From Hydrogenophilales bacterium 16-64-40 (GTDB taxonomy: Bacteria > Pseudomonadota > Gammaproteobacteria > Burkholderiales > Thiobacillaceae): DNA of 64,000 bases. The translations under genes were made by a program, and so were the position numbers. The notes under the pieces were generated by a model that had not been told where the DNA came from, did no database searches, and saw nothing but the letters and a program-made list of their open reading frames with translations. The stretch covers positions 124,001 through 188,000 of the forward strand of contig NCGX01000003.1 in assembly GCA_002256995.1 (NCBI GenBank), written 5' to 3'. This document shows, piece by piece, positions 1 to 64,000 of this stretch. Every line of letters starts with the position of its first letter. Position 1 is the first letter of the stretch.

Positions 1-126
1 CGCCACCACATCAAAGGCATCCCCAGCCTGATCCTGTTCAAGAACGGCGCTGAAGCGGCGCGCACCTCGGGCGCGATGGAAGCCCATGCACTCAAGCGCT
101 GGCTGGCGTCACAAGGCATTCAATAA
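1..126 (+). CDS. Thioredoxin, C-terminal fragment cut by the window edge
   Basis: The first 41 codons run open from base 1 to TAA at 124-126. They encode the C-terminal third of a thioredoxin fold. The segment GIPSLILFKNG carries the cis-proline loop and the beta-strand that follow the redox helix in classical thioredoxins, and it is followed by the usual terminal helix (ALKRWLASQ). The CxxC active site lies upstream of the window. The role is cytoplasmic dithiol-disulfide exchange. The position just before secB, encoding a cytoplasmic chaperone, is a common arrangement in betaproteobacteria (a glutaredoxin or thioredoxin gene next to secB). Confidence 0.8.
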   Translation, partial: RHHIKGIPSLILFKNGAEAARTSGAMEAHALKRWLASQGIQ

Positions 127-150
127 GCCCGTGTAAAATGCACCGCATTC

Positions 151-175
151 CCGGGGCACAGGCTCCGGTTTTCTT
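151..175 (+). terminator. Rho-independent terminator after the thioredoxin gene
   Basis: A 6-bp stem CCGGGG/CTCCGG (one G-T wobble) with loop CACAGG is followed directly by TTTTCTT. It lies 25 bases after the thioredoxin stop and before secB. Confidence 0.55.
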
Positions 176-190
176 GTTCAGGGAGCCCTC

Positions 191-649
191 ATGACCGACG
201 CGCAACAACCCGTTTTCAATATCGAAAAACTCTACGTCAAGGATCTGTCGCTGGAAGTCCCCAACGCGCCCGCCATTTACCTGGAGCGCGAGGCGCCGCA
301 GATCGACGTCAACATGTCGACCGAAAGCCGCGCGCTGGGCGAAGACATGTACCACACCAGCATCACCGTCACCGTCACCGCCAAGATCGGCGACAAGACC
401 ATGTTCCTGGTCGAATGCACCCAGGGGGGCGTCTTCCGCATCCAGAACGTGCCGCAGGACCAGATTCCGATGGTGCTTGGCATCGGCTGCCCCAACATCG
501 TCTTCCCGTATCTGCGCGAGGCGGTATCCGACGTGGTGATCCGCGCCGGCTTCCCGCCGCTGTTGCTGAACCCGGTCAATTTCGAGGCCCTGTTCCATCA
601 ACAACAGCAGGCGCAGCAGCAACAGGCCGCGCCCGAGCAGACGCATTGA
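191..649 (+). CDS. secB: Protein-export chaperone SecB
   Basis: The 152-residue product matches SecB along its length, including the N-terminal FNIEKLYVKDLSLE strand, EAPQIDVN, and the conserved GVFRI ... CPNIVFPYLRE ... GFPPLLLNPVNF core. SecB is a homotetrameric cytosolic chaperone that holds preproteins unfolded and hands them to SecA. The tail is glutamine-rich and low complexity (about residues 137-148), as is common in this family. The ATG is preceded by AGGGAG at 180-185. The gene is followed by a signal-peptide SH3 protein and gpsA, and probably starts that operon, because a terminator separates it from the upstream thioredoxin. Confidence 0.97.
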   Translation: MTDAQQPVFNIEKLYVKDLSLEVPNAPAIYLEREAPQIDVNMSTESRALGEDMYHTSITVTVTAKIGDKTMFLVECTQGGVFRIQNVPQDQIPMVLGIGCPNIVFPYLREAVSDVVIRAGFPPLLLNPVNFEALFHQQQQAQQQQAAPEQTH

Positions 650-663
650 GGCCGAGGCATTCA

Positions 664-1122
664 TTGAAAAAGCGCCTGCGCCCGATCAGTCTGTGCCTCG
701 CGACCGGCCTGCTGCTCACGCTGGCGCACCCCGCCTGGGCGCTTGAATACCGCAGCACAGGACGCGCCGCCCTGCTCTACGACGCGCCCTCGACCGCGGC
801 CAGCAAGATCGCCATCGCGGGCAGCGGCCTGCCGCTTGAAGTCGTCGTCGACACCGATGTCTGGGTCAAGGTGCGCGACCCGAGCGGCCGCCTGGCCTGG
901 GTCGAGAAATCCGCCCTCGGCGGCGCAAAAACCGTCATGATCAAGGCCGACGCCAGCGTCGTCCGGCAACAGCCGCGCGCCGACGCCGAGGTTGTGTTCC
1001 GTGCCGAACGCGGCCTCCTGCTTGAAATCGCGGGCGAAGCCAACCCCTACGGCTGGCTGCCGGTGCGGCATGCCGACGGCCTCGCCGGCTGGCTGCCTGC
1101 ACACGAGGCATGGGGTAGGTGA
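664..1122 (+). CDS. Secreted SH3-domain protein (TTG start)
   Basis: I chose the TTG at 664 because GAGG at 654-657 lies six bases upstream and translation from it gives a clear Sec signal peptide: KKR, then a hydrophobic stretch ending AHPAWA at about residue 25. There is no ATG in a usable place. The mature part, about 125 residues, contains two bacterial SH3-like (SH3_3) units, seen as LYDAPSTAASK ... VWVKVRDPSGRLAWVE and VRQQPRADAEVVF ... GWLPVRHADGLAGWLPA. Such domains usually bind peptidoglycan or peptides in the periplasm. The precise role is unknown. The stop overlaps the region of the gpsA start, suggesting a secB-SH3-gpsA operon. Confidence 0.85.
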   Translation: MKKRLRPISLCLATGLLLTLAHPAWALEYRSTGRAALLYDAPSTAASKIAIAGSGLPLEVVVDTDVWVKVRDPSGRLAWVEKSALGGAKTVMIKADASVVRQQPRADAEVVFRAERGLLLEIAGEANPYGWLPVRHADGLAGWLPAHEAWGR

Positions 1123-1133
1123 AACCAGCGACG

Positions 1134-2120
1134 ATGAGACTGTCTGTACTCGGCGCCGGCGCCTGGGGCACCGCCCTGGCGGCCAGTTGGGCACCGCACC
1201 ATGCGGTCACCCTGTGGGGGCGCAACGCGGTCGAGCTCGACACCATGCGCGCGAGCCGCGTCAACCACCGCTACCTGCCCGACTGCCCGTTGCCGGACGC
1301 CCTGCAATTCAACCCGGATTTCAATGCCGTCGTCGATGCGGCCGAGCTCATCGTCATCGCCGTTCCAACGTGCGGCCTGCGCCCCACCCTGGCTGCGCTG
1401 GCCGCCCGCCCCCACCTGCCGCCGCTGGTCTGGGTGTGCAAGGGCTTCGAGCATGGCAGCCGCAAACTGCCGCATCAGCTCATTGCCGAACTGCTCCCTA
1501 CGCACACGCAAACGGGTGTGCTGTCCGGCCCCAGCTTTGCCCAGGAAGTGGCACAGGGCTACCCCACCGCGCTCACCCTCGCCGCCAACGACAGCGAACT
1601 GGCACAGCACCTCGCTGAGGCGCTGTCCGCCCAGCGCCTGCGCATCTACGCGCACGACGACGTGATCGGGGTCGAACTCGGCGGCGCGCTGAAGAACGTC
1701 ATGGCGATTGCCGCGGGCATCTGCGACGGCCTCAAGCTCGGCCACAACGCGCGCGCCGCGCTCATTACCCGCGGACTGGCCGAAATGACCCGCCTCGGCG
1801 TCGAGCTCGGTGGCCGCTTCGAAACCTTCATGGGATTGTCCGGCCTCGGCGACCTCATCCTCACCACCACCGGCGATCTCTCGCGCAACCGCCAGGTCGG
1901 CCTGCGGCTGGCGCGCGGCCAGACGCTCGACACGATCCTTGCCGAACTCGGCCACGTCGCCGAAGGCGTTTCCACCGCACCCGAAGTCGCCGCGCTCGCC
2001 AGCGAGCTGGGCGTCGACATGCCGATCACCCGCAAGGTCTGCCAGATGCTGTTCGAAGGCCTGCCCGCCGCCGAGGCGGTCGATGACCTGCTGAACCGGG
2101 ATATCAAGGCTGAATTCTGA
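1134..2120 (+). CDS. gpsA: Glycerol-3-phosphate dehydrogenase [NAD(P)+]
   Basis: The enzyme reduces dihydroxyacetone phosphate to sn-glycerol 3-phosphate for phospholipid synthesis. From the ATG at 1134 the protein has 328 residues, normal for GpsA, and begins with the nucleotide-binding GAGAWG at residues 7-12. LSGPSFAQE, the catalytic-lysine segment GGALKNVMAIAAG and the substrate loop GDLILTT ... RNRQVG are all present. An in-frame GTG at 1119 would add five residues and overlap the previous stop. The ATG was preferred because it gives the usual N-terminus, with AGGTGA about 11 bases upstream. Confidence 0.95.
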   Translation: MRLSVLGAGAWGTALAASWAPHHAVTLWGRNAVELDTMRASRVNHRYLPDCPLPDALQFNPDFNAVVDAAELIVIAVPTCGLRPTLAALAARPHLPPLVWVCKGFEHGSRKLPHQLIAELLPTHTQTGVLSGPSFAQEVAQGYPTALTLAANDSELAQHLAEALSAQRLRIYAHDDVIGVELGGALKNVMAIAAGICDGLKLGHNARAALITRGLAEMTRLGVELGGRFETFMGLSGLGDLILTTTGDLSRNRQVGLRLARGQTLDTILAELGHVAEGVSTAPEVAALASELGVDMPITRKVCQMLFEGLPAAEAVDDLLNRDIKAEF

Positions 2121-2142
2121 GGCAAAGGCGGAGGGCTTTGCC
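2121..2142. terminator. Hairpin between convergent gpsA and the C39 peptidase gene
   Basis: GGCAAAG (2121-2127) and CTTTGCC (2136-2142) form a perfect 7-bp stem with an 8-base loop, squeezed between two convergent stop codons. There is no long T tract, so it may be a weak or bidirectional terminator. Confidence 0.45.
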
Positions 2143-2144
2143 GT

Positions 2145-3125
2145 TCAGTGCGCCGGGCAGGCCGGCAGTGGCAGGCAGGTTCCAGCGCCTGGCCCGGGCA
2201 GGCTTTCCATCTCCTTCAGGGTATGCGTGAAATCGGTGTTTTCAGGCCCGATACGCGTGGCGCAACGCGCTGATTCCCGGGCTTGGCGTATGCATTGGCG
2301 GGCAGCCAGGGCATAGGCCAGATTGTTCCAGACGACCGCCGCACCCGCCTGGTAGAGGAGCGCGTGGCGAAATGCCGCTTCGGCCGGCTCGGCGTGGCCC
2401 AGGGCGTACTCGGTGTTGCCCAGGCCCAGCCATGCAAGCGGATTGTCCGGCCATCTTGCAGTCGATGCCTTGTAGGCCTCCCGGGCTTCCTGATGCCGGC
2501 CCAGGCGCTCCAGGGCGCTTGCCGCTTCCAGGTAGGGGGTTGGCTTGGCCTGCGCCGGGAAAGCACCCGGGGCGAGCACGACAATGCCCCATCGCGCAGA
2601 CCGGTTCCAGGTCGTCAGAAACACGCCGAAGGGCGTGATGCGGCGGGGCTCGGTTCCGGAGCGCAGGACAAGTGCCTGCCGCGCCAGGTCATAACCGACC
2701 ACCACCGCATAGTGCCAGCGCGGCAGCCAGTTGAGCCCCAGATTTTGCAAAACCAGCACCGGGTGGCCCGCTGCGATTTCTGCCAGCAGGGCATCGAGCG
2801 CGGGTTCGACCGGGACGGCCAGCAAGCCCTGCCGGCGCACAGCCGCCTTCATTTCCGCCTGCAAGCTGCCCTCGCGGGCGGGCAGATAGACCTGGGAAAC
2901 AAGCTCATCGGGGGTGACCGTCACACCGCGCGCATTGAGCACCGTGGCGAGCGCCGCCGGCCCACACTGATAGCGCGTCTGGGGGAAAAAGGGCGTGTCG
3001 GCCAACTCCACCCGGGCCGGGCGTCCGGCCGTCTCAATGAGGGGCGCACGATGGGCACAGGCTGCAAGCAGGCTCGCGCACAACCAAACGCCCGCCAACA
3101 GGCGGGCGTATCGGAGAACGCTCAT
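2145..3125 (-). CDS. PA2778-family lipoprotein: C39-like cysteine peptidase with TPR tail
   Basis: A 326-residue lipoprotein. The signal peptide ends in the lipobox LAAC (Cys23). A papain-like C39 fold follows, with the nucleophile in RYQCGPAAL (Cys54) and the histidine in RWHYAVVVGYD (His138), so the catalytic residues look intact. From about residue 200 there are TPR-type helices (LERLGRHQEAREAYKAS, WLGLGNTEYALGHAEPAEAAFRHAL). C39 domains cleave after double-glycine-like leaders in bacteriocin exporters, but here there is no ABC transporter and the substrate is unknown. The start at 3125 lies 10 bases after the stop of the PA2779-family gene, so the two form an operon, an arrangement known from Pseudomonas and betaproteobacteria. 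A longer frame starting at 3155 lacks a good leader. Confidence 0.85.
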   Translation of the reverse strand: MSVLRYARLLAGVWLCASLLAACAHRAPLIETAGRPARVELADTPFFPQTRYQCGPAALATVLNARGVTVTPDELVSQVYLPAREGSLQAEMKAAVRRQGLLAVPVEPALDALLAEIAAGHPVLVLQNLGLNWLPRWHYAVVVGYDLARQALVLRSGTEPRRITPFGVFLTTWNRSARWGIVVLAPGAFPAQAKPTPYLEAASALERLGRHQEAREAYKASTARWPDNPLAWLGLGNTEYALGHAEPAEAAFRHALLYQAGAAVVWNNLAYALAARQCIRQARESARCATRIGPENTDFTHTLKEMESLPGPGAGTCLPLPACPAH

Positions 3126-3135
3126 CGAAACGGAC

Positions 3136-3531
3136 TCACTTGATGGGATGCACAAACGGGAAGATGTCGGTTACACCCAAGGCGTCGGTGATGATGAAGA
3201 CAATGAAAATGAACAGAACAACCCCCAGCGCACTCCCGCCGGCAGGCAATTCAGCGACCCGCTGGTTGATCCTGGCCACCTCGGCATCGGTCAGCGCCGC
3301 CACCCGCTCTTGGGCGTGTTGAACATCGACCCCCATGGCAGACAGCTGGCGCTGCAGGTCTTCCCGCGCCAGCAGGGACACCAGCTCGTCGCGGTCCACC
3401 CGGCCCTGTTCGGCGGCGAGTACTTGAGCGGTGCCGACCATCCCGGCCTGAACCGGGGCGACCTGCGCGCCGAGCAGCGCGGCAGCCAGCAGCAGGGAGC
3501 CGCATTTTTTAAGCAAATGGTGAAAACGCAT
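3136..3531 (-). CDS. PA2779-family small membrane protein
   Basis: A 131-residue product with a cleavable signal (ending APVQA at about residue 29). A helical, charged middle (about 40-95, with RVDRDELVSLLAREDLQRQL) is followed by one C-terminal membrane helix, GVVLFIFIVFIITDALGV, and a short tail FPFVHPIK. The start at 3531 is fixed by a perfect GGAGG Shine-Dalgarno six bases upstream. The protein matches the uncharacterised PA2779 family, which is regularly paired with a PA2778-type C39 peptidase, as here. Partner or substrate of that peptidase is a reasonable but untested inference. Confidence 0.85.
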   Translation of the reverse strand: MRFHHLLKKCGSLLLAAALLGAQVAPVQAGMVGTAQVLAAEQGRVDRDELVSLLAREDLQRQLSAMGVDVQHAQERVAALTDAEVARINQRVAELPAGGSALGVVLFIFIVFIITDALGVTDIFPFVHPIK

Positions 3532-4122
3532 GGTACCTCCTCGAAAAGTTGATCTCAGGACTGCGCAAGGATCCAACATGCGGAGCGAAGCGCACTTTTA
3601 ACCTAGCACAGCCTGACGTTCATGCCCGGATTGGGGGCGCCGCCCATTTTTCGCGAAACTGGAGGACCAGGCACTTGGCTGAATGCACCCAGCCTGCTTT
3701 TGGCGAGGCCAAACAACGGGCGAATCTGCGAGCCTTGAAACCAGCTGGCATCGGCGTCACCGGTGGGGGCCAAGGTTGACTGCTGCTGCATGGGCGGGAT
3801 AGACTTTGTAACCAGTGCCGCGTTCGTCGCGCCCTCGGCCATCGCTGCACACCCATCAATCATCGGCACCACTAAGCAGTCCTCGACGACTACGCCAGGC
3901 TGCGGCTGCTAAGCGCAGCGCGGCCTCATCGCCTTGTTTTTCGCGCCGATATCCGGCTCCGCCGCGATCCCTCGCCGAGAAGCCGGCCCACCTCATGCCG
4001 CTGCCGCACGCCTCGAAGGCAGTGCCCGGGATCATGGCTCGCCCGGGGCACGCAACGGCACCTGCCCATCCGCTGTCGGCATCCACGTCGGCAAGTTTCC
4101 ATTCGACAGGAGAACCCTACCC
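3532..4122. other. 590-base intergenic region without a supported gene
   Basis: This is the longest gap in the window, between the divergent PA2779 gene and the ggpPS-like gene. Several short open frames exist but none has a leader sequence, family resemblance or consistent codon use. It contains a small hairpin (GCTGCG/CGCAGC around 3900-3920). It must hold the promoters for both flanking transcripts, but I could not pick confident -35/-10 pairs. AGGAGA at 4109-4114 is the leader for the downstream gene. Confidence 0.5.
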
Positions 4123-6432
4123 ATGCTGCTTGCAACCGATCTGGACGGCACTTTTCTCGCCGGCGACCCCGAAACCCGCCTGCGCCTATACCAACTGATC
4201 GCTGACAATCCCGAGATCAAGCTTGCCTTCGTCACGGGGCGTGGGCTCGAGAACGTGATCCCGCTGCTCTCCGACCCGACCATTCCGGTCCCCGATTACA
4301 TCATCTGCGACGTCGGCGCGACGGTCGTCGAAGGTGTCACCCGGCAGCCGGTGCAACCGCTGCAGGCGGCGATCGACGCCCGCTGGCCGGGCGAGCGGAC
4401 GGTGGTCGACGCCATGGCGCTATTCGAGCGACTGGAGCGTCAGGATGTCCCGCAACAACGGCGCTGCTCGTATTACTGCAGCACCGCCGACGTGCGCCAT
4501 TCGCTCGCCGGCATCGAAGAGGTCGCGGCCGGACTCGGCTGCGAGGTGCTCTATTCGGCCGAACTTTACCTGGACATCCTGCCGCGCGGCGTGAACAAGG
4601 GCAGTACGCTGAAGGCACTGGTCGAGCATCTGGGCATCCACCCTGACGAGGTGGTGGTCGCCGGCGACACGCTCAACGATCTGGCGATGTACGAGCATGG
4701 CTTCATCGGGGTGTGTGTCGGCGAATCCGAACCCGCCCTGCTCGAGGCCACCGCCAAGCGCGCCCGCGCCAAGCGTGCCCGCGTGCTGCATTCGCCCCAC
4801 ACCGGCTGCGGCGGCATCCTCGATGCGCTCGAGCATTTCAATTTCCTCGACCTCACGGGCGTCGACGCCGAGCCGCGCGCGACCGAACCCCCGGGCAAGT
4901 CCGACCTGGTGATGGTCTATCACCGCCTGCCCTACGAGGAGAGCTTCGAGGACGGCCGCCTCATGCGCCGCCGCCCCGCCTCGCCCAACGGCATCATCCC
5001 GACCCTGCTCAGCTTCTTCGGCGACGGCAAGAAGGGCTCCTGGATCGCGTGGGCGATTCAGGACCCGAAGAAGGCTGCGAGCTTCGTGACCCACACCGAG
5101 GTCGACACCCAGAAATACCCCAGACTGGTGGCCGCACGCGTGCCGCTCACCAAGAACGACGTCGACATCTTCTACAAGCGCTTTTCCAAGGAGGCCTTCT
5201 GGCCCACCCTGCACACCTTCTGGGAGCGGGCCCGTTTCCGCGAGGAGGACTGGCTGGTGTTCCTCAAGGTGAACCGCCTCTTCGCCGAGCGCACCGCGGC
5301 GGAGGCCGCCGAGGGCGCGGTCGTCTGGCTGCACGACTACAACCTGTGGATGGTGCCGGCCTACCTGCGCGAGCTGCGTCCCGACGTGAAGATCGCCTTC
5401 TTCCACCACACCTACTTCCCCTCGGCTGACGTCTTCAATGTGCTGCCGTGGCGCCGCGACATTGTCGGCAGCCTGCTGCAGTGCGATTACATCGGATTCC
5501 ACATCCCGCGTCAGGTCGAGAACTTCGTCGACGTCGCGCGCGGCGTCGCGCCGCTCAAGGTGCTCGAAACCCGCGCCTGCGCGCCGCGCTACCTCACCTA
5601 CGGCTGCGCCGTCGGATTGGACGAGGTGACCACCGCGATCGAGGTGCATGGCCGACGAATCGGCCTGGGTGCGCACCCGGTCGGGCTTGACGTCGATCGC
5701 GTGCGCCAAGTGCTCGACGATCCGAAAACGGCCGAACGGACGGCCGCGCTGCGCAACCAGTTCACCGGCACGCGGGTCATCCTGTCGGTCGAGCGGCTCG
5801 ACTACACCAAGGGCACGCTCGAAAAACTGGTGGCCTTCGAGAAGCTGCTCGAGTCCCATCCTGAACTGCACGGCACGATCTCGCTGATCAACGTCTGCGT
5901 GCCAGCCGCGAAGGAAATGACGATCTACCGCACCCTGCAGAACCAGATCGAGCAGGCGGTCGGGCGCATCAACGGACGTTTTTCGCGGGTCGGCTGGACC
6001 CCACTGCAGTTCTTCTTCCGGGCCATCCCGTTCGAGGAACTGGTCGCCTATTACGCGGTGACCGACGTGATGTGGATCACCCCGCTGCGCGACGGGCTCA
6101 ACCTGGTCGCCAAGGAATTCGTCGCGGTCCAGGGCCTCACCAACGGCAGCGGCGTACTGGTGCTGTCCGAATTCGCCGGGGCCGCAGCCGAACTGCATGG
6201 CGCGGTGCTCACCAACCCGCACGACCCGCACGACCTGGTCGAGAAGTGTATCTACGCGCTGGAGATGAGCCCGGATGAGGCCGAGGCACGCCTGCGCGGG
6301 CTCTTCGATGTCGTCCAGCACAACGACGTTCATCGCTGGGGGCAGGATTTCCTCGATTCGGTCGAAGAGAGCTGCGCCGCGGGATCCGCGACGCCCAGCG
6401 CAACGCCGCAACCGGCGCTCGCCCAGGCATAG
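4123..6432 (+). CDS. ggpPS: Fused HAD phosphatase-GT20 enzyme, probable glucosylglycerol-phosphate synthase/phosphatase
   Basis: The 769-residue protein joins two enzymes. Residues 1 to about 250 are a sucrose-phosphatase-like HAD domain with DLDGT (nucleophile Asp6, acid Asp8) and GDTLND (Asp182, Asp186). Residues about 265-750 are a GT20 domain with LHDYNLWMVP (His404-Asp405), FFHHTYFPSADVFN, the DYIGFHIPRQVENF segment and RDGLNLVAKEF. These GT20 signatures fit glucosylglycerol-phosphate synthase (GgpS) better than trehalose-phosphate synthase (OtsA). Azotobacter vinelandii has such a fusion (GgpPS), making the osmolyte glucosylglycerol from ADP-glucose and glycerol-3-phosphate and dephosphorylating it. 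The start at 4123 follows AGGAGA; an open extension upstream lacks support. A trehalose role remains the main alternative. Confidence 0.8.
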   Translation: MLLATDLDGTFLAGDPETRLRLYQLIADNPEIKLAFVTGRGLENVIPLLSDPTIPVPDYIICDVGATVVEGVTRQPVQPLQAAIDARWPGERTVVDAMALFERLERQDVPQQRRCSYYCSTADVRHSLAGIEEVAAGLGCEVLYSAELYLDILPRGVNKGSTLKALVEHLGIHPDEVVVAGDTLNDLAMYEHGFIGVCVGESEPALLEATAKRARAKRARVLHSPHTGCGGILDALEHFNFLDLTGVDAEPRATEPPGKSDLVMVYHRLPYEESFEDGRLMRRRPASPNGIIPTLLSFFGDGKKGSWIAWAIQDPKKAASFVTHTEVDTQKYPRLVAARVPLTKNDVDIFYKRFSKEAFWPTLHTFWERARFREEDWLVFLKVNRLFAERTAAEAAEGAVVWLHDYNLWMVPAYLRELRPDVKIAFFHHTYFPSADVFNVLPWRRDIVGSLLQCDYIGFHIPRQVENFVDVARGVAPLKVLETRACAPRYLTYGCAVGLDEVTTAIEVHGRRIGLGAHPVGLDVDRVRQVLDDPKTAERTAALRNQFTGTRVILSVERLDYTKGTLEKLVAFEKLLESHPELHGTISLINVCVPAAKEMTIYRTLQNQIEQAVGRINGRFSRVGWTPLQFFFRAIPFEELVAYYAVTDVMWITPLRDGLNLVAKEFVAVQGLTNGSGVLVLSEFAGAAAELHGAVLTNPHDPHDLVEKCIYALEMSPDEAEARLRGLFDVVQHNDVHRWGQDFLDSVEESCAAGSATPSATPQPALAQA

Positions 6433-6528
6433 TGGAAGCGCCTGCAGGCAAGAGGATGCTGGGCGCGCAGCCCTGAAAACACAGACGGCCGTTAACGACA
6501 CGGCGCGAACTGCCCTATCATCGTGCCG

Positions 6529-6966
6529 ATGAATGATTTTCAGGTTTCACACGACCGCGGCTGGCTGTTCGTTTTCATCGCCTGGCTGATGGCCAGCGTG
6601 GCGACGCTGGGCGCCCTGTTTCTCGGCGAGGTCATGGGGTATACGCCATGCGTCCTCTGCTGGTACCAGCGGATTTGCATGTTTCCGCTGGTGCTGATTC
6701 TGGCAGCGGGGCTGTTTCCGTTCGACCGCCGCGTCGTGCGCTACGCGCTGCCGCTGGCGCTGGCCGGCTGGCTGCTGGCGGTTTTCCATTGGGCGGTAGC
6801 CAGCGGAATCGTGCCGGAGCGCGCCACGCCATGCAGCCAGGGCGTGCCGTGCTCGGTGGATCTGATCAGCTGGTTCGGCTTCCTGACCCTGCCATTGCTT
6901 TCCGCCCTGGCTTTTTCCACCATCATCGCGTTGCTGGTTCTGACGCGCTTCAAGGCACCCAAATGA
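6529..6966 (+). CDS. DsbB/BdbC-family disulfide oxidoreductase
   Basis: A 145-residue membrane protein with four hydrophobic segments. The first periplasmic cysteine pair is in YTPCVLCWYQR, the DsbB quinone-reactive motif, and a second pair is CSQGVPC, shorter than in classical DsbB. It reoxidises a periplasmic thiol oxidase and passes electrons to quinone. The gene overlaps the DsbA-like gene by ATGA, so the two are coupled as a BdbC/BdbD-like or DsbB/DsbA-like pair. ATG 6529 and GTG 6523 are both possible starts; neither has a strong Shine-Dalgarno sequence. Confidence 0.88.
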   Translation: MNDFQVSHDRGWLFVFIAWLMASVATLGALFLGEVMGYTPCVLCWYQRICMFPLVLILAAGLFPFDRRVVRYALPLALAGWLLAVFHWAVASGIVPERATPCSQGVPCSVDLISWFGFLTLPLLSALAFSTIIALLVLTRFKAPK

Positions 6967-7613
6967 AAAAAATGCTGTTTATCGCCTCCGCCGTGATCCT
7001 GCTGCTGGCTTTTGTGGGCGGGGCCATTTTCTACGGCACGCAAAAATCCGAACAGGCGGGACAGCTCGCCTATGAAAACAAGTCCTCACTGGTGCGCGAA
7101 CACTCGCGCGTGCTCGGGCATGCAGACGCCCGGGTGGAGATTGTCGAGTTCATCGATCCGGCATGCGGGACCTGCCGGCACTTCTATCCTATGGTCAAGG
7201 AGATGCTGGCCGCCCACCCGGACCGGATTCGCCTGGTGCTGCGCTACGCGCCCTTCCACCAGAACTCGGACTATGTGGTGGCGCTGGTCGAGGCGGCGGA
7301 CAAACAGGGCAAGTATTGGGAAACCCTGGAGGCCCTGCTGGCGGCCCAGGACGACTGGGTAGTGGATCACGCCGTGCAGCCGGAACGGGTCTGGCGGCAT
7401 CTCGAAGGGCTCGGCCTGGACCTGGCGCGACTCCAGAACGACATGAATGCGCCGGACATTGCCAGTCTGATCGCGCAGGACATGGCAGACGTGAACGCGC
7501 TGAACATCAACAAGACGCCGGAGTTTTTCGTCAACGGCAAGCCGCTGCCCAGCTTCGGCTACGAGCCCCTGAAGAAGCTGGTGGACGAGGCGCTAGCCAG
7601 CGAATATCGTTAA
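6963..7613 (+). CDS. DsbA-like membrane-anchored thioredoxin-fold protein
   Basis: A 216-residue protein with an N-terminal membrane anchor or signal (residues 5-25) and a DsbA-type thioredoxin fold. The active site is DPACGTC (Cys68, Cys71), and the cis-proline loop is NKTPEFFVNG near residue 185. A long helical insertion lies between, as in DsbA/BdbD/DsbG relatives. It probably oxidises or isomerises secreted thiols and is recycled by the overlapping upstream DsbB-like protein. CGTC differs from CPHC of DsbA, so the redox role could be oxidase or isomerase/reductase. Confidence 0.87.
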   Translation: MKKMLFIASAVILLLAFVGGAIFYGTQKSEQAGQLAYENKSSLVREHSRVLGHADARVEIVEFIDPACGTCRHFYPMVKEMLAAHPDRIRLVLRYAPFHQNSDYVVALVEAADKQGKYWETLEALLAAQDDWVVDHAVQPERVWRHLEGLGLDLARLQNDMNAPDIASLIAQDMADVNALNINKTPEFFVNGKPLPSFGYEPLKKLVDEALASEYR

Positions 7614-7670
7614 CCGGAATTTGGGGCAACCGGTACGGTGGACGCGAAGGTCGCGGGGATACCCTCTTCC

Positions 7671-8174
7671 TCATTGACCCTCGGCGTCTCCCGTTCGCCC
7701 GGTCTTGCCGGCAGTCGTCTCCGCAATGCGCTGAATCGTCGCTACAAATCCCGGGTCCTCGCCCTGGAACAAGGCAGGCAAGGCCGCGCGGAAATCTTCG
7801 CGCTGACACCATTCGTACATGTAGTCCTCCCACGACTGCCACAGGCGTGCCTGCTGGCGCCCCATGTTTTCCTCGTACACCAGCACATAGGCGCGCTCGA
7901 ACAGGCTGACCAGAATGGCAAACAGCGCGTGCTTGCGCTCCAACTGGTCTTCGCTGAGCGTGCCCTTCACCACGGGCGACAACAAATGCAGGTCGGCGTT
8001 TTCGATCACCAAGCGCATGAAGTCGGCATATTCGTCGGACAAGCGCAGGAAGATTTCCTCCTCGTCGCTCTGGCGCTCGCGCTGGCGGTCGTAGACATAC
8101 ACGCCGATGGCGAGCGGCAAGCCGACGATGGTGACGATGTAGCTGGCGGCTTCCAGCCATTCCAGTCCGCTCAA
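7671..8174 (-). CDS. Unrecognised single-span membrane protein
   Basis: I do not recognise the family. From the TTG at 8174 the protein has 167 residues, with one N-terminal membrane helix (about residues 10-27, IVTIVGLPLAIGVYVYD) followed by a cytoplasmic helical domain rich in acidic and aromatic residues (EEIFLRLSDEYADFMRLV, WQSWEDYMYEWC). The TTG start is preferred because GGAGG lies eight bases upstream and the codon follows the trmL stop by one base. A longer frame to an ATG at 8237 would overlap trmL by 62 bases and start with an unlikely sequence. It is probably cotranscribed with trmL. No function is proposed. Confidence 0.6.
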   Translation of the reverse strand: MSGLEWLEAASYIVTIVGLPLAIGVYVYDRQRERQSDEEEIFLRLSDEYADFMRLVIENADLHLLSPVVKGTLSEDQLERKHALFAILVSLFERAYVLVYEENMGRQQARLWQSWEDYMYEWCQREDFRAALPALFQGEDPGFVATIQRIAETTAGKTGRTGDAEGQ

Positions 8175-8175
8175 T

Positions 8176-8640
8176 TCACGCCCCTCCTGCAAAACCGTTT
8201 TGCCGCCAGGCTTCGAACACGACCACGCTGACGGCATTGGACAGATTCATGCTGCGCGAACCCGGCAACATCGGCAAGCGCAGGCGATGCGCCGCGTCGA
8301 ACTCAGCCAGCAGGTCCGGCGGCAGGCCGCGCGACTCGGGGCCGAACAGCAGCACGTCGTCGGCCTGAAACGCGGTGTCGGCATAGCGCGCGCTGCCCTT
8401 GGTGGTGAGCGCAAACCAGCGCCGGCCGGGCAGCGCCGCCCGCACGGCGGGCCAGTCGGCATGCACCCGCACGCAGGCCATGTCATGGTAATCCAGCCCC
8501 GCGCGCGCCACCTGCTTGTCGGACAGATCGAACCCCAGCGGCTCGACCAGATGCAAACGACAGCCGGTATTGGCCGCCAGGCGGATGAGATTGCCGGTGT
8601 TGGGCGGGATCTCGGGCTGATATAAAACGATGTCAAACAT
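8176..8640 (-). CDS. trmL: tRNA (cytidine(34)-2'-O)-methyltransferase
   Basis: A 154-residue SPOUT (trefoil-knot) methyltransferase that modifies the wobble base of tRNA-Leu. Hallmarks are the N-terminal VLYQPEIPPNTGNLIRLAANTG, LLFGPESRGLP (cofactor-binding knot), and the C-terminal LPMLPGSRSMNLSNAVSVVVFE. The length is normal. It is divergent from gshA, with 45 bases between the starts. Confidence 0.95.
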   Translation of the reverse strand: MFDIVLYQPEIPPNTGNLIRLAANTGCRLHLVEPLGFDLSDKQVARAGLDYHDMACVRVHADWPAVRAALPGRRWFALTTKGSARYADTAFQADDVLLFGPESRGLPPDLLAEFDAAHRLRLPMLPGSRSMNLSNAVSVVVFEAWRQNGFAGGA

Positions 8641-8685
8641 CCGGCTTGGCCTAAAATAAAAACATTATTGGAGTCCGCCTATTCT

Positions 8686-9966
8686 ATGGTCCCTTACCTC
8701 ACCACCGCACTCACCGGCCCGCTGCTGGAACTGGAAAAACGCCTGCTCGACGCCCAGCCGATGATCGAGCACTGGTTTCGCCAGCAGTGGAAGGACCAGT
8801 CGGCGCCGTTCTACACCTCGGTGGACATCCGCAATGCGGGCTTCAAGCTGGCGCCGGTCGACACCAACCTGTTTCCCGGCGGCTTCAACAACCTCAACCC
8901 GGCTTTCATGTCCTTGTCGATCCACGCGGCGATGGGCGCGGTGGAAAAAATCTGCCCCTACGCCCAACGCTTATTGCTCATCCCCGAGAGCCACACCCGC
9001 AACACCTTCTATCTGCAGAACGTCGCGGTGCTCGCGCACATCCTGCGCCAGACCGGCCTGATCGTGCGCATCGGCACGCTGATTCCCGAGATCACCGAGC
9101 CGACCACGCTGGAACTGCCCGCCGGCGGACGTCTCACCCTGGAGCCGCTGGTGCGCAAAGGGAACCGCGTCGGGCTGGAGGGCTTCGATCCCTGCGCGGT
9201 GCTGCTCAACAACGATCTGTCAGCCGGGGTGCCGGACATCCTGAAGGGCATCGAGCAGAACATCATGCCGCCGCTGCACGCAGGCTGGGCAACGCGCCGC
9301 AAGTCGCGCCACTTCGCCGCCTATCAGCATGTCGCCGACGAATTCGCCCAACTGATCGGCATCGACCCCTGGCTGATCGACCCCTACTTCGACCAGTGCG
9401 GCAAGATCGACTTCCAGGCGCGCCAGGGCGAAGACTGCCTGGCCGAAAAGGTCGGCGACATGCTGGCGAAAATCCGCGTCAAGTACGACGAATACGGCAT
9501 CGACCAGCCGCCCTTCGTCATCGTCAAGGCCGACGCCGGCACCTACGGCATGGGCATCATGACGGTGAAGTCGCCGGACGACGTGCGCGAGCTCAACCGC
9601 AAGCAACGCAACAAGATGGCGGTCGGCAAGGAAGGCGTGGAAGTGAGCGAGGTGCTGATCCAGGAAGGCGTCTACACCTTCGAGAGCATCAACGGCGCGG
9701 TGGCCGAGCCCGTGGTCTACATGCTCGAACACTTCGTCGTCGGCGGCTTCTACCGCGTGCACACCAGCCGCGGATCGGACGAAAACCTCAATAGTCCCGG
9801 CATGCACTTCGTGCCGCTGGCGTTCGACGACACCTGCGTGATGCCCGACCGCAGCGCCAATCCAGACGCCAGCCCCAACCGCTTCTATGCCTACGGCGTG
9901 ATCGCGCGGCTGGCGATGCTGGCCGCCAGCATCGAGCTCGACGAAACCCTGAACGAAGCGGCATGA
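8686..9966 (+). CDS. gshA: Glutamate-cysteine ligase, proteobacterial gshA_ferroox type
   Basis: It catalyses ATP-dependent formation of gamma-glutamylcysteine, the first step of glutathione synthesis. The 426-residue protein belongs to the family found in autotrophic and related proteobacteria (Acidithiobacillus-type, TIGR02049), not the Escherichia coli family. PVDTNLFPGGFNNLNP near the N-terminus and the ATP-grasp-like VIVKADAGTYGMGIMTV are characteristic. ATG 8686 has GGAG 12 bases upstream; an in-frame TTG at 8668 is less likely. The stop overlaps gshB by ATGA. Confidence 0.92.
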   Translation: MVPYLTTALTGPLLELEKRLLDAQPMIEHWFRQQWKDQSAPFYTSVDIRNAGFKLAPVDTNLFPGGFNNLNPAFMSLSIHAAMGAVEKICPYAQRLLLIPESHTRNTFYLQNVAVLAHILRQTGLIVRIGTLIPEITEPTTLELPAGGRLTLEPLVRKGNRVGLEGFDPCAVLLNNDLSAGVPDILKGIEQNIMPPLHAGWATRRKSRHFAAYQHVADEFAQLIGIDPWLIDPYFDQCGKIDFQARQGEDCLAEKVGDMLAKIRVKYDEYGIDQPPFVIVKADAGTYGMGIMTVKSPDDVRELNRKQRNKMAVGKEGVEVSEVLIQEGVYTFESINGAVAEPVVYMLEHFVVGGFYRVHTSRGSDENLNSPGMHFVPLAFDDTCVMPDRSANPDASPNRFYAYGVIARLAMLAASIELDETLNEAA

Positions 9967-10916
9967 AGCTGCTGTTCGTCGTCGATCCGCTGGCGAGCCT
10001 CAAGCCCTACAAGGACAGCTCGGTGGCGATGATGCGCGCGGCGGTGGCGCGCGGCCACGCCGTGTTCGCCTGCGAGGCGCGCCACCTCTTTATCCGGGAC
10101 GGCTTCGCACGCGCCGCCTGCAGCGCGCTCGACGTGCGCGCCGACGACGACTGGTACGACCTTGCCCACACGGCCACCTGCACGTTGAAGGATTTCAACG
10201 CCGTGGTGATGCGCACCGATCCGCCGGTGGACACCGACTACCTGCTCGCCACCCACCTGCTCGGCATCGCCGAAGCCAACGGCGCGCGGGTGCTGAACCG
10301 CCCGGTGTGTCTGCGCGAGTTCAACGAGAAGCTGGCCATCCTCAACTTTCCGCAATTCGTCACGCCCACGCTGGTTGCCGCCGACGCGGCGGAGATTGGC
10401 GCGTTCCTCGCCGAACATGGCGACATCATCGTCAAGCCGCTCACCGAAATGGGCGGCAGCGGCATCTTCCGCCTGCTGCTTGCCGACCCCAACCGCAACG
10501 CCATCCTGGAAACGCTGACCCATCGCGGCCGCCGCGCCATCATGGCGCAGCGCTACCTGCCGGCGATCAGCGAGGGCGACAAGCGCATTCTGCTGATCGA
10601 CGGCGAGGTGGTGCCGTGGGCGCTGGCGCGCATTCCGCAGGCCGGCGAGACGCGCGGCAACCTCGCCGCCGGCGGCACCGCCCGCGCCCAGCCGCTGTCG
10701 GCGCGCGACCGCGAAATCGCCGAGACCATCGCGCCGTGGGCGCGAGATCACGGCATCTTCCTCAGCGGCCTCGACGTCATCGGCGACTGCCTGACCGAAA
10801 TCAACGTCACCAGCCCCACCGGGTTTCAGGAAATCACCGCGCAGACCGGGCACGACGTGGCGGCGCAGTTCATCGCCGCCGTCGAGCGCATGGGTTCGAC
10901 CCTGGTTCGCGCGTGA
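9963..10916 (+). CDS. gshB: Glutathione synthase
   Basis: An ATP-grasp enzyme of 317 residues that joins glycine to gamma-glutamylcysteine. The N-terminal domain begins MKLLFVVDPLASLKPYKDSS. Conserved segments include VVMRTDPPVDTDY, the NRP ... NEKLAILNFPQFVTPTLV substrate region, the phosphate loop KPLTEMGGSGIFR and the metal-binding ... CLTEINVTSPTGFQEI. It is coupled to gshA by an ATGA overlap and to apbE by GTGA. Length and motifs are normal. Confidence 0.96.
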   Translation: MKLLFVVDPLASLKPYKDSSVAMMRAAVARGHAVFACEARHLFIRDGFARAACSALDVRADDDWYDLAHTATCTLKDFNAVVMRTDPPVDTDYLLATHLLGIAEANGARVLNRPVCLREFNEKLAILNFPQFVTPTLVAADAAEIGAFLAEHGDIIVKPLTEMGGSGIFRLLLADPNRNAILETLTHRGRRAIMAQRYLPAISEGDKRILLIDGEVVPWALARIPQAGETRGNLAAGGTARAQPLSARDREIAETIAPWARDHGIFLSGLDVIGDCLTEINVTSPTGFQEITAQTGHDVAAQFIAAVERMGSTLVRA

Positions 10917-11911
10917 GGTCGGCACGATTCAGCGTGTGGCTGATGCTGCTGTGGGCGCTTGCCGCCTGCAGCCCGCCGCCCTTGCACTCCCAGCAGGCCT
11001 ACGTGTTCGGCACCCTGGTCGAGGTCAGCATCCACGGCGCACCGGAGGCGCAGGCCAAGCAGGCGACCGCTGCGGTGCTGGCGCGCTTCGACGAGCTGCA
11101 CCGCGCGCTGCACGCCTGGCAGCCGAGCGAATTGTCGCGGCTCAACGCCGCGCTGGCCCGGGGCGAGCGCGCCACGGTCACGCCCGAGCTTGCGGCGATG
11201 TTGCGCGATGCGCAGGCCTGGTCGAACCTGACGGACGACCTGTTCAATCCGGCCATCGGCGGCCTGATCGCGTTGTGGGGCTTCCACGCCGACACACCGC
11301 AGTCGCGGGTGCCGGAGGCCGCCGCGATCGCCGGATGGGTCAACCAGCGGCCGCGCATGGCCGACCTGCATATCGAAAACAATACCGTGTGGAGCAGCAA
11401 CCCGGCGGTGCAGCTCGACCTCGGCGGCTACGCCAAGGGGCATGCGCTGGACGACGCGGCCGCCATCCTCAAAAAGCACGCCATCGCGAACGCACTGGTG
11501 AACATCGGCGGCAATGTGATCGCGCTGGGCGCCCACGGCGACCGCCCGTGGCGCGTCGGCATCCAGCATCCGCGCCAGCCGGGCACGCTGGCAACGCTGG
11601 AATTACGCGACGGCGAAGCGATCGGCACTTCCGGAGACTATCAGCGCTACTTTGAAGCGGACGGGCGCCGCTACAGCCATTTGATCGACCCGCGCAGCGG
11701 CCACCCGGCGAACGGCATGCAGTCGGTGACGGTGCTGGTCACCGGCAAACAGGCGGGAACGCGCTCGGACGCCCTGTCGAAACCGCTCTTCATCGATGGC
11801 GCCGCGCGGCTGGCCAATCACGCGTCCAGCCTGGGCGTGGCCCACTATCTTGCGGTGGATGGCGCCGGCCAAATGCATATCTCCCCGGCGATGAGGGCGC
11901 GGCTTCGCTAG
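10913..11911 (+). CDS. apbE: FAD:protein FMN transferase, lipoprotein (ApbE family)
   Basis: The enzyme attaches FMN through a phosphoester to threonine or serine of flavoproteins such as NqrB/NqrC or RnfG/RnfD. The 332-residue protein starts at GTG 10913, overlapping the gshB stop. It has a lipoprotein signal with lipobox LAAC near residue 20. Family motifs are FGTLVEVSIHG, DDLFNPAIGGLIALWGF, VQLDLGGYAKGHALDDAA, ALVNIGGNVIALG and HLIDPRSGHPANG. A lipid anchor on the periplasmic side fits the known place of flavinylation. Confidence 0.93.
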   Translation: MRSARFSVWLMLLWALAACSPPPLHSQQAYVFGTLVEVSIHGAPEAQAKQATAAVLARFDELHRALHAWQPSELSRLNAALARGERATVTPELAAMLRDAQAWSNLTDDLFNPAIGGLIALWGFHADTPQSRVPEAAAIAGWVNQRPRMADLHIENNTVWSSNPAVQLDLGGYAKGHALDDAAAILKKHAIANALVNIGGNVIALGAHGDRPWRVGIQHPRQPGTLATLELRDGEAIGTSGDYQRYFEADGRRYSHLIDPRSGHPANGMQSVTVLVTGKQAGTRSDALSKPLFIDGAARLANHASSLGVAHYLAVDGAGQMHISPAMRARLR

Positions 11912-11940
11912 AATGCTGTTTTTGGCCTGATGCTCCCCCC

Positions 11941-12357
11941 ATGATCGGTATCCTCATCGTCGCCCACGGCTCGCTCGCCGAAAGCCTGGTCGAGTGCGCC
12001 ACCCACGTGCTGGGGCAGCGTCCGCGCGGTCTCGCCACGCTGGATTTCATCGGCCACGCCGACCCGGACGAACGCCAGAAGGCCCTGCAGGCCCGGCTGG
12101 CCGAACTGGACGAAGGCGATGGCATCCTGGTGCTGACCGACATATACGGCGCCACCCCCAGCAACACGCTGTGCCGTCTGCTCGAACCGGCCCACATCGA
12201 GGGCGTCTCCGGCGTCAACCTGCCGATGCTGCTGAAGGCGCTGAACTACCGCGACACGCTGGCGCTGCCGCAACTCGTCGAGCGCATCGTCGAAGGCGGG
12301 CGCAACAGCATCAAGCATATTTCCGAGCCCATGTGCCATGCAGCAACGGGACGTTGA
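11941..12357 (+). CDS. PTS EIIA component, mannose family
   Basis: A 138-residue EIIA(Man)-type domain. The phosphorylated histidine is His9 in LIVAHGSL, and the phosphate-site loop TDIYGATPSN is present. No EIIB, EIIC or EIID is encoded nearby. In betaproteobacteria this EIIA with HPr and EI forms an incomplete, regulatory PTS. The gene overlaps ptsH by 20 bases, so translation is coupled. Confidence 0.93.
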   Translation: MIGILIVAHGSLAESLVECATHVLGQRPRGLATLDFIGHADPDERQKALQARLAELDEGDGILVLTDIYGATPSNTLCRLLEPAHIEGVSGVNLPMLLKALNYRDTLALPQLVERIVEGGRNSIKHISEPMCHAATGR

Positions 12358-12607
12358 GATCGTCAACAAGCTGGGGCTGCACGCGCGCCCGTCGGCCAGG
12401 CTGACCCAGCTGGCATCCGGCTTCAAGAGCAATGTGTTCATGTCGCGCAACGGCCGCCGTGTCAACGCCAAGAGCATCATGGGCGTGATGATGCTGGCCG
12501 CTTCCAAGGGCAGCACCATCACCCTGGAAACAGAAGGCGAAGACGAGGCAGAGGCGATGGACGCGCTGGCGGGGCTGATCTCCAGCGGCTTCGGGGAGGA
12601 GCTGTGA
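12338..12607 (+). CDS. ptsH: Phosphocarrier protein HPr
   Basis: An 89-residue HPr. His15 in LGLHARPSA accepts phosphate from EI. Ser46 in NAKSIMGVMML is the site used by HPr kinase/phosphorylase (HprK) in organisms that have it, which suggests, but does not show, that hprK exists elsewhere in this genome. It is sandwiched between EIIA(Man) and ptsI with overlaps on both sides. Confidence 0.96.
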   Translation: MQQRDVEIVNKLGLHARPSARLTQLASGFKSNVFMSRNGRRVNAKSIMGVMMLAASKGSTITLETEGEDEAEAMDALAGLISSGFGEEL

Positions 12608-14328
12608 GCTTCTCAATGCATGGCATCGGCGTCTCCGGCGGCATCGCCATCGGCTATGCGCACCTCACCTCCAACGCGCGGGTCGAAGTCCCGCAGTACA
12701 TGCTCGATCGCAAGTACATCAAGGAGGAACTGGCGCGTTTCGACGAGGCCATCCTCGCCACCCGCGCCGAGCTCGAAACCCTGCGCAACCATATCCCGGC
12801 CAACGCGCCGGCCGAGCTGTCGGCCTTTCTCGACATGCACTTGATGTTCCTCGGCGATTCGATGATCGCCGAGGAACCCAAGCGTCTGATCCGCGAAACC
12901 CAGTGCAACGCCGAATGGGCGCTGGCGCAGCAGATGGAGGCGCTGGTGGCGCGCTTCGAGGAAATCGACGACGCCTACCTGAGGAGCCGCCAGGAAGACG
13001 TGGTCCAGGTGGTACAGCGCGTGCTCAAGGCGCTGACCGGCCACCCCAGCCATCTGCCGCTGGATGTCGACTTCGGCGTCGAGCGCATCCTGGTCGCGCA
13101 CGAGCTGTCGCCGGCCGACATGGTCCTGTTCAAGAACGTGCATTTTGCCGCCTTCATCACCGACCTCGGCGGCGCCACCTCGCACACCGCGATTCTGGCG
13201 CGCAGCATGGCGATGCCGTCGGTGATGGCGCTGCACAATGCGCGCGGCCTGATCCGCGACCACGACCTCCTGATCGTCGACGGCCGCGACGGCGTGGTGA
13301 TCGTCAATCCGGACGAATCGGTGCTGGCCGAATACCGGCTGCGGCAGAACCAGTGGCGCATCGACACCGACAAGCTGAAGCGGCTGAAAACCAGCAAGTC
13401 GTCGACGCTCGACGGCACCCCGATCGAACTGATGGCGAACATCGAACTGCTCTCCGACGTCGATGCGGTGAAGGCCGCCGGCGCGCATGGCATCGGCCTG
13501 TTCCGGAGCGAATTCCTGTTCCTCAACCGTTCCGACCTGCCGACCGAGGACGAACAGTACGAATCCTACAAGGCGGTGGCCGAGGCGCTGGACGGCAAGC
13601 CGGTCACCATCCGCACGCTCGACCTGGGGGCCGACAAGCAGGCGCCGTGGGGCCACAACGTGGCCGACAACCCGGCGCTGGGCCTGCGCGCGATCCGCCT
13701 GTGCCTGGCCGAGCCGGGGCTGTTCAAGACCCAGCTACGTGCGATCCTGCGGGCATCGATCCACGGCAAGGTCCGCATCCTCATCCCCATGCTGGTGAGC
13801 TTCATGGAGTTGCGGCAGACGCTGCAGCGCATCGACGAAGCCAAGGACTCGCTACGCCGTGACGGCCTGAAATTCGACGAAGGCATCCCGCTCGGCGGCA
13901 TGATCGAAGTGCCCGCCGCCGCGCTCTCGGCCGGGTTCTTTGCCGAGCAGCTGGACTTCCTGTCGATCGGCACCAACGACCTGATCCAATACACGCTGGC
14001 GATCGACCGCGCCGACGACAGCGTGGCGCATCTGTACGACCCGCTGCATCCGGCAGTGCTCAACCTGATCCAGTACACACTGCGCGCCGGCGCCAAGGCA
14101 GGCAAGCCGGTCTCGGTATGCGGGGAAATGGCGGGCGATCCGCTGTTGACGCGGCTGCTGCTGGGGCTGGGACTGCGGACGTTCTCGATGCAGCCGGCCA
14201 GCCTGCTGCAGGTCAAGCAGCAGATCCTGAAATCTCACCTGGAAGCGTTGACGCCGATGGCGCAGAAGCTGCTCAAGAACACCGACCCTGACAGGACGGC
14301 GCTGTTATTGAGCCGGATGAACGGCTAG
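12604..14328 (+). CDS. ptsI: Phosphoenolpyruvate-protein phosphotransferase (EI)
   Basis: EI takes phosphate from PEP and passes it to HPr. The 574-residue length is standard. The active histidine is in GGATSHTAILAR. The PEP-binding TIM-barrel is marked by GLFRSEFLFL, RTLDLGADKQ, NPALGLRAIRLCL, EVPAAALSA and SIGTNDLIQYTLAIDR. The GTG start at 12604 overlaps the HPr stop. Its TAG stop shares the palindrome CTAG with the stop of the convergent GTPase gene. Confidence 0.96.
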   Translation: MSFSMHGIGVSGGIAIGYAHLTSNARVEVPQYMLDRKYIKEELARFDEAILATRAELETLRNHIPANAPAELSAFLDMHLMFLGDSMIAEEPKRLIRETQCNAEWALAQQMEALVARFEEIDDAYLRSRQEDVVQVVQRVLKALTGHPSHLPLDVDFGVERILVAHELSPADMVLFKNVHFAAFITDLGGATSHTAILARSMAMPSVMALHNARGLIRDHDLLIVDGRDGVVIVNPDESVLAEYRLRQNQWRIDTDKLKRLKTSKSSTLDGTPIELMANIELLSDVDAVKAAGAHGIGLFRSEFLFLNRSDLPTEDEQYESYKAVAEALDGKPVTIRTLDLGADKQAPWGHNVADNPALGLRAIRLCLAEPGLFKTQLRAILRASIHGKVRILIPMLVSFMELRQTLQRIDEAKDSLRRDGLKFDEGIPLGGMIEVPAAALSAGFFAEQLDFLSIGTNDLIQYTLAIDRADDSVAHLYDPLHPAVLNLIQYTLRAGAKAGKPVSVCGEMAGDPLLTRLLLGLGLRTFSMQPASLLQVKQQILKSHLEALTPMAQKLLKNTDPDRTALLLSRMNG

Positions 14329-16229
14329 GCAACAAGCTGCGCGGCGATCCGGCCCAGTTCCACCTTGTCCTGGCGCAGCTCGCCGATCTCCTGCTTGACC
14401 TGCGCCATGCGGCTGTGCAGCGTGCCCATGTTCTCCAGAATCCGCTGCAGGCTGGCCAGCCGCGTGTCGAGATACTGCTTGTGCTCGCGGATGCGCGTCA
14501 TGATGGGATCGAGTGCGATGCGCAGCCAGCGCTCGGCTTCCACCCGCGCCAGGTTGAACGCCTTGCGTGACTCTTCGGCCAGGCCGGCATAAAAACGCCG
14601 GATCATGAAACGCTTCTCCAGCATCAGATTGGCCGGGTCCTTGCAGAAAGCTTCGGTCTCGCGCGTCAGCGCTTCCAGCCGGTTGCGATAGGCACCCAGA
14701 TCGAGTCTGGGCACCTGCATTTTGGGCAGATTGTGCTGGCGGTGAAAGCGGGTGTAGGCCTGATCGAGCACATCCAGAATATTGTCGGCCAGCCGGGTCG
14801 CGTGCTGCAGCCGTTCAACCATCTGCCCGCTCAACTGGCGGATGCCACTGGTGAGCCCGCGCGTGGTGAGGCTGGATTCCATGGCCGCGCGCCCGGCCTT
14901 GCAAATGACGCTCAACGTATCATCCGACAATTGCGACACCAGGTGTTCGCCCTGCTTCTGCACCATTTTCCGCGTCACCCGGAACTGGTCGGCCGTGGCG
15001 TCGTAGCTGTCTTTTTCCTTTTGCAGGGTGGCGCGCGTCTGTTCGATCAGTTCGCGATTCTTGCCCGACAGCTGGCTGAGCTGAATCAGTTCGTCGCTGC
15101 TGCGCTTGAGTCGTGCGGACAGATCGACCTGGCTCTCGTCGAGCAGCGACACCACCTCGTGGCTGACCGCATGGTAGAGCATGTCGCGGCGCGCCGGGAT
15201 CACCTGGTGCGCCAGCAGGTATTCCAGCGATTCGATGCCGGAACGCACGCGCAAGGCGGCATCGCCGCGGATGGTGGCCACCAGCGCTTTCTGCGCCGAC
15301 ACGGTGAACACCCGGCTGCGCGGCAGCTTCAGCACACGCGCGGTTTCTTCGGCCTGGCGTTCGATGGTGGCCTGCACCTCGGAATCGCTCTTCAGCTCGT
15401 CCCACAGCATGTCGATCTTGTTCAGCACCGCCACGTGATAGTTGGCATGGCGATGCACATGCTTCTGCCAGATTTCCAGATCCGAGCGCGTCACCCCGGT
15501 ATCGGTCGCCAGCAGATACATCACCGCATGGGCATTGGGGATGACCGACAGGGTGAGTTCGGGCTCGGCCCCCAGCGCGTTGAGCCCCGGGGTGTCCAGG
15601 ATCGTCAAGCCGGCCTGCAGCAGCGGATGCGGATAGTTGACCATGCCATAACGCCAGGCCGGCACCTCCACTGTGCCGTCGTCGCGCAGCAGGTGGCGCT
15701 CGCTCGGGTCCTCGCTGTCCCACAGCCCCATTTCGATGGCATCCGCCGCCGCCATGGACTTGGTTTCGGTGAGCTTTTTCAGGCTTTCCTGCAGCTGGCG
15801 CGGGTCGGAGGGGTCGAGCAGCACCCGGCACCACTTGATCGGCATGTGCTTGAGGCGCGCCAGCGACTCGTCACGGCTGCGGGTTTCGATCGGCAACAGG
15901 CGCAGACTCGGCGGCTCGTCCGCACTTGCATACAGCTCGGTCGGGCACATGGTGGTGCGGCCGGCGTCGGACGGCAGCAGGCGCTGGCCGTGGTCGGCAA
16001 AAAACAGGGCGTTGATGAGTTCGGTCTTGCCGCGCGAAAATTCGGCCACAAAGGCCACCACCAGCTTGTCCTGGCGCAGACCGGATGCGGTATCGGCCAG
16101 CCGCAGGGTGCGCTCGGCATCGATGCCGTGCTGGCGGTCGAGCCAGTCGGCATAGTCGGTGATCGCAGTTGCCAGGCGCATGCGCCGCGCGCTGTAGTCG
16201 GCAACTTCCTGTTCCAGATGGATGCTCAT
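14325..16229 (-). CDS. Dynamin-like GTPase
   Basis: A 634-residue protein with an N-terminal GTPase domain: P-loop AEFSRGKTELINAL (about residues 62-75), DTPGLNALG as the G3 motif, and LNKIDML as G4. From about residue 330 the protein is mostly helical and coiled coil, as in bacterial dynamin-like proteins. This type occurs widely in proteobacteria as a dynamin-family protein of unknown function. Membrane remodelling is an inference from distant relatives. The start at 16229 lacks a strong Shine-Dalgarno sequence. The gene is convergent with ptsI and overlaps it by four bases. Confidence 0.85.
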   Translation of the reverse strand: MSIHLEQEVADYSARRMRLATAITDYADWLDRQHGIDAERTLRLADTASGLRQDKLVVAFVAEFSRGKTELINALFFADHGQRLLPSDAGRTTMCPTELYASADEPPSLRLLPIETRSRDESLARLKHMPIKWCRVLLDPSDPRQLQESLKKLTETKSMAAADAIEMGLWDSEDPSERHLLRDDGTVEVPAWRYGMVNYPHPLLQAGLTILDTPGLNALGAEPELTLSVIPNAHAVMYLLATDTGVTRSDLEIWQKHVHRHANYHVAVLNKIDMLWDELKSDSEVQATIERQAEETARVLKLPRSRVFTVSAQKALVATIRGDAALRVRSGIESLEYLLAHQVIPARRDMLYHAVSHEVVSLLDESQVDLSARLKRSSDELIQLSQLSGKNRELIEQTRATLQKEKDSYDATADQFRVTRKMVQKQGEHLVSQLSDDTLSVICKAGRAAMESSLTTRGLTSGIRQLSGQMVERLQHATRLADNILDVLDQAYTRFHRQHNLPKMQVPRLDLGAYRNRLEALTRETEAFCKDPANLMLEKRFMIRRFYAGLAEESRKAFNLARVEAERWLRIALDPIMTRIREHKQYLDTRLASLQRILENMGTLHSRMAQVKQEIGELRQDKVELGRIAAQLVA

Positions 16230-16432
16230 GCTTTATTGATTTTCTCGATATAGCCAGGGGGTCTCAATCCCCGACGCCGCCACGGTCTTTTGCCGCGAGG
16301 TTTCGCTGCGAATCAGGCCAGCAGATGCGCATTCGTCTCGTTATCGACCGGTAATGCTGAAATCTTTAATTTGGCCTGCCGCCGTAGGCCCAGCAACAGT
16401 CGGTGCCGGCTCGACGTAGCCAGATTGGCCGT

Positions 16433-17008
16433 TCAGAGGGAACCCAGCAGCGCCCGCTCCAGGGCCAGCAGGGGCACCATCAGCACCAGCTGGCACAGGA
16501 TGAACAGCACCAGCGGCGTCAAATCGATATTGGAGATCATGGGAACGACGCGCCGCAAGGGGCGCAGGAAGGGTTCGGTCAAGGTATACACCACCGGCAC
16601 CAGCGGGGTGTCTGAATTGACCCACGACAGCACCGCCCGGATCAGGGTCAGGCCGATGACCAGGTAAACCGTCAGGCTCAGCAGCTTGACTGCCGCCAAA
16701 CCCATCATCACCGGCCAGATCTTGCCGCCTGCCAGCGCGAACGGAAAGCCGTCCAACCAGTAGCCGGCCGTCACCACCACCAGTTCGACCAGCCAGGCGA
16801 GCACCAGGCACGCCCAGTCGAGGCCCCACAGGCCCGGCACCACCCGGCGCAGCGGCTTCACCGCAAAATCGGTGAGGGCGACGATGAACTGGGCGAACGG
16901 ATTGCGAAACGGCACCCGGAACAGCTGCATCATGAAGCGCAGCAGCACCGCGATGGCGAACAGGTTGCCCAGCGTCTGGATGAGAAATTTCAGTGCGGCT
17001 TCGATCAT
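16433..17008 (-). CDS. yggT: YggT-family membrane protein
   Basis: A 191-residue integral membrane protein made of two YggT repeats. Each has a hydrophobic span followed by a PFRNPFAQ- or TLTEPFLRPLRR-type loop (first copy about residues 27-60, second about 125-155). Its function is unresolved; the family is linked with cell division or osmotic resistance in other bacteria. It overlaps proC by four bases, continuing the conserved yggS-proC-yggT order. About 200 bases between it and the GTPase gene hold nothing recognisable. Confidence 0.9.
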   Translation of the reverse strand: MIEAALKFLIQTLGNLFAIAVLLRFMMQLFRVPFRNPFAQFIVALTDFAVKPLRRVVPGLWGLDWACLVLAWLVELVVVTAGYWLDGFPFALAGGKIWPVMMGLAAVKLLSLTVYLVIGLTLIRAVLSWVNSDTPLVPVVYTLTEPFLRPLRRVVPMISNIDLTPLVLFILCQLVLMVPLLALERALLGSL

Positions 17009-17820
17009 GCCAATCGCCCCAGCTCATCGCCGAGTTCGGCGCTGCGGCGGCTGGCCGCTGCCACCGCCTGGCCGATGGCCGGCTTGACCGCGGCAGCCTC
17101 GAGCACGGCAATGCCGCGTTCGGTGGTGCCGCCCCTGGAGGTGACGCGCTGCCGCAGCACGGCCGGTTCCTCGCCTGATTCCAGCGCCAGCTTGGCCGCG
17201 CCAAAAAAGGTCTGCAGCGCCAGCTGGCGTGCGGTGTCTGGCGACAGCCCCTGCGCCACCGCAGCGGCTTCCAGCGACTCGAGGAAATAAAACACATAGG
17301 CCGGGCCGCTGCCCGACACCGCGGTCACCGCATCCAGCTGGGGTTCGTCCTCCACCCACACCACGCCGCCGACGGCGCGCAGCACCGCCTCGGCCTGCGA
17401 ACGTGAATCCTGGTTGACCGCGGTTGACGCAAACAGCCCGGCAATCCCGGCCTGCACCAAGGCCGGGGTGTTGGGCATGGCGCGCACGATCCGCGTGTGC
17501 CCCCCCAGCCAGCGGCTGAGGTCGGCCACCCGCACCCCGGCGGCGATCGACACCACCAGATGACCGGCCAGACGCGACGCCAGCGCGGCCGCCACCTCGG
17601 GCAGACTTTGCGGTTTCACTGCCAGCACGATCAGGGCATGCAGCCGCGCCTGCGACAGGTCCGTATGCGTCACCACCCCGAAGCGCGTGGCCAGCAGCCC
17701 GCGCGCGTCGGCATTGATTTCGACGACCTCGATGTCGGTGGGCTGGGTGCCACTGGCGATCAGGCCGCCGATGATGGCGGCCGCCATATTGCCGCCGCCG
17801 ATGAAGCTCACTTTATGCAT
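17005..17820 (-). CDS. proC: Pyrroline-5-carboxylate reductase
   Basis: It catalyses the last step of proline synthesis, NAD(P)H-dependent reduction of pyrroline-5-carboxylate. The 271-residue protein starts with the Rossmann motif FIGGGNMAAAIIGGL. AVKPQSLPEV, RAMPNTPALVQAG and the C-terminal ALTAVSGSGPAY-like VTAVSGSGPAYVFYFLE and LRQRVTSRGGTTERGI signatures are all present. The start overlaps yggS by eight bases. proA, for an earlier step, lies separately near 40 kb. Confidence 0.96.
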   Translation of the reverse strand: MHKVSFIGGGNMAAAIIGGLIASGTQPTDIEVVEINADARGLLATRFGVVTHTDLSQARLHALIVLAVKPQSLPEVAAALASRLAGHLVVSIAAGVRVADLSRWLGGHTRIVRAMPNTPALVQAGIAGLFASTAVNQDSRSQAEAVLRAVGGVVWVEDEPQLDAVTAVSGSGPAYVFYFLESLEAAAVAQGLSPDTARQLALQTFFGAAKLALESGEEPAVLRQRVTSRGGTTERGIAVLEAAAVKPAIGQAVAAASRRSAELGDELGRLA

Positions 17821-18565
17821 TTTTTATCCTCTCACCAAAAAGTGCGGTGCCGATTCGAACGATGGTCGCGCCTTCCAGAATTGCCGCTTCAATATCGGCC
17901 GACATGCCCATCGACAGGGTGTCGAGCACATGGCCGCGCGCGATCAGCGCTTCGTATGCCTCGCGCACCTGCCTGAACGCGGCGCGCTGTGCGGCCAGCT
18001 CGGTCGCCGGGGCGGGTATCGCCATCAGCCCGCGCAACTGCAGACCCGGCAGTTTCGACACGGCCTTGGCCAGCGCGGGCAGTTCAGCCACGGCCACCCC
18101 GCCCTTGCTGGCTTCGCCGCTGACGTTGAGCTCGATGCACACCTGCAGCGGTGGCAAGCCGGACGGGCGCTGCGCGGACAGCCGCTCGGCGATCTTCAGC
18201 CGGTCCACGCTGTGCACCCAACTGAAATTTTCGGCAATCGCCCGCGTCTTGTTGCTCTGGATCGGCCCGATGAAATGCCACACCAGCCGCAGGTCGCGCA
18301 AGGCCGCCTGCTTGTCCAGCGCCTCCTGCAAATAATTCTCGCCGAATGCTTGCTGGCCGCAAGCCGCCATGGCACGCACCGTGGCGGCGTCAAAGGTCTT
18401 GCTGGCCGCCAGCAGGCGCACCGTTGCCGCGTCGCGCCCCGCATCGGTGGCAGCGTGCGCGATCCGCGCCTGCACGGCACGCAAACGCTCGCATGGCGTG
18501 CCGGCAAAAGGATGCGGGGCGGGCTCAAGTTTGGGGAAATCCGGGCCGTTATCCATTGCGATCAT
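17813..18565 (-). CDS. yggS: YggS/PROSC-family PLP homeostasis protein
   Basis: A 250-residue, single-domain alanine-racemase-like barrel that binds pyridoxal phosphate and buffers its pool. The PLP lysine is in LLAASKTF. Other marks are FGENYLQEALDK, WHFIGPIQSNKTR, SVDRL and LSMGMSADIEAAI. Initiation may be at the ATG at 18565 or the in-frame ATG three codons later. It is divergent from pilT with 39 bases between starts, the common proteobacterial arrangement. Confidence 0.95.
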   Translation of the reverse strand: MIAMDNGPDFPKLEPAPHPFAGTPCERLRAVQARIAHAATDAGRDAATVRLLAASKTFDAATVRAMAACGQQAFGENYLQEALDKQAALRDLRLVWHFIGPIQSNKTRAIAENFSWVHSVDRLKIAERLSAQRPSGLPPLQVCIELNVSGEASKGGVAVAELPALAKAVSKLPGLQLRGLMAIPAPATELAAQRAAFRQVREAYEALIARGHVLDTLSMGMSADIEAAILEGATIVRIGTALFGERIKNA

Positions 18566-18604
18566 TATCTGTCAAAACCCCATCCATTACAGAACGAGGC
18601 GCGC

Positions 18605-19648
18605 GTGGATATTTCCGAACTGCTGGCTTTTGCCGTCAAAAACAAGGCGTCCGACTTGCACCTGTCGGCAAGCCTGCCGCCGATGATCCGGGTCAACGGC
18701 GACATCCGCCGCATCAACCTGCCGCCGATGGAGCACAAGGACGTGCACCGCATGGTGTACGACATCATGAACGACAGCCAGCGCAAGGTGTACGAGGAAA
18801 CGCTCGAACTCGACTTCTCGTTCGAAATCCCCTCGCTGGCGCGCTTCCGCGTCAACGCCTTCAATCAGCAATACGGCGCTGGCGCGGTGTTCCGCACGAT
18901 TCCATCGAAGGTGCTGTCGCTGGAAGAACTCAACTGCCCGCCCATCTTCAAGGAAATCTCCGATCAGCCGCGCGGCATCGTGCTGGTGACCGGGCCGACC
19001 GGTTCGGGCAAGTCGACCACGCTGGCGGCGATGATGGACTACGTCAACGAAAACCAGTACGCCCACATTCTGACGGTCGAAGATCCGATCGAATTCGTGC
19101 ACCAGAGCAAGAAGTGCCTGATCAACCAGCGCGAGGTCGGCCCGCACACGCTGTCGTTTTCCAACGCCCTGCGCTCGGCGCTGCGGGAAGATCCGGACGT
19201 CATCCTGGTCGGCGAATTGCGCGACCTCGAAACCATTCGCCTGGCGCTGACCGCCGCCGAAACCGGCCACCTGGTGTTCGGCACCCTGCATACCTCGTCC
19301 GCCGCCAAGACCATCGACCGCGTGGTCGACGTCTTTCCGGCAGCGGAAAAGGAAATGGTGCGCTCGATGCTGTCCGAATCGCTGCGCGCGGTGATTTCGC
19401 AGACGCTGCTGAAAACCAAGGACGGCACCGGCCGCGTCGCCGCGCATGAAATCATGATCGGCACCCCGGCCATCCGCAACCTGATCCGCGAAGGCAAGGT
19501 GGCGCAGATGTACTCGTCGATCCAGACCGGCGGCAACATCGGGATGCAGACGCTCGACCAGTGCCTGCAGGATCTGGTGAAACGCAATATGGTGGCCTCG
19601 GGCGTGGCGCGCAACATGGCACAGAACAAAGACGCATTTTTGGGTTGA
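18605..19648 (+). CDS. pilT: Type IV pilus retraction ATPase PilT
   Basis: The hexameric cytoplasmic motor that depolymerises type IV pili for twitching motility and DNA uptake. From GTG 18605 it has 347 residues, the usual size. Walker A is GPTGSGKSTT, the Asp box is HILTVEDPIEFVH, the Walker B segment is DVILVGELRD, and the His box is TGHLVFGTLHTSSA. The C-terminal AIRNLIRE motif, needed for retraction and diagnostic for PilT, is intact. The open frame extends far upstream through yggS antisense, but only the GTG gives the conserved VDISELLAFAVKNKASDLHLS start. Confidence 0.96.
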   Translation: MDISELLAFAVKNKASDLHLSASLPPMIRVNGDIRRINLPPMEHKDVHRMVYDIMNDSQRKVYEETLELDFSFEIPSLARFRVNAFNQQYGAGAVFRTIPSKVLSLEELNCPPIFKEISDQPRGIVLVTGPTGSGKSTTLAAMMDYVNENQYAHILTVEDPIEFVHQSKKCLINQREVGPHTLSFSNALRSALREDPDVILVGELRDLETIRLALTAAETGHLVFGTLHTSSAAKTIDRVVDVFPAAEKEMVRSMLSESLRAVISQTLLKTKDGTGRVAAHEIMIGTPAIRNLIREGKVAQMYSSIQTGGNIGMQTLDQCLQDLVKRNMVASGVARNMAQNKDAFLG

Positions 19649-19658
19649 GGATTGAACG

Positions 19659-20786
19659 ATGAACGCTGAAAAAACCGTCCACGATTTGCTGCGTCTGATG
19701 CTGACGAAAAATGCTTCCGACCTGTTCCTGACCGCCGGGTTTCCGCCTGCCATCAAGGTGGACGGCAAGATCACACCGGTGTCGAACCAGACGCTGACGC
19801 CCGCGCACACCAGCGAACTGGCCCGCTCGATCATGAACGACCGGCAGTGGAAGGACTTCGAGGCGAGCAACGAATCCAACTTCGCCATCAGCCCGCCCGA
19901 AATCGGCCGCTTCCGCGTCAACGTATTTGTGCAGCAGGGCCGTGTCGGCGTGGTGATGCGGACCATCGTCACCAAGATTCCGAAAATGGAAGACTTGAAC
20001 CTGCCGCCGATCCTGCGCGACGTCGCGATGATCAAGCGCGGCCTGGTGATCTTCGTCGGCGGCACCGGCACCGGCAAATCGACCTCGCTGGCGGCGATGG
20101 TGGGCTTCCGCAACGAAAACGCCTGCGACCACATCATCACGGTCGAAGACCCGATCGAATACGTGCACGAGCATCGGAAATCCATCATCACCCAGCGCGA
20201 GGTCGGCATCGACACCGACAACTGGTTCTCGGCGCTGAAGAACACCCTGCGGCAGGCGCCCGACGTCATCCTGATCGGCGAAATCCGCGACCGCGAAACC
20301 ATGGAATACGCCATCGCCTTCGCCGAAACCGGCCACCTCTGCCTGTCGACCCTGCACGCCAACAGCGCCAACCAGGCGCTCGACCGCATCATCAACTTTT
20401 TTCCCGAGGAAAAGCGCGACCAGCTGCTGATGGACTTGTCGCTGAACCTGAAGTCGTTCATCTCGCAGCGCCTAATCCCGCGCAAGGGCAGCACCGGCCG
20501 CGTCGCCGCGGTCGAAATCCTGCTCAACTCGCCGCTGATCTCCGACCTGATCTTCAAGGGCCACGTCCATGAGATCAAGGAAATCATGGCGAAATCGCGC
20601 GAGATGGGCATGCAGACCTTCGACCAGGCCCTGTTCGACCTGTACGAGGCCGGGATGATTTCCTACGAGGATGCGCTCAGGAACGCCGACAGCCTCAACG
20701 ACCTGCGCCTGCAGATCAAGCTGCACGGCCAGGAGGCCAAGGGCCGCGACATGATGGCCGGGCTGGATCACCTCGACCTCGTCTGA
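19659..20786 (+). CDS. pilU: Type IV pilus retraction ATPase PilU
   Basis: A PilT paralogue of 375 residues that assists retraction. Walker A is GGTGTGKSTS, and EDPIEYVHEHRKSIITQREVG, DVILIGEIRDRETM and TGHLCLSTLHANSANQALDR are characteristic of PilU. The AIRNLIRE motif of PilT is replaced, as usual. It follows pilT by 10 bases and ends in a clear terminator. Confidence 0.95.
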   Translation: MNAEKTVHDLLRLMLTKNASDLFLTAGFPPAIKVDGKITPVSNQTLTPAHTSELARSIMNDRQWKDFEASNESNFAISPPEIGRFRVNVFVQQGRVGVVMRTIVTKIPKMEDLNLPPILRDVAMIKRGLVIFVGGTGTGKSTSLAAMVGFRNENACDHIITVEDPIEYVHEHRKSIITQREVGIDTDNWFSALKNTLRQAPDVILIGEIRDRETMEYAIAFAETGHLCLSTLHANSANQALDRIINFFPEEKRDQLLMDLSLNLKSFISQRLIPRKGSTGRVAAVEILLNSPLISDLIFKGHVHEIKEIMAKSREMGMQTFDQALFDLYEAGMISYEDALRNADSLNDLRLQIKLHGQEAKGRDMMAGLDHLDLV

Positions 20787-20802
20787 CCTGCCGGTCCACG
20801 TC

Positions 20803-20830
20803 AAAACAGGGTGCTAGGCGCCCTGTTTTT
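20803..20830 (+). terminator. Rho-independent terminator of pilTU
   Basis: CAGGGTGC and GCGCCCTG form an 8-bp stem (one wobble) with loop TAG, flanked by AAAA and TTTTT. Confidence 0.85.
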
Positions 20831-20859
20831 GATTGTCGCAGCCGAACGCTTCGCCACCC

Positions 20860-21129
20860 TTATTCCGGGTTGATCACCACCCTCACCTCCAGCCCCTGAT
20901 TGCCCGGCAACGCCTTGATCGCCTCGGCGGCGGCTTTCAGGGCGGCTTCCTCGCCGCCGTGCTTCACCGCCAGATGATCGTCGTCCGGCATCGGCGCCCC
21001 CATCGACAGCGGGATGATCGACGATTTGCCGCCGCCATGTTGGCCAAAATCGGCCACCAGGTAGTAGCTGCGGACCACCTCGGCGCCGTCGTTGAGGGTG
21101 CCGGTAAGGCGGATCGATGCGGTGATCAT
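20860..21129 (-). CDS. Small conserved-looking protein of unknown function
   Basis: An 89-residue product that I cannot assign. It begins MITASIRLTGTLNDGAEVVRSYYLVADFG, a possible beta-rich opening, and ends in a helix (EEAALKAAAEAIKAL) and a strand (LEVRVVINPE). No signal peptide or membrane helix is visible. It lies 52 bases after rlmL on the same strand and converges on pilU. Codon use matches the neighbours, which supports a real gene, but the Shine-Dalgarno sequence is weak. Confidence 0.6.
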   Translation of the reverse strand: MITASIRLTGTLNDGAEVVRSYYLVADFGQHGGGKSSIIPLSMGAPMPDDDHLAVKHGGEEAALKAAAEAIKALPGNQGLEVRVVINPE

Positions 21130-21181
21130 GGTGAGGCGCTCGTCAGAGAAGGTTTAGGCGCGCGCGCAAATGGGATGCCGC

Positions 21182-22411
21182 TCAATCGGCCGCGACGGCA
21201 GGTTTTTTATCCCGCATCGAGCCGGCAATCAGCTTGTATTGCAGGAAGCGGGTTTCGATCGGGCCGTTGAACAGCGGGATGCGGCGGCTGGCCTTGAGGC
21301 CGAGCAGTTTCGGCAACAGGGGGTCGCCGGAAATGATCCACGCCTCCCAGCCGGAAAAATTCTTCTTCAGCCAGTCGCCCAGCAGCGGGTACCACTCGGC
21401 CAGTTCCTCGGCCTCGCCGATGCGCTCGCCGTAGGGCGGATTGGTGACGATGGTGCCAACCGGCGTCGGCGGCTTCAGGTCCAGCACATCGGACACGCTC
21501 AGCTCGATCACCTCCGCATAGCCGGCGGCGGCGAGATTGTTGCGCGCCTTGTCGAGCACCCAGCGGTCTTGGTCGGCGCCGAAAATGGGCAGGCGGGCGA
21601 GCGGCTTTTCCTGCGCCTGCGCCTCCGCCTTGATGCGCTTCCACAGCGCCGCATCGAAATCGCGGTAGTGCTCGAAGGCGAAATGGCGCCCCCGTCCCGG
21701 CGCGCGGTTCAGCGCCATGTCCGCCGCCTCGAGCAAAATGGTGCCGGCGCCGCACATCGGGTCCAAGAGCGGCGTGCCGGGTTCCCAGCCGGACAGCAGC
21801 AACAGTCCGGCGGCGAGGTTTTCCTTGAGCGACGCCGCGCTCGCCTCGCGCTTGAAGCCGCGCTTGAACAGCGGCTCGCCGCTGGTGTCGAGATAGAAGG
21901 TCACCGCGTCCGTCGTGAAAAACGCATACACCGGCACGTCGGGCGCCTCGGTATCGACGCTGGGGCGCTCATGCGTTTCCTCGCGGAAACGGTCGCAGAT
22001 CGCGTCCTTGATCTTCAGCGTGATGAAGTTGAGGCTTTTCAGCGGCGCATTCTGCGCGCCGACCTTCACCGCAATGGTTTTTTTCACGTCGAACCAGTCC
22101 GGCCACGGCAAGTCGAGCGCGGCACGGTAGATGTGCTCTTCCTTGCGGTAGCGGGTGAATCCGACCTTGCGCAGGATGCGGGTGGCGATACGCGAAGTCA
22201 GGTTGACGCGCATTTCGGCAGCCGCGTCGGCCATGAACAGCACGCCGGCCGGCACCTGGCGCACCACCTCGGCGCCGGCGGCGGCCAGTTCGGTTTCGAG
22301 CAGCGCCTCAAGTCCGCGCGGGCACGTGGCGAAATGGCTGGCAGGCGGCAGCGCCTCGCGTTCGGGACGAACGGGATGCGGCGTTTTGGTACGACGGGAT
22401 TCGGGTTTCAA
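21182..22411 (-). CDS. rlmL: THUMP-domain 23S rRNA (guanine-N2)-methyltransferase, RlmL type
   Basis: A 409-residue enzyme. A THUMP domain (about residues 45-150) precedes a class I methyltransferase with LLDPMCGAGTILLEAADMALN as the SAM motif and the catalytic NPPY in TIVTNPPYGERIG. This corresponds to the N-terminal half of E. coli RlmKL (YcbY), which methylates G2445. The RlmK half is absent, as in many betaproteobacteria. The first 20 residues are basic and poorly conserved, so the start could be slightly internal. Confidence 0.88.
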   Translation of the reverse strand: MKPESRRTKTPHPVRPEREALPPASHFATCPRGLEALLETELAAAGAEVVRQVPAGVLFMADAAAEMRVNLTSRIATRILRKVGFTRYRKEEHIYRAALDLPWPDWFDVKKTIAVKVGAQNAPLKSLNFITLKIKDAICDRFREETHERPSVDTEAPDVPVYAFFTTDAVTFYLDTSGEPLFKRGFKREASAASLKENLAAGLLLLSGWEPGTPLLDPMCGAGTILLEAADMALNRAPGRGRHFAFEHYRDFDAALWKRIKAEAQAQEKPLARLPIFGADQDRWVLDKARNNLAAAGYAEVIELSVSDVLDLKPPTPVGTIVTNPPYGERIGEAEELAEWYPLLGDWLKKNFSGWEAWIISGDPLLPKLLGLKASRRIPLFNGPIETRFLQYKLIAGSMRDKKPAVAAD

Positions 22412-22432
22412 ACTGGACTCTCAAAAACGTTT

Positions 22433-22508
22433 ATCCGCGAAGGACGAGAAGCATCGCGAAGTTAGGAAACCGATATTGCTTGTGGTTTTCTTCGCGTCCT
22501 TCACGGAT
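22433..22508. repeat. Imperfect 19-bp inverted repeat between rlmL and hemJ
   Basis: ATCCGCGAAGGACGAGAAG (22433-22451) and CTTCGCGTCCTTCACGGAT (22490-22508) pair at 17 of 19 positions around a 38-base spacer. It lies downstream of hemJ on the minus strand. It may be a repeat remnant or a processing hairpin; there is no clean T tract. Confidence 0.6.
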
Positions 22509-22521
22509 GAAAAAAAAGAAG

Positions 22522-22935
22522 TTAAAACGGCTTCAATACCACCAGCAGCACAACGACCAGCAGCACAATCACCGGTATTTCATTGAACCAGCGGAACCAT
22601 ACGTGCGACTTGGCGTTCTGTCTTGCTTCGAACTGACGCAACAGGCTTTTGCAGACATGGTGATAGCCGACTAACCCCGCGACCAGCGCGAGCTTCGCCC
22701 ACATCCAGTTCATGTCGATCGGGAAATATGCAAACCACAGCCAGAAGCCGGTAATCAGCGTCAGCCACATGATGGGCGACACGAAACGATACAATTTGCG
22801 CGCCATGATCAGCAAGCGGTCGTACGCCGCATCGTTGGTTTCCATCGCCAGGTTGACGAAGATGCGCGGCAGATAGAACAACCCGGCGAACCAGCTCACC
22901 ACCATCACGATATGAAACGACTTCAGCCACAGCAT
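22522..22935 (-). CDS. hemJ: Protoporphyrinogen oxidase HemJ / CopD-family membrane protein
   Basis: From ATG 22935 the product is a 137-residue, four-helix membrane protein. It has the HemJ pattern LKSFHIVMVVSWFAGLFYLPRI (conserved His8) and WMWAKLALVAGLVGYH. HemJ replaces HemG/HemY in many bacteria and oxidises protoporphyrinogen IX in haem synthesis. An internal start was chosen over the longer frame (23046) because GGGAG precedes ATG 22935 and the 37-residue extension would overlap the divergent thioredoxin gene. CopD-like copper protein is a less likely alternative. hemF lies elsewhere in the window. Confidence 0.85.
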   Translation of the reverse strand: MLWLKSFHIVMVVSWFAGLFYLPRIFVNLAMETNDAAYDRLLIMARKLYRFVSPIMWLTLITGFWLWFAYFPIDMNWMWAKLALVAGLVGYHHVCKSLLRQFEARQNAKSHVWFRWFNEIPVIVLLVVVLLVVLKPF

Positions 22936-22978
22936 GGATAGACAAGCTCCCAGGAAAATAAAGGCCGCCAGGAAATGG

Positions 22979-23485
22979 ATGCCGAGTCCGCTGACCCTGA
23001 TTTTACTGGGTTTGGTCGCCTGGCTGTGGTTTCGCCCGCCTGCCACCGTCAGCGACGAAAATCATGCTGCGCCGCCGTGGGCCGTGGCCCTGCCCGGCGG
23101 GCAGGCGCTGAGCAGCGACGAACTCACGGGAAAGGTCGTGCTGGTGAACTTCTGGGCGACCTGGTGCCCCTACTGCCGCAAGGAAAAACCGGTGATCGAC
23201 CGCTTCTGGAAAGACCATCGCGACCAGGGGTTCGAGGTCATCTCGATCAGTGTCGACGACCCGCCGGAAAAAATCGCCGCCTGGATGCAGGACAAGGACT
23301 ACGCCTTCATGGCCGCGCCGACCAATGCCTCGGTGGCCGCCGCTTTCGGCAACGTGGCGAGCGTGCCCACCTCGTTCATCGTCGATGCCGAGGGCCGCAT
23401 CCGCCACAAGATCGCGGGACAGGTGCATTATCCGCGGCTGGAAAAACTCGTCGCCCCCTTGCTCGCCGAAGCCAAACAGCCATGA
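22979..23485 (+). CDS. TlpA-like membrane-anchored thioredoxin
   Basis: A periplasmic reductase-type thioredoxin of 168 residues. An N-terminal membrane anchor or signal (LTLILLGLVAWLWF) precedes the fold, with VLVNFWATWCPYC as active site (Cys63, Cys66) and cis-proline in SVPTSFIVD. TlpA/ResA relatives reduce disulfides during cytochrome c maturation and elsewhere. ATG 22979 with CAGGAA just upstream is preferred. ATG 22934 would overlap the hemJ start codon on the other strand. The stop overlaps slyX by ATGA. Confidence 0.87.
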   Translation: MPSPLTLILLGLVAWLWFRPPATVSDENHAAPPWAVALPGGQALSSDELTGKVVLVNFWATWCPYCRKEKPVIDRFWKDHRDQGFEVISISVDDPPEKIAAWMQDKDYAFMAAPTNASVAAAFGNVASVPTSFIVDAEGRIRHKIAGQVHYPRLEKLVAPLLAEAKQP

Positions 23486-23685
23486 CCGAATCCCGTCTCA
23501 CCGAACTCGAAACCAAGCTTGCCTTCGCCGAAGACCTGCTCGAAACGCTCAACCAGACGGTGATCCGCCAGCAAGGGCAACTCGATTCGATGCAGCAGCA
23601 GTTGCGCCTGCTGCACCAGCGGCTGGAGGACACGCGGCCGGACGAGGCGCACACGCCGCGCGACGAAATTCCGCCGCACTACTGA
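23482..23685 (+). CDS. slyX: SlyX family protein
   Basis: A 67-residue, highly helical coiled-coil protein: ESRLTELETKLAFAEDLLETLN, then VIRQQGQLDSMQQQLRLL, and the typical C-terminal DEIPPHY. SlyX is widespread in proteobacteria; its function is unknown. The ATGA overlap couples it to the TlpA-like gene. Confidence 0.92.
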   Translation: MTESRLTELETKLAFAEDLLETLNQTVIRQQGQLDSMQQQLRLLHQRLEDTRPDEAHTPRDEIPPHY

Positions 23686-23721
23686 CCCGGGATGGCTGGG
23701 AGCCATTTAAATGTAGGCGTG

Positions 23722-23774
23722 CCCGCAAGGAGTAGGCCGTGGTTAACAAGCCGCTGAAGCGGCAACAACCGCGC
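23722..23774 (+). repeat. 53-bp dispersed hairpin repeat, copy 1
   Basis: The segment from CCCGCAAGG to AACCGCGC matches the reverse complement of 30236-30288. Shared blocks are CCCGCAAGGAG, AGGCCGTGGTT, CCGCTGA, GCGGCAACAACC and CGC. It can fold through GTGGTT/AACC(G)C and CCGC/GCGG. It lies between the convergent ends of slyX and yhcH, the usual place for REP-like elements. Confidence 0.75.
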
Positions 23775-23782
23775 ACTGCCGT

Positions 23783-23830
23783 CCTCGGCGCGATTTGCGC
23801 TCGCTATCGCGCCGAGGGCGGCGCTCCTAC
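23783..23830. repeat. REP-like palindrome ending in GCTCCTAC
   Basis: CCTCGGCGCGAT (23783-23794) and ATCGCGCCGAGG (23806-23817) form a perfect 12-bp stem with an 11-base loop. GCTCCTAC follows at 23823-23830. Read on the minus strand this is GTAGGAGC then a hairpin, the layout of known gammaproteobacterial REP elements. It could also terminate yhcH or slyX transcription. Confidence 0.65.
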
Positions 23831-23839
23831 AGCGGTATG

Positions 23840-24286
23840 TCAAACCGCAATCTTCACCACCACCTTTCGGATCATGCCCGCGCTCACCAGCGGCGCGTGC
23901 GCGTCGTCGGGGAAAAACAGGCAGAACGACCCCGGCGGAGTGGCAATCCAGCTGGCCGGCGCGTCGTTGAAAAAGCGGATGTCGCGCGCGTCGTCGTAAT
24001 CCGTCGCCGGGTTCGCGCATTCGGCCAGCGGCTTCCATCCCATCTCGTCGACGCCTTCGAGCACCAGCTGGATGTCGATGTAGCGGCGGTGGCATTCCAG
24101 TTGCGCTTCTGCCCGCGTGCGGCCGGTGCACGCCTCGACGATGGCAAACAGCTGCTCGCCCTGGATCGTGTGCATGCCGGGCGCCAGTGCCACCAGATCC
24201 GTGCTGCGCAGGAATTCGAAGGCGCGCGCAAACAACGGGTGCAAGGCGGTGTAGCGGTCGGCCTCGGCCAACATATCGAGAATCAT
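23840..24286 (-). CDS. YhcH/YjgK/YiaL family protein
   Basis: A 148-residue cupin-like protein of the DUF386 family (EbgC-related). Family features are the N-terminal MILDMLAEADRYTALHPLF, the metal-site histidine and acidic residues in LECHRRYIDIQLVLEGVDEMGW, and the C-terminal FCLFFPDDAHAPLVSAG ... IRKVVVKI. Relatives are tied to sugar acid or sialic acid handling, but nothing nearby supports a specific substrate. Confidence 0.9.
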   Translation of the reverse strand: MILDMLAEADRYTALHPLFARAFEFLRSTDLVALAPGMHTIQGEQLFAIVEACTGRTRAEAQLECHRRYIDIQLVLEGVDEMGWKPLAECANPATDYDDARDIRFFNDAPASWIATPPGSFCLFFPDDAHAPLVSAGMIRKVVVKIAV

Positions 24287-24316
24287 GGGCGGGTTAAGAT
24301 CAGCGGGTAAAAAGCC

Positions 24317-25108
24317 TTATTGCGCAGCAACTGTCGACTGTCGCTGCGACACTCGCTTGTCACGCACATAAACGCCCTTGTCCTTAGTTTGAATTTCGAA
24401 CAGGCCGATCGCCTGATACAAGTCTTTCAGCTTGGCATAGCCATAGTTGCGTGAGTCAAATGAAGCCTGCTTGGAAATATGCTGGCCGACTGCCCCCAAG
24501 CCAGCCCAGCCCTCGTCGTCAGCCCCGGCCTCAACAGCCTTGCGCAACAAACTTACCAGGCGGGTGTCGCTTTTGAGTTCCTTGGCGGCTAACCTGACTG
24601 CAACCACCTTAGGCGCTGGAGCAGCGACACTTCCAGTTTCTGCTGCTGTCACCTTGATATCAGTCTCGACTGGCGCCCCTAGGGTTTCAAGATAGAGGAA
24701 CTTGGAACATGCACTGACAAAGGGCGACGGTGTCTTTTTTTCACCAGATCCGAATACTTTCAGACCATTGGCGCGAATACGCATCACCAGCGGCGTGAAG
24801 TCAGAATCGCTGGAAACGATACCAAACCCATCAAGCTGCTTGGTATAGAGCAGATCCATTGCATCGATAATCATTGCGGCATCGGTTGCATTCTTGCCCT
24901 TTGTGTAGGCGAACTGCTGGATCGGTTGGATGGCGTATTCATGGAGTACGTCCTCCCATGCATTCAAATGCCTACTCTTCCAGTCACCATAGGCACGCCG
25001 TATATTGATGACCCCATAATTTGCCAGTTCGTCGAGAACTTCATCGATTTTGCTGGCAGGGCTGTTGTCCGCGTCAATCAACAGCGCAATGCGGGTTTCG
25101 TGCGTCAT
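24317..25108 (-). CDS. NYN-domain (LabA-like) nuclease with C-terminal LOTUS-like domain
   Basis: A 263-residue protein. The N-terminal NYN/PIN-like domain has LLIDADN (Asp12, Asp14), KGKNATDAAMIIDAMDLLY and VSSDSDFTPLVMRIR, the acidic set expected of a metal-dependent RNase. Residues about 180-255 resemble an OST-HTH/LOTUS fold (LVSLLRKAVEA ... GWAGLGAVGQHI ... SRNYGYAKLKDLYQAIGLFEI), a putative RNA-binding module. The base composition is visibly less GC-rich than that of its neighbours, suggesting a transferred gene. It is a stand-alone gene. GGGGTGG precedes the ATG. The RNA target is unknown. Confidence 0.83.
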   Translation of the reverse strand: MTHETRIALLIDADNSPASKIDEVLDELANYGVINIRRAYGDWKSRHLNAWEDVLHEYAIQPIQQFAYTKGKNATDAAMIIDAMDLLYTKQLDGFGIVSSDSDFTPLVMRIRANGLKVFGSGEKKTPSPFVSACSKFLYLETLGAPVETDIKVTAAETGSVAAPAPKVVAVRLAAKELKSDTRLVSLLRKAVEAGADDEGWAGLGAVGQHISKQASFDSRNYGYAKLKDLYQAIGLFEIQTKDKGVYVRDKRVSQRQSTVAAQ

Positions 25109-25137
25109 GATCCACCCCTGTTAGCAGGCTAAGTAGT

Positions 25138-26802
<1,665 letters not shown>

Positions 26803-26823
26803 GAATCAAAATCCAGAAAAAGT

Positions 26824-27060
26824 TTATTGGGGGCGTTCGCCCGGGCAGGGATTGAACGCGCAGCCACGGGCCGGATCGCGGCTGACGTAGCTGCCGTCGG
26901 GGCACAGTTTGACGTCGGCCGGACAGACGATGCGGTCGTCCGGCATCGGCGGGGGCGGCGGCCCGGCCGGCGAAGGCTTGCCGGCGGCAGGCTGCGCGGG
27001 AAGCGGGCTGCACGCGCCCAAGATCAGCAGCAACGACGCTGCGGCCAGAAACCTGATCAC
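26824..27060 (-). CDS. Small cysteine-rich lipoprotein
   Basis: A 78-residue predicted lipoprotein. The lipobox LGAC places the lipidated Cys at 17, followed by a proline-rich spacer (SPAGPPPPPMP). A compact four-cysteine C-terminal motif, VCPADVKLCPDGSYVSRDPARGCAFNPCPG in outline, recurs in small secreted proteobacterial proteins. The GTG start at 27060 overlaps the stop of the TlpA-like gene, so it is cotranslated with it. Function unknown. Confidence 0.75.
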   Translation of the reverse strand: MIRFLAAASLLLILGACSPLPAQPAAGKPSPAGPPPPPMPDDRIVCPADVKLCPDGSYVSRDPARGCAFNPCPGERPQ

Positions 27061-27551
27061 GACAGCTCCCGCTCCAGCAGGGCATTCAGCCGGACGAAAT
27101 CGAGCTCGCCCAGCTTCTGTTCGAGGATGCGGCCGTCCTTGCCGATGATGAAGCTGGTCGGCGTGAGCTGCACGTTGCCGAAGGCGCGCGCGTGCGCGCC
27201 GTCGACGTCAAGCGCGACCGGAAACGGCAGCTGCCGCGTCTGCACAAAATTCAGCACGTAATTGGGCGGGTCATAACTCATCGCCACTGCGATGATTTCG
27301 AAGCCGCGGTCGCGGTACAGCTTGTAGCTTTCGACCATATCCGGCATTTCCTTGATGCAGCCGGGGCACGAGGTCGCCCAGAAGTTGACCAGCACCACCT
27401 TGCCCCGCAGTTCATCGAGGACGATGGGCTTGCCTTCCAGCGTGGTGAAGGTGACCGCCGGCGCGCCGGGCCTGTCCATCAGGGCGTAGAAAATCGCGCC
27501 GGCAATGGCGAGCACGGCGACAGCGATCAGAGCGGGTTTGGCGAATTTCAT
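27057..27551 (-). CDS. TlpA/ResA-like periplasmic thioredoxin
   Basis: A 164-residue protein with an N-terminal anchor (residues 6-24) and a redoxin fold. The active site is NFWATSCPGC (Cys62, Cys65) and the cis-proline is in LTPTSFIIG. It is a second, distinct TlpA-like protein besides the one at 22979. A GTGA overlap couples it to the small cysteine-rich lipoprotein, which could be a substrate for its disulfide chemistry; that link is an inference. Confidence 0.88.
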   Translation of the reverse strand: MKFAKPALIAVAVLAIAGAIFYALMDRPGAPAVTFTTLEGKPIVLDELRGKVVLVNFWATSCPGCIKEMPDMVESYKLYRDRGFEIIAVAMSYDPPNYVLNFVQTRQLPFPVALDVDGAHARAFGNVQLTPTSFIIGKDGRILEQKLGELDFVRLNALLERELS

Positions 27552-27566
27552 GCGGGTTCCACAGGG

Positions 27567-28118
27567 TTAAACATCTTGGTACGACCGCGCCAGCGCCACA
27601 TAGTGCTGCGCGGAATAGCCGAAATAGGCGATTTCTTCCTCGCTCAGCGCCCGCACCAGTTTGGCGGGGCGCCCCAGATACAGGTGGCCGGATTCGAGCA
27701 CGCGGCCCTCCGGCACCAGCGAGCCGGCGCCCAGCAGCACGTGCGTTTGCACCACCGCGCGGTCGAGGATGATGCTGCCCATGCCGATCAGGCATTCGTC
27801 CCCGATGGTGCAGGCATGCAGGATGACGGTGTGGCCGACGGTGACGCGCGCACCGATCACGAGCGGCCCGCCCGCCGGGTTGGCCGGCGTCCTGTGCGAC
27901 ACGTGCAGCACGCTGTTGTCCTGGATATTGCTCGCCTCGCCGATGGCAATCGAATTGACGTCGCCGCGAATCACCGCGCCCGGCCACACCGAGGCGTCAG
28001 CCCCCAGGCTGACTTCGCCGATCACCGTGGCGCGCGGATGCACCCAGGCGCCGGCGCCGAGGGTCGGCGCGACATCGTGATGCGGCGCCAGCGGCTGCGC
28101 GTAAACCTTGTCTGTCAT
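27567..28118 (-). CDS. Gamma-class carbonic anhydrase-like protein (YrdA/CaiE family)
   Basis: A 183-residue left-handed beta-helix built of hexapeptide repeats (IGEVSLGADASVWPGAVIRGD and following). Histidines in VLHVSHR and VGHTVILHACTIG match the trimer-interface metal ligands of gamma carbonic anhydrases. Activity as an anhydrase is not certain, since many YrdA-type members are inactive or of unknown substrate. ATG 28118 gives the normal N-terminus; the longer open frame runs antisense into prlC and was discarded. Confidence 0.87.
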   Translation of the reverse strand: MTDKVYAQPLAPHHDVAPTLGAGAWVHPRATVIGEVSLGADASVWPGAVIRGDVNSIAIGEASNIQDNSVLHVSHRTPANPAGGPLVIGARVTVGHTVILHACTIGDECLIGMGSIILDRAVVQTHVLLGAGSLVPEGRVLESGHLYLGRPAKLVRALSEEEIAYFGYSAQHYVALARSYQDV

Positions 28119-28122
28119 GGGG

Positions 28123-28154
28123 TTGAAAATCCATTCACAACCCGAAAGTATAAT
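28123..28154 (+). promoter_or_regulatory. Candidate promoter for prlC
   Basis: A perfect TATAAT at 28149-28154 lies 30 bases before the prlC ATG. TTGAAA at 28123-28128 is the best -35 candidate, but the 20-base spacing is long. Confidence 0.4.
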
Positions 28155-28184
28155 TCCCCTGTCCCTCCATTCCCGAATGCCGCC

Positions 28185-30224
28185 ATGAATCCCCTGCTCG
28201 ATTTTTCCGGTCTGCCCCGCTTCGCCGAATTCAAGCCCGAATACGTCACCCCCGCCATCGACCAGCTGCTGGCCGAATGCCGCGCGGCGGTGGCGCGCGC
28301 GGAAGCCGCCGACACGCCGGCCGAATGGGACGCCTTCGTCGCCCCGCTCGACGACGCCAACGAGAAGCTGGGCCGCGCCTGGGGCCAGGTGTCGCACCTG
28401 CATTCGGTGATGGACTCGCCCGAGCTGCGCGAGGTCTACAACGAAAACCTGCCCAAGATCACCGTCTACTACGCCGAACTGGGGCAGAACGAGGCGCTGT
28501 TCGCCAAGTTCAGGGCGCTCAAGGCCAGCGCCGGTTACGCTGCGCTATCCGCCCCGCGCAAGAAGATCGTCGACAACGAGCTGCGCGATTTCCGCCTCGG
28601 CGGCGCCGAACTGCCGGACGACAAGAAGGCCCGCTTCATGCAACTGCAGGAAGAGCTGGCGCAGTTGTCGGCCAAGTTCGAGGAGAACATCCTCGACGCC
28701 ACCAACGAATTTTCCCTCACCCTCGACGATGCCGCCCAACTGGCCGGCGTGCCGGACGACGTCCTGGCGATGATGAAGGCCGCCGCCGAAGCCGACGGAA
28801 AATCAGGCTTCAAGATCACCCTGCAGATGCCGTCCTACCTGCCGGTGATGCAGTACGCCGACAACCGCGCGCTGCGCGAGGAACTGTACCGCGCCTACGT
28901 CACCCGCGCCTCCGAATTCGGCAGGTCCGAGCTCGACAACACGCCGCTGATCGGCAGCATCCTCAGGCTGCGCCGCGAAGCCGCGGAACTCCTCGGATTC
29001 AAAAGCTACGCCGAGGTGTCACTGGCGGCCAAGATGGCCGACACCCCGGCCGAGGTGCTGACGTTCCTCGACGAGCTCGGCGTCCGCGCCCGCCCCTATG
29101 CCGAAAAGGACTACGAAGAGTTGAAGGCCTTCGCTCGCGACGAACTGGGCCTCGCAGACCTGCAGGCGTGGGACACGACCTACGTGTCGGAAAAACTCAG
29201 CGTCGCCCGCTACAGCTTCTCCGACCAGGAAGTGAAGCAGTACTTCCCCGAGCCGCGCGTGCTGGCCGGCCTGTTCCGCCTGGTCGAGACGCTCTACGGC
29301 CTGCACGTGCGCGAGGACAGCGCGCCGGTGTGGCACCCGGACGTCAAGTTCTACACGCTCACCGACCACAGCGGCCAGCGCGTCGGCCAGTTCTACCTGG
29401 ATTTGTACGCGCGCGCCTCCAAGCGCGGCGGCGCCTGGATGGACGACGTCATCAGCCGCCGCAAAAAGGACGACGGCATCCAGACACCGGTGGCCTATCT
29501 GAACTGCAACTTCTCCGGGCCGGTGGGCGACAAGCCCGCGCTGTTCACCCACGACGAGGTCATCACCCTGTTCCACGAGGCCGGCCACGGCCTGCACCAC
29601 CTGCTGACGCAGATCGAGGAACTCGGCGTGTCCGGCATCAACGGCGTCGAGTGGGACGCGGTCGAGTTGCCCTCCCAGTTCATGGAGAACTTCTGCTGGG
29701 AATGGGACGTGCTGAAGCACATGACCGCGCACGTGGAGACCGGCGAGCCGCTGCCGCGCGCGCTGTTCGACAAGATGCTGGCGGCGAAGAACTTCCAGTC
29801 CGGCCTGCAGACGCTGCGCCAGATCGAGTTCGCCAGCTTCGACATGCACCTGCACGACGACTTCGACCCCAACGGCGGCCGCACCGCGCAGGACCTGATC
29901 GACGACATCCGCAAGCAGGTCGCACTCATCATGCCGCCGGCCTACAACCGCTTCCCCAACAACTTCTCGCACATCTTCGCCGGCGGTTATGCAGCCGGCT
30001 ACTACAGCTACAAATGGGCGGAAGTACTGTCGGCCGACGCCTACGCGCTGTTCGAGGACGAGGCCGAAGGCTACGGTGGTGTGCTGAACCCGGAAGTCGG
30101 CCACCGTTTCTGGAGCGAGATCCTGGCCCAGGGCGGTGCCCGCCCGGCGCTCGAATCGTTCAAGGCCTTCCGCGGCCGCGAGCCGACCATCGACGCCCTG
30201 CTGCGGCACAACGGCATGGCGTGA
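28185..30224 (+). CDS. prlC: Oligopeptidase A (M3 family metallopeptidase)
   Basis: A 679-residue cytosolic zinc peptidase that degrades oligopeptides, including cleaved signal peptides. The zinc motif is TLFHEAGHGLHHLL, with the third ligand in the downstream GINGVEWDAVELPSQFMENF segment. The substrate-binding FAGGYAAGYYSYKWAEVLSADAY near the C-terminus is typical. ATG 28185 gives the family start NPLLDFSGLPRFAEFKPEYVTPAI; the open frame extends about 1 kb further upstream only as an antisense shadow. Confidence 0.95.
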   Translation: MNPLLDFSGLPRFAEFKPEYVTPAIDQLLAECRAAVARAEAADTPAEWDAFVAPLDDANEKLGRAWGQVSHLHSVMDSPELREVYNENLPKITVYYAELGQNEALFAKFRALKASAGYAALSAPRKKIVDNELRDFRLGGAELPDDKKARFMQLQEELAQLSAKFEENILDATNEFSLTLDDAAQLAGVPDDVLAMMKAAAEADGKSGFKITLQMPSYLPVMQYADNRALREELYRAYVTRASEFGRSELDNTPLIGSILRLRREAAELLGFKSYAEVSLAAKMADTPAEVLTFLDELGVRARPYAEKDYEELKAFARDELGLADLQAWDTTYVSEKLSVARYSFSDQEVKQYFPEPRVLAGLFRLVETLYGLHVREDSAPVWHPDVKFYTLTDHSGQRVGQFYLDLYARASKRGGAWMDDVISRRKKDDGIQTPVAYLNCNFSGPVGDKPALFTHDEVITLFHEAGHGLHHLLTQIEELGVSGINGVEWDAVELPSQFMENFCWEWDVLKHMTAHVETGEPLPRALFDKMLAAKNFQSGLQTLRQIEFASFDMHLHDDFDPNGGRTAQDLIDDIRKQVALIMPPAYNRFPNNFSHIFAGGYAAGYYSYKWAEVLSADAYALFEDEAEGYGGVLNPEVGHRFWSEILAQGGARPALESFKAFRGREPTIDALLRHNGMA

Positions 30225-30235
30225 GCGGCTTTAGA

Positions 30236-30288
30236 GCGTGGTTGTTGCCGCGTCAGCGGATTTACAACCACGGCCTCCTCCTTGCGGG
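30236..30288 (-). repeat. 53-bp dispersed hairpin repeat, copy 2
   Basis: The reverse complement of this stretch matches 23722-23774 closely. Its own hairpin is GTGGTTGT (30238-30245) with ACAACCAC (30264-30271), plus inner CCGC/GCGG. It lies 12 bases after the prlC stop and could act as a 3' stabiliser. Confidence 0.75.
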
Positions 30289-30346
30289 TAAAGCTTCACC
30301 CCACGCTGGCCGTTAAGAGGGGGATCACGTCTTTCGGGAGCACGGC

Positions 30347-30865
30347 ATGAAAGCAGGACTCATCTTGGCAACGGTATGCGTGGCCCTGGCAAGCGCGCCG
30401 CTTGCCGCCGCTCAGTTGTATCAATGGAAGGATGCGCAGGGCCGGATGCAATACAGCGACCAGCCGCCGCCGCCCAGCGTCCGTAATGCCCAGCAGAAAT
30501 CGTTCAAGGGCAACCTCATCGAAGTTGGCGAATCCTACGCCGCCAAAACCGCGCGCGAGAAAAGCCCGGTTACTTTGTACGCCAGCGCGTGCGGCGCCCC
30601 CTGCGACCAGGCGCGGCAATTGCTCTCCGAACGCGGCGTGCCCTTCAGCAACAAGGATCCGCAGGCAAGTCCCGAATCCCAGGCCGAACTGCAAAAGCTC
30701 ACCGGGCGCCTGAGCGTACCGGTGCTGGTGGTCGGCAGCGACAGGATCGACGGCTTCGAAACCGGCCAATGGCAGGCCATGCTGGATCGTGCCGGCTATC
30801 CGAAATCCGCCCCGCCCGGGCGCAAGCCGGTGCCGGCAGCAGCGCCCGCGCCTGCCGCACCCTGA
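30347..30865 (+). CDS. Secreted glutaredoxin-like protein with DUF4124 domain
   Basis: A 172-residue protein with a Sec signal (ending PLAAAQ at about 22), then a DUF4124 segment (LYQWKDAQGRMQYSDQPPP). The glutaredoxin-like fold shows the redox pair ASACGAPC, DFPxxN-like GVPFSNKDP and cis-proline LSVPVLVVGSDRIDGF. The tail is proline/alanine-rich. This combination is common in beta- and gammaproteobacteria; the substrate is unknown. Confidence 0.88.
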   Translation: MKAGLILATVCVALASAPLAAAQLYQWKDAQGRMQYSDQPPPPSVRNAQQKSFKGNLIEVGESYAAKTAREKSPVTLYASACGAPCDQARQLLSERGVPFSNKDPQASPESQAELQKLTGRLSVPVLVVGSDRIDGFETGQWQAMLDRAGYPKSAPPGRKPVPAAAPAPAAP

Positions 30866-30926
30866 CGATCTCGCCGCGCCAGCCGGCGCGGCTGCCCTGT
30901 AGGATTCTTTTCACCTCCTGCGGGGT

Positions 30927-31020
30927 ACTCCGATCCACCACGGGCTCAAGCCCATGTGGAATCGTATGCCCGAAAGGACTCCGATCCACTATGGGCTGAA
31001 GCCCATGTGGAATCGTATGC
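30927..31020 (-). repeat. Tandem pair of the 51-bp palindromic element upstream of xth
   Basis: Two 43-bp copies (30927-30969 and 30978-31020; three differences) are separated by an 8-base spacer, so the repeat unit is 51 bp. Read on the minus strand each begins GCATACGA and ends GGATCGGAGT, with an 11-bp stem TCCAC-ATGGGC / GCCCAT-GTGGA around TTCA or TTGA. The minus-strand frame stays open as [18 protein letters not shown] third copy lies inside the helicase gene at 48893-48943. The distal end is 15 bases before the xth ATG. Confidence 0.9.
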
Positions 31021-31035
31021 GCTACACTGCGCGGC

Positions 31036-31809
31036 ATGAAAATTGCCGCCTGGAACGTCAACTCCCTCAAGGTCCGCCTGCCCCAGTTGCTGGACTTCCT
31101 CGCCACCCGCCAGCCCGACGCGGTGTGCCTGCAGGAAACCAAGCTCACCGACGACAATTTCCCGGTCGCCGAGTTGGCCGCGGCCGGCTACCGCGTCGCC
31201 TTCGCCGGGCAAAAAACCTATAACGGCGTCGCCCTCGTCAGCCGCGGCGAACTGACCGACGTCAGCGTCGGTATCCCGGGATACGAAGACGAGCAGAAGC
31301 GGGTCATCGCCGCCACCGTTGACGGCGTGCGAATGGTGTGCGTGTACTGCCCCAACGGACAGAGCCTCGATTCCGACAAATACCCCTACAAGCTCGCCTG
31401 GTTCGACGCGCTCACCGCCTGGCTGAAGGACGAACTGGCCCGCCATCCCAAGCTTGCCGTGCTCGGCGACTACAACGTCGCGCCGGAAGACCGCGACGTG
31501 CACGATCCCGAGGCATGGGCGGGCTGTGTGCTGGTGTCGGAGCCGGAACGCGAACGCTTCCGGAATCTATTGGCGCTGGGTCTCACGGACAGTTTCCGCC
31601 TGTTCGAACAGCCCGAAAAAACCTTCTCCTGGTGGGACTACCGCATGATGGGCTTCCGCCGCAACCACGGCCTGCGCATCGACCATATCCTGCTCTCCGC
31701 GCCGCTGGCTGCCGCCTGCACCGCCGCCAGCATCGATCGCGACATGCGCAAGCTGGAACGGCCCTCGGACCACGCGCCGGTGCTGGCGGAGATCAGCCTG
31801 CCCGCTTGA
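31036..31809 (+). CDS. xth: Exodeoxyribonuclease III
   Basis: An AP endonuclease/3'-5' exonuclease of base-excision repair, 257 residues. Motifs are [20 protein letters not shown] (metal glutamate), [11 protein letters not shown], the catalytic tail [11 protein letters not shown] and [10 protein letters not shown]. Length is normal. The palindromic tandem repeat ends just upstream and must overlap the promoter or leader, and no clear Shine-Dalgarno sequence precedes the ATG. Confidence 0.96.
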
Positions 31810-31842
31810 GGAAAAGGCGTTCCCACACGCCTGGCCCTGCAA

Positions 31843-31895
31843 GGGGCTGCAATCGCGTATTTCAGCCCCGGCAACGCCTCAGCCGGCGTTTTATT
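31843..31895 (+). terminator. Double hairpin terminator after xth
   Basis: GGGGCTG (31843-31849)/CAGCCCC (31863-31869) form a first stem. AACGCC (31873-31878)/GGCGTT (31885-31890) form a second, followed by TTATT. The second has the shape of an intrinsic terminator. Confidence 0.6.
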
Positions 31896-31953
31896 CCTAC
31901 AGATTGTCGCTCGCGAGCCGCTATCATTTCCATGAACTGACTTGAAGTCGTTC

Positions 31954-32706
31954 ATGGAGACCATCTTGATCAAGCACTCCCTCCTTATCGCCAGCGTCCT
32001 TTTGCTGATGACGGCTCCGGCTCGGGCTGCCACGTTGCCGGTGCTCGTGCTCAACGACACCAACGCGCCGCCCTTCACCGAACCCGATCAAAGCGGCTTT
32101 CTCGATGCCGTGGCCAGCGAAGCGTTTCGCCGAGCCGGGGTCAAGCTGAAGCTGGTGAAACTGCCGGCGGAGCGCGCCCTGCGCAACGCCAACGCCGGCA
32201 TCGGAGACGGTGAGCTGACACGCATCGCCGGGCTCGAAGCGCAATACCCCAACCTGGTTCGGGTGCCGGAGAAGCTGGTCGACTGGAGCTTCACCGCATT
32301 CAGCAAGGATGCATCGACTCCCGCGCGCTGGGACATCCTCCGGCAACGACAGGTGGGGCATATCAAGGGCTGGAAAATCTACGAAGAGCAATTGGCGGGC
32401 GCGCCCCACGTCATCAGCGTCGACGACGCGGCGCAGCTGTTTCGCCTGCTCGAACTCGACCGCATCGAGGTCGCGTTGCATGCCCGCTGGCTGGGCGACG
32501 CGCTGGTGCGGCAGCAGGACATCAAGGGCGTGCATGCGCTCAAGCCGCCGCTGGCCACGCGAGAAATGTTCATCTACCTGCATAAACGCCACGCCGCGCT
32601 GGCGCCCAGGCTTGCGGCGGCGCTGCGCGCGATCAAGGCCGAGGGACTCTACGATCGTCTGTACCGCGAAAAAGTGCTGGCGCTCACGGGGTCCGCCGCC
32701 AGGTGA
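31954..32706 (+). CDS. Periplasmic solute-binding protein (family 3-like)
   Basis: A secreted protein of about 250 residues. Its signal peptide ends APARA. The two-lobed binding fold is suggested by LPVLVLNDTNAPPFTEPDQSGFLDAVASEAFRRAG and by VGHIKGWKIYEEQLAG ... RIEVALHARWLGDAL. It has no ABC permease partner. Instead, it overlaps a membrane GGDEF-EAL gene by four bases, suggesting a sensory role. ATG 31954 is annotated, but TTG 31966, with GGAG at 31956-31959, is a strong alternative start giving a shorter signal. Confidence 0.8.
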   Translation: METILIKHSLLIASVLLLMTAPARAATLPVLVLNDTNAPPFTEPDQSGFLDAVASEAFRRAGVKLKLVKLPAERALRNANAGIGDGELTRIAGLEAQYPNLVRVPEKLVDWSFTAFSKDASTPARWDILRQRQVGHIKGWKIYEEQLAGAPHVISVDDAAQLFRLLELDRIEVALHARWLGDALVRQQDIKGVHALKPPLATREMFIYLHKRHAALAPRLAAALRAIKAEGLYDRLYREKVLALTGSAAR

Positions 32707-35123
32707 GCTACCCGTCGCTCGCGTCACACCCGCTGAAATCCCTGCTGGCGCGACGCCTCATCGTCGCCATCATCCTGTTCAGTGCCGCGATGGTGCTGGT
32801 GATGACAGCGTTCCAGCTCTATCAGGAATACCGGCGCCAACTGCATGACGTCGAAGCCCAGTTCCAGCAAATCGGCGAGGTGCACCTGCGCTCGCTGACG
32901 CAATCGCTCTGGGCGACCAACAACAAGGAAGTCCAGATCCAGCTCGAAGGCATGCTCCAGGTGCCGAACATCGTGCATGCCGCCGTCCATGAGAAAGACC
33001 AGCTGTCTGCACAGGCCGGCCGCAGTGATTCGGTCCGCACGATCGAACGCCACTACCCGATGCGGTATGAATATCAAGGCCAACCGCACGAAATCGGCAC
33101 GCTGACGGTGGTGGCCACGCTGGACGGCATCTACCAGCACCTTTATCGCCAGGCGAGCCAGGTCCTGCTGGACAATGCGCTGCGGACCTTCCTGGTGGCG
33201 CTCTTCGTGTTCGTGCTGTTCCATCGCCTGATCACGCGCCACCTGGCCACCGTGGTCGAATACCTGCGCTGTGCCGACCCGGCCACCGCCACTGCACCGC
33301 TCGCCCTGGCGCGCGCGCCGCGAGCCCAACCGGATGAACTTGACGCCCTGGTCACCGCCACCAACGACATGCTGGCAAAGACCCACGCCACGCTCGATGC
33401 GCTACGCGACAGCGAGGTTCGCGTGCGCCTGCTGCTGGATTCCACCTCCGAAGCCATTTACGGCGTGGATATCCAGGGAATTTGCACGTTCGCCAATCCG
33501 GCCTGCCTGCGCCTGCTGGGCTACGGCAGCGAGCGCGATCTGATCGGCAAGCGCATTCACGAGCTGATTCATCACACGCATACGGACGGGCGGCACTACC
33601 CAATCGAGGCATGCGCGGTTCGCCTCGCCACACTTGCCGGGCAAACCTGCCATCGCAATGACGAGGTGCACTGGCGCGCGGACGGCTCGAGCTTTCCGGT
33701 CGAGTACTGGTCGCATCCGATGACCAAGGACGGCGAACAAATCGGCACCGTGGTCGCTTTCATCGACATCAGCGAGCGCAGGCAGGCCGAAGCCGACCTT
33801 CACCGGCTCGCCTACTATGACAACCTGACGGGGCTGCCCAACCGGATCCTATTCAACGACCGCGTACACCAGGCGCTGATCGATGCCAAGCGCCGCAACC
33901 GCTTTGTCGCCCTGATGATGCTCGACATGGACCGTTTCAAAGTGATCAACGACACCATGGGGCACGATGCGGGTGACGCCTTGCTGTGCGAGATCGCCGC
34001 GCGGCTGCAGCGCAGCATTCGGGAAACCGATACCGTGTCGCGCCTCGGCGGCGATGAATTTGCGCTGCTGTTTACCGATGTCACCGATATCCAGCATGTC
34101 GCACACCTCGCGCAACTCGTGCTGGCGCAGTTCGTCACGCCGGTCGCAATCGACGGCCGCGAAATATTCAGCGGCGCCAGCATCGGCGTCGTGCTGTACC
34201 CCACGGATACCGAAGATGGCGATTCGCTGCTCAAATTCGCCGACTCGGCGATGTATCACGCCAAGGAAAGCGGCCGCAACAACTACCAGTTCTACTCGCA
34301 GGACATGACCGCCAGCGCGCAGCAACGACTGCGGCTGGAAACCGAGTTGCGGCGGGCGGTCGACCGGGGCGAACTCTTCCTGCATTACCAGCCGCAGGTG
34401 GATGCCCGGAGCGGCCGCATCACCGGCGTCGAGGCATTGCTGCGTTGGCAGGACAGCGCCGGCGATTCGATTTCCCCCGCGCAATTCATCCCGCTGGCGG
34501 AAGAGACCGGACTGATCGTCCCCATCGGCAAGTGGGTGCTGAAAACCGCGTGCGAACAGCTCAAGCGCTGGCACGAAGCGGGCCACGAAGACATCGTCAT
34601 GTCGGTCAATGTCGCCTCGCGGCAATTCCGCGACCTGCTGTTCCATGACACGGTGAAACAGGCGATCGAATCCTCCGGCATCCCGCCAGGTGCGCTGGAG
34701 CTTGAAATCACCGAAAGCATTCTGCTCGAAAACAGCAGCGACACCCGGCACACCCTGCAGGAAATCAAGGCGCTCGGCGCCTCGCTGGCGATCGACGATT
34801 TTGGCACCGGCTATTCCTCGCTGAGCTATCTCAAGCGCTTCCCGATTGATCGGGTGAAAATCGACCAAAGCTTCGTCCGCGACCTGGCCACCGACAGCGA
34901 GGATCTGGCGATTGTCAAAGCCATCATCGCGCTGGCGCAGGCGATGCGGCTGCAAGTCATCGCCGAGGGCGTGGAAACGGCGGAACAACTGGCGCTGCTG
35001 CAAAGCGAGAATTGTCACGATTACCAGGGTTACTTCTTCGCGCGGCCGATGGACGCCGACAGCCTCAGCACAATGCTCCTGTCACAAACGACGACGAGGC
35101 CATTGGGTCATGCCGGCGCCTGA
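32703..35123 (+). CDS. Membrane PAS-GGDEF-EAL protein (cyclic-di-GMP turnover)
   Basis: An 806-residue signalling protein. Two membrane helices (about 17-40 and 158-178) flank a periplasmic sensor domain. A HAMP-like linker, a PAS domain (about 240-360), a GGDEF domain (about 365-530) and an EAL domain (about 545-795) follow. GGDEF is intact (449-453), preceded by an inhibitory I-site RETD. EAL is intact (Glu577), with DDFGTGYSSLSYL and the ETAEQ loop as VETAEQL. Both synthesis and hydrolysis of c-di-GMP are therefore possible. The GTG start overlaps the stop of the binding-protein gene, whose product may feed ligand information to the periplasmic domain. Confidence 0.92.
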   Translation: MSYPSLASHPLKSLLARRLIVAIILFSAAMVLVMTAFQLYQEYRRQLHDVEAQFQQIGEVHLRSLTQSLWATNNKEVQIQLEGMLQVPNIVHAAVHEKDQLSAQAGRSDSVRTIERHYPMRYEYQGQPHEIGTLTVVATLDGIYQHLYRQASQVLLDNALRTFLVALFVFVLFHRLITRHLATVVEYLRCADPATATAPLALARAPRAQPDELDALVTATNDMLAKTHATLDALRDSEVRVRLLLDSTSEAIYGVDIQGICTFANPACLRLLGYGSERDLIGKRIHELIHHTHTDGRHYPIEACAVRLATLAGQTCHRNDEVHWRADGSSFPVEYWSHPMTKDGEQIGTVVAFIDISERRQAEADLHRLAYYDNLTGLPNRILFNDRVHQALIDAKRRNRFVALMMLDMDRFKVINDTMGHDAGDALLCEIAARLQRSIRETDTVSRLGGDEFALLFTDVTDIQHVAHLAQLVLAQFVTPVAIDGREIFSGASIGVVLYPTDTEDGDSLLKFADSAMYHAKESGRNNYQFYSQDMTASAQQRLRLETELRRAVDRGELFLHYQPQVDARSGRITGVEALLRWQDSAGDSISPAQFIPLAEETGLIVPIGKWVLKTACEQLKRWHEAGHEDIVMSVNVASRQFRDLLFHDTVKQAIESSGIPPGALELEITESILLENSSDTRHTLQEIKALGASLAIDDFGTGYSSLSYLKRFPIDRVKIDQSFVRDLATDSEDLAIVKAIIALAQAMRLQVIAEGVETAEQLALLQSENCHDYQGYFFARPMDADSLSTMLLSQTTTRPLGHAGA

Positions 35124-35178
35124 TTGAAAGCAGCGCAGGAAAGGCCACCGCCCGGTTTATATCAAGCCCGACAGGCTG

Positions 35179-35808
35179 CTAGTACTGCACCACCGCCGGA
35201 TCCAGGCTGCGCCACAGATACCAGGTGGCAACGGTGCGCCACGGCGCGTGACGCTCGCCGTGCTGGCGCAGGGCCGTGGGCGTGGGGCGTTCGCCTGCCA
35301 GGTAATACGTCGCGACGGCCTTTTGCAGGCCGATGTCGTCGACCGGCCAGACGTCGGGACGGCGCAGGCTGAAGATCAGGAACATCTCGGCGGTCCAGCG
35401 ACCGATGCCGCGCACGTCGATGAGTTCGGCGATGACGGCTTCGTCTTCCATTTTTTCCCAGCGCGCCGGCTCGACGCGGCCATCGGCAAAATGCCCGGCG
35501 AGATCGCGCAGATACTCGGCCTTGCGCCGCGACAGGCCGCAGGCGGCGAGCGCTTCGAGTTCCAGGGTGGCGATGTGCTCGGGGCGGATGATCTCCGCAT
35601 AATCGGCAAAGCGTGCCCACACGCTGTCGGCGGCCTTCACCGAAATCTGCTGGCCGACGATGGCACGCGCCAGGGTCTGGAAGGGGTCGCCGCGATTGGC
35701 GAGGATGGCGTCGGGATAGCGCGCGATGAGCGCGGCCATCACCGGGTCGGCGGCGGCGAGTTCAGCGCACGCCGGTTCCCAGTACGCCGGTGCGGCCAGC
35801 GTTTTCAC
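35179..35808 (-). CDS. DNA-3-methyladenine glycosylase II family (HhH-GPD)
   Basis: A 209-residue AlkA-like base-excision glycosylase. The helix-hairpin-helix LIDVRGIGRWTAEMFLIFSL and the catalytic aspartate in WPVDDIGLQKA are intact. AIVGQQISVKAADSVWARF marks the substrate-side helices. It lacks the N-terminal domain of E. coli AlkA, as in the short bacterial form. GTG 35808 overlaps the rng stop, so the gene is translationally coupled to rng. Confidence 0.9.
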   Translation of the reverse strand: MKTLAAPAYWEPACAELAAADPVMAALIARYPDAILANRGDPFQTLARAIVGQQISVKAADSVWARFADYAEIIRPEHIATLELEALAACGLSRRKAEYLRDLAGHFADGRVEPARWEKMEDEAVIAELIDVRGIGRWTAEMFLIFSLRRPDVWPVDDIGLQKAVATYYLAGERPTPTALRQHGERHAPWRTVATWYLWRSLDPAVVQY

Positions 35809-37256
35809 AGCAGAATGATGTCGTACTGCTCCTGCGGGTAGCTCGTTTCGACCTGCAGCGATACCGGCTTGCCGATGAAGTCGATGAGCTGGGCAAGGCT
35901 GCCGGACTCCTCGTCGAGGAACAGGTCGATGACGCTTTGCGAGGCGACGATGCGGTATTCGCGCGCCTCGAACTGGCGCGCCTCGCGCAGGATCTCGCGC
36001 AGCACGTCGTAGCACACGGTCTGCGCGGTCTTGATTTCGCCGCGCCCGGCGCAGGTGGGGCACGTCTCGCACAGGATGTGCGCCAGCGACTCGCGGGTGC
36101 GCTTGCGCGTCATTTCCACCAGCCCCAGCGCGGAGAAGCCGCTGACGGTGCTGCGGGTGGGGTCGCGCGCCAGGGTCTTCTTCAACTCGGTGAGCACCGC
36201 GTCCTGGTGCTCGGCGTTGTCCATGTCGATGAAGTCGATGATGATGATGCCGCCGAGGTTCCGCAGGCGCAGCTGGCGCGCGATGGACTGCGCGGCTTCG
36301 AGATTGGTCTTGAAAATGGTGTCGTCGAAGTTGCGCGCGCCGACGAAACCGCCGGTGTTGACGTCAACCGTGGTCAGCGCCTCGGTCTGATCGATGATGA
36401 GGTAGCCGCCGGATTTGAGGTCGACGCGCCGCCCCAGTGCCCTGGCGATTTCGTCTTCGATGGAATGCAGGTCGAACAGCGGCCGGTCGGCGCTGAAGTG
36501 CTGCAGCTTATCGAGCACGGCAGCGGTGTAGTTTTGCGCGAACTCGGCCATGCGCTGATAGGTCTCGCGCGAGTCGATCAGGATGCGGGTGGTGTCGCGG
36601 TTGACGAAGTCGCGCAGCACGCGCAGCGACAGGTCGAGGTCCTGATACAGGAGGCACGGCACATCGCAGTTGCCGCGCGCCTGGATGTTGCTCCACAGCC
36701 GGCGCAGGTAGTCGATGTCGGCCTGCATTTCGGCGTCTTCCGCGGTTTCCGCCATGGTGCGCACGATGAAGCCGCCGGTGGCGTCCGCCGGCATCAGCCG
36801 GTGCAGCTTCTGGCGCAGCTGTTCGCGCTCTTCCTCGCCCTCGATTTTCTGCGAAATGCCGATGTGGCTTTCCTGCGGCAGATAGACCAGATAGCGCCCG
36901 GCGAAACTGATCTGGGTGGACAGCCGAGCGCCCTTGGTGCCGATCGGGTCCTTGACCACCTGCACCATCAGGCTCTGGCTCTCGTGCAGGATCTGCTCGA
37001 TCGGGCGCTCCGGCTCGCTGCCGTGGCGCTCTTCCCAGATGTCGGCCACGTGCAGGAAGGCCGCGCGCTCGAGGCCGATGTCGATGAACGCCGACTGCAT
37101 CCCCGGCAGCACGCGCACCACGCGTCCCATGTAGACATTGCTCACCAGCCCGCGACATTGCGCGCGCTCGATGTGCAGTTCCTGCACCGAGCCCAGGTGC
37201 AGCACGGCGACGCGGGTTTCCTGCGGGGTGACGTTGACGAGGATTTCTTCGCTCAT
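35805..37256 (-). CDS. rng: Ribonuclease G
   Basis: An endoribonuclease for 16S rRNA 5'-end maturation and mRNA decay, 483 residues. An S1 domain (about residues 37-120, with NVYMGRVVRVLPGMQSAFIDIGLERAAFLHV) precedes the RNase H-like catalytic part, with DVNTGGFVGARNFDDTIFKTNLEAA and IIIDFIDMD. The zinc-link cysteines are in CPTCAGRG. The absence of a long unstructured C-terminal scaffold distinguishes it from RNase E. It heads alkA and lies downstream of maf. Confidence 0.95.
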   Translation of the reverse strand: MSEEILVNVTPQETRVAVLHLGSVQELHIERAQCRGLVSNVYMGRVVRVLPGMQSAFIDIGLERAAFLHVADIWEERHGSEPERPIEQILHESQSLMVQVVKDPIGTKGARLSTQISFAGRYLVYLPQESHIGISQKIEGEEEREQLRQKLHRLMPADATGGFIVRTMAETAEDAEMQADIDYLRRLWSNIQARGNCDVPCLLYQDLDLSLRVLRDFVNRDTTRILIDSRETYQRMAEFAQNYTAAVLDKLQHFSADRPLFDLHSIEDEIARALGRRVDLKSGGYLIIDQTEALTTVDVNTGGFVGARNFDDTIFKTNLEAAQSIARQLRLRNLGGIIIIDFIDMDNAEHQDAVLTELKKTLARDPTRSTVSGFSALGLVEMTRKRTRESLAHILCETCPTCAGRGEIKTAQTVCYDVLREILREARQFEAREYRIVASQSVIDLFLDEESGSLAQLIDFIGKPVSLQVETSYPQEQYDIILL

Positions 37257-37276
37257 GGTGGGATGGCCCGCAATCC

Positions 37277-37888
37277 TCAGACGGCGAGGCCGAAGGCTCT
37301 CAATAAAACGGCTGTTTCATATAACGGCAAGCCCATGATGCCGCTGTAGCTGCCGTCGATATGTTCGGCAAATGCGCCGGCGCGCCCCTGGATGGCGTAG
37401 GCGCCGGCCTTGCCAAGGTATTCGCCTGTTTCCAGGTAGCGTGTGATGGTGGCGGCATCAAGATCGGCGAACTTGACCCGGCTGGACGACAGGCGCATTT
37501 CCAGCCGGTCTTCATGCTGCACCGCCACCGCGGTGTGCACCTGGTGTTCGCGCCCGGACAGCCGCGCCAGCATGGCCGATGCCTCGGCGCGCATGGCCGG
37601 CTTGCCAAGGATGGCGCCGTCCAGTTCGACCACCGTGTCCGCACCCAGCACCGGAAAGCGCAGCAGGCGGCGGGTATCCACCGCATGCCAGCCGCAGGCG
37701 GCCTTTGCGGTCGCCATGCGCTGCACAAAATCGGACGCGGCCTCGCCCGCGTTCGGGGTTTCGATGACGTCCATGCGGCCGACCACGGCACGCAGCGGCA
37801 GCACGTCGTAAGCAACCCCGATCTGCTTGAGGAGTTCGCGCCGCCGCGACGATTGCGAAGCCAGGTAGATCCGTTTATCAACCAGCAT
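37277..37888 (-). CDS. maf: Maf-family nucleoside triphosphate pyrophosphatase
   Basis: A 203-residue house-cleaning pyrophosphatase that hydrolyses non-canonical or pyrimidine nucleotides (dTTP/UTP or 7-methyl-GTP, depending on subgroup). Signatures are the N-terminal [46 protein letters not shown] and [10 protein letters not shown]. The [10 protein letters not shown] start and GRAGAF suggest the YhdE-like dTTPase subgroup, with moderate certainty. Confidence 0.92.
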
Positions 37889-37902
37889 GTTCGTTATTTT
37901 CC

Positions 37903-38373
37903 TTAATCACGATGGTAAGGGTGCCCCTTGATGATACATACGGCACGATACAACTGTTCGACCAGCATGACCCGCGCCAGCGCGTGCGGCAAGGTCAGTT
38001 TCGACAGCCCCAGCAATTTGCCCGCACGCGCTTTCACACTGTCGGCAAGGCCATCCGCACCGCCGACCACGAACGCCGGCGACACCCCCTCGGCCATCCA
38101 GCCCTCCAACCAGGCGGCCAGTTCGCGCGTGCTCACTTGCGTGCCGCGCTCGTCGAGCACCACCGGCACGCAGCCGGCAGGCAGTGCGGCCAGGATGCGC
38201 TCGGCCTCCAGCTGCCGCGCGCGCGCGCCGTCCTCGCCGGCCACACGATGGCCCGGCTTGATCTCGGTGAGCAGCAAAGGCAGGTCGGGCGGCATGCGGC
38301 GCGCATAGTCGTCGTAGCCCGTGTTGATCCAGCCAGGCATCTTGTGGCCGACGGCGATCAGGTGCAGTTTCAC
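37903..38373 (-). CDS. rlmH: 23S rRNA (pseudouridine(1915)-N(3))-methyltransferase
   Basis: A small SPOUT methyltransferase of 156 residues acting on helix 69 of 23S rRNA. It shows [25 protein letters not shown], the SAM-knot FVVGGADGL, and the C-terminal [22 protein letters not shown] ... GHPYHRD, which is diagnostic. It starts at GTG 38373 and lies 24 bases after rsfS. That gap contains an 11-bp near-direct repeat CCTAG(C/T)GGTCC. Confidence 0.96.
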
Positions 38374-38397
38374 CTAGCGGTCCAGGTGTAGTTAAAC

Positions 38398-38757
38398 CTA
38401 GTGGTCCGCTTGTATATGGCGGGCGCGCGCCGCTTCGGCTGCGCCCCACAACTCCTCCAGATTGTAATGCGTGCGCGTGGCGGGCAGCATCACATGGACG
38501 ATCACGTCGCCGAGGTCGAGCAGCACCCATTCGCCAGTCTCCTCGCCTTCCGTGTTGCCCACGTATTCGTCGGCTTCCTTCATCTTGATCCGCACATTGT
38601 CGGCGAGCGAGCGGGTCTGGCGATTGGACGTGCCGCTGGCGATCACCATGCGCTCGAACAGCGAGGTGAGCTTGCCGGTATCGATCACGGTGATGTCTTG
38701 CGCCTTGACGTCTTCGAGGGCGGCGACGATCAGTTTGATTTTGTCTTCAATGTTCAT
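38398..38757 (-). CDS. rsfS: Ribosomal silencing factor RsfS
   Basis: A 119-residue protein that binds L14 and blocks subunit joining under starvation. Typical segments are IVAALEDVKAQDITVIDT, VIASGTSNRQTRSLADNV, EEWVLLDLGDVIVHV-like GEWVLLDLGDVIVHVM and YNLEELW. It overlaps the nadD stop by ATGA, the common nadD-rsfS-rlmH order. Confidence 0.95.
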   Translation of the reverse strand: MNIEDKIKLIVAALEDVKAQDITVIDTGKLTSLFERMVIASGTSNRQTRSLADNVRIKMKEADEYVGNTEGEETGEWVLLDLGDVIVHVMLPATRTHYNLEELWGAAEAARARHIQADH

Positions 38758-39431
38758 GGGTTGTGTCGGTAAAGTTGGTGTTCGTCAATATAGTCGAGCA
38801 CGGCATCGGGCAGCAGATACCGTGCGCTGCGGTGCCGTGCCAGGGTTTCGCGGATGGCGGTGGCTGAAATGGCCAGCGGCGTCATTTGCCGCAACAGCAC
38901 CGAACCGGCCGGGCCGGAGACCGGACCGTCGGTGAGCTGCCGTTGCGATACTTCATTTTTCAAAATCTCCGGCATGGCATCGGACTGTAACAGCTGCGCG
39001 CCGGGGCGCGCGGCCACCGCAATATGCGCCAGCACGAACAGCTGCCGCCATTCGTGCCAGGTCGGCAGCCCGAGAAACGCATCCGCACCCAGCAGCAGCC
39101 ACAGCGGTTGCTCGAAACCCAGTTCGGCACGCAAGGCTGCCAGCGTGTCCACCGTGTAGCTCGGGCGCGGGCTTTCCACCTCTCGCGCATCCACGGAAAA
39201 AAGCGGGTTGCCGGCAATCGCGCGGCGCACCATCTCCAGGCGGTGGGGGGCCGCGGTGCGCGGTGCCCCGCGGTGCGGCGGCTGCCCGGCGGGAATGAAC
39301 CGCACCCGCGCCAGCCCTAGCGCCTCGGCCATTTCCTCGGCCAGCCGCAGATGACCGAAGTGGATGGGGTCGAAGGTGCCACCGAAAACGCCGATGGCGG
39401 GATGGGTGAGGCGATAGGGGTGAGGGCTCAT
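38754..39431 (-). CDS. nadD: Nicotinate-nucleotide adenylyltransferase
   Basis: It adenylates nicotinate mononucleotide in NAD synthesis. The 225-residue protein contains GVFGGTFDPIHFGHLRLAEE, with the HxGH nucleotide site, WLLLGADAFLGLPTWHEW, and the C-terminal ISATAIRETLARHRSARYLLPDAVLDYI. The N-terminal 12 residues (MSPHPYRLTHPA) are not conserved; they are encoded by one arm of a 20-bp inverted repeat whose loop holds the ATG. No other start codon is available close to the conserved GVFGG. Confidence 0.94.
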   Translation of the reverse strand: MSPHPYRLTHPAIGVFGGTFDPIHFGHLRLAEEMAEALGLARVRFIPAGQPPHRGAPRTAAPHRLEMVRRAIAGNPLFSVDAREVESPRPSYTVDTLAALRAELGFEQPLWLLLGADAFLGLPTWHEWRQLFVLAHIAVAARPGAQLLQSDAMPEILKNEVSQRQLTDGPVSGPAGSVLLRQMTPLAISATAIRETLARHRSARYLLPDAVLDYIDEHQLYRHNP

Positions 39432-39459
39432 GCGCCCGACCTCACCCCTATCGCCTCAC
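39406..39459. repeat. Inverted heptamer array around the nadD start
   Basis: GTGAGGCGATAGGGGTGAGG (39406-39425) pairs perfectly with 39440-39459 across a 14-base loop containing the nadD start codon. The sequence is built of heptamers such as GTGAGGC, GATAGGG and GTGAGGG; another GCCTCAC unit follows the right arm. The same heptamers recur at 59091-59118. Confidence 0.85.
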
Positions 39460-39474
39460 GCCTCACCGTTCTGC

Positions 39475-40752
39475 TCACCCGCGTACGTGCCCGTCGCCCA
39501 ACACGACCCACTTCTGGCTGGTCAGCCCCTCGAGCCCGACCGGGCCGCGCGCATGGATCTTGTCGGTGGAAATGCCGATCTCGGCGCCGAGGCCGTATTC
39601 GAAGCCGTCGGCAAAGCGGGTCGAGGCATTGACCACGACGCTCGCCGAATCCACCTCGCGCAGGAAGCGGCGCGCGCGGCCGTAGTCCTCGGTGACGATG
39701 GCGTCGGTGTGATGCGAGCCATGGGTGTTGATGTGGATCATTGCGGCGTCGAGGTCGTCGACCACCTTGACCGCGATGATGGGGCCGAGGTATTCCTCGG
39801 TCCAGTCGGCGTCCACGGCGGCCTTCAGCTTGTCGGCCGCGACGCCGGCGCCCCTGAGGATCGCCAGCGCTTCCGGACAGCCACGCATTTCCACGCCCTT
39901 GCCGGCCAGCATTTTACCGATCTCCGGCAGCGCTGCGGCGGCGACGCCGCGCGCCACCAGCAGCGACTCGGTGGTGTTGCAGGTGCCGTAGCGCTGGGTC
40001 TTGGCGTTCTCGACGATCTTCAGCGCCTTGGCCAGGTCGGCGCGGTCGTCCACGTAGACGTGGCAGTTGCCGTGCAGGTGCTTGATCACCGGCACCCGCG
40101 CCTCGCCGGTGATGCGCTCGATCAGACCCTTGCCGCCGCGCGGCACGATGACGTCGACGTAGTCCTTCATGGTGATGAGTTCGCCCACCGCGGCGCGGTC
40201 GGTGGTCTCGACCACCTGCACCACGGTCGCCGGCAGACCGGCGGCCTCCAGCCCTTCGCGCACGCAGGCGGCGATGGCTTGATTGGAGTGCAGCGCCTCG
40301 GAGCCGCCGCGCAGGATCGCGGCGTTGCCGGATTTGAGGCACAGGCCTGCGGCATCCGCCGTCACGTTGGGACGCGCCTCGTAAATGATGCCGATGACGC
40401 CGAGCGGCACCCGCATCTTGCCGACCTGGATGCCGGACGGGCGGTACTTGAGGCCGTCGATTTCGCCGACGGGATCAGGCAGCGCGGCGATCTGCTCCAG
40501 GCCTTCGGCCATGCCGGCGACGGTCTGGTCGGACAGTTGCAGGCGGTCGAGCAGCGCGGCGTCGAGCCCGCTGGCGCGCGCCTGCTCCATGTCGCGCGCA
40601 TTGGCTTCGAGCAGCCTGGCGGCATCGCGCCGGATCGCCGCCGCCATCGCCAGCAGCGCGTGGTTCTTCTGGTTGGTGTCGGCGCGGGCAATCGCGCGCG
40701 CGGCTTCGCGCGCCTGCTTGCCCAGCGTCTGCATGTAGCTTTTAACGTCCAT
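39475..40752 (-). CDS. proA: Gamma-glutamyl phosphate reductase
   Basis: The second enzyme of proline synthesis, reducing gamma-glutamyl phosphate with NADPH. From ATG 40752 it has 425 residues. The catalytic cysteine is in [53 protein letters not shown] and [22 protein letters not shown] are all conserved. The internal ATG was chosen because TGGAAAAC lies just upstream. An ATG at 40764 is an alternative. It overlaps the end of holA by 11 bases. Confidence 0.95.
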
Positions 40753-41775
40753 ATCGTTTTCCATTGCCTGCCGGTTCAGCCAGCGTCAGTCCCATGCGCA
40801 GCAGCGTATCCCACGGATCGCCCACCCGCTCCAGCCCCTTGGCCTGGCGGTCGACCAGTGCCAGGTCGGCCAGCGCGGCCTCGATCCGGGCCAGGTCCAG
40901 GCGCTTGAGCGCGCGTTCGATCTGCGGCGCGCGCTGCTTGTCGCGCCCCCACAGCGTCCGCATCAGGCCCGGCAGGCTGTCGCCCTGCACAAGGGCTGAT
41001 TTTAGCCTGAGCAGCAGCCCGACCGCCGACGTCACCTGCCACAGGATGGCCGGCACCGCCTCGCCCGCATCCTTGAGGTCGATCACGATCTGCGCAAAGC
41101 GCGCGCCGTCGCCGGCGTAGAGCGCATCCGCGAGGGCGTCGGCCTCCAGCCGGCTGACGTCGACCACCGCATGCTCGACATCGGCCAGCGTCACCGCCCC
41201 CGCCGGCAGCAGCAGCGCGAGCTTGTCGATTTCCTGCTGCGCCGCCAATAAATTGCCTTCGACCTGATCGGCCAGAAATTCCAGCGCGGCGCGCTCGGCG
41301 CGCAGGCCCTGTTTGGCGAGCCGGCGCTCGATCCAGCCGGGCAGCTGGGAACGGTCGAGCGGTCGCGCCTCGACCACCACGCCGGCGACTGCCAGGGTGG
41401 TGAACCAGCGGCTTTTCATGGCTTTCCAGTCCAGACCCGGCAGGCTGATCAGCGTCAGCGTATCGGCCGGCAGTTTGGCCGCATAGGTTTCCAGCGCCTT
41501 GGCGCCATCAATGCCGGGCTTGCCGGAGGGCACGCGGATTTCGGTCAGGCGGCGCTCGGCGAACAGCGAGAGGTTGTCGCTGCCGGAAAAAATGCTCTGC
41601 CAGTTGTAGCGCCCCTGCACGGTGTACACGTTGCGCTCGCTGTGTCCGGCCGCACGCGCCGCCACGCGGATGGCGTCACACGCCTCCTGTGCCCCCAGCG
41701 GCTCGTCGCCCACCACCACGTAGAGCGCAGCGAGGCCGCGCGCAAGCTGGTCAGGCAGACGATCGGCCGCGATAT

Positions 41776-41779
<4 letters not shown>
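40742..41779 (-). CDS. holA: DNA polymerase III subunit delta
   Basis: The clamp-opening wrench of the clamp loader, 345 residues. It has the AAA+-like N-terminal domain ([22 protein letters not shown]) without a working P-loop, as normal for delta, the [19 protein letters not shown] core, and the C-terminal collar helices ([23 protein letters not shown]). It lies between lptE and proA, overlapping both. The leuS-lptE-holA order is conserved in proteobacteria. Confidence 0.93.
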
Positions 41780-44873
<3,094 letters not shown>

Positions 44874-44890
44874 TTAGAATCAAGCCGGCG

Positions 44891-44896
44891 ATTATA
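44891..44896 (-). promoter_or_regulatory. Candidate -10 box of leuS
   Basis: A perfect TATAAT on the minus strand lies 30 bases upstream of the leuS start. No TTGACA-like -35 is visible at the usual distance. Confidence 0.4.
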
Positions 44897-44993
44897 CCGT
44901 CCGCCCGGCGTGGCCCGCTTGCCTGAGCTGCCCGCAGGGAACGCACGACGACTGCCCCGGCCGCTGCGTCCCTATATCCAAGAAGGAGACTCC

Positions 44994-45485
44994 ATGAAAA
45001 AGCTGCTTCCCCTCGCCCTGCTGGCCGCCACCCTGCCTGCCATGGCCGCCCAGCCTGACATCCTGCCCGTCAAGCAAATCGGCCTGGAACTGGCGCGCGA
45101 CATCGCCATGGCCTCGATCGATGCCTGCCGCCAGGACGGCTACAACGTGGCCGCCGTGGTGCTCGACCGCGCCGGCAACCTGCAGGTTGCGCTGCGCGAC
45201 AGCCTGGCGGCGCGCCACACGCTGGAAATCGCCGAACGCAAGGCCGGCATGGCCATCATGTCGGGCGTCGACTCCGGCGAATTCCGCGCCGCCCGCGCCG
45301 ACATCCGCCCCGAGCTCAACCACATCAACGGCCTCATCGTCATGGACGGCGCTCTGCCGATCCGCGCCGCCGGCAGCCTGATCGGCGCCATCGGGGTGTC
45401 CGGCGCGCCCGGCGGCGACAAGGACCGCGCCTGCGCCGCCGCCGCTTTGCGCAAGCTGGAGGAGCGGCTGGAGTTCGCCCTGTAG
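44994..45485 (+). CDS. Secreted GlcG/HbpS-family (heme-binding-like) protein
   Basis: A 163-residue protein with a Sec signal (ending PAMAAQ at about 20) and a GlcG/HbpS fold: ALARDIAMASIDACRQDGYNVAAVVLDRAGNLQVALRD in outline, then GGLIV-like HINGLIVMDGALPIRAAGSLIGAIGVSGAPGGDKDRACAAAAL. HbpS binds haem and iron in Streptomyces, but for most proteobacterial members the ligand is unknown. The ATG at 44994 has AAGGAGA eight bases upstream. The longer open frame into leuS antisense was rejected. Confidence 0.87.
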   Translation: MKKLLPLALLAATLPAMAAQPDILPVKQIGLELARDIAMASIDACRQDGYNVAAVVLDRAGNLQVALRDSLAARHTLEIAERKAGMAIMSGVDSGEFRAARADIRPELNHINGLIVMDGALPIRAAGSLIGAIGVSGAPGGDKDRACAAAALRKLEERLEFAL

Positions 45486-45514
45486 GGCCGGCCGGCCGGC
45501 GCGCGCATACCCGG

Positions 45515-45544
45515 GTGACAAGCCCCGCCCCGCGCGGGTAAAAT
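45515..45544 (+). promoter_or_regulatory. Candidate sigma-70 promoter for cbbP
   Basis: GTGACA at 45515-45520 and TAAAAT at 45539-45544 are 18 bases apart and 44 bases before the cbbP ATG. A CGCGCGGG stretch lies between them. Activation by a CbbR-type regulator is plausible but no operator was identified. Confidence 0.45.
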
Positions 45545-45588
45545 GTTGCGGTTTCGCTTAATCATCACCCATCCTCAGGGAGTCCCAC

Positions 45589-46476
45589 ATGTCCAAGAAG
45601 CATCCCGTCATTGCGGTCACGGGTTCATCCGGCGCCGGCACCACCACCGTCAAGCGCGCGTTCGAACACATTTTCTTCCGTGAAAAAATCAACGCCGCCG
45701 TGATCGAGGGCGACAGCTTCCACAGCCTGTCGCGCGTCGAATTCAAGGAAGCGGTGAAGAAAGCCGAAGCCGAAGGCAACATGTCGTTCAGCCACTTCGG
45801 CCCGCAGTCGAACCGCTTCGACAAACTGGCCGAGCTGTTCGAAACCTATGGCAAAACCGGCAGCGGCAAGAAGCGCTACTACATCCACAGCGACGAAGAA
45901 GCCGCCGAGCACAACAAGCGCCTCAGCACCAGCCTCAACCCCGGCGAATTCACCCCGTGGGAAGACGTGCCCGGCGGCTCCGACGTGCTGTTTTACGAAG
46001 GCCTGCACGGCCTGGTGAAGACCGACGACATCGACGTCTCCAAGCACGTCGACCTCGGCATCGGCGTGGTGCCCATCGTCAACCTCGAATGGATTCAGAA
46101 AATCCACCGCGACGGCGCCGAGCGCGGCTACTCGGCGGAAGTGATCGTCGACACCATCCTGCGCCGCATGCCGGACTACGTGAACTACATCACCCCGCAG
46201 TTCTCGCGCACCGACATCAACTTCCAGCGCGTGTCCACGGTCGACACCTCCAACCCCTTCATCACGCGCGACATCCCGACGCCAGACGAGAGCTTCATCG
46301 TGATCCGCTTCCGCGAGCCGAAGGGCGTCGACTTCCCCTATCTGCTGAACATGATCCCGAACTCCTTCATGTCGCGCCGCAACACCATCGTGGTGCCGGG
46401 CGCCAAGATGGGCTTCGCCATGGAACTGATCCTGGCGCCGATCATTCAGGACATGATCGCGAACAAAGGCAAGTAA
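45589..46476 (+). CDS. cbbP: Phosphoribulokinase (class I, bacterial type)
   Basis: It phosphorylates ribulose 5-phosphate to ribulose 1,5-bisphosphate, the CO2 acceptor of RuBisCO, and so marks a Calvin-cycle autotroph. The 295-residue length fits the octameric proteobacterial class. The P-loop is GSSGAGTTT (12-20). EGDSFHSLSR, HFGPQSNRFDKL, YEGLHGL and NEW-like NLEWIQKIHRD are conserved. The gene has its own promoter-like sequence and a strong terminator, with no RuBisCO or other cbb gene in the window, so it appears monocistronic here. Confidence 0.96.
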   Translation: MSKKHPVIAVTGSSGAGTTTVKRAFEHIFFREKINAAVIEGDSFHSLSRVEFKEAVKKAEAEGNMSFSHFGPQSNRFDKLAELFETYGKTGSGKKRYYIHSDEEAAEHNKRLSTSLNPGEFTPWEDVPGGSDVLFYEGLHGLVKTDDIDVSKHVDLGIGVVPIVNLEWIQKIHRDGAERGYSAEVIVDTILRRMPDYVNYITPQFSRTDINFQRVSTVDTSNPFITRDIPTPDESFIVIRFREPKGVDFPYLLNMIPNSFMSRRNTIVVPGAKMGFAMELILAPIIQDMIANKGK

Positions 46477-46495
46477 TCACCAAGTTGGGTGGAAC

Positions 46496-46525
46496 AAAAA
46501 CGGAGCCAAATGGCTCCGTTTTTTT
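46496..46525 (+). terminator. Rho-independent terminator of cbbP
   Basis: ACGGAGCCA and TGGCTCCGT form a perfect 9-bp stem with loop AA, preceded by A residues and followed by T7. The symmetric A and T runs may make it bidirectional, also serving the convergent small gene. Confidence 0.93.
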
Positions 46526-46542
46526 GTTTATGCAGATAAAGC

Positions 46543-46830
46543 TCAAAACCGGGAATCGTTCTCACAAGGGTTGCCGTCGAGGTCGCCATCCATCTTGGTG
46601 CCGGGGCAGTTCCTGGTGAAATACTCCGCCTCTTCTCTGGAAGTCATGTCAGAACAATAAACCCTGCCATCGCAGTTGAATGACCGCGGCGCAGAAGCTT
46701 GGACAACAGGTTCCGCCAATCCGGATTTTCTCGAAGAGGCTGACGCCTCGTCGAAATGGGGAGTGGGTTGTTTCTCGTTATATTTCCATGCACCGATCGC
46801 GATCAAGATTACCAAGATCAATTTTTTCAT
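46543..46830 (-). CDS. Small secreted protein with Excalibur calcium-binding motif
   Basis: A 95-residue protein starting with a membrane anchor or signal (KKLILVILIAIGAW). The C-terminal domain has the four cysteines and the DxDxDG loop of Excalibur domains, seen as FNCDGRVYCSDM ... NCPGTKMDGDLDGNPCE. It likely binds calcium outside the cytoplasm. Base composition is lower in GC than the surroundings. It converges on the cbbP terminator. The biological role is unknown. Confidence 0.8.
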   Translation of the reverse strand: MKKLILVILIAIGAWKYNEKQPTPHFDEASASSRKSGLAEPVVQASAPRSFNCDGRVYCSDMTSREEAEYFTRNCPGTKMDGDLDGNPCENDSRF

Positions 46831-46845
46831 TTATCCCATCCCCTT

Positions 46846-47097
46846 TCACACCACCGCGAATCCCACCAGCGCGATCTCGTCGCCGTCCTGGATCGGCGCG
46901 GATTTTTCGGCGAACTGCTTGTTCACGGTGACATTCAGCTTGGGATTGCCCAGCAGCATTTTTTTCCACATCTCGCCGCGCTTGGACAGCACGAACAACA
47001 GCCGCTCGACGTCGGTCACGTCCGGCGGCAGGGCGATTTCGTCGGCGGCCATGCCGAGGGTGTCGACAAGATCGCCAAAAAACAAAATTCTCACCAT
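46846..47097 (-). CDS. MoaD/ThiS-like ubiquitin-fold protein without terminal Gly-Gly
   Basis: An 83-residue protein with the MoaD-type opening VRILFFGDLVDTLG and the late beta-grasp segment VTVNKQFAEKSAPIQDGDEIALV. Molybdopterin synthase small subunits end in Gly-Gly, which carries the thiocarboxylate. This one ends GFAVV, so it cannot be activated in the usual way. It may be a divergent, repurposed member. No moaE or other molybdenum cofactor gene lies nearby. Confidence 0.75.
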   Translation of the reverse strand: MVRILFFGDLVDTLGMAADEIALPPDVTDVERLLFVLSKRGEMWKKMLLGNPKLNVTVNKQFAEKSAPIQDGDEIALVGFAVV

Positions 47098-47108
47098 CTG
47101 TGGACCTT

Positions 47109-47114
47109 TATAAT
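47109..47114 (+). promoter_or_regulatory. Candidate -10 box before the helicase gene
   Basis: TATAAT lies 30 bases before the ATG at 47145. The best -35 (TTCTCA at 47088-47093) is weak and the spacing is 15 bases. Confidence 0.35.
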
Positions 47115-47144
47115 CTGCAATTGACCGCCCGATTTTACCCCCGT

Positions 47145-49366
47145 ATGTCTGCCCATCTGCTGGAAAACCTCAACCCCGAACAACGCGCCGCGGTGACGCT
47201 GCCGCACGAATCCGCGCTGATTCTGGCGGGCGCAGGCTCGGGCAAGACGCGCGTGCTGACCACCCGCATGGTGTGGCTGATCCAGACCGGCCAGGTGTCG
47301 CCGCTGGGCGTGCTGGCGGTGACTTTCACCAACAAGGCGGCGAAGGAAATGATGATGCGCGTCTCGGCGATGCTGCCGATCAACACGCGCGGCATGTGGG
47401 TCGGCACCTTCCATGGACTAGCCAACCGCCTGCTGCGCACGCATTATCGCGAGGCGGGGCTGCCGCAGTCGTTCCAGATCCTCGACAGCCAGGACCAGCT
47501 GTCGGCGATCAAGCGCCTGATGAAGGCGATGAACGTCGACACCGAGAAATACGAGCCAAAGAAGGTGCAGCGCTTCATCAACGGCAACAAGGAGGCCGGA
47601 CTGCGCGCGCGCGACGTCGAGGCGTTCGACGAATACTCGATTCGCATGACCGAGCTGTACGAGGCCTACGACGCACAATGCCAGCGCGAGGGGGTGGCCG
47701 ATTTCCCCGAGCTGCTGCTGCGCGCCTACGAGCTTTTGTACCGCAACGAGCCGCTCAGGCAGCATTACCAGGATCGCTTCCGCCACATCCTGATCGACGA
47801 GTTCCAGGACACCAACACGCTACAGTACCGCTGGCTCAAATTATTCGCCGGCCCGCACACGGCGCTGTTCGCGGTGGGCGACGACGACCAGTCGATCTAC
47901 GCCTTCCGCGGCGCCAACACCGCCAACATGGCCGAATTCGAGCGCGAGTTCGCCCACGGCAACGTGATCAAGCTGGAGCAGAACTACCGCAGCCACGGCC
48001 ACATCCTCACCGCCGCCAACACGCTGATCTCGCAGAACGCGCACCGCCTCGGCAAGAACCTATGGACGGCGGAAGGCGACGGCGAGCCGATCCGCGTGTT
48101 CCACGCCTACTCCGACCAGGACGAGGCGAGCTTCGTGGTCGACGAGGTACGTGCGCTCAACCGCGAGGGGATGAACCTGTCCGACATGGCGCTGTTGTAC
48201 CGCTCCAACGCGCAGTCGCGGGTACTGGAGCACGCGCTGTTCTCGGCCAGCGTGCCGTATCGGGTGTACGGCGGACTGCGCTTTTTCGAGCGCCAGGAGG
48301 TCAAGCACGCGCTGGCCTACCTGCGCCTCTTGACCAACCCGGAAGACGACGGCGCAATTTCCCCACCCGCGGCATCGGCGCGCGCACCCTGGAACAGCTG
48401 GCCGACCATGCTGCGCGCGCGGGCATGAGCCTGTGGCAGGCGGCCTGCACCAGCAGCGGCAAGGTGGCCGGCTTCGCCAAGCTGATCGAGCAAATCAAGC
48501 AGGTCACCGCCGACCTGCCGCTGGCCGAGGCGATCGACCACGTGATCGAAGCCAGCGGCCTGGCCGACTACTACCGGGCCGACAAGGAAGGCGCCGACCG
48601 CCTGGAAAACCTCAACGAACTGGTCAACGCGGCGGCCTTGTTTGCCGAGGAATCGGGTTCTTCGGTGGCCGTGGGTTCCGACCTCACGCCGGAGACCGCA
48701 GCCTCCGCCGAAGCGACCCAGCCCGAGCTGGATCGCTTTCTCGCCCACGCCGCGCTGGAAGCCGGCGAGCATCAGGCCGGCGCCGGCCACGACGCGCTGC
48801 AGCTGATGACGGTGCACGCCGCCAAGGGGCTGGAGTTTCACGCCGTTTTCATCACCGGACTGGAAGAAGGACTGTTTCCGCACGAGCAGAGCGCATACGA
48901 CTCCACACGCGCTTCAGCACGTAGTGGATCGGAGTCCTTTAGGGCGAACGAGGAAAGCGGCCTGGAGGAGGAGCGGCGGCTGATGTACGTGGCGATCACC
49001 CGCGCCCGGCGCCGCCTGTATCTGTCGCATGCGCAGTCGCGCATGCTGCACGGACAGACCCGCTACAGCCTGCCGTCGCGCTTTCTCGAGGAACTGCCGA
49101 AGCAGGTGCTGCTCGACCTCAACCGCCGCAGCGAGCCGGCCTATCCGTCAGGCGGCTACAGCGCGCCGGCGCCGGCGCCGCGCAGCCCGCAAACGGGCAA
49201 CGACACCGGTTACAAGGTCGGGCAGAGCGTCACCCATGCCAAGTTCGGCACCGGCATCATCATCGACTTCGAAGGACGCGGCGCGGACGCTCGGGTGCAG
49301 GTGAAATTCCGCGAGGTCGGCACCAAGTGGCTGGCGCTGGCCTACGCCAAGCTGGCGCCAGCCTGA
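47145..49366 (+). pseudogene. UvrD/Rep-family DNA helicase, split by a frameshifting deletion and carrying a repeat insertion
   Basis: A superfamily 1A 3'-5' helicase for repair or replication restart. The first ORF (47145-48428) holds AGAGSGKTR, FTNKAAKEM, DEFQDTN, GDDDQSIYAFRGA and QNYRS. After LTNPEDDGA (about 48355) the frame is lost: about 16 bases encoding the expected FLRVV stretch are missing. The sequence resumes in another frame as NFPTRGIGARTLEQL. The second ORF can start at ATG 48425, which overlaps the first stop as ATGA. It carries TVHAAKGLEFHAVFITGLEEGLFPH and EERRLMYVAITRAR. Between those two motifs a 51-bp palindromic repeat adds 17 residues. The gene may be a decaying pseudogene, or the halves may be coupled and work as two chains. 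Confidence 0.85.
48893..48943 (+). repeat. 51-bp palindromic element inserted in frame in the helicase gene
   Basis: It is the same element as the tandem pair at 30927-31020 (reverse orientation there), with 45 of 51 positions identical to the nearest copy plus spacer. It starts exactly at a codon and is translated as AYDSTRASARSGSESFR, the same frame that is open in the other copies. The hairpin TCCAC-ACGCGC/GCACGT-GTGGA is kept, with one compensatory pair change. Removing it restores the length of this loop seen in E. coli UvrD and Rep. Confidence 0.9.
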
Positions 49367-49376
49367 GTACAGGCGG

Positions 49377-50147
49377 CTAGAGCGACACCACGTTGCTGGG
49401 CGCGGGTTCGTCCGCCCACACTGCGAAAATCGCCTGATACGAGGCATACAAGGAGCCGAACAGCACCGGCATCGCGACCAGCAGGCCGAGCAGCATCGGC
49501 ACCAGTGCCGCCAGGAACAACAGCAGGCCGAGTGTGATGCCGTTCACCATCATCGCCGCCCAGTTCCTGGCGACAGCCTTCAGGCTCACGCCCAGCGCGG
49601 TGGCGGGGCGGGCGCCGCCGAACAGGATCAGCGCGGGGGCAAACCAGGTGGCCATGATCACCGGGGTGAACAGCAACAGCCCGGTGAACACCGCCGGCAT
49701 CGCCTGATTCAGTAGCGCCTGCATTTCGACCGGGTCTTTTTGCGACTGTGCCGCCGCCATGATCGCCTGCGCATCGAAGCCCATGCCGAGCATGATCTTG
49801 CCGATCAGCAGCGTGCCGAGCAGCTGCACCGCGCCGACGGCCATCAACGGAATGGCCGGGCCGCTCACCCCGGCCAGGAAATTCGGCAGCTCGAGTTCGC
49901 CGCCGCCGTCGAGCACGCGATAGGCCGCCATAAAACCGGCCACCATCAGCGGCGAAGCCAGTTCCGACAGCGAACCGCCCACCACCGGAATCAGGCCGAG
50001 CGCCATCACCACGCCGAACAGCACGCCGAACGCGGCGGATAGCAACAAGGGGTTTTTTCGGTACAGGCGAAAGCCCGCGGCCACCCAATGAAAACCCTGG
50101 CTGGCCGCGACCTTGCGCGGAATGTCTTGATTGGATGCGGTTGTCAT
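49377..50147 (-). CDS. BPSS1780-family membrane protein
   Basis: A 256-residue integral membrane protein with about six hydrophobic segments and the family opening KVAASQGFHWVAAGFRLYRKNPLLLS. LIPVVGGSLSELASPLMVAGFMAAYR and WFAPALILFGG ... ALGVSLKAVARNWAAM also match. The family is typical of betaproteobacteria and its function is unknown. It converges on the helicase gene with 10 bases between stops. The 120 bases upstream hold nothing recognisable. Confidence 0.87.
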   Translation of the reverse strand: MTTASNQDIPRKVAASQGFHWVAAGFRLYRKNPLLLSAAFGVLFGVVMALGLIPVVGGSLSELASPLMVAGFMAAYRVLDGGGELELPNFLAGVSGPAIPLMAVGAVQLLGTLLIGKIMLGMGFDAQAIMAAAQSQKDPVEMQALLNQAMPAVFTGLLLFTPVIMATWFAPALILFGGARPATALGVSLKAVARNWAAMMVNGITLGLLLFLAALVPMLLGLLVAMPVLFGSLYASYQAIFAVWADEPAPSNVVSL

Positions 50148-50269
50148 GCGGCGGATTTTAACCGACGCGCAGGACTATTTTGGCGCGCATTTGAAGCGGG
50201 ATGCGAAAGGAAGACTGTGCTTGCGGCAAACTGCCGACGACAACGTCTCGCTTCAAACGCGTGCCGGAA

Positions 50270-50593
50270 TCAGAACTCCTTGATCACCCACATCGGCGGA
50301 CGCATGCCGGAATCAAGGCTGTCCTGCCGCGCAAACTGGCCGTCTCCGCGCTGGTCGATCAGATAATACGGCTTGCCGTAGCGGGGGATGACTTTCAGCA
50401 TGTAGAGCCTGCCGTTGGCGCGGTATTCAACGACGCGGCCCGGGCTGCTCGGTTGGATCGTCACCGGCGGGGCATCACCGGGGCCCGGTGCGCCATCGGG
50501 AACCGGCGCCAAGCCGGGCGGACGATCGGCGGATTCGGCGGCGACGGCCAGGCCGCTCAACAACAAGGTCAACAGCAAAACGGAATAACGCAT
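50270..50593 (-). CDS. DUF2782 family secreted protein
   Basis: A 107-residue protein with a cleaved signal (ending LAVAAES at about 21), a proline-rich linker, and the DUF2782 core VEYRANGRLYMLKVIPRYGKPYYLIDQRGDG in outline. The family is found next to polA and thrB in beta- and gammaproteobacteria, consistent with its place here. The function is unknown. Confidence 0.9.
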   Translation of the reverse strand: MRYSVLLLTLLLSGLAVAAESADRPPGLAPVPDGAPGPGDAPPVTIQPSSPGRVVEYRANGRLYMLKVIPRYGKPYYLIDQRGDGQFARQDSLDSGMRPPMWVIKEF

Positions 50594-50645
50594 GGCACGC
50601 TCCAGATAACAGACTTTGAACCTAGATTACAGGCAGGACGGCAAC

Positions 50646-51374
50646 TTACAAACTGAACTGGATTTCGCGCTCGGCCAGCGACGGCATGAAGCCGCGTTTT
50701 TCATAGTGGCTGAAGATGGCATCGACCACGTCTTCCGGCTTGTCGATGATGCGCAGAAGGTCGATATCCTCGGGCGAAATCATGCCGTCGTCCACCATCC
50801 GGGTCTTCACCCAGTCGGCCAGCCCCGCCCAGAAGCTTGATCCGACCAGGATGATCGGGATGGGCGCGATTTTCCCGGTCTGCACCAGGGTCAGCGCCTC
50901 GAACAGCTCGTCCAGCGTGCCGAAGCCGCCGGGCATGACGACATAGGCGGCGGCGAACTTGACGAACATGACCTTGCGCGCGAAGAAATGCCGGAAGGTC
51001 TGGCTGATGTCCTGATACGTATTGGCGCTTTGCTCGTGCGGCAGCTGGATGTTGAGACCGACACTGGGCGACTTGCCGAAATACGCGCCCTTGTTGGCGG
51101 CCTCCATGATGCCGGGGCCGCCGCCGGATATGACCGAGAACCCCGCATCGGACAGCTTGCGCGCGATGTCTTCGGTGAGCATGTAATTGGCATGGTCGGG
51201 CGGCGTGCGGGCGCTGCCGAAGATCGAAACGGCCGGACGGATGGACGCCAGCCGCTCGGTTGCCTCGACGAACTCTGCCATAATCCCCAGCATCCGCCAT
51301 GACTCGCGCGCCGAATAATCGATCTCGGCGGTGCGCCGCGGGTCGGCGCTGGCCGGCAATTTATCAAAGTGCAT
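50646..51374 (-). CDS. LOG-family (TIGR00730) Rossmann-fold protein
   Basis: A 242-residue protein with the lysine-decarboxylase-like (LOG) signatures SVISGGGPGIMEAANKGA and VVMPGGFGTLDELFEALTLVQ. Members are often cytokinin riboside 5'-monophosphate phosphoribohydrolases or nucleotide hydrolases, and lysine decarboxylase activity is not expected. The extended N-terminus (about 60 residues before SIFGSART) fits the longer bacterial subgroup. It is divergent from polA with only about 13 bases between start codons. Confidence 0.9.
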   Translation of the reverse strand: MHFDKLPASADPRRTAEIDYSARESWRMLGIMAEFVEATERLASIRPAVSIFGSARTPPDHANYMLTEDIARKLSDAGFSVISGGGPGIMEAANKGAYFGKSPSVGLNIQLPHEQSANTYQDISQTFRHFFARKVMFVKFAAAYVVMPGGFGTLDELFEALTLVQTGKIAPIPIILVGSSFWAGLADWVKTRMVDDGMISPEDIDLLRIIDKPEDVVDAIFSHYEKRGFMPSLAEREIQFSL

Positions 51375-51387
51375 TTTCGAGCGCCTC

Positions 51388-54192
51388 GTGAACGAATCTA
51401 GTGTAAGTCAAGCCAGAAAAACCCTGCTGCTGGTGGACGGTTCGTCCTACCTGTATCGCGCGTTTCATGCGCTGCCCGATTTTCGCAACCTGGCGGGCGA
51501 ACCGACCAATGCGATCAAGGGCGTGCTGTCCATGCTGCACAAGCTGCGCCGCGACCATGCGGCCGATTATATCGCCTGCGTGTTCGACGCGAAGGGCAAG
51601 ACCTTCCGCGACGACCTCTATCCGGACTACAAGGCCCACCGCCCCGCGATGCCGGACGACCTGCGCTGCCAGATCGAACCGCTGCACGCGCTGATCCGCG
51701 CCGAAGGCTGGCCGCTCGTCGTCATCGACGGGGTCGAGGCCGACGACGTCATCGGTACCCTGGTGCAGCATGCGACACTAAAGGGCATCCACAGCATCGT
51801 CTCCACCGGCGACAAGGACATGGCGCAACTGGTCAACGACCAGGTGACGCTGGTCAACACCATGAGCGAGGAGACGCTCGACGTGGCCGGCGTGGCCGCC
51901 AAGTTCGGCGTGCCGCCGGAACGCATCATCGATTACCTGACGCTGATCGGCGACACCGTCGACAACGTGCCCGGCGTCGCCAAGGTCGGCCCAAAAACCG
52001 CCGTCAAGTGGCTGACCGAATACGGCACGCTCGACAACTTGATGGCGCACGCCGACGAGATCAAGGGCGTGGTCGGCGACAACCTGCGCGCCGCCCGCGA
52101 CTGGCTGCCGCAGGCACGCGCGCTGCTCACCATCAAGATGGACGTGGCGCTGCCGTTCAATTTCGACGACCTCACCCTGAAGCCGCGCGATACCGATGCG
52201 CTGCGTGCGCTGTTCGAGCGCTACGAATTCCGCGCCTGGCTGCGCGAACTCGATAGCGCCGGCGCCCCGGCAGCCCAAAAGGACGCCACGACATCCCGCG
52301 CCAAGATCGCGCAAGGCGGACCGGAATCGGATGCGCCCGTCTTGCTGGAGCAGGACTCCAGCGGCGAGCACCGCGTCCACTACGAAACGATCCTCAGCGA
52401 GGCCCAGCTCGACGCCTGGATCGCCAGGCTGGACGCGGCGCCGGCGTTTGCGTTCGACACCGAGACCACCAGCCTCAACCCCATGCAGGCCGAACTGGTC
52501 GGCATCTCGTTCGCCATCGGCCACGGCGAGGCGGCCTACCTGCCGCTGGCGCACCACTATGCCGGCGCGCCAGCGCAGCTGGATCGCGACGGCGTGCTGG
52601 CGAAGCTGAAGCCGCTGCTGGAAAACCGCGAACCCAAAATCGTCGGCCAGCACCTCAAGTACGACCGCCACATCCTTGCCAACTACGGCATCACGCTGGG
52701 GGGGATCGAACACAGCGGCGTAGTCGACGACACCCTGCTGCAGTCCTACGTGCTCGAGGCCCACCAGCCGCACGAGCTCGGCAGCCTGGCGTCGCGTCAC
52801 TTGGGGCTGGCGACGATCAGCTACGACGACGTCACCGGCAAGGGCGCGTCGCGCATCGGCTTCGAGCAGGTCGAACTCTCGCGCGCCAGCGAATACGCGG
52901 CGGAAGATGCCGACGTCACCCTGCGCGTGCGCGATGCGCTGGCGCCGCAGCTTGTCGCGTCTGACAAGCTCGAGTTCGTCTACCGCCAGATCGAACTGCC
53001 GGTGGCCGCGATCCTGTTTCGCATGGAGCGCACCGGCGTGCTGCTCGACCGGAATTTGCTCGCGGTGCAAAGCGGCGAGCTCGGCAGGAAGATGCTGGAC
53101 CTGGAACAGCGCGCCTTCCAGGAGGCCGGGCAGCCGTTCAACCTCGGCTCGCCCAAGCAGATCGGCGACATCCTGTTCACGCAAAAGGGTCTGCCGGTGG
53201 TCAAGAAAACCCCCGGTGGTGCGCCCTCCACCGACGAGGAGACGCTGGCGCTGCTGGCGCTCGACCACCCCATTGCGCGGGCGATTCTCGACTACCGCGG
53301 GATGGCCAAGCTGAAGTCGACCTACACCGACAAGCTGCCGCAGATGGTCCACCCGGTCACCGGGCGCCTGCACACGAGCTATTCGCAGGCCACCACGGTG
53401 ACCGGGCGGCTGTCGAGCGCCGAGCCCAACCTGCAGAACATTCCCGCGCGCACCGCCGAGGGCCGCCGCATCCGCGAGGCCTTCATCGCGCCGCCCGGGC
53501 ACCTGCTGGTGTCGGCCGACTATTCGCAGATCGAGTTGCGCATCATGGCGCACCTGTCGGATGATCCCGGCCTGCTGTATGCATTCGCACACGACCTGGA
53601 CATCCATACCGCCACCGCCGCCGAAGTGTTCGGCGTGCCGCTGGAAGAAGTGAGCAAGGATCAGCGGCGCATGGCCAAGGTCATCAACTTCGGCCTGATC
53701 TACGGCATGTCGGCGTTCGGCCTGGCCAGCCAGCTCAATCTCGAGCGCGCCGCCGCGCAGGCCTACATCGACCGCTACTTCGCGCGCTATCCCAGGGTGG
53801 CCGACTACATGCAGCGCACGCGCGAGGCGGCGCGCAGCCAGGGCTACGTCGAGACCGTGTTCGGCCGCCGTCTGTACCTGCCCGAAATCAACGCCAAAAA
53901 CGGCCAGCGCCGCCAGGGCGCCGAGCGCGCCGCCATCAACGCGCCGATGCAGGGCACCGCGGCCGACCTCATCAAGCTGGCGATGATCGCGGTGCAGGGC
54001 TGGCTCGATGCCGAAAAGATGGAAAGCCGCCTGCTGCTGCAGGTGCACGACGAACTGATCCTCGAAGTGCCCGAGCACGAACTCGACCGCATGCGCGCCG
54101 ATCTGCCCGGGCACATGTGCAACGTCGCTGCGCTCAAGGTGCCCTTGCGGGTGGGCGTGGGCGCCGGCAGCAACTGGGAAGCGGCGCACTGA
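51388..54192 (+). CDS. polA: DNA polymerase I
   Basis: A 934-residue repair and Okazaki-processing polymerase. The N-terminal 5'-3' exonuclease starts KTLLLVDGSSYLYRAFHALP and includes GVEADDVIGTL and STGDKDMAQLV. The 3'-5' exonuclease is active-looking (AFDTETTSL and the later AAEDADVT). The polymerase motifs are VSADYSQIELRIMAHL (A), RRMAKVINFGLIYGMSAFGLA (B) and VHDELILE (C). GTG 51388 is the best start, but the Shine-Dalgarno sequence is weak. The longer frame to 51331 would overlap the divergent LOG gene. Confidence 0.96.
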   Translation: MNESSVSQARKTLLLVDGSSYLYRAFHALPDFRNLAGEPTNAIKGVLSMLHKLRRDHAADYIACVFDAKGKTFRDDLYPDYKAHRPAMPDDLRCQIEPLHALIRAEGWPLVVIDGVEADDVIGTLVQHATLKGIHSIVSTGDKDMAQLVNDQVTLVNTMSEETLDVAGVAAKFGVPPERIIDYLTLIGDTVDNVPGVAKVGPKTAVKWLTEYGTLDNLMAHADEIKGVVGDNLRAARDWLPQARALLTIKMDVALPFNFDDLTLKPRDTDALRALFERYEFRAWLRELDSAGAPAAQKDATTSRAKIAQGGPESDAPVLLEQDSSGEHRVHYETILSEAQLDAWIARLDAAPAFAFDTETTSLNPMQAELVGISFAIGHGEAAYLPLAHHYAGAPAQLDRDGVLAKLKPLLENREPKIVGQHLKYDRHILANYGITLGGIEHSGVVDDTLLQSYVLEAHQPHELGSLASRHLGLATISYDDVTGKGASRIGFEQVELSRASEYAAEDADVTLRVRDALAPQLVASDKLEFVYRQIELPVAAILFRMERTGVLLDRNLLAVQSGELGRKMLDLEQRAFQEAGQPFNLGSPKQIGDILFTQKGLPVVKKTPGGAPSTDEETLALLALDHPIARAILDYRGMAKLKSTYTDKLPQMVHPVTGRLHTSYSQATTVTGRLSSAEPNLQNIPARTAEGRRIREAFIAPPGHLLVSADYSQIELRIMAHLSDDPGLLYAFAHDLDIHTATAAEVFGVPLEEVSKDQRRMAKVINFGLIYGMSAFGLASQLNLERAAAQAYIDRYFARYPRVADYMQRTREAARSQGYVETVFGRRLYLPEINAKNGQRRQGAERAAINAPMQGTAADLIKLAMIAVQGWLDAEKMESRLLLQVHDELILEVPEHELDRMRADLPGHMCNVAALKVPLRVGVGAGSNWEAAH

Positions 54193-54208
54193 CCCTAGGC
54201 AGCGCCCG

Positions 54209-54246
54209 CAAAAAAGGGCAACCCGGCCAAGCCGGGCTGCCCTTCA
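54209..54246 (-). terminator. Intrinsic terminator of mscL (also between polA and mscL)
   Basis: AAGGGCA-A-CCCGGC and GCCGGG-C-TGCCCTT form a 13-bp stem with one mismatch and loop CAA. On the minus strand it is followed by a run of six T, so it should end mscL transcription. On the plus strand the T run is absent. Confidence 0.8.
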
Positions 54247-54267
54247 AAAAACGTCGGGTACGTCGCC

Positions 54268-54690
54268 TTATTTTTTCAGGCTGTCGCGGATTTCACGCAG
54301 CAGCATGACGTCTTCCGGCGTCGCGGCGAGCGCGGCAGGCGGCGCTTCCTTCTTCAAGCGGTTGAGCTGCCTGACGATGATGAAGACGATGAACGCCAGA
54401 ATGATGAAATTGAGCAGGATGGTGAGGAAATTGCCATAGGCGAATACCGGCACGTTGGCCTCCTTTAATCCATCCAGCGTCATCACCGCGCCTTCCGGGA
54501 CGGCCCCGAGCGTAATGAAGAGATTGGAAAAGTCGAATCCGCCGAACACCGCGCCAATGATCGGCATGATCAGATCCTTGACGATCGAGTCGACGATCTT
54601 GCCGAAGGCGGCGCCGATGATGACCCCGACCGCCAGGTCCATGGCATTGCCCTTGACCGCAAATTCCCTGAATTCCGACACAACACTCAT
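54268..54690 (-). CDS. mscL: Large-conductance mechanosensitive channel
   Basis: A 140-residue, two-helix channel that opens at high membrane tension to release solutes on osmotic downshock. Hallmarks are [33 protein letters not shown] in outline, [30 protein letters not shown] and the C-terminal bundle LLREIRDSL. It complements the osmolyte gene near 4 kb as the release side of osmoadaptation, though the two are not linked in one operon. Confidence 0.96.
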
Positions 54691-54820
54691 GCTTCCTCCC
54701 CCTTTGTTGATGTAAAACCACCCGGTTCATCCTAGACGCCACGGCAGCCTATCGCCAGTATTGAATGTAAATTCTCTCTGCTTGGTGGGGGCCCGTGGTG
54801 AGGGTAAAATTCGTCTCCTT

Positions 54821-55873
54821 ATGCGCATCGGCAGCCACCTCCTCAAGAACCGCCTGATCGTCGCCCCCATGGCCGGGGTGACCGATCGGCCTTTCCGCCA
54901 GCTTTGCAAGAAGCTGGGCGCGGGCATGGCCGTGTCCGAGATGGTGACGTCGAACTCGTTGCTGTACGGCTCGGCCAAGACGGCGCGGCGCGCCAACCAC
55001 GAGGGCGAAGTCGACCCGATCAGCGTGCAGATCGCCGGCGCCGACCCGACCATGATGGCCGAGGCTGCACGCCACAACGTCGACCGCGGTGCGCAGATCA
55101 TCGACATCAACATGGGTTGCCCGGCCAAAAAGGTGTGCAACGTGATGGCCGGCTCCGCACTGTTGCAGGACGAGGCGCTGGTCGGGCGCATCCTCGACGC
55201 GGTGGTGAAGGCGGTTCCCGAAGTGCCGGTGACGCTGAAAATCCGCACCGGCTGGGACCGCGAGCACCGCAATGCGCTGAACATCCTGAAAATCGCCCAG
55301 AACGCCGGGGTGCAGGCGCTGGCGATGCACGGGCGCACCCGCGCCTGCGGCTACACCGGCGAGGCGGAGTACGACACCATTCGCGCAGTGAAGGCCGAAG
55401 CCCGCATTCCCGTCATCGCCAACGGCGACATCACCACGCCGGAAAAGGCGCAATACGTGCTGGAATACACCGGCGCCGACGCCGTGATGATCGGCCGTGC
55501 CGCACAGGGCCGCCCGTGGATCTTCCGCGAGATCGAGCATTTTCTGCAGACCGGCCAGCACCTGCCACAACCGGAGGTGGCCGAAATCCACGCCGTCCTG
55601 CTCGAACACATCCACGACCTATATTCGTTTTATGGTGACATTACCGGGCTGCGCGTGGCACGCAAGCACATCTCCTGGTACACCCGCGGCCTGGTCGGCA
55701 GCAGCGCCTTCCGCCACACCATGAACCGGCTTGATTCGGTGGCTGAGCAACTCGCTGTCGTCAACGAATACTTTGCCCAGGCGGCACGTGCCAACAGCCG
55801 CCTGAGCTACGAAAACAGTCACGACAATAATTGCGCGCAGGACATGCCACTGGCATCCCTGCTCGCAGCATAA
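54821..55873 (+). CDS. dusB: tRNA-dihydrouridine synthase B
   Basis: An FMN enzyme of 350 residues that reduces U17 in the tRNA D-loop. It shows LIVAPMAGVTDRPFRQLC, QIAGADPTMMAEAA, IDINMGCPAKKVCN with the catalytic cysteine, and IGRAAQGRPWIF. ATG 54821 gives the normal N-terminus, and TAAAAT at 54805-54810 is close enough upstream that the start of transcription is uncertain. It precedes fis, the classic dusB-fis operon. Confidence 0.95.
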   Translation: MRIGSHLLKNRLIVAPMAGVTDRPFRQLCKKLGAGMAVSEMVTSNSLLYGSAKTARRANHEGEVDPISVQIAGADPTMMAEAARHNVDRGAQIIDINMGCPAKKVCNVMAGSALLQDEALVGRILDAVVKAVPEVPVTLKIRTGWDREHRNALNILKIAQNAGVQALAMHGRTRACGYTGEAEYDTIRAVKAEARIPVIANGDITTPEKAQYVLEYTGADAVMIGRAAQGRPWIFREIEHFLQTGQHLPQPEVAEIHAVLLEHIHDLYSFYGDITGLRVARKHISWYTRGLVGSSAFRHTMNRLDSVAEQLAVVNEYFAQAARANSRLSYENSHDNNCAQDMPLASLLAA

Positions 55874-55886
55874 GGGGAGCTTCAAA

Positions 55887-56126
55887 ATGATCGAAGAAAA
55901 CGAGATCGCCGCCTGTATGCGGCGGTCGCTCAATCGCTATTTCAAGGATCTTGACGGCGAAACGCCGAGCGAGATCTATGGCATGGTGGTGAGCGCGGTG
56001 GAGAAACCGCTGCTGGCCTACATCCTCGACCGCGCCGAGGGCAACCAGACCCGCGCCGCCGACATGCTCGGCATCAACCGCAACACGCTGCGCAAGAAAA
56101 TGCGCGAACACGGCCTCTCCGAATAA
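55887..56126 (+). CDS. fis: Fis-family DNA-binding protein
   Basis: A 79-residue nucleoid protein. The C-terminal helix-turn-helix is intact: [35 protein letters not shown] in outline. The N-terminal part (about residues 1-35) is shorter than the beta-hairpin arm of E. coli Fis, as in other betaproteobacterial Fis proteins. It follows dusB by 13 bases with AAGGGGAG as leader. Fis would influence rRNA transcription and chromosome topology. Confidence 0.94.
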
Positions 56127-56130
56127 ACCC

Positions 56131-57690
<1,560 letters not shown>

Positions 57691-57694
57691 GGAC

Positions 57695-57811
57695 CAGGGG
57701 TAGGGATTCAGGGATCAGGGAATGTGCGGCCGAGGCCGCGTTTCTGAATCCCGCCCCTGCCCCGACTCCCTGAATCCTGACCCCTGAATCCTGACCCCTG
57801 AATCCTGACCC
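57695..57811 (+). repeat. Inverted heptamer arrays between purH and purD
   Basis: The left block is four heptamers: CAGGGGT, AGGGATT, CAGGGAT, CAGGGAA (57695-57722). The right block ends in three perfect copies of the 14-mer CTGAATCCTGACCCC-type pair, as heptamers CTGAATC and CTGACCC (57770-57811), preceded by degenerate units. A GCGGCC-GA-GGCCGC palindrome lies between (57726-57739). The two blocks are complementary in part. The array ends five bases before the purD ATG. Confidence 0.85.
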
Positions 57812-57816
57812 CTATT

Positions 57817-59094
57817 ATGAAAATCCTTGTCATCGGTTCCGGCGGGCGCGAACACGCACTGGCGTGGAAGCTCGCGCAATCCCCCCGCGTTTCGCAGGTT
57901 TTCGTCGCGCCCGGCAACGGCGGCACGGCGACCGAGGACGGGCTCGTCAACGTGCCGCTGACCGAGATGGCCTCGCTGGTTGAATTCGTCCGCCGCGATC
58001 CGGACATCGCATTCACCGTGGTCGGCCCGGAAGCGCCGCTGGCGGCCGGCGTGGTCGACGCCTTCGGCGCCGCCGGGCTGAAAATATTCGGCCCTACCCA
58101 GGCCGCCGCCCAACTCGAGTCCTCGAAGGATTTCGCCAAGCAGTTCATGGCGCGCCACGGCATTCCCACCGCGACCTTCGGCACCTTCACCGATGCCGCC
58201 GCCGCGCACGCCTACATCGATACGCACGGCGCCCCCATCGTGGTGAAGGCAGACGGCCTGGCCGCCGGCAAGGGCGTGGTGGTCGCGGCGACGGCGGACG
58301 AAGCGCACGCCGCGGTCGACGCCATGCTCGCTGGCAACAGCATGGGCGACGCCGGCCACCGCGTGGTGGTCGAGGAATGCCTCCTCGGCGAGGAAGCCAG
58401 CTTCATCGTCATGGTCGACGGCGAGCACGTGCTCGCATTGGCGTCGAGCCAGGACCACAAGCGCCTCGGCGACGGCGACACCGGCCCCAACACCGGCGGC
58501 ATGGGCGCCTATTCGCCGGCGCCGGTGGTCACCCCCGAGCTGCACGCGCGCATCATGCGCGAGGTGATTCATCCCTCGGTGGACGGCATGGCCGCCGATG
58601 GCATCCGCTACACCGGCTTTCTCTATGCCGGTATCATGGTCGGCTTGGATGGCGCGCCCAAGGTGCTCGAATTCAACTGCCGCATGGGCGACCCGGAAAC
58701 CCAGCCGATCATGATGCGGCTCAAATCCGACCTCGTCGCCCTGCTGGAAGCCGCCGTCAACGGCAGGCTCGACCAGGTCGAAGCCGAATGGGACCGCCGC
58801 ACCGCGCTGGCCGTCGTGCTCGCCGCCGCCGGCTACCCCGACGCCCCGCAGAAAGGCGCTGTCATCAGCGCGCTGCCGCCGGCTGCCGACGACCTGCACG
58901 TGTTCCATGCCGGCACCGCTGCCGAGGACGGCCAGACCGTGGTGAGCGGCGGCCGCGTACTGGCGGTGACCGCGCTCGGCGACAGCGTGCGCATGGCGCA
59001 GAAGCGCGCCTACGAAGCGGTGGCGGCCATCCACTTCGACGGCATGCAATACCGCCGCGACATCGGCTGGCGCGCGCTTGATCGGAAAAAGTGA
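57817..59094 (+). CDS. purD: Phosphoribosylamine-glycine ligase
   Basis: The ATP-grasp enzyme that makes glycinamide ribonucleotide in purine synthesis, 425 residues. It begins [69 protein letters not shown] and [13 protein letters not shown] are all present. The region where a Shine-Dalgarno sequence should sit is a heptamer repeat without purine-rich complementarity, so initiation may be unusual. Confidence 0.96.
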
Positions 59095-59118
59095 GGCGTG
59101 AGGCGTGAAGGGTGAGGC
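59091..59118 (+). repeat. Heptamer array across the purD stop and tsaC start
   Basis: Four consecutive heptamers, GTGAGGC, GTGAGGC, GTGAAGG, GTGAGGC. The first supplies the purD TGA stop and the third the GTG start of the next gene. The units match those at 39406-39459. Confidence 0.85.
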
Positions 59119-59653
59119 GGCGGACCTGCGGGCGCACCTGCGGCGCGGCGGGCTCGTCGCCTACCCGACCGAATCCTGCTACGGCCTCGGCTGCGACCCG
59201 CGCAATCTGCGCGCACTGAAGCGGCTCATTCAGCTGAAGGGTCGCGACGCTGCCAAAGGCCTGCTGCTGATCGCCGACCACATCAAGCGACTGCAGCCCT
59301 TCATGAAACCCCCAAGTACGGCCGACCGGACACGGATGCAGCGCAGCTGGCCCGGACCCGTCACCTGGGTGGTACCGGCGGCGTCCGCCTGCCCGCCGCT
59401 GTTGACCGGCGGACGCCCCACCATTGCGGTGCGCGTCACCGCCCATCCCGTTGCCGCGCGCCTGTGCCGCAGCCTCGGCATGGCGCTGGTCTCCACCAGC
59501 GCCAACAAAAGCGGCCAGAAACCCGCTCAAACCGCTGCGGAATGCCGCAGAATGTTCGGTGCGCAGGTGCGCGTGATCGCGGGCCGCATCGGCCAGCGCC
59601 GCCGCCCGTCCACCCTGATCGACCTTGCTACCGGAACCGTCCTTCGCCCCTGA
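59105..59653 (+). CDS. tsaC: L-threonylcarbamoyladenylate synthase (YrdC/Sua5 family)
   Basis: It makes threonylcarbamoyl-AMP for t6A37 modification of tRNAs. The 182-residue short form has [33 protein letters not shown], the [12 protein letters not shown] segment and [15 protein letters not shown]. The GTG start at 59105 is inside the heptamer array; no better start lies between it and the conserved GGLVAYPTE. It overlaps the hemF start by one base (TGATG). Confidence 0.92.
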
Positions 59654-60573
59654 TGCCTGCCAAAGCCCCCTCCCCTTTTGATACCCTGGCAGTCAAAACT
59701 TGGCTGCTCGACCTGCAGGCGCGCATCGTCGCCGCGCTCGAGGCCGCCGACGGCCTGCCCTTCCGCACCGACGCCTGGGAACGGCCCGAAGGTGGCGGCG
59801 GCATTTCGCGGCTGATCGAGGAAGGCAATGTCCTGGAGCGCGGCGGGGTGAATTTCTCGCACGTGCTGGGCAGCCAGCTGCCGCCGTCGGCCAGCGCGCA
59901 CCGGCCGGAACTTGCCGGCCGCCGCTGGGAGGCGATGGGCGTCTCGCTGGTGCTGCATCCGAAGAACCCCTACGCGCCGACGGTGCACATGAACGTGCGC
60001 TGCTTCGTCGCGATGAAGGACGGCGAGGATCCGGTGTGGTGGTTCGGCGGCGGCATGGATCTCACGCCCTACTACGGCTTCGAGGACGACGCGCGCCATT
60101 TTCACGCCACCTGCAAGACCGCGCTCGATCCCTTCGGCGCCGACCTGCACCCGCGCTTCAAGCAATGGTGCGACACCTACTTCTTCCTCAAGCACCGCAA
60201 CGAGCCGCGCGGCATCGGCGGCCTGTTCTTCGACGACTTCGCCGAAGGCGGCTTCGATCACGCCTTCGCCATGACGAAAAGCGTGGGCGATACCTTTATC
60301 GCCGCCTACCTGCCCATCCTCGAGCGCCGCAAGCACGTCGAATACGGCGAGCGCGAACGCGATTTCCAGGCCTACCGGCGCGGCCGCTACGTCGAATTCA
60401 ACCTGGTGTACGACCGCGGCACCCTGTTCGGCCTGCAGTCGGGCGGGCGCACCGAATCCATCCTGATGTCGCTGCCCCCGGTCGTGAAATGGCGCTACGA
60501 CTGGCACCCCGAACCCGGCACGCCGGAAGCGGCGCTCTATACGGATTTCCTCAACGCACGCGACTGGGTCTGA
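59653..60573 (+). CDS. hemF: Oxygen-dependent coproporphyrinogen III oxidase
   Basis: It decarboxylates coproporphyrinogen III to protoporphyrinogen IX using O2, 306 residues. [35 protein letters not shown] in outline, [40 protein letters not shown] and [25 protein letters not shown] are diagnostic. It supplies the substrate for the HemJ-like oxidase encoded near 22.7 kb. Aerobic growth is implied. Confidence 0.96.
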
Positions 60574-60576
60574 TTC

Positions 60577-63500
60577 ATGTCAAAAACATCCCGCCGCATT
60601 TTGCTCGGCACAGGCATGCTGCTGCTACTGGCCGGCCTGGTCGGACTGCTCGTCTGGGAACTGCTGTCGTCGGCCCTGGAAGCGAAATATCTCACCAAAA
60701 CCGCACAGAAAATGACCTGGCAAATCCAGCCGGGGCCGTCCGAGCGCATCCGTTATCCCGGCGAGGGGCCGTATGACGTGCGCCTCGGCTACACCAGGCT
60801 GCCGGATTATCTGGCGCGTCTTGAGCAGGCCGGCTGGCAGATCGACCGGCAGGCCGAAATCAGCCGCGAGATGGCGCGGGTAGCCGACCTCGGTCTGTTT
60901 TTGCCGTACCACGAGAAGGACCAGGCCGGCCTCAGTCTGCTCGACAGCGATGGCCAGCCCCTGTACCAGGCGAAATACCCGACGCGGGCTTACAGCCGCT
61001 TCGAAGACATTCCCGACGTGCTGGTCGAGGCCCTGCTCTACATCGAGAACCGCGAACTGCTGGACGAGCAGTTCCCGACCCGCAACCCGGCGGTGGAATG
61101 GAGCCGCCTGGCGCAGGCCCTGATCGAAAAGGGCATCAGCCTGGTCGACCGCAATCGCAATGTGCCGGGCGGCAGCACCCTGCCGACGCAGATCGAGAAG
61201 TATCGCCATTCGCCCGACGGCCTCACCGCCAGCATGAGCGCGAAGCTCCAGCAGATGGGGACCGCCAGCCTGCGGGCCTATCTGGACGGCCCCAACACGC
61301 TCGAAATGCGGCGCGAAATCGTCACCGCCTATCTCAACACCGTGCCGCTGGCGGCGGCACCGCGCTATGGCGAGGTCAACGGCATCGGCGACGGCCTGTG
61401 GGCGTGGTACGGCCTCGACTTCGACGAGGTCAACCGCACCCTGGCCCAGCCGCCGCGCGGCAAGGACGCCGCCTATGCCAGCATGCTGAAGCACGCGCTG
61501 TCCTTGATCGTCGCCGAACGCCGCCCCTCGTACTATCTCGCCGCCAACCGCAAGGCGCTGGATGCGCTGACCGACGACCACCTCGATCTGCTGGCCAATG
61601 CCGAGCTGATTCCGCGCGAGCTGGCCGAGCGGGCCAAGCAGGTCGTGCTGCGCACGAGCAGCCACCGCGTCGACCCGCCGCCGCCCCGTTTTGTCGAGCA
61701 GAAAGCCGCCAATGCGCTGCGCATTCGTGTTTCCGCGTCACTCGGCGAATCGCGCCTGTACGACCTCGACCGGCTCGATCTTCAGGTCGACACCAGCATC
61801 AACCAGCCGGCGCAGAAGATCGTCAGCACCTACCTGCAAAACCTGGCCAAACCGCAAGCCGCCGCGGCATCCGGGCTGATCGGGCATCGTCTGCTGCAAC
61901 CCGGCAACCCGCTTGGCGAAGTGATCTACAGCTTCACCCTGTATGAAAAAACCGCGCAGGGCAATCTGCTGCGCATCCAGGCCGACAACCTCAACCAGCC
62001 GTTCGACATCAACAGCCAGGCCCGCCTGGACCTCGGCTCCACGGCCAAGCTGCGTACGCTCGTCACCTACCTGGAAATCATCGCGCGGCTGCACGCTGAC
62101 TACCATGTGCTCGACGCCGCCATGCTCAGGCAGAAGGCGCAGCCGCAGCGCGACGTGCTGGCGCAGTGGGTGGCGGCCATCCTGCTGAACCAACCCGACA
62201 TCCGCCTGGATGCCCTGCTCGACGCCGCGATGCGCCGGCGCTATTCGGCCGGGCTGGAGACCTTCTTCACCGGCGGCGGCCTGCACAACTTCGTCAATTT
62301 CGACGTCAAGGACAACAGCCGCGTGATGGACGTGTGGGAAGCCACGAAGAATTCGGTCAACCTGGTCTACATCCGCATCATGCGCGACATCGTCCGCCAT
62401 TACGCCAGCAGCACCCCGGGGGCGGGGGCGCGCATTCTGGATGACGCCAGCAACCCGATGCGGGAAACCTACCTCGCCCGCTTCGTCGACCAGGAAGGCC
62501 GCGTTTTCACCAACCGTTTCTACCAGCGCCACAAGTCACTCACGCCGGCGCAAATGGCGGAAGACCTGTACACCCGCATCGGCCACAGCCCGCGCCGCTT
62601 CTCAGCCGTGTTTCGTTATCTGGAACCGCAGGCGAAACTTGATGCCTATGTGGACGTCCTGCGCGCGCATGTGCCCGCCAGTGCCAGCCTCAGCCAGGAA
62701 GCGCTCAAATCGCTGTATCAGGCGCATGCACCCGAAGCCTACAGCCTGACCGACCGCGGCTACATTGCGCAGATTCATCCGCTGGAACTGTGGGTGGTGA
62801 AAACCCTGCGCGGCGCACCGGGCACCGATCTCAAAGCCCTGTATGAATCCGGCACCGGGGTGCGCCTCGAAGTCTACGAATGGCTGTTCAAGACAAGCCG
62901 CAAGAATGCACAGGACATCCGCATCCAGAGCTTCCTCGAAGTCGAGGCCTTTGAAAGCCTGCTGGCCGACTGGAAGCGCCTGGGCTACCCGTTCGACAAC
63001 ATCACGCCGTCCTATGCCACCGCGATCGGCAGCTCCGGTGACCGTCCCGCCGCGCTGGCCGAGCTGATGAGCATCCTGGTCAACGACGGGGTGCGCGCGC
63101 CGATGGTGAGCCTCACCGGGCTGCATTTCGCCGCCAACACGCCGTACGACACCCGCCTGTCGAGGAAGCCGCCCAAGGGTGAGCGCCTGATGCCGGCCGA
63201 AGTCGCGCAGACCGTGCGCCGTGCGTTGGCCAACGTGGTGGAATCCGGCACGGCCGTCCGCCTGGCCGGTACGCTCAAGGACTCAGCCGGGCAGCCGCTC
63301 GTCCTGGGCGGCAAGACCGGTACCGGCGACCACCGCTTCGAGCGCTTTGGCCGCGGCGGCCAGCTGCTTGAATCGCGCGTGGTCAACCGCACCGCCACCT
63401 TCGTGTTCTATATGGGCGACCGTCATTTCGGCACGCTGACCGCGCTGGTGCAGGGCGAGCAAGCCGGACAGTTCGGCTTCACCAGTTCGCTCACCGCGCA

Positions 63501-63801
63501 GATGCTGAAAACCCTGTTGCCGCAGCTGCAGTCGCATCTGAATCTGCAGCCGGTGGCGCCCCCCAAGGTCGCAGCCGATGCGGTCGCCAAGCCCACCCTT
63601 CCCACGCCTAAAGTGGCCCCCTCACCCCGTGCGCCCGTGCAGGAAAAACCGGATGGCTCGACCAGTCAGGCCGACCCGCCGATCAAGCAACCCGAGCCAT
63701 TTCAGGGCGGCTTCCCCGAAGATCTTGAACCCAGCGTGGTGGTGCCGGTCCCAGTGATACCTGAGCCGCCTTCGCCACCTGACGGCGCAGCGGAACCGTA
63801 A
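60577..63801 (+). CDS. Divergent bifunctional penicillin-binding protein (transglycosylase-transpeptidase)
   Basis: A 1074-residue class A PBP-like protein. One N-terminal membrane helix (8-30) precedes a GT51 domain with altered motifs: LLYIENRELLDEQF in place of EDRRFFxH, and GGSTLPTQIEKY in place of GGSTLTQQ. The transpeptidase has STAK (Ser488-Lys491), SVN (593-595) and KTG (913-915), so the catalytic triad of motifs is intact. The spacing between SVN and KTG is large, and the last 100 residues are a proline-rich tail. It probably polymerises and cross-links peptidoglycan, possibly under special conditions. It follows hemF by three bases. Confidence 0.85.
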   Translation: MSKTSRRILLGTGMLLLLAGLVGLLVWELLSSALEAKYLTKTAQKMTWQIQPGPSERIRYPGEGPYDVRLGYTRLPDYLARLEQAGWQIDRQAEISREMARVADLGLFLPYHEKDQAGLSLLDSDGQPLYQAKYPTRAYSRFEDIPDVLVEALLYIENRELLDEQFPTRNPAVEWSRLAQALIEKGISLVDRNRNVPGGSTLPTQIEKYRHSPDGLTASMSAKLQQMGTASLRAYLDGPNTLEMRREIVTAYLNTVPLAAAPRYGEVNGIGDGLWAWYGLDFDEVNRTLAQPPRGKDAAYASMLKHALSLIVAERRPSYYLAANRKALDALTDDHLDLLANAELIPRELAERAKQVVLRTSSHRVDPPPPRFVEQKAANALRIRVSASLGESRLYDLDRLDLQVDTSINQPAQKIVSTYLQNLAKPQAAAASGLIGHRLLQPGNPLGEVIYSFTLYEKTAQGNLLRIQADNLNQPFDINSQARLDLGSTAKLRTLVTYLEIIARLHADYHVLDAAMLRQKAQPQRDVLAQWVAAILLNQPDIRLDALLDAAMRRRYSAGLETFFTGGGLHNFVNFDVKDNSRVMDVWEATKNSVNLVYIRIMRDIVRHYASSTPGAGARILDDASNPMRETYLARFVDQEGRVFTNRFYQRHKSLTPAQMAEDLYTRIGHSPRRFSAVFRYLEPQAKLDAYVDVLRAHVPASASLSQEALKSLYQAHAPEAYSLTDRGYIAQIHPLELWVVKTLRGAPGTDLKALYESGTGVRLEVYEWLFKTSRKNAQDIRIQSFLEVEAFESLLADWKRLGYPFDNITPSYATAIGSSGDRPAALAELMSILVNDGVRAPMVSLTGLHFAANTPYDTRLSRKPPKGERLMPAEVAQTVRRALANVVESGTAVRLAGTLKDSAGQPLVLGGKTGTGDHRFERFGRGGQLLESRVVNRTATFVFYMGDRHFGTLTALVQGEQAGQFGFTSSLTAQMLKTLLPQLQSHLNLQPVAPPKVAADAVAKPTLPTPKVAPSPRAPVQEKPDGSTSQADPPIKQPEPFQGGFPEDLEPSVVVPVPVIPEPPSPPDGAAEP

Positions 63802-63874
63802 TGCCGGGCTTGGGCACTTTAGGGATTGCTAATAAATCGGATATGCTCAAAAACTGATTCTTGATCACAGCACC

Positions 63875-64000
63875 ATGAATGACATTCACCCCCTGATCCA
63901 GCACACCCCCCCCGACCCCGGCAATGACAGCATTCCGGCGCTGCGGGTGCTGTCTGAAATCACCACCAGCCTGTCCTCCGATTCCAACGTCGAGCAGCTG
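63875..64000 (+). CDS. N-terminal fragment of an unidentified protein (window edge)
   Basis: An ATG at 63875 opens a frame of 42 codons to the end of the window. The sequence IPALRVLSEITTSLSSDSNVEQL resembles the helix that leads into GAF domains of sensor proteins, but this is too short to assign. The Shine-Dalgarno sequence is weak. The 70 bases before it are AT-richer than average and may hold its promoter. Confidence 0.45.
   Translation, partial: MNDIHPLIQHTPPDPGNDSIPALRVLSEITTSLSSDSNVEQL

Follow-up and report, generated by a model that had tools for sequence, protein, structure and literature searches.

The 51-bp palindromic sequence that interrupts the uvrD helicase gene of Hydrogenophilales bacterium 16-64-40 (Thiobacillaceae) is very probably one copy of a small, non-autonomous, hairpin-forming element, 51 or 54 bp long, that is dispersed in Thiobacillus and tolerated in open reading frames. 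Its copies are scattered, have exact empty sites, use open frames, covary in their stems, and form head-to-tail arrays; identical sites are patchily occupied, copies in genes survive in frame, and the unit has a long history in YhdP. Protein-tolerated palindromes are best known from the obligate intracellular Rickettsia and Wolbachia; Thiobacillus is a betaproteobacterium. As the same sites are found filled, empty, and decayed in a free-living genus of many species, it becomes possible to measure how mobile DNA adds, removes, and reshapes parts of proteins, and this turnover reaches basic genes (holA, murE-like, and kdsB-like) and poses the question of how a 51-bp hairpin is mobilised when none of the transposases tested is linked to it.

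The window, a 64,000-nt stretch of contig NCGX01000003.1, contains uvrD at positions 47,145 to 49,366 of the forward strand and, inside it on the same strand, the unit at 48,893 to 48,943, which reads GCATACGACTCC...GGAGTCCTTTAGG, encodes AYDSTRASARSGSESFR, and has an exact empty site in the orthologue of genome G027 (locus L202). The unit is codon-aligned, with FPHEQS before it and ANEESGLEEERRL after it, as the original prediction had it, and the accompanying claim that the loop without the insert has the length of the E. coli UvrD loop is borne out by the alignment of the G037 protein to E. coli UvrD (PDB 2is1), which leaves a 17-residue gap at the insert, after FPSQMSL. The view that the insertion is exactly in frame holds for the codon alignment and for the insert-bearing orthologues that have long open frames (G037, 747 aa, and G029, 822 aa, stop to stop), but not for the window itself, where a private 16-nt deletion between 48,355 and 48,356, upstream of the insert and absent from G037 and G029, shifts the insert out of the reading frame of the UvrD N-terminus in this assembly. 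The deletion may mark a real pseudogene or an assembly error, and since it breaks the host gene, it lessens the value of the window copy as proof of tolerance. A degenerate pattern allowing up to three mismatches found three sites in the window and none in 100 shuffled windows, and an Rfam search of the window returned nothing at gathering score. The two other sites form an intergenic pair on the reverse strand, at 30,970 to 31,020 (15 nt upstream of the start codon at 31,036) and at 30,917 to 30,969. The pair had been described as two tandem copies of the unit, and it does consist of two head-to-tail units, but it spans 30,917 to 31,020, and only the core is shared because the second unit has a different 3′ end (GGAGTACC).

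A typical unit starts with GCATACGA, carries TCGGAGTCC near its end, and finishes with TTTAGG (51 bp) or CCTTGTGGG (54 bp), so that the usual lengths are multiples of three, in agreement with the original prediction. Of 118 single-unit copies detected with a covariance model of seven copies, 80 had exact forms of both CATACGA and TCGGAGTCC; a separate pattern with fixed end motifs gave the spacing of the 51-bp unit in 177/184 copies, a set in which constancy of the end motifs is true by construction. The stem is internal, occupying columns 6–39 of 51, the ends of the unit are not inverted repeats, and a GTAG lies within the unit and is ATAG in many copies. The compensatory change claimed for the hairpin proved to be part of a wider covariation of the stem. 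When the seven copies behind the model were aligned with MAFFT, 98.0% of the stem was paired, four pairs changed on both sides (reached by 16 of 500 shuffles), and nine cells carried such changes (reached by none of 500); among 72 distinct sequences, whose alignment was fitted to the covariance model and therefore favours the structure, 98.5% of cells were paired and double changes occurred in 9 of 14 pairs, as high as in none of 500 shuffles. At columns 18/27 the uvrD copies have C-G (G037, G054), T-A (G029), or a C/A mismatch (the window), states that look like a compensatory path. Stem pairing was 97% in copies within genes versus 90% in others, a difference that was not significant (P 0.78). 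Of 136 unique arrays, 18 had more than one unit, and within each of these the units all pointed the same way. A terminator reading was rejected from the sequence, the hairpin being followed by GGAGTCCTTTAGG without a T-run.

Further copies were sought in this genome and its relatives and were found in both. The covariance model had 11 matches in this genome (E up to 1), and the 56 Thiobacillus genomes together gave 634 (E up to 0.01); at least one was present in 49 of them, and the count per genome ranged from 0 to 39. At an E of 0.001, 52 of 117 genomes of the family matched; outside Thiobacillus there were matches in 3/61, one each and the best with an E of 8.8e-12, so the restriction to Thiobacillus is not absolute. 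Among 369 genomes drawn from the class, the window's own was the sole match (E 1e-4). Units were also seen on contigs titled Sulfuricella, Gammaproteobacteria, Sulfuriferula, and Rhizobium (L056, L058, L062, L111), where the labels of the metagenome-assembled genomes may be wrong. Carriage by phages was rejected, viral contigs having yielded no exact pattern match to the unit in a search that divergent copies would escape.

A uvrD match was present in 51 of the 56 Thiobacillus genomes, and the orthologues read comprised 30 loci plus L025. Aligned with and without the insert, 27/31 lacked the 17 residues, which argues that these are not an old host segment; the four bearing them came from this genome, G037, G029, and G054. 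The closest relative of the window's gene, that of G027, is 97% identical over the matched region and lacks just the 17 residues. On a uvrD tree of 30 rows the presence of the insert requires four changes, at least three of them forced by well-supported branches, and these four changes imply either repeated gain or loss at one nucleotide or exchange between species. A second loop of UvrD holds a decayed unit with an open frame in G029, G003, and G037 (L201:1768-1818, L203:1768-1818, L204:2086-2136; E 2.9e-4 to 9.7e-4).

Elsewhere too, unfilled sites match the sequence obtained by joining the flanks of filled ones, and exact empty sites of 51 or 54 bp exist both in and between genes. The window itself provides one, at 41,197/41,198 on the reverse strand of a holA-like gene (40,742 to 41,779), where L092 and L130 have a 51-bp unit in frame; further pairs in genes are L148 versus L108, both in YhdP, and L006 versus L093. 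An abhydrolase gene is filled in L005 and L083 and empty in L166, with only 10 nt covered to the right of the junction. The unit sits cleanly 5′ of G, most often of GC. Of the TTTAGG-type junctions, 35 that look independent were compared: the unit was followed by G in 34 and by GC in 22; eight others had GG on the left, and 5/35 had neither GC nor GG. The 22 junctions with GC on both sides fit a 2-bp target duplication, and fit equally well a GC that is part of the unit. No longer parent element sharing the ends of the unit was present in the loci examined for it.

Genic copies were counted, and their frames recorded, in a census of six Thiobacillus genomes and the window's own. It took in 123 of 142 matches, leaving out 18 array neighbours and one partial match, and the codon score assigned 128 unique arrays to classes, one more lying at a contig edge; L242 was wrongly anchored, and rows not 51 long are off by a few bases. 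Since the codon score chose the right frame in only 368 of 552 self-tests, both flanks were required to agree. Genic arrays numbered 29 with the frame open and 2 with a stop in the stretch examined; the two flanks had different frames in 3, 7 arrays lay between genes, 55 had coding sequence on one flank, and 32 were intergenic. About one quarter of the arrays fall inside genes. One of the two arrays with a stop is the copy upstream of xthA and is not truly genic, and in the other (L325) the unit itself does not contain the stop. When the two multi-unit rows were removed from the 31 genic rows, the unit was open in the frame of its gene in 29/29 single-unit copies versus 17.0 expected from random frames (P 5.7e-8), and with one row per host site in 23/23 versus 13.3 expected (P 1.2e-6). 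Four frames are used, two of them sense and two antisense, and each yields its own peptide; the earlier expectation that every copy is open in one frame was thus correct as to openness and too narrow as to frame. With a usual length that is a multiple of three and several open frames, genic copies can add 17–18 residues and survive.

The hosts include DNA polymerase III delta (HolA, with L320 the same gene), DNA polymerase I, YhdP, an RNA methyltransferase, two P-type ATPases, a pyruvate-ferredoxin oxidoreductase, a second UvrD-family protein, and KdsB-like and MurE-like proteins, the last two backed by PDB matches (comparisons with PDB chains were sequence alignments). All 20 host proteins tried matched a Pfam family in the frame of the unit, L310 weakly (9e-6), and in nine of them a single family spans the insert; L260, perhaps in another repeat rather than a gene, and L009 were outside this set. 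In a FlgJ-like protein (L264:541-1638), three tandem units add 59 residues between its two domains.

A YhdP match was present in 53 of the 56 Thiobacillus genomes; of the 28 orthologues extracted, 16 contained the insert, in states ranging from intact to heavily changed. L362_G028 was wrongly extracted, has a very long branch, and is to be ignored, and L356 (G032), L371 (G013), and L372 (G021) were left out. The unit has persisted for a long time in this gene, decaying to all stages. It is cleanly absent from G029, which lies beside G052 and G037 with weak support, and from G000, G027, and G043 beside G003; these absences look like clean loss, with repeated gain or exchange as alternatives.

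It is unlikely, on these sequence comparisons, that the repeat is maintained chiefly as a functional RNA or DNA-binding site, for instance at xthA, rather than as a mainly selfish element. The covariation of the stem and the exactness of both end motifs in the 80/118 copies would suit such a site, as would its position at the gene at 31,036 to 31,809 of the forward strand, which from its sequence we take to be xthA (exodeoxyribonuclease III). Among the 30 best of 48 genomes with an xthA match (L373-L402), a start codon was found in 27, and a unit or remnant lay directly upstream, by eye, in 20 of these Thiobacillus loci and was absent from seven; a stricter scripted pattern was present in 16/30. 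The YhdP insert points the same way, being less diverged than its flanks in pooled nucleotide divergence (0.169 versus 0.263) and at four-fold sites (0.229 versus 0.439), with 3 of 260 flank windows of its size equally low. Its divergence was lower in 95 of 120 pairs, however, and not lower in the other 25; moreover, copy number varies from 0 to 39 between species, identical sites differ in occupancy from one relative to another, and there are in-frame copies in unrelated genes as well as decayed ones.

A second rival, quite improbable, makes the unit a member of an ordinary REP family that a RAYT (Y1 transposase) mobilises. The unit is indeed a short hairpin repeat that lies mostly outside genes, and Y1_Tnp (PF01797) matches occur in 40 of the 56 Thiobacillus genomes. 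Intragenic REPs have already been reported in free-living bacteria, including copies in DNA-repair genes, and REPs share with the unit the form of small hairpins with alternative complementary stem residues, according to PMC3733652; the unit is likewise found within replication and repair genes (UvrD, polymerase III delta, polymerase I, and the second UvrD-family protein). REPs of the GTAG/CGTC kind have a terminal GTAG or CGTC tag beside a 20–40 bp stem-loop, whereas the ends of the Thiobacillus unit are GCATACGA and TTTAGG or CCTTGTGGG, its GTAG is internal and often ATAG, and its arrays run head to tail. Nor is there a RAYT association: across the 56 genomes, Y1_Tnp counts and unit copies were not associated (Spearman 0.008, Fisher P 1.0), four genomes that are 99–100% complete (G023, G030, G053, G055) hold 11–19 copies and no Y1, and three others (G002, G014, G017) hold Y1 and no copies. 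The Y1/RAYT transposase was accordingly rejected as the mobiliser, copy number not following Y1 counts, and so was IS110 (PF02371), present in 19/56 genomes and in none of the copy-rich G003, G023, G029, G053, and G055; no mobiliser was found. There is a negligible probability that the sequence is an ancient part of the host's UvrD or a repeat arisen by chance: for all its codon alignment in uvrD, it is absent from the 27 orthologues and dispersed through the genome, and the empty sites refute this reading.

For the preferred reading, that of a non-autonomous mobile hairpin, the junctions suggest a route by which the unit might move, namely joined end to end (TTTAGG-GCATACGA) and crossing over at 2 bp (GC or GG) through a putative recombinase, which would account for the junctions and the 51-bp arrays. 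Copies landing in closed frames are presumably removed by selection, and the added protein segment was probably tolerated rather than useful at first. Slippage may account for clean loss, occurring between the short GC/GG repeats that the hairpin would bring together at its foot, and stem complementarity may be kept by selection for the hairpin or by quasi-palindrome correction. Recombination between species could underlie the patchy occupancy in uvrD and YhdP. Only tentatively do we propose the fuller model, a genus-wide mobile hairpin that would move end-joined by 2-bp crossover without Y1 or IS110 and serve as a reversible protein-loop cassette in four frames, removable or remodelled as in YhdP and the second UvrD loop.

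Rickettsia palindromic elements (RPEs), as described in PMC2229807, PMC10969869, and PMC3733652, are genus-specific palindromic repeats found between genes and in frame in unrelated conserved protein genes. By comparison of descriptions, the Thiobacillus unit is also a genus-level palindrome (49/56 Thiobacillus genomes), both intergenic and in frame in unrelated conserved protein genes with exact empty orthologues. The analogy drawn in the original prediction is thus backed by the empty sites, by survival in genes, and by the 27/31 uvrD orthologues without the insert. The unit differs in being 51 or 54 bp long, against 105–146 bp for RPEs in PMC2229807, and in using four frames, forming head-to-tail arrays, and having a free-living betaproteobacterial host. 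The enterobacterial intragenic repeats RU-1/ERIC, RU-2, and RU-3 (PMC2229807; see also PMC2759123), of 103–168 bp, are similarly non-autonomous and able to fuse in frame, but RU-1 has terminal inverted repeats and a target duplication, and the unit lacks terminal inverted repeats; this and its internal stem also set it apart from MITEs, whose terminal inverted repeats are given as 15–30 bp in PMC3733652. No description of the 51-bp unit appeared in the titles or abstracts of the literature searched, and its sequence and peptide as search terms matched only two unrelated papers, so that, within that literature, the suggestion that the family is perhaps undescribed stands. The unit reads as an undescribed element that works like RPEs and intragenic REPs and differs from them in length, tags, arrays, and the RAYT link.

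Intergenic units were repeatedly seated within other palindromes, a second Thiobacillus repeat among them. Cyanobacterial small dispersed repeats resemble the unit in this respect, being very short mobile units that enter other repeats. The window has an empty copy of the second palindromic repeat at 30,238 to 30,271 of the forward strand, and elsewhere the 51-bp unit occupies the corresponding place. This second family, GTGGTTGTTGNC-GC...ACAACCAC, often holds the unit at one position (L002, L030, L045, L067, L142), and units are also seated in repeats of the GCGAGGAGCGNAGCGACG-GCAATCCAG type (L147, L117, L070, L044), empty copies of which occur in other loci.
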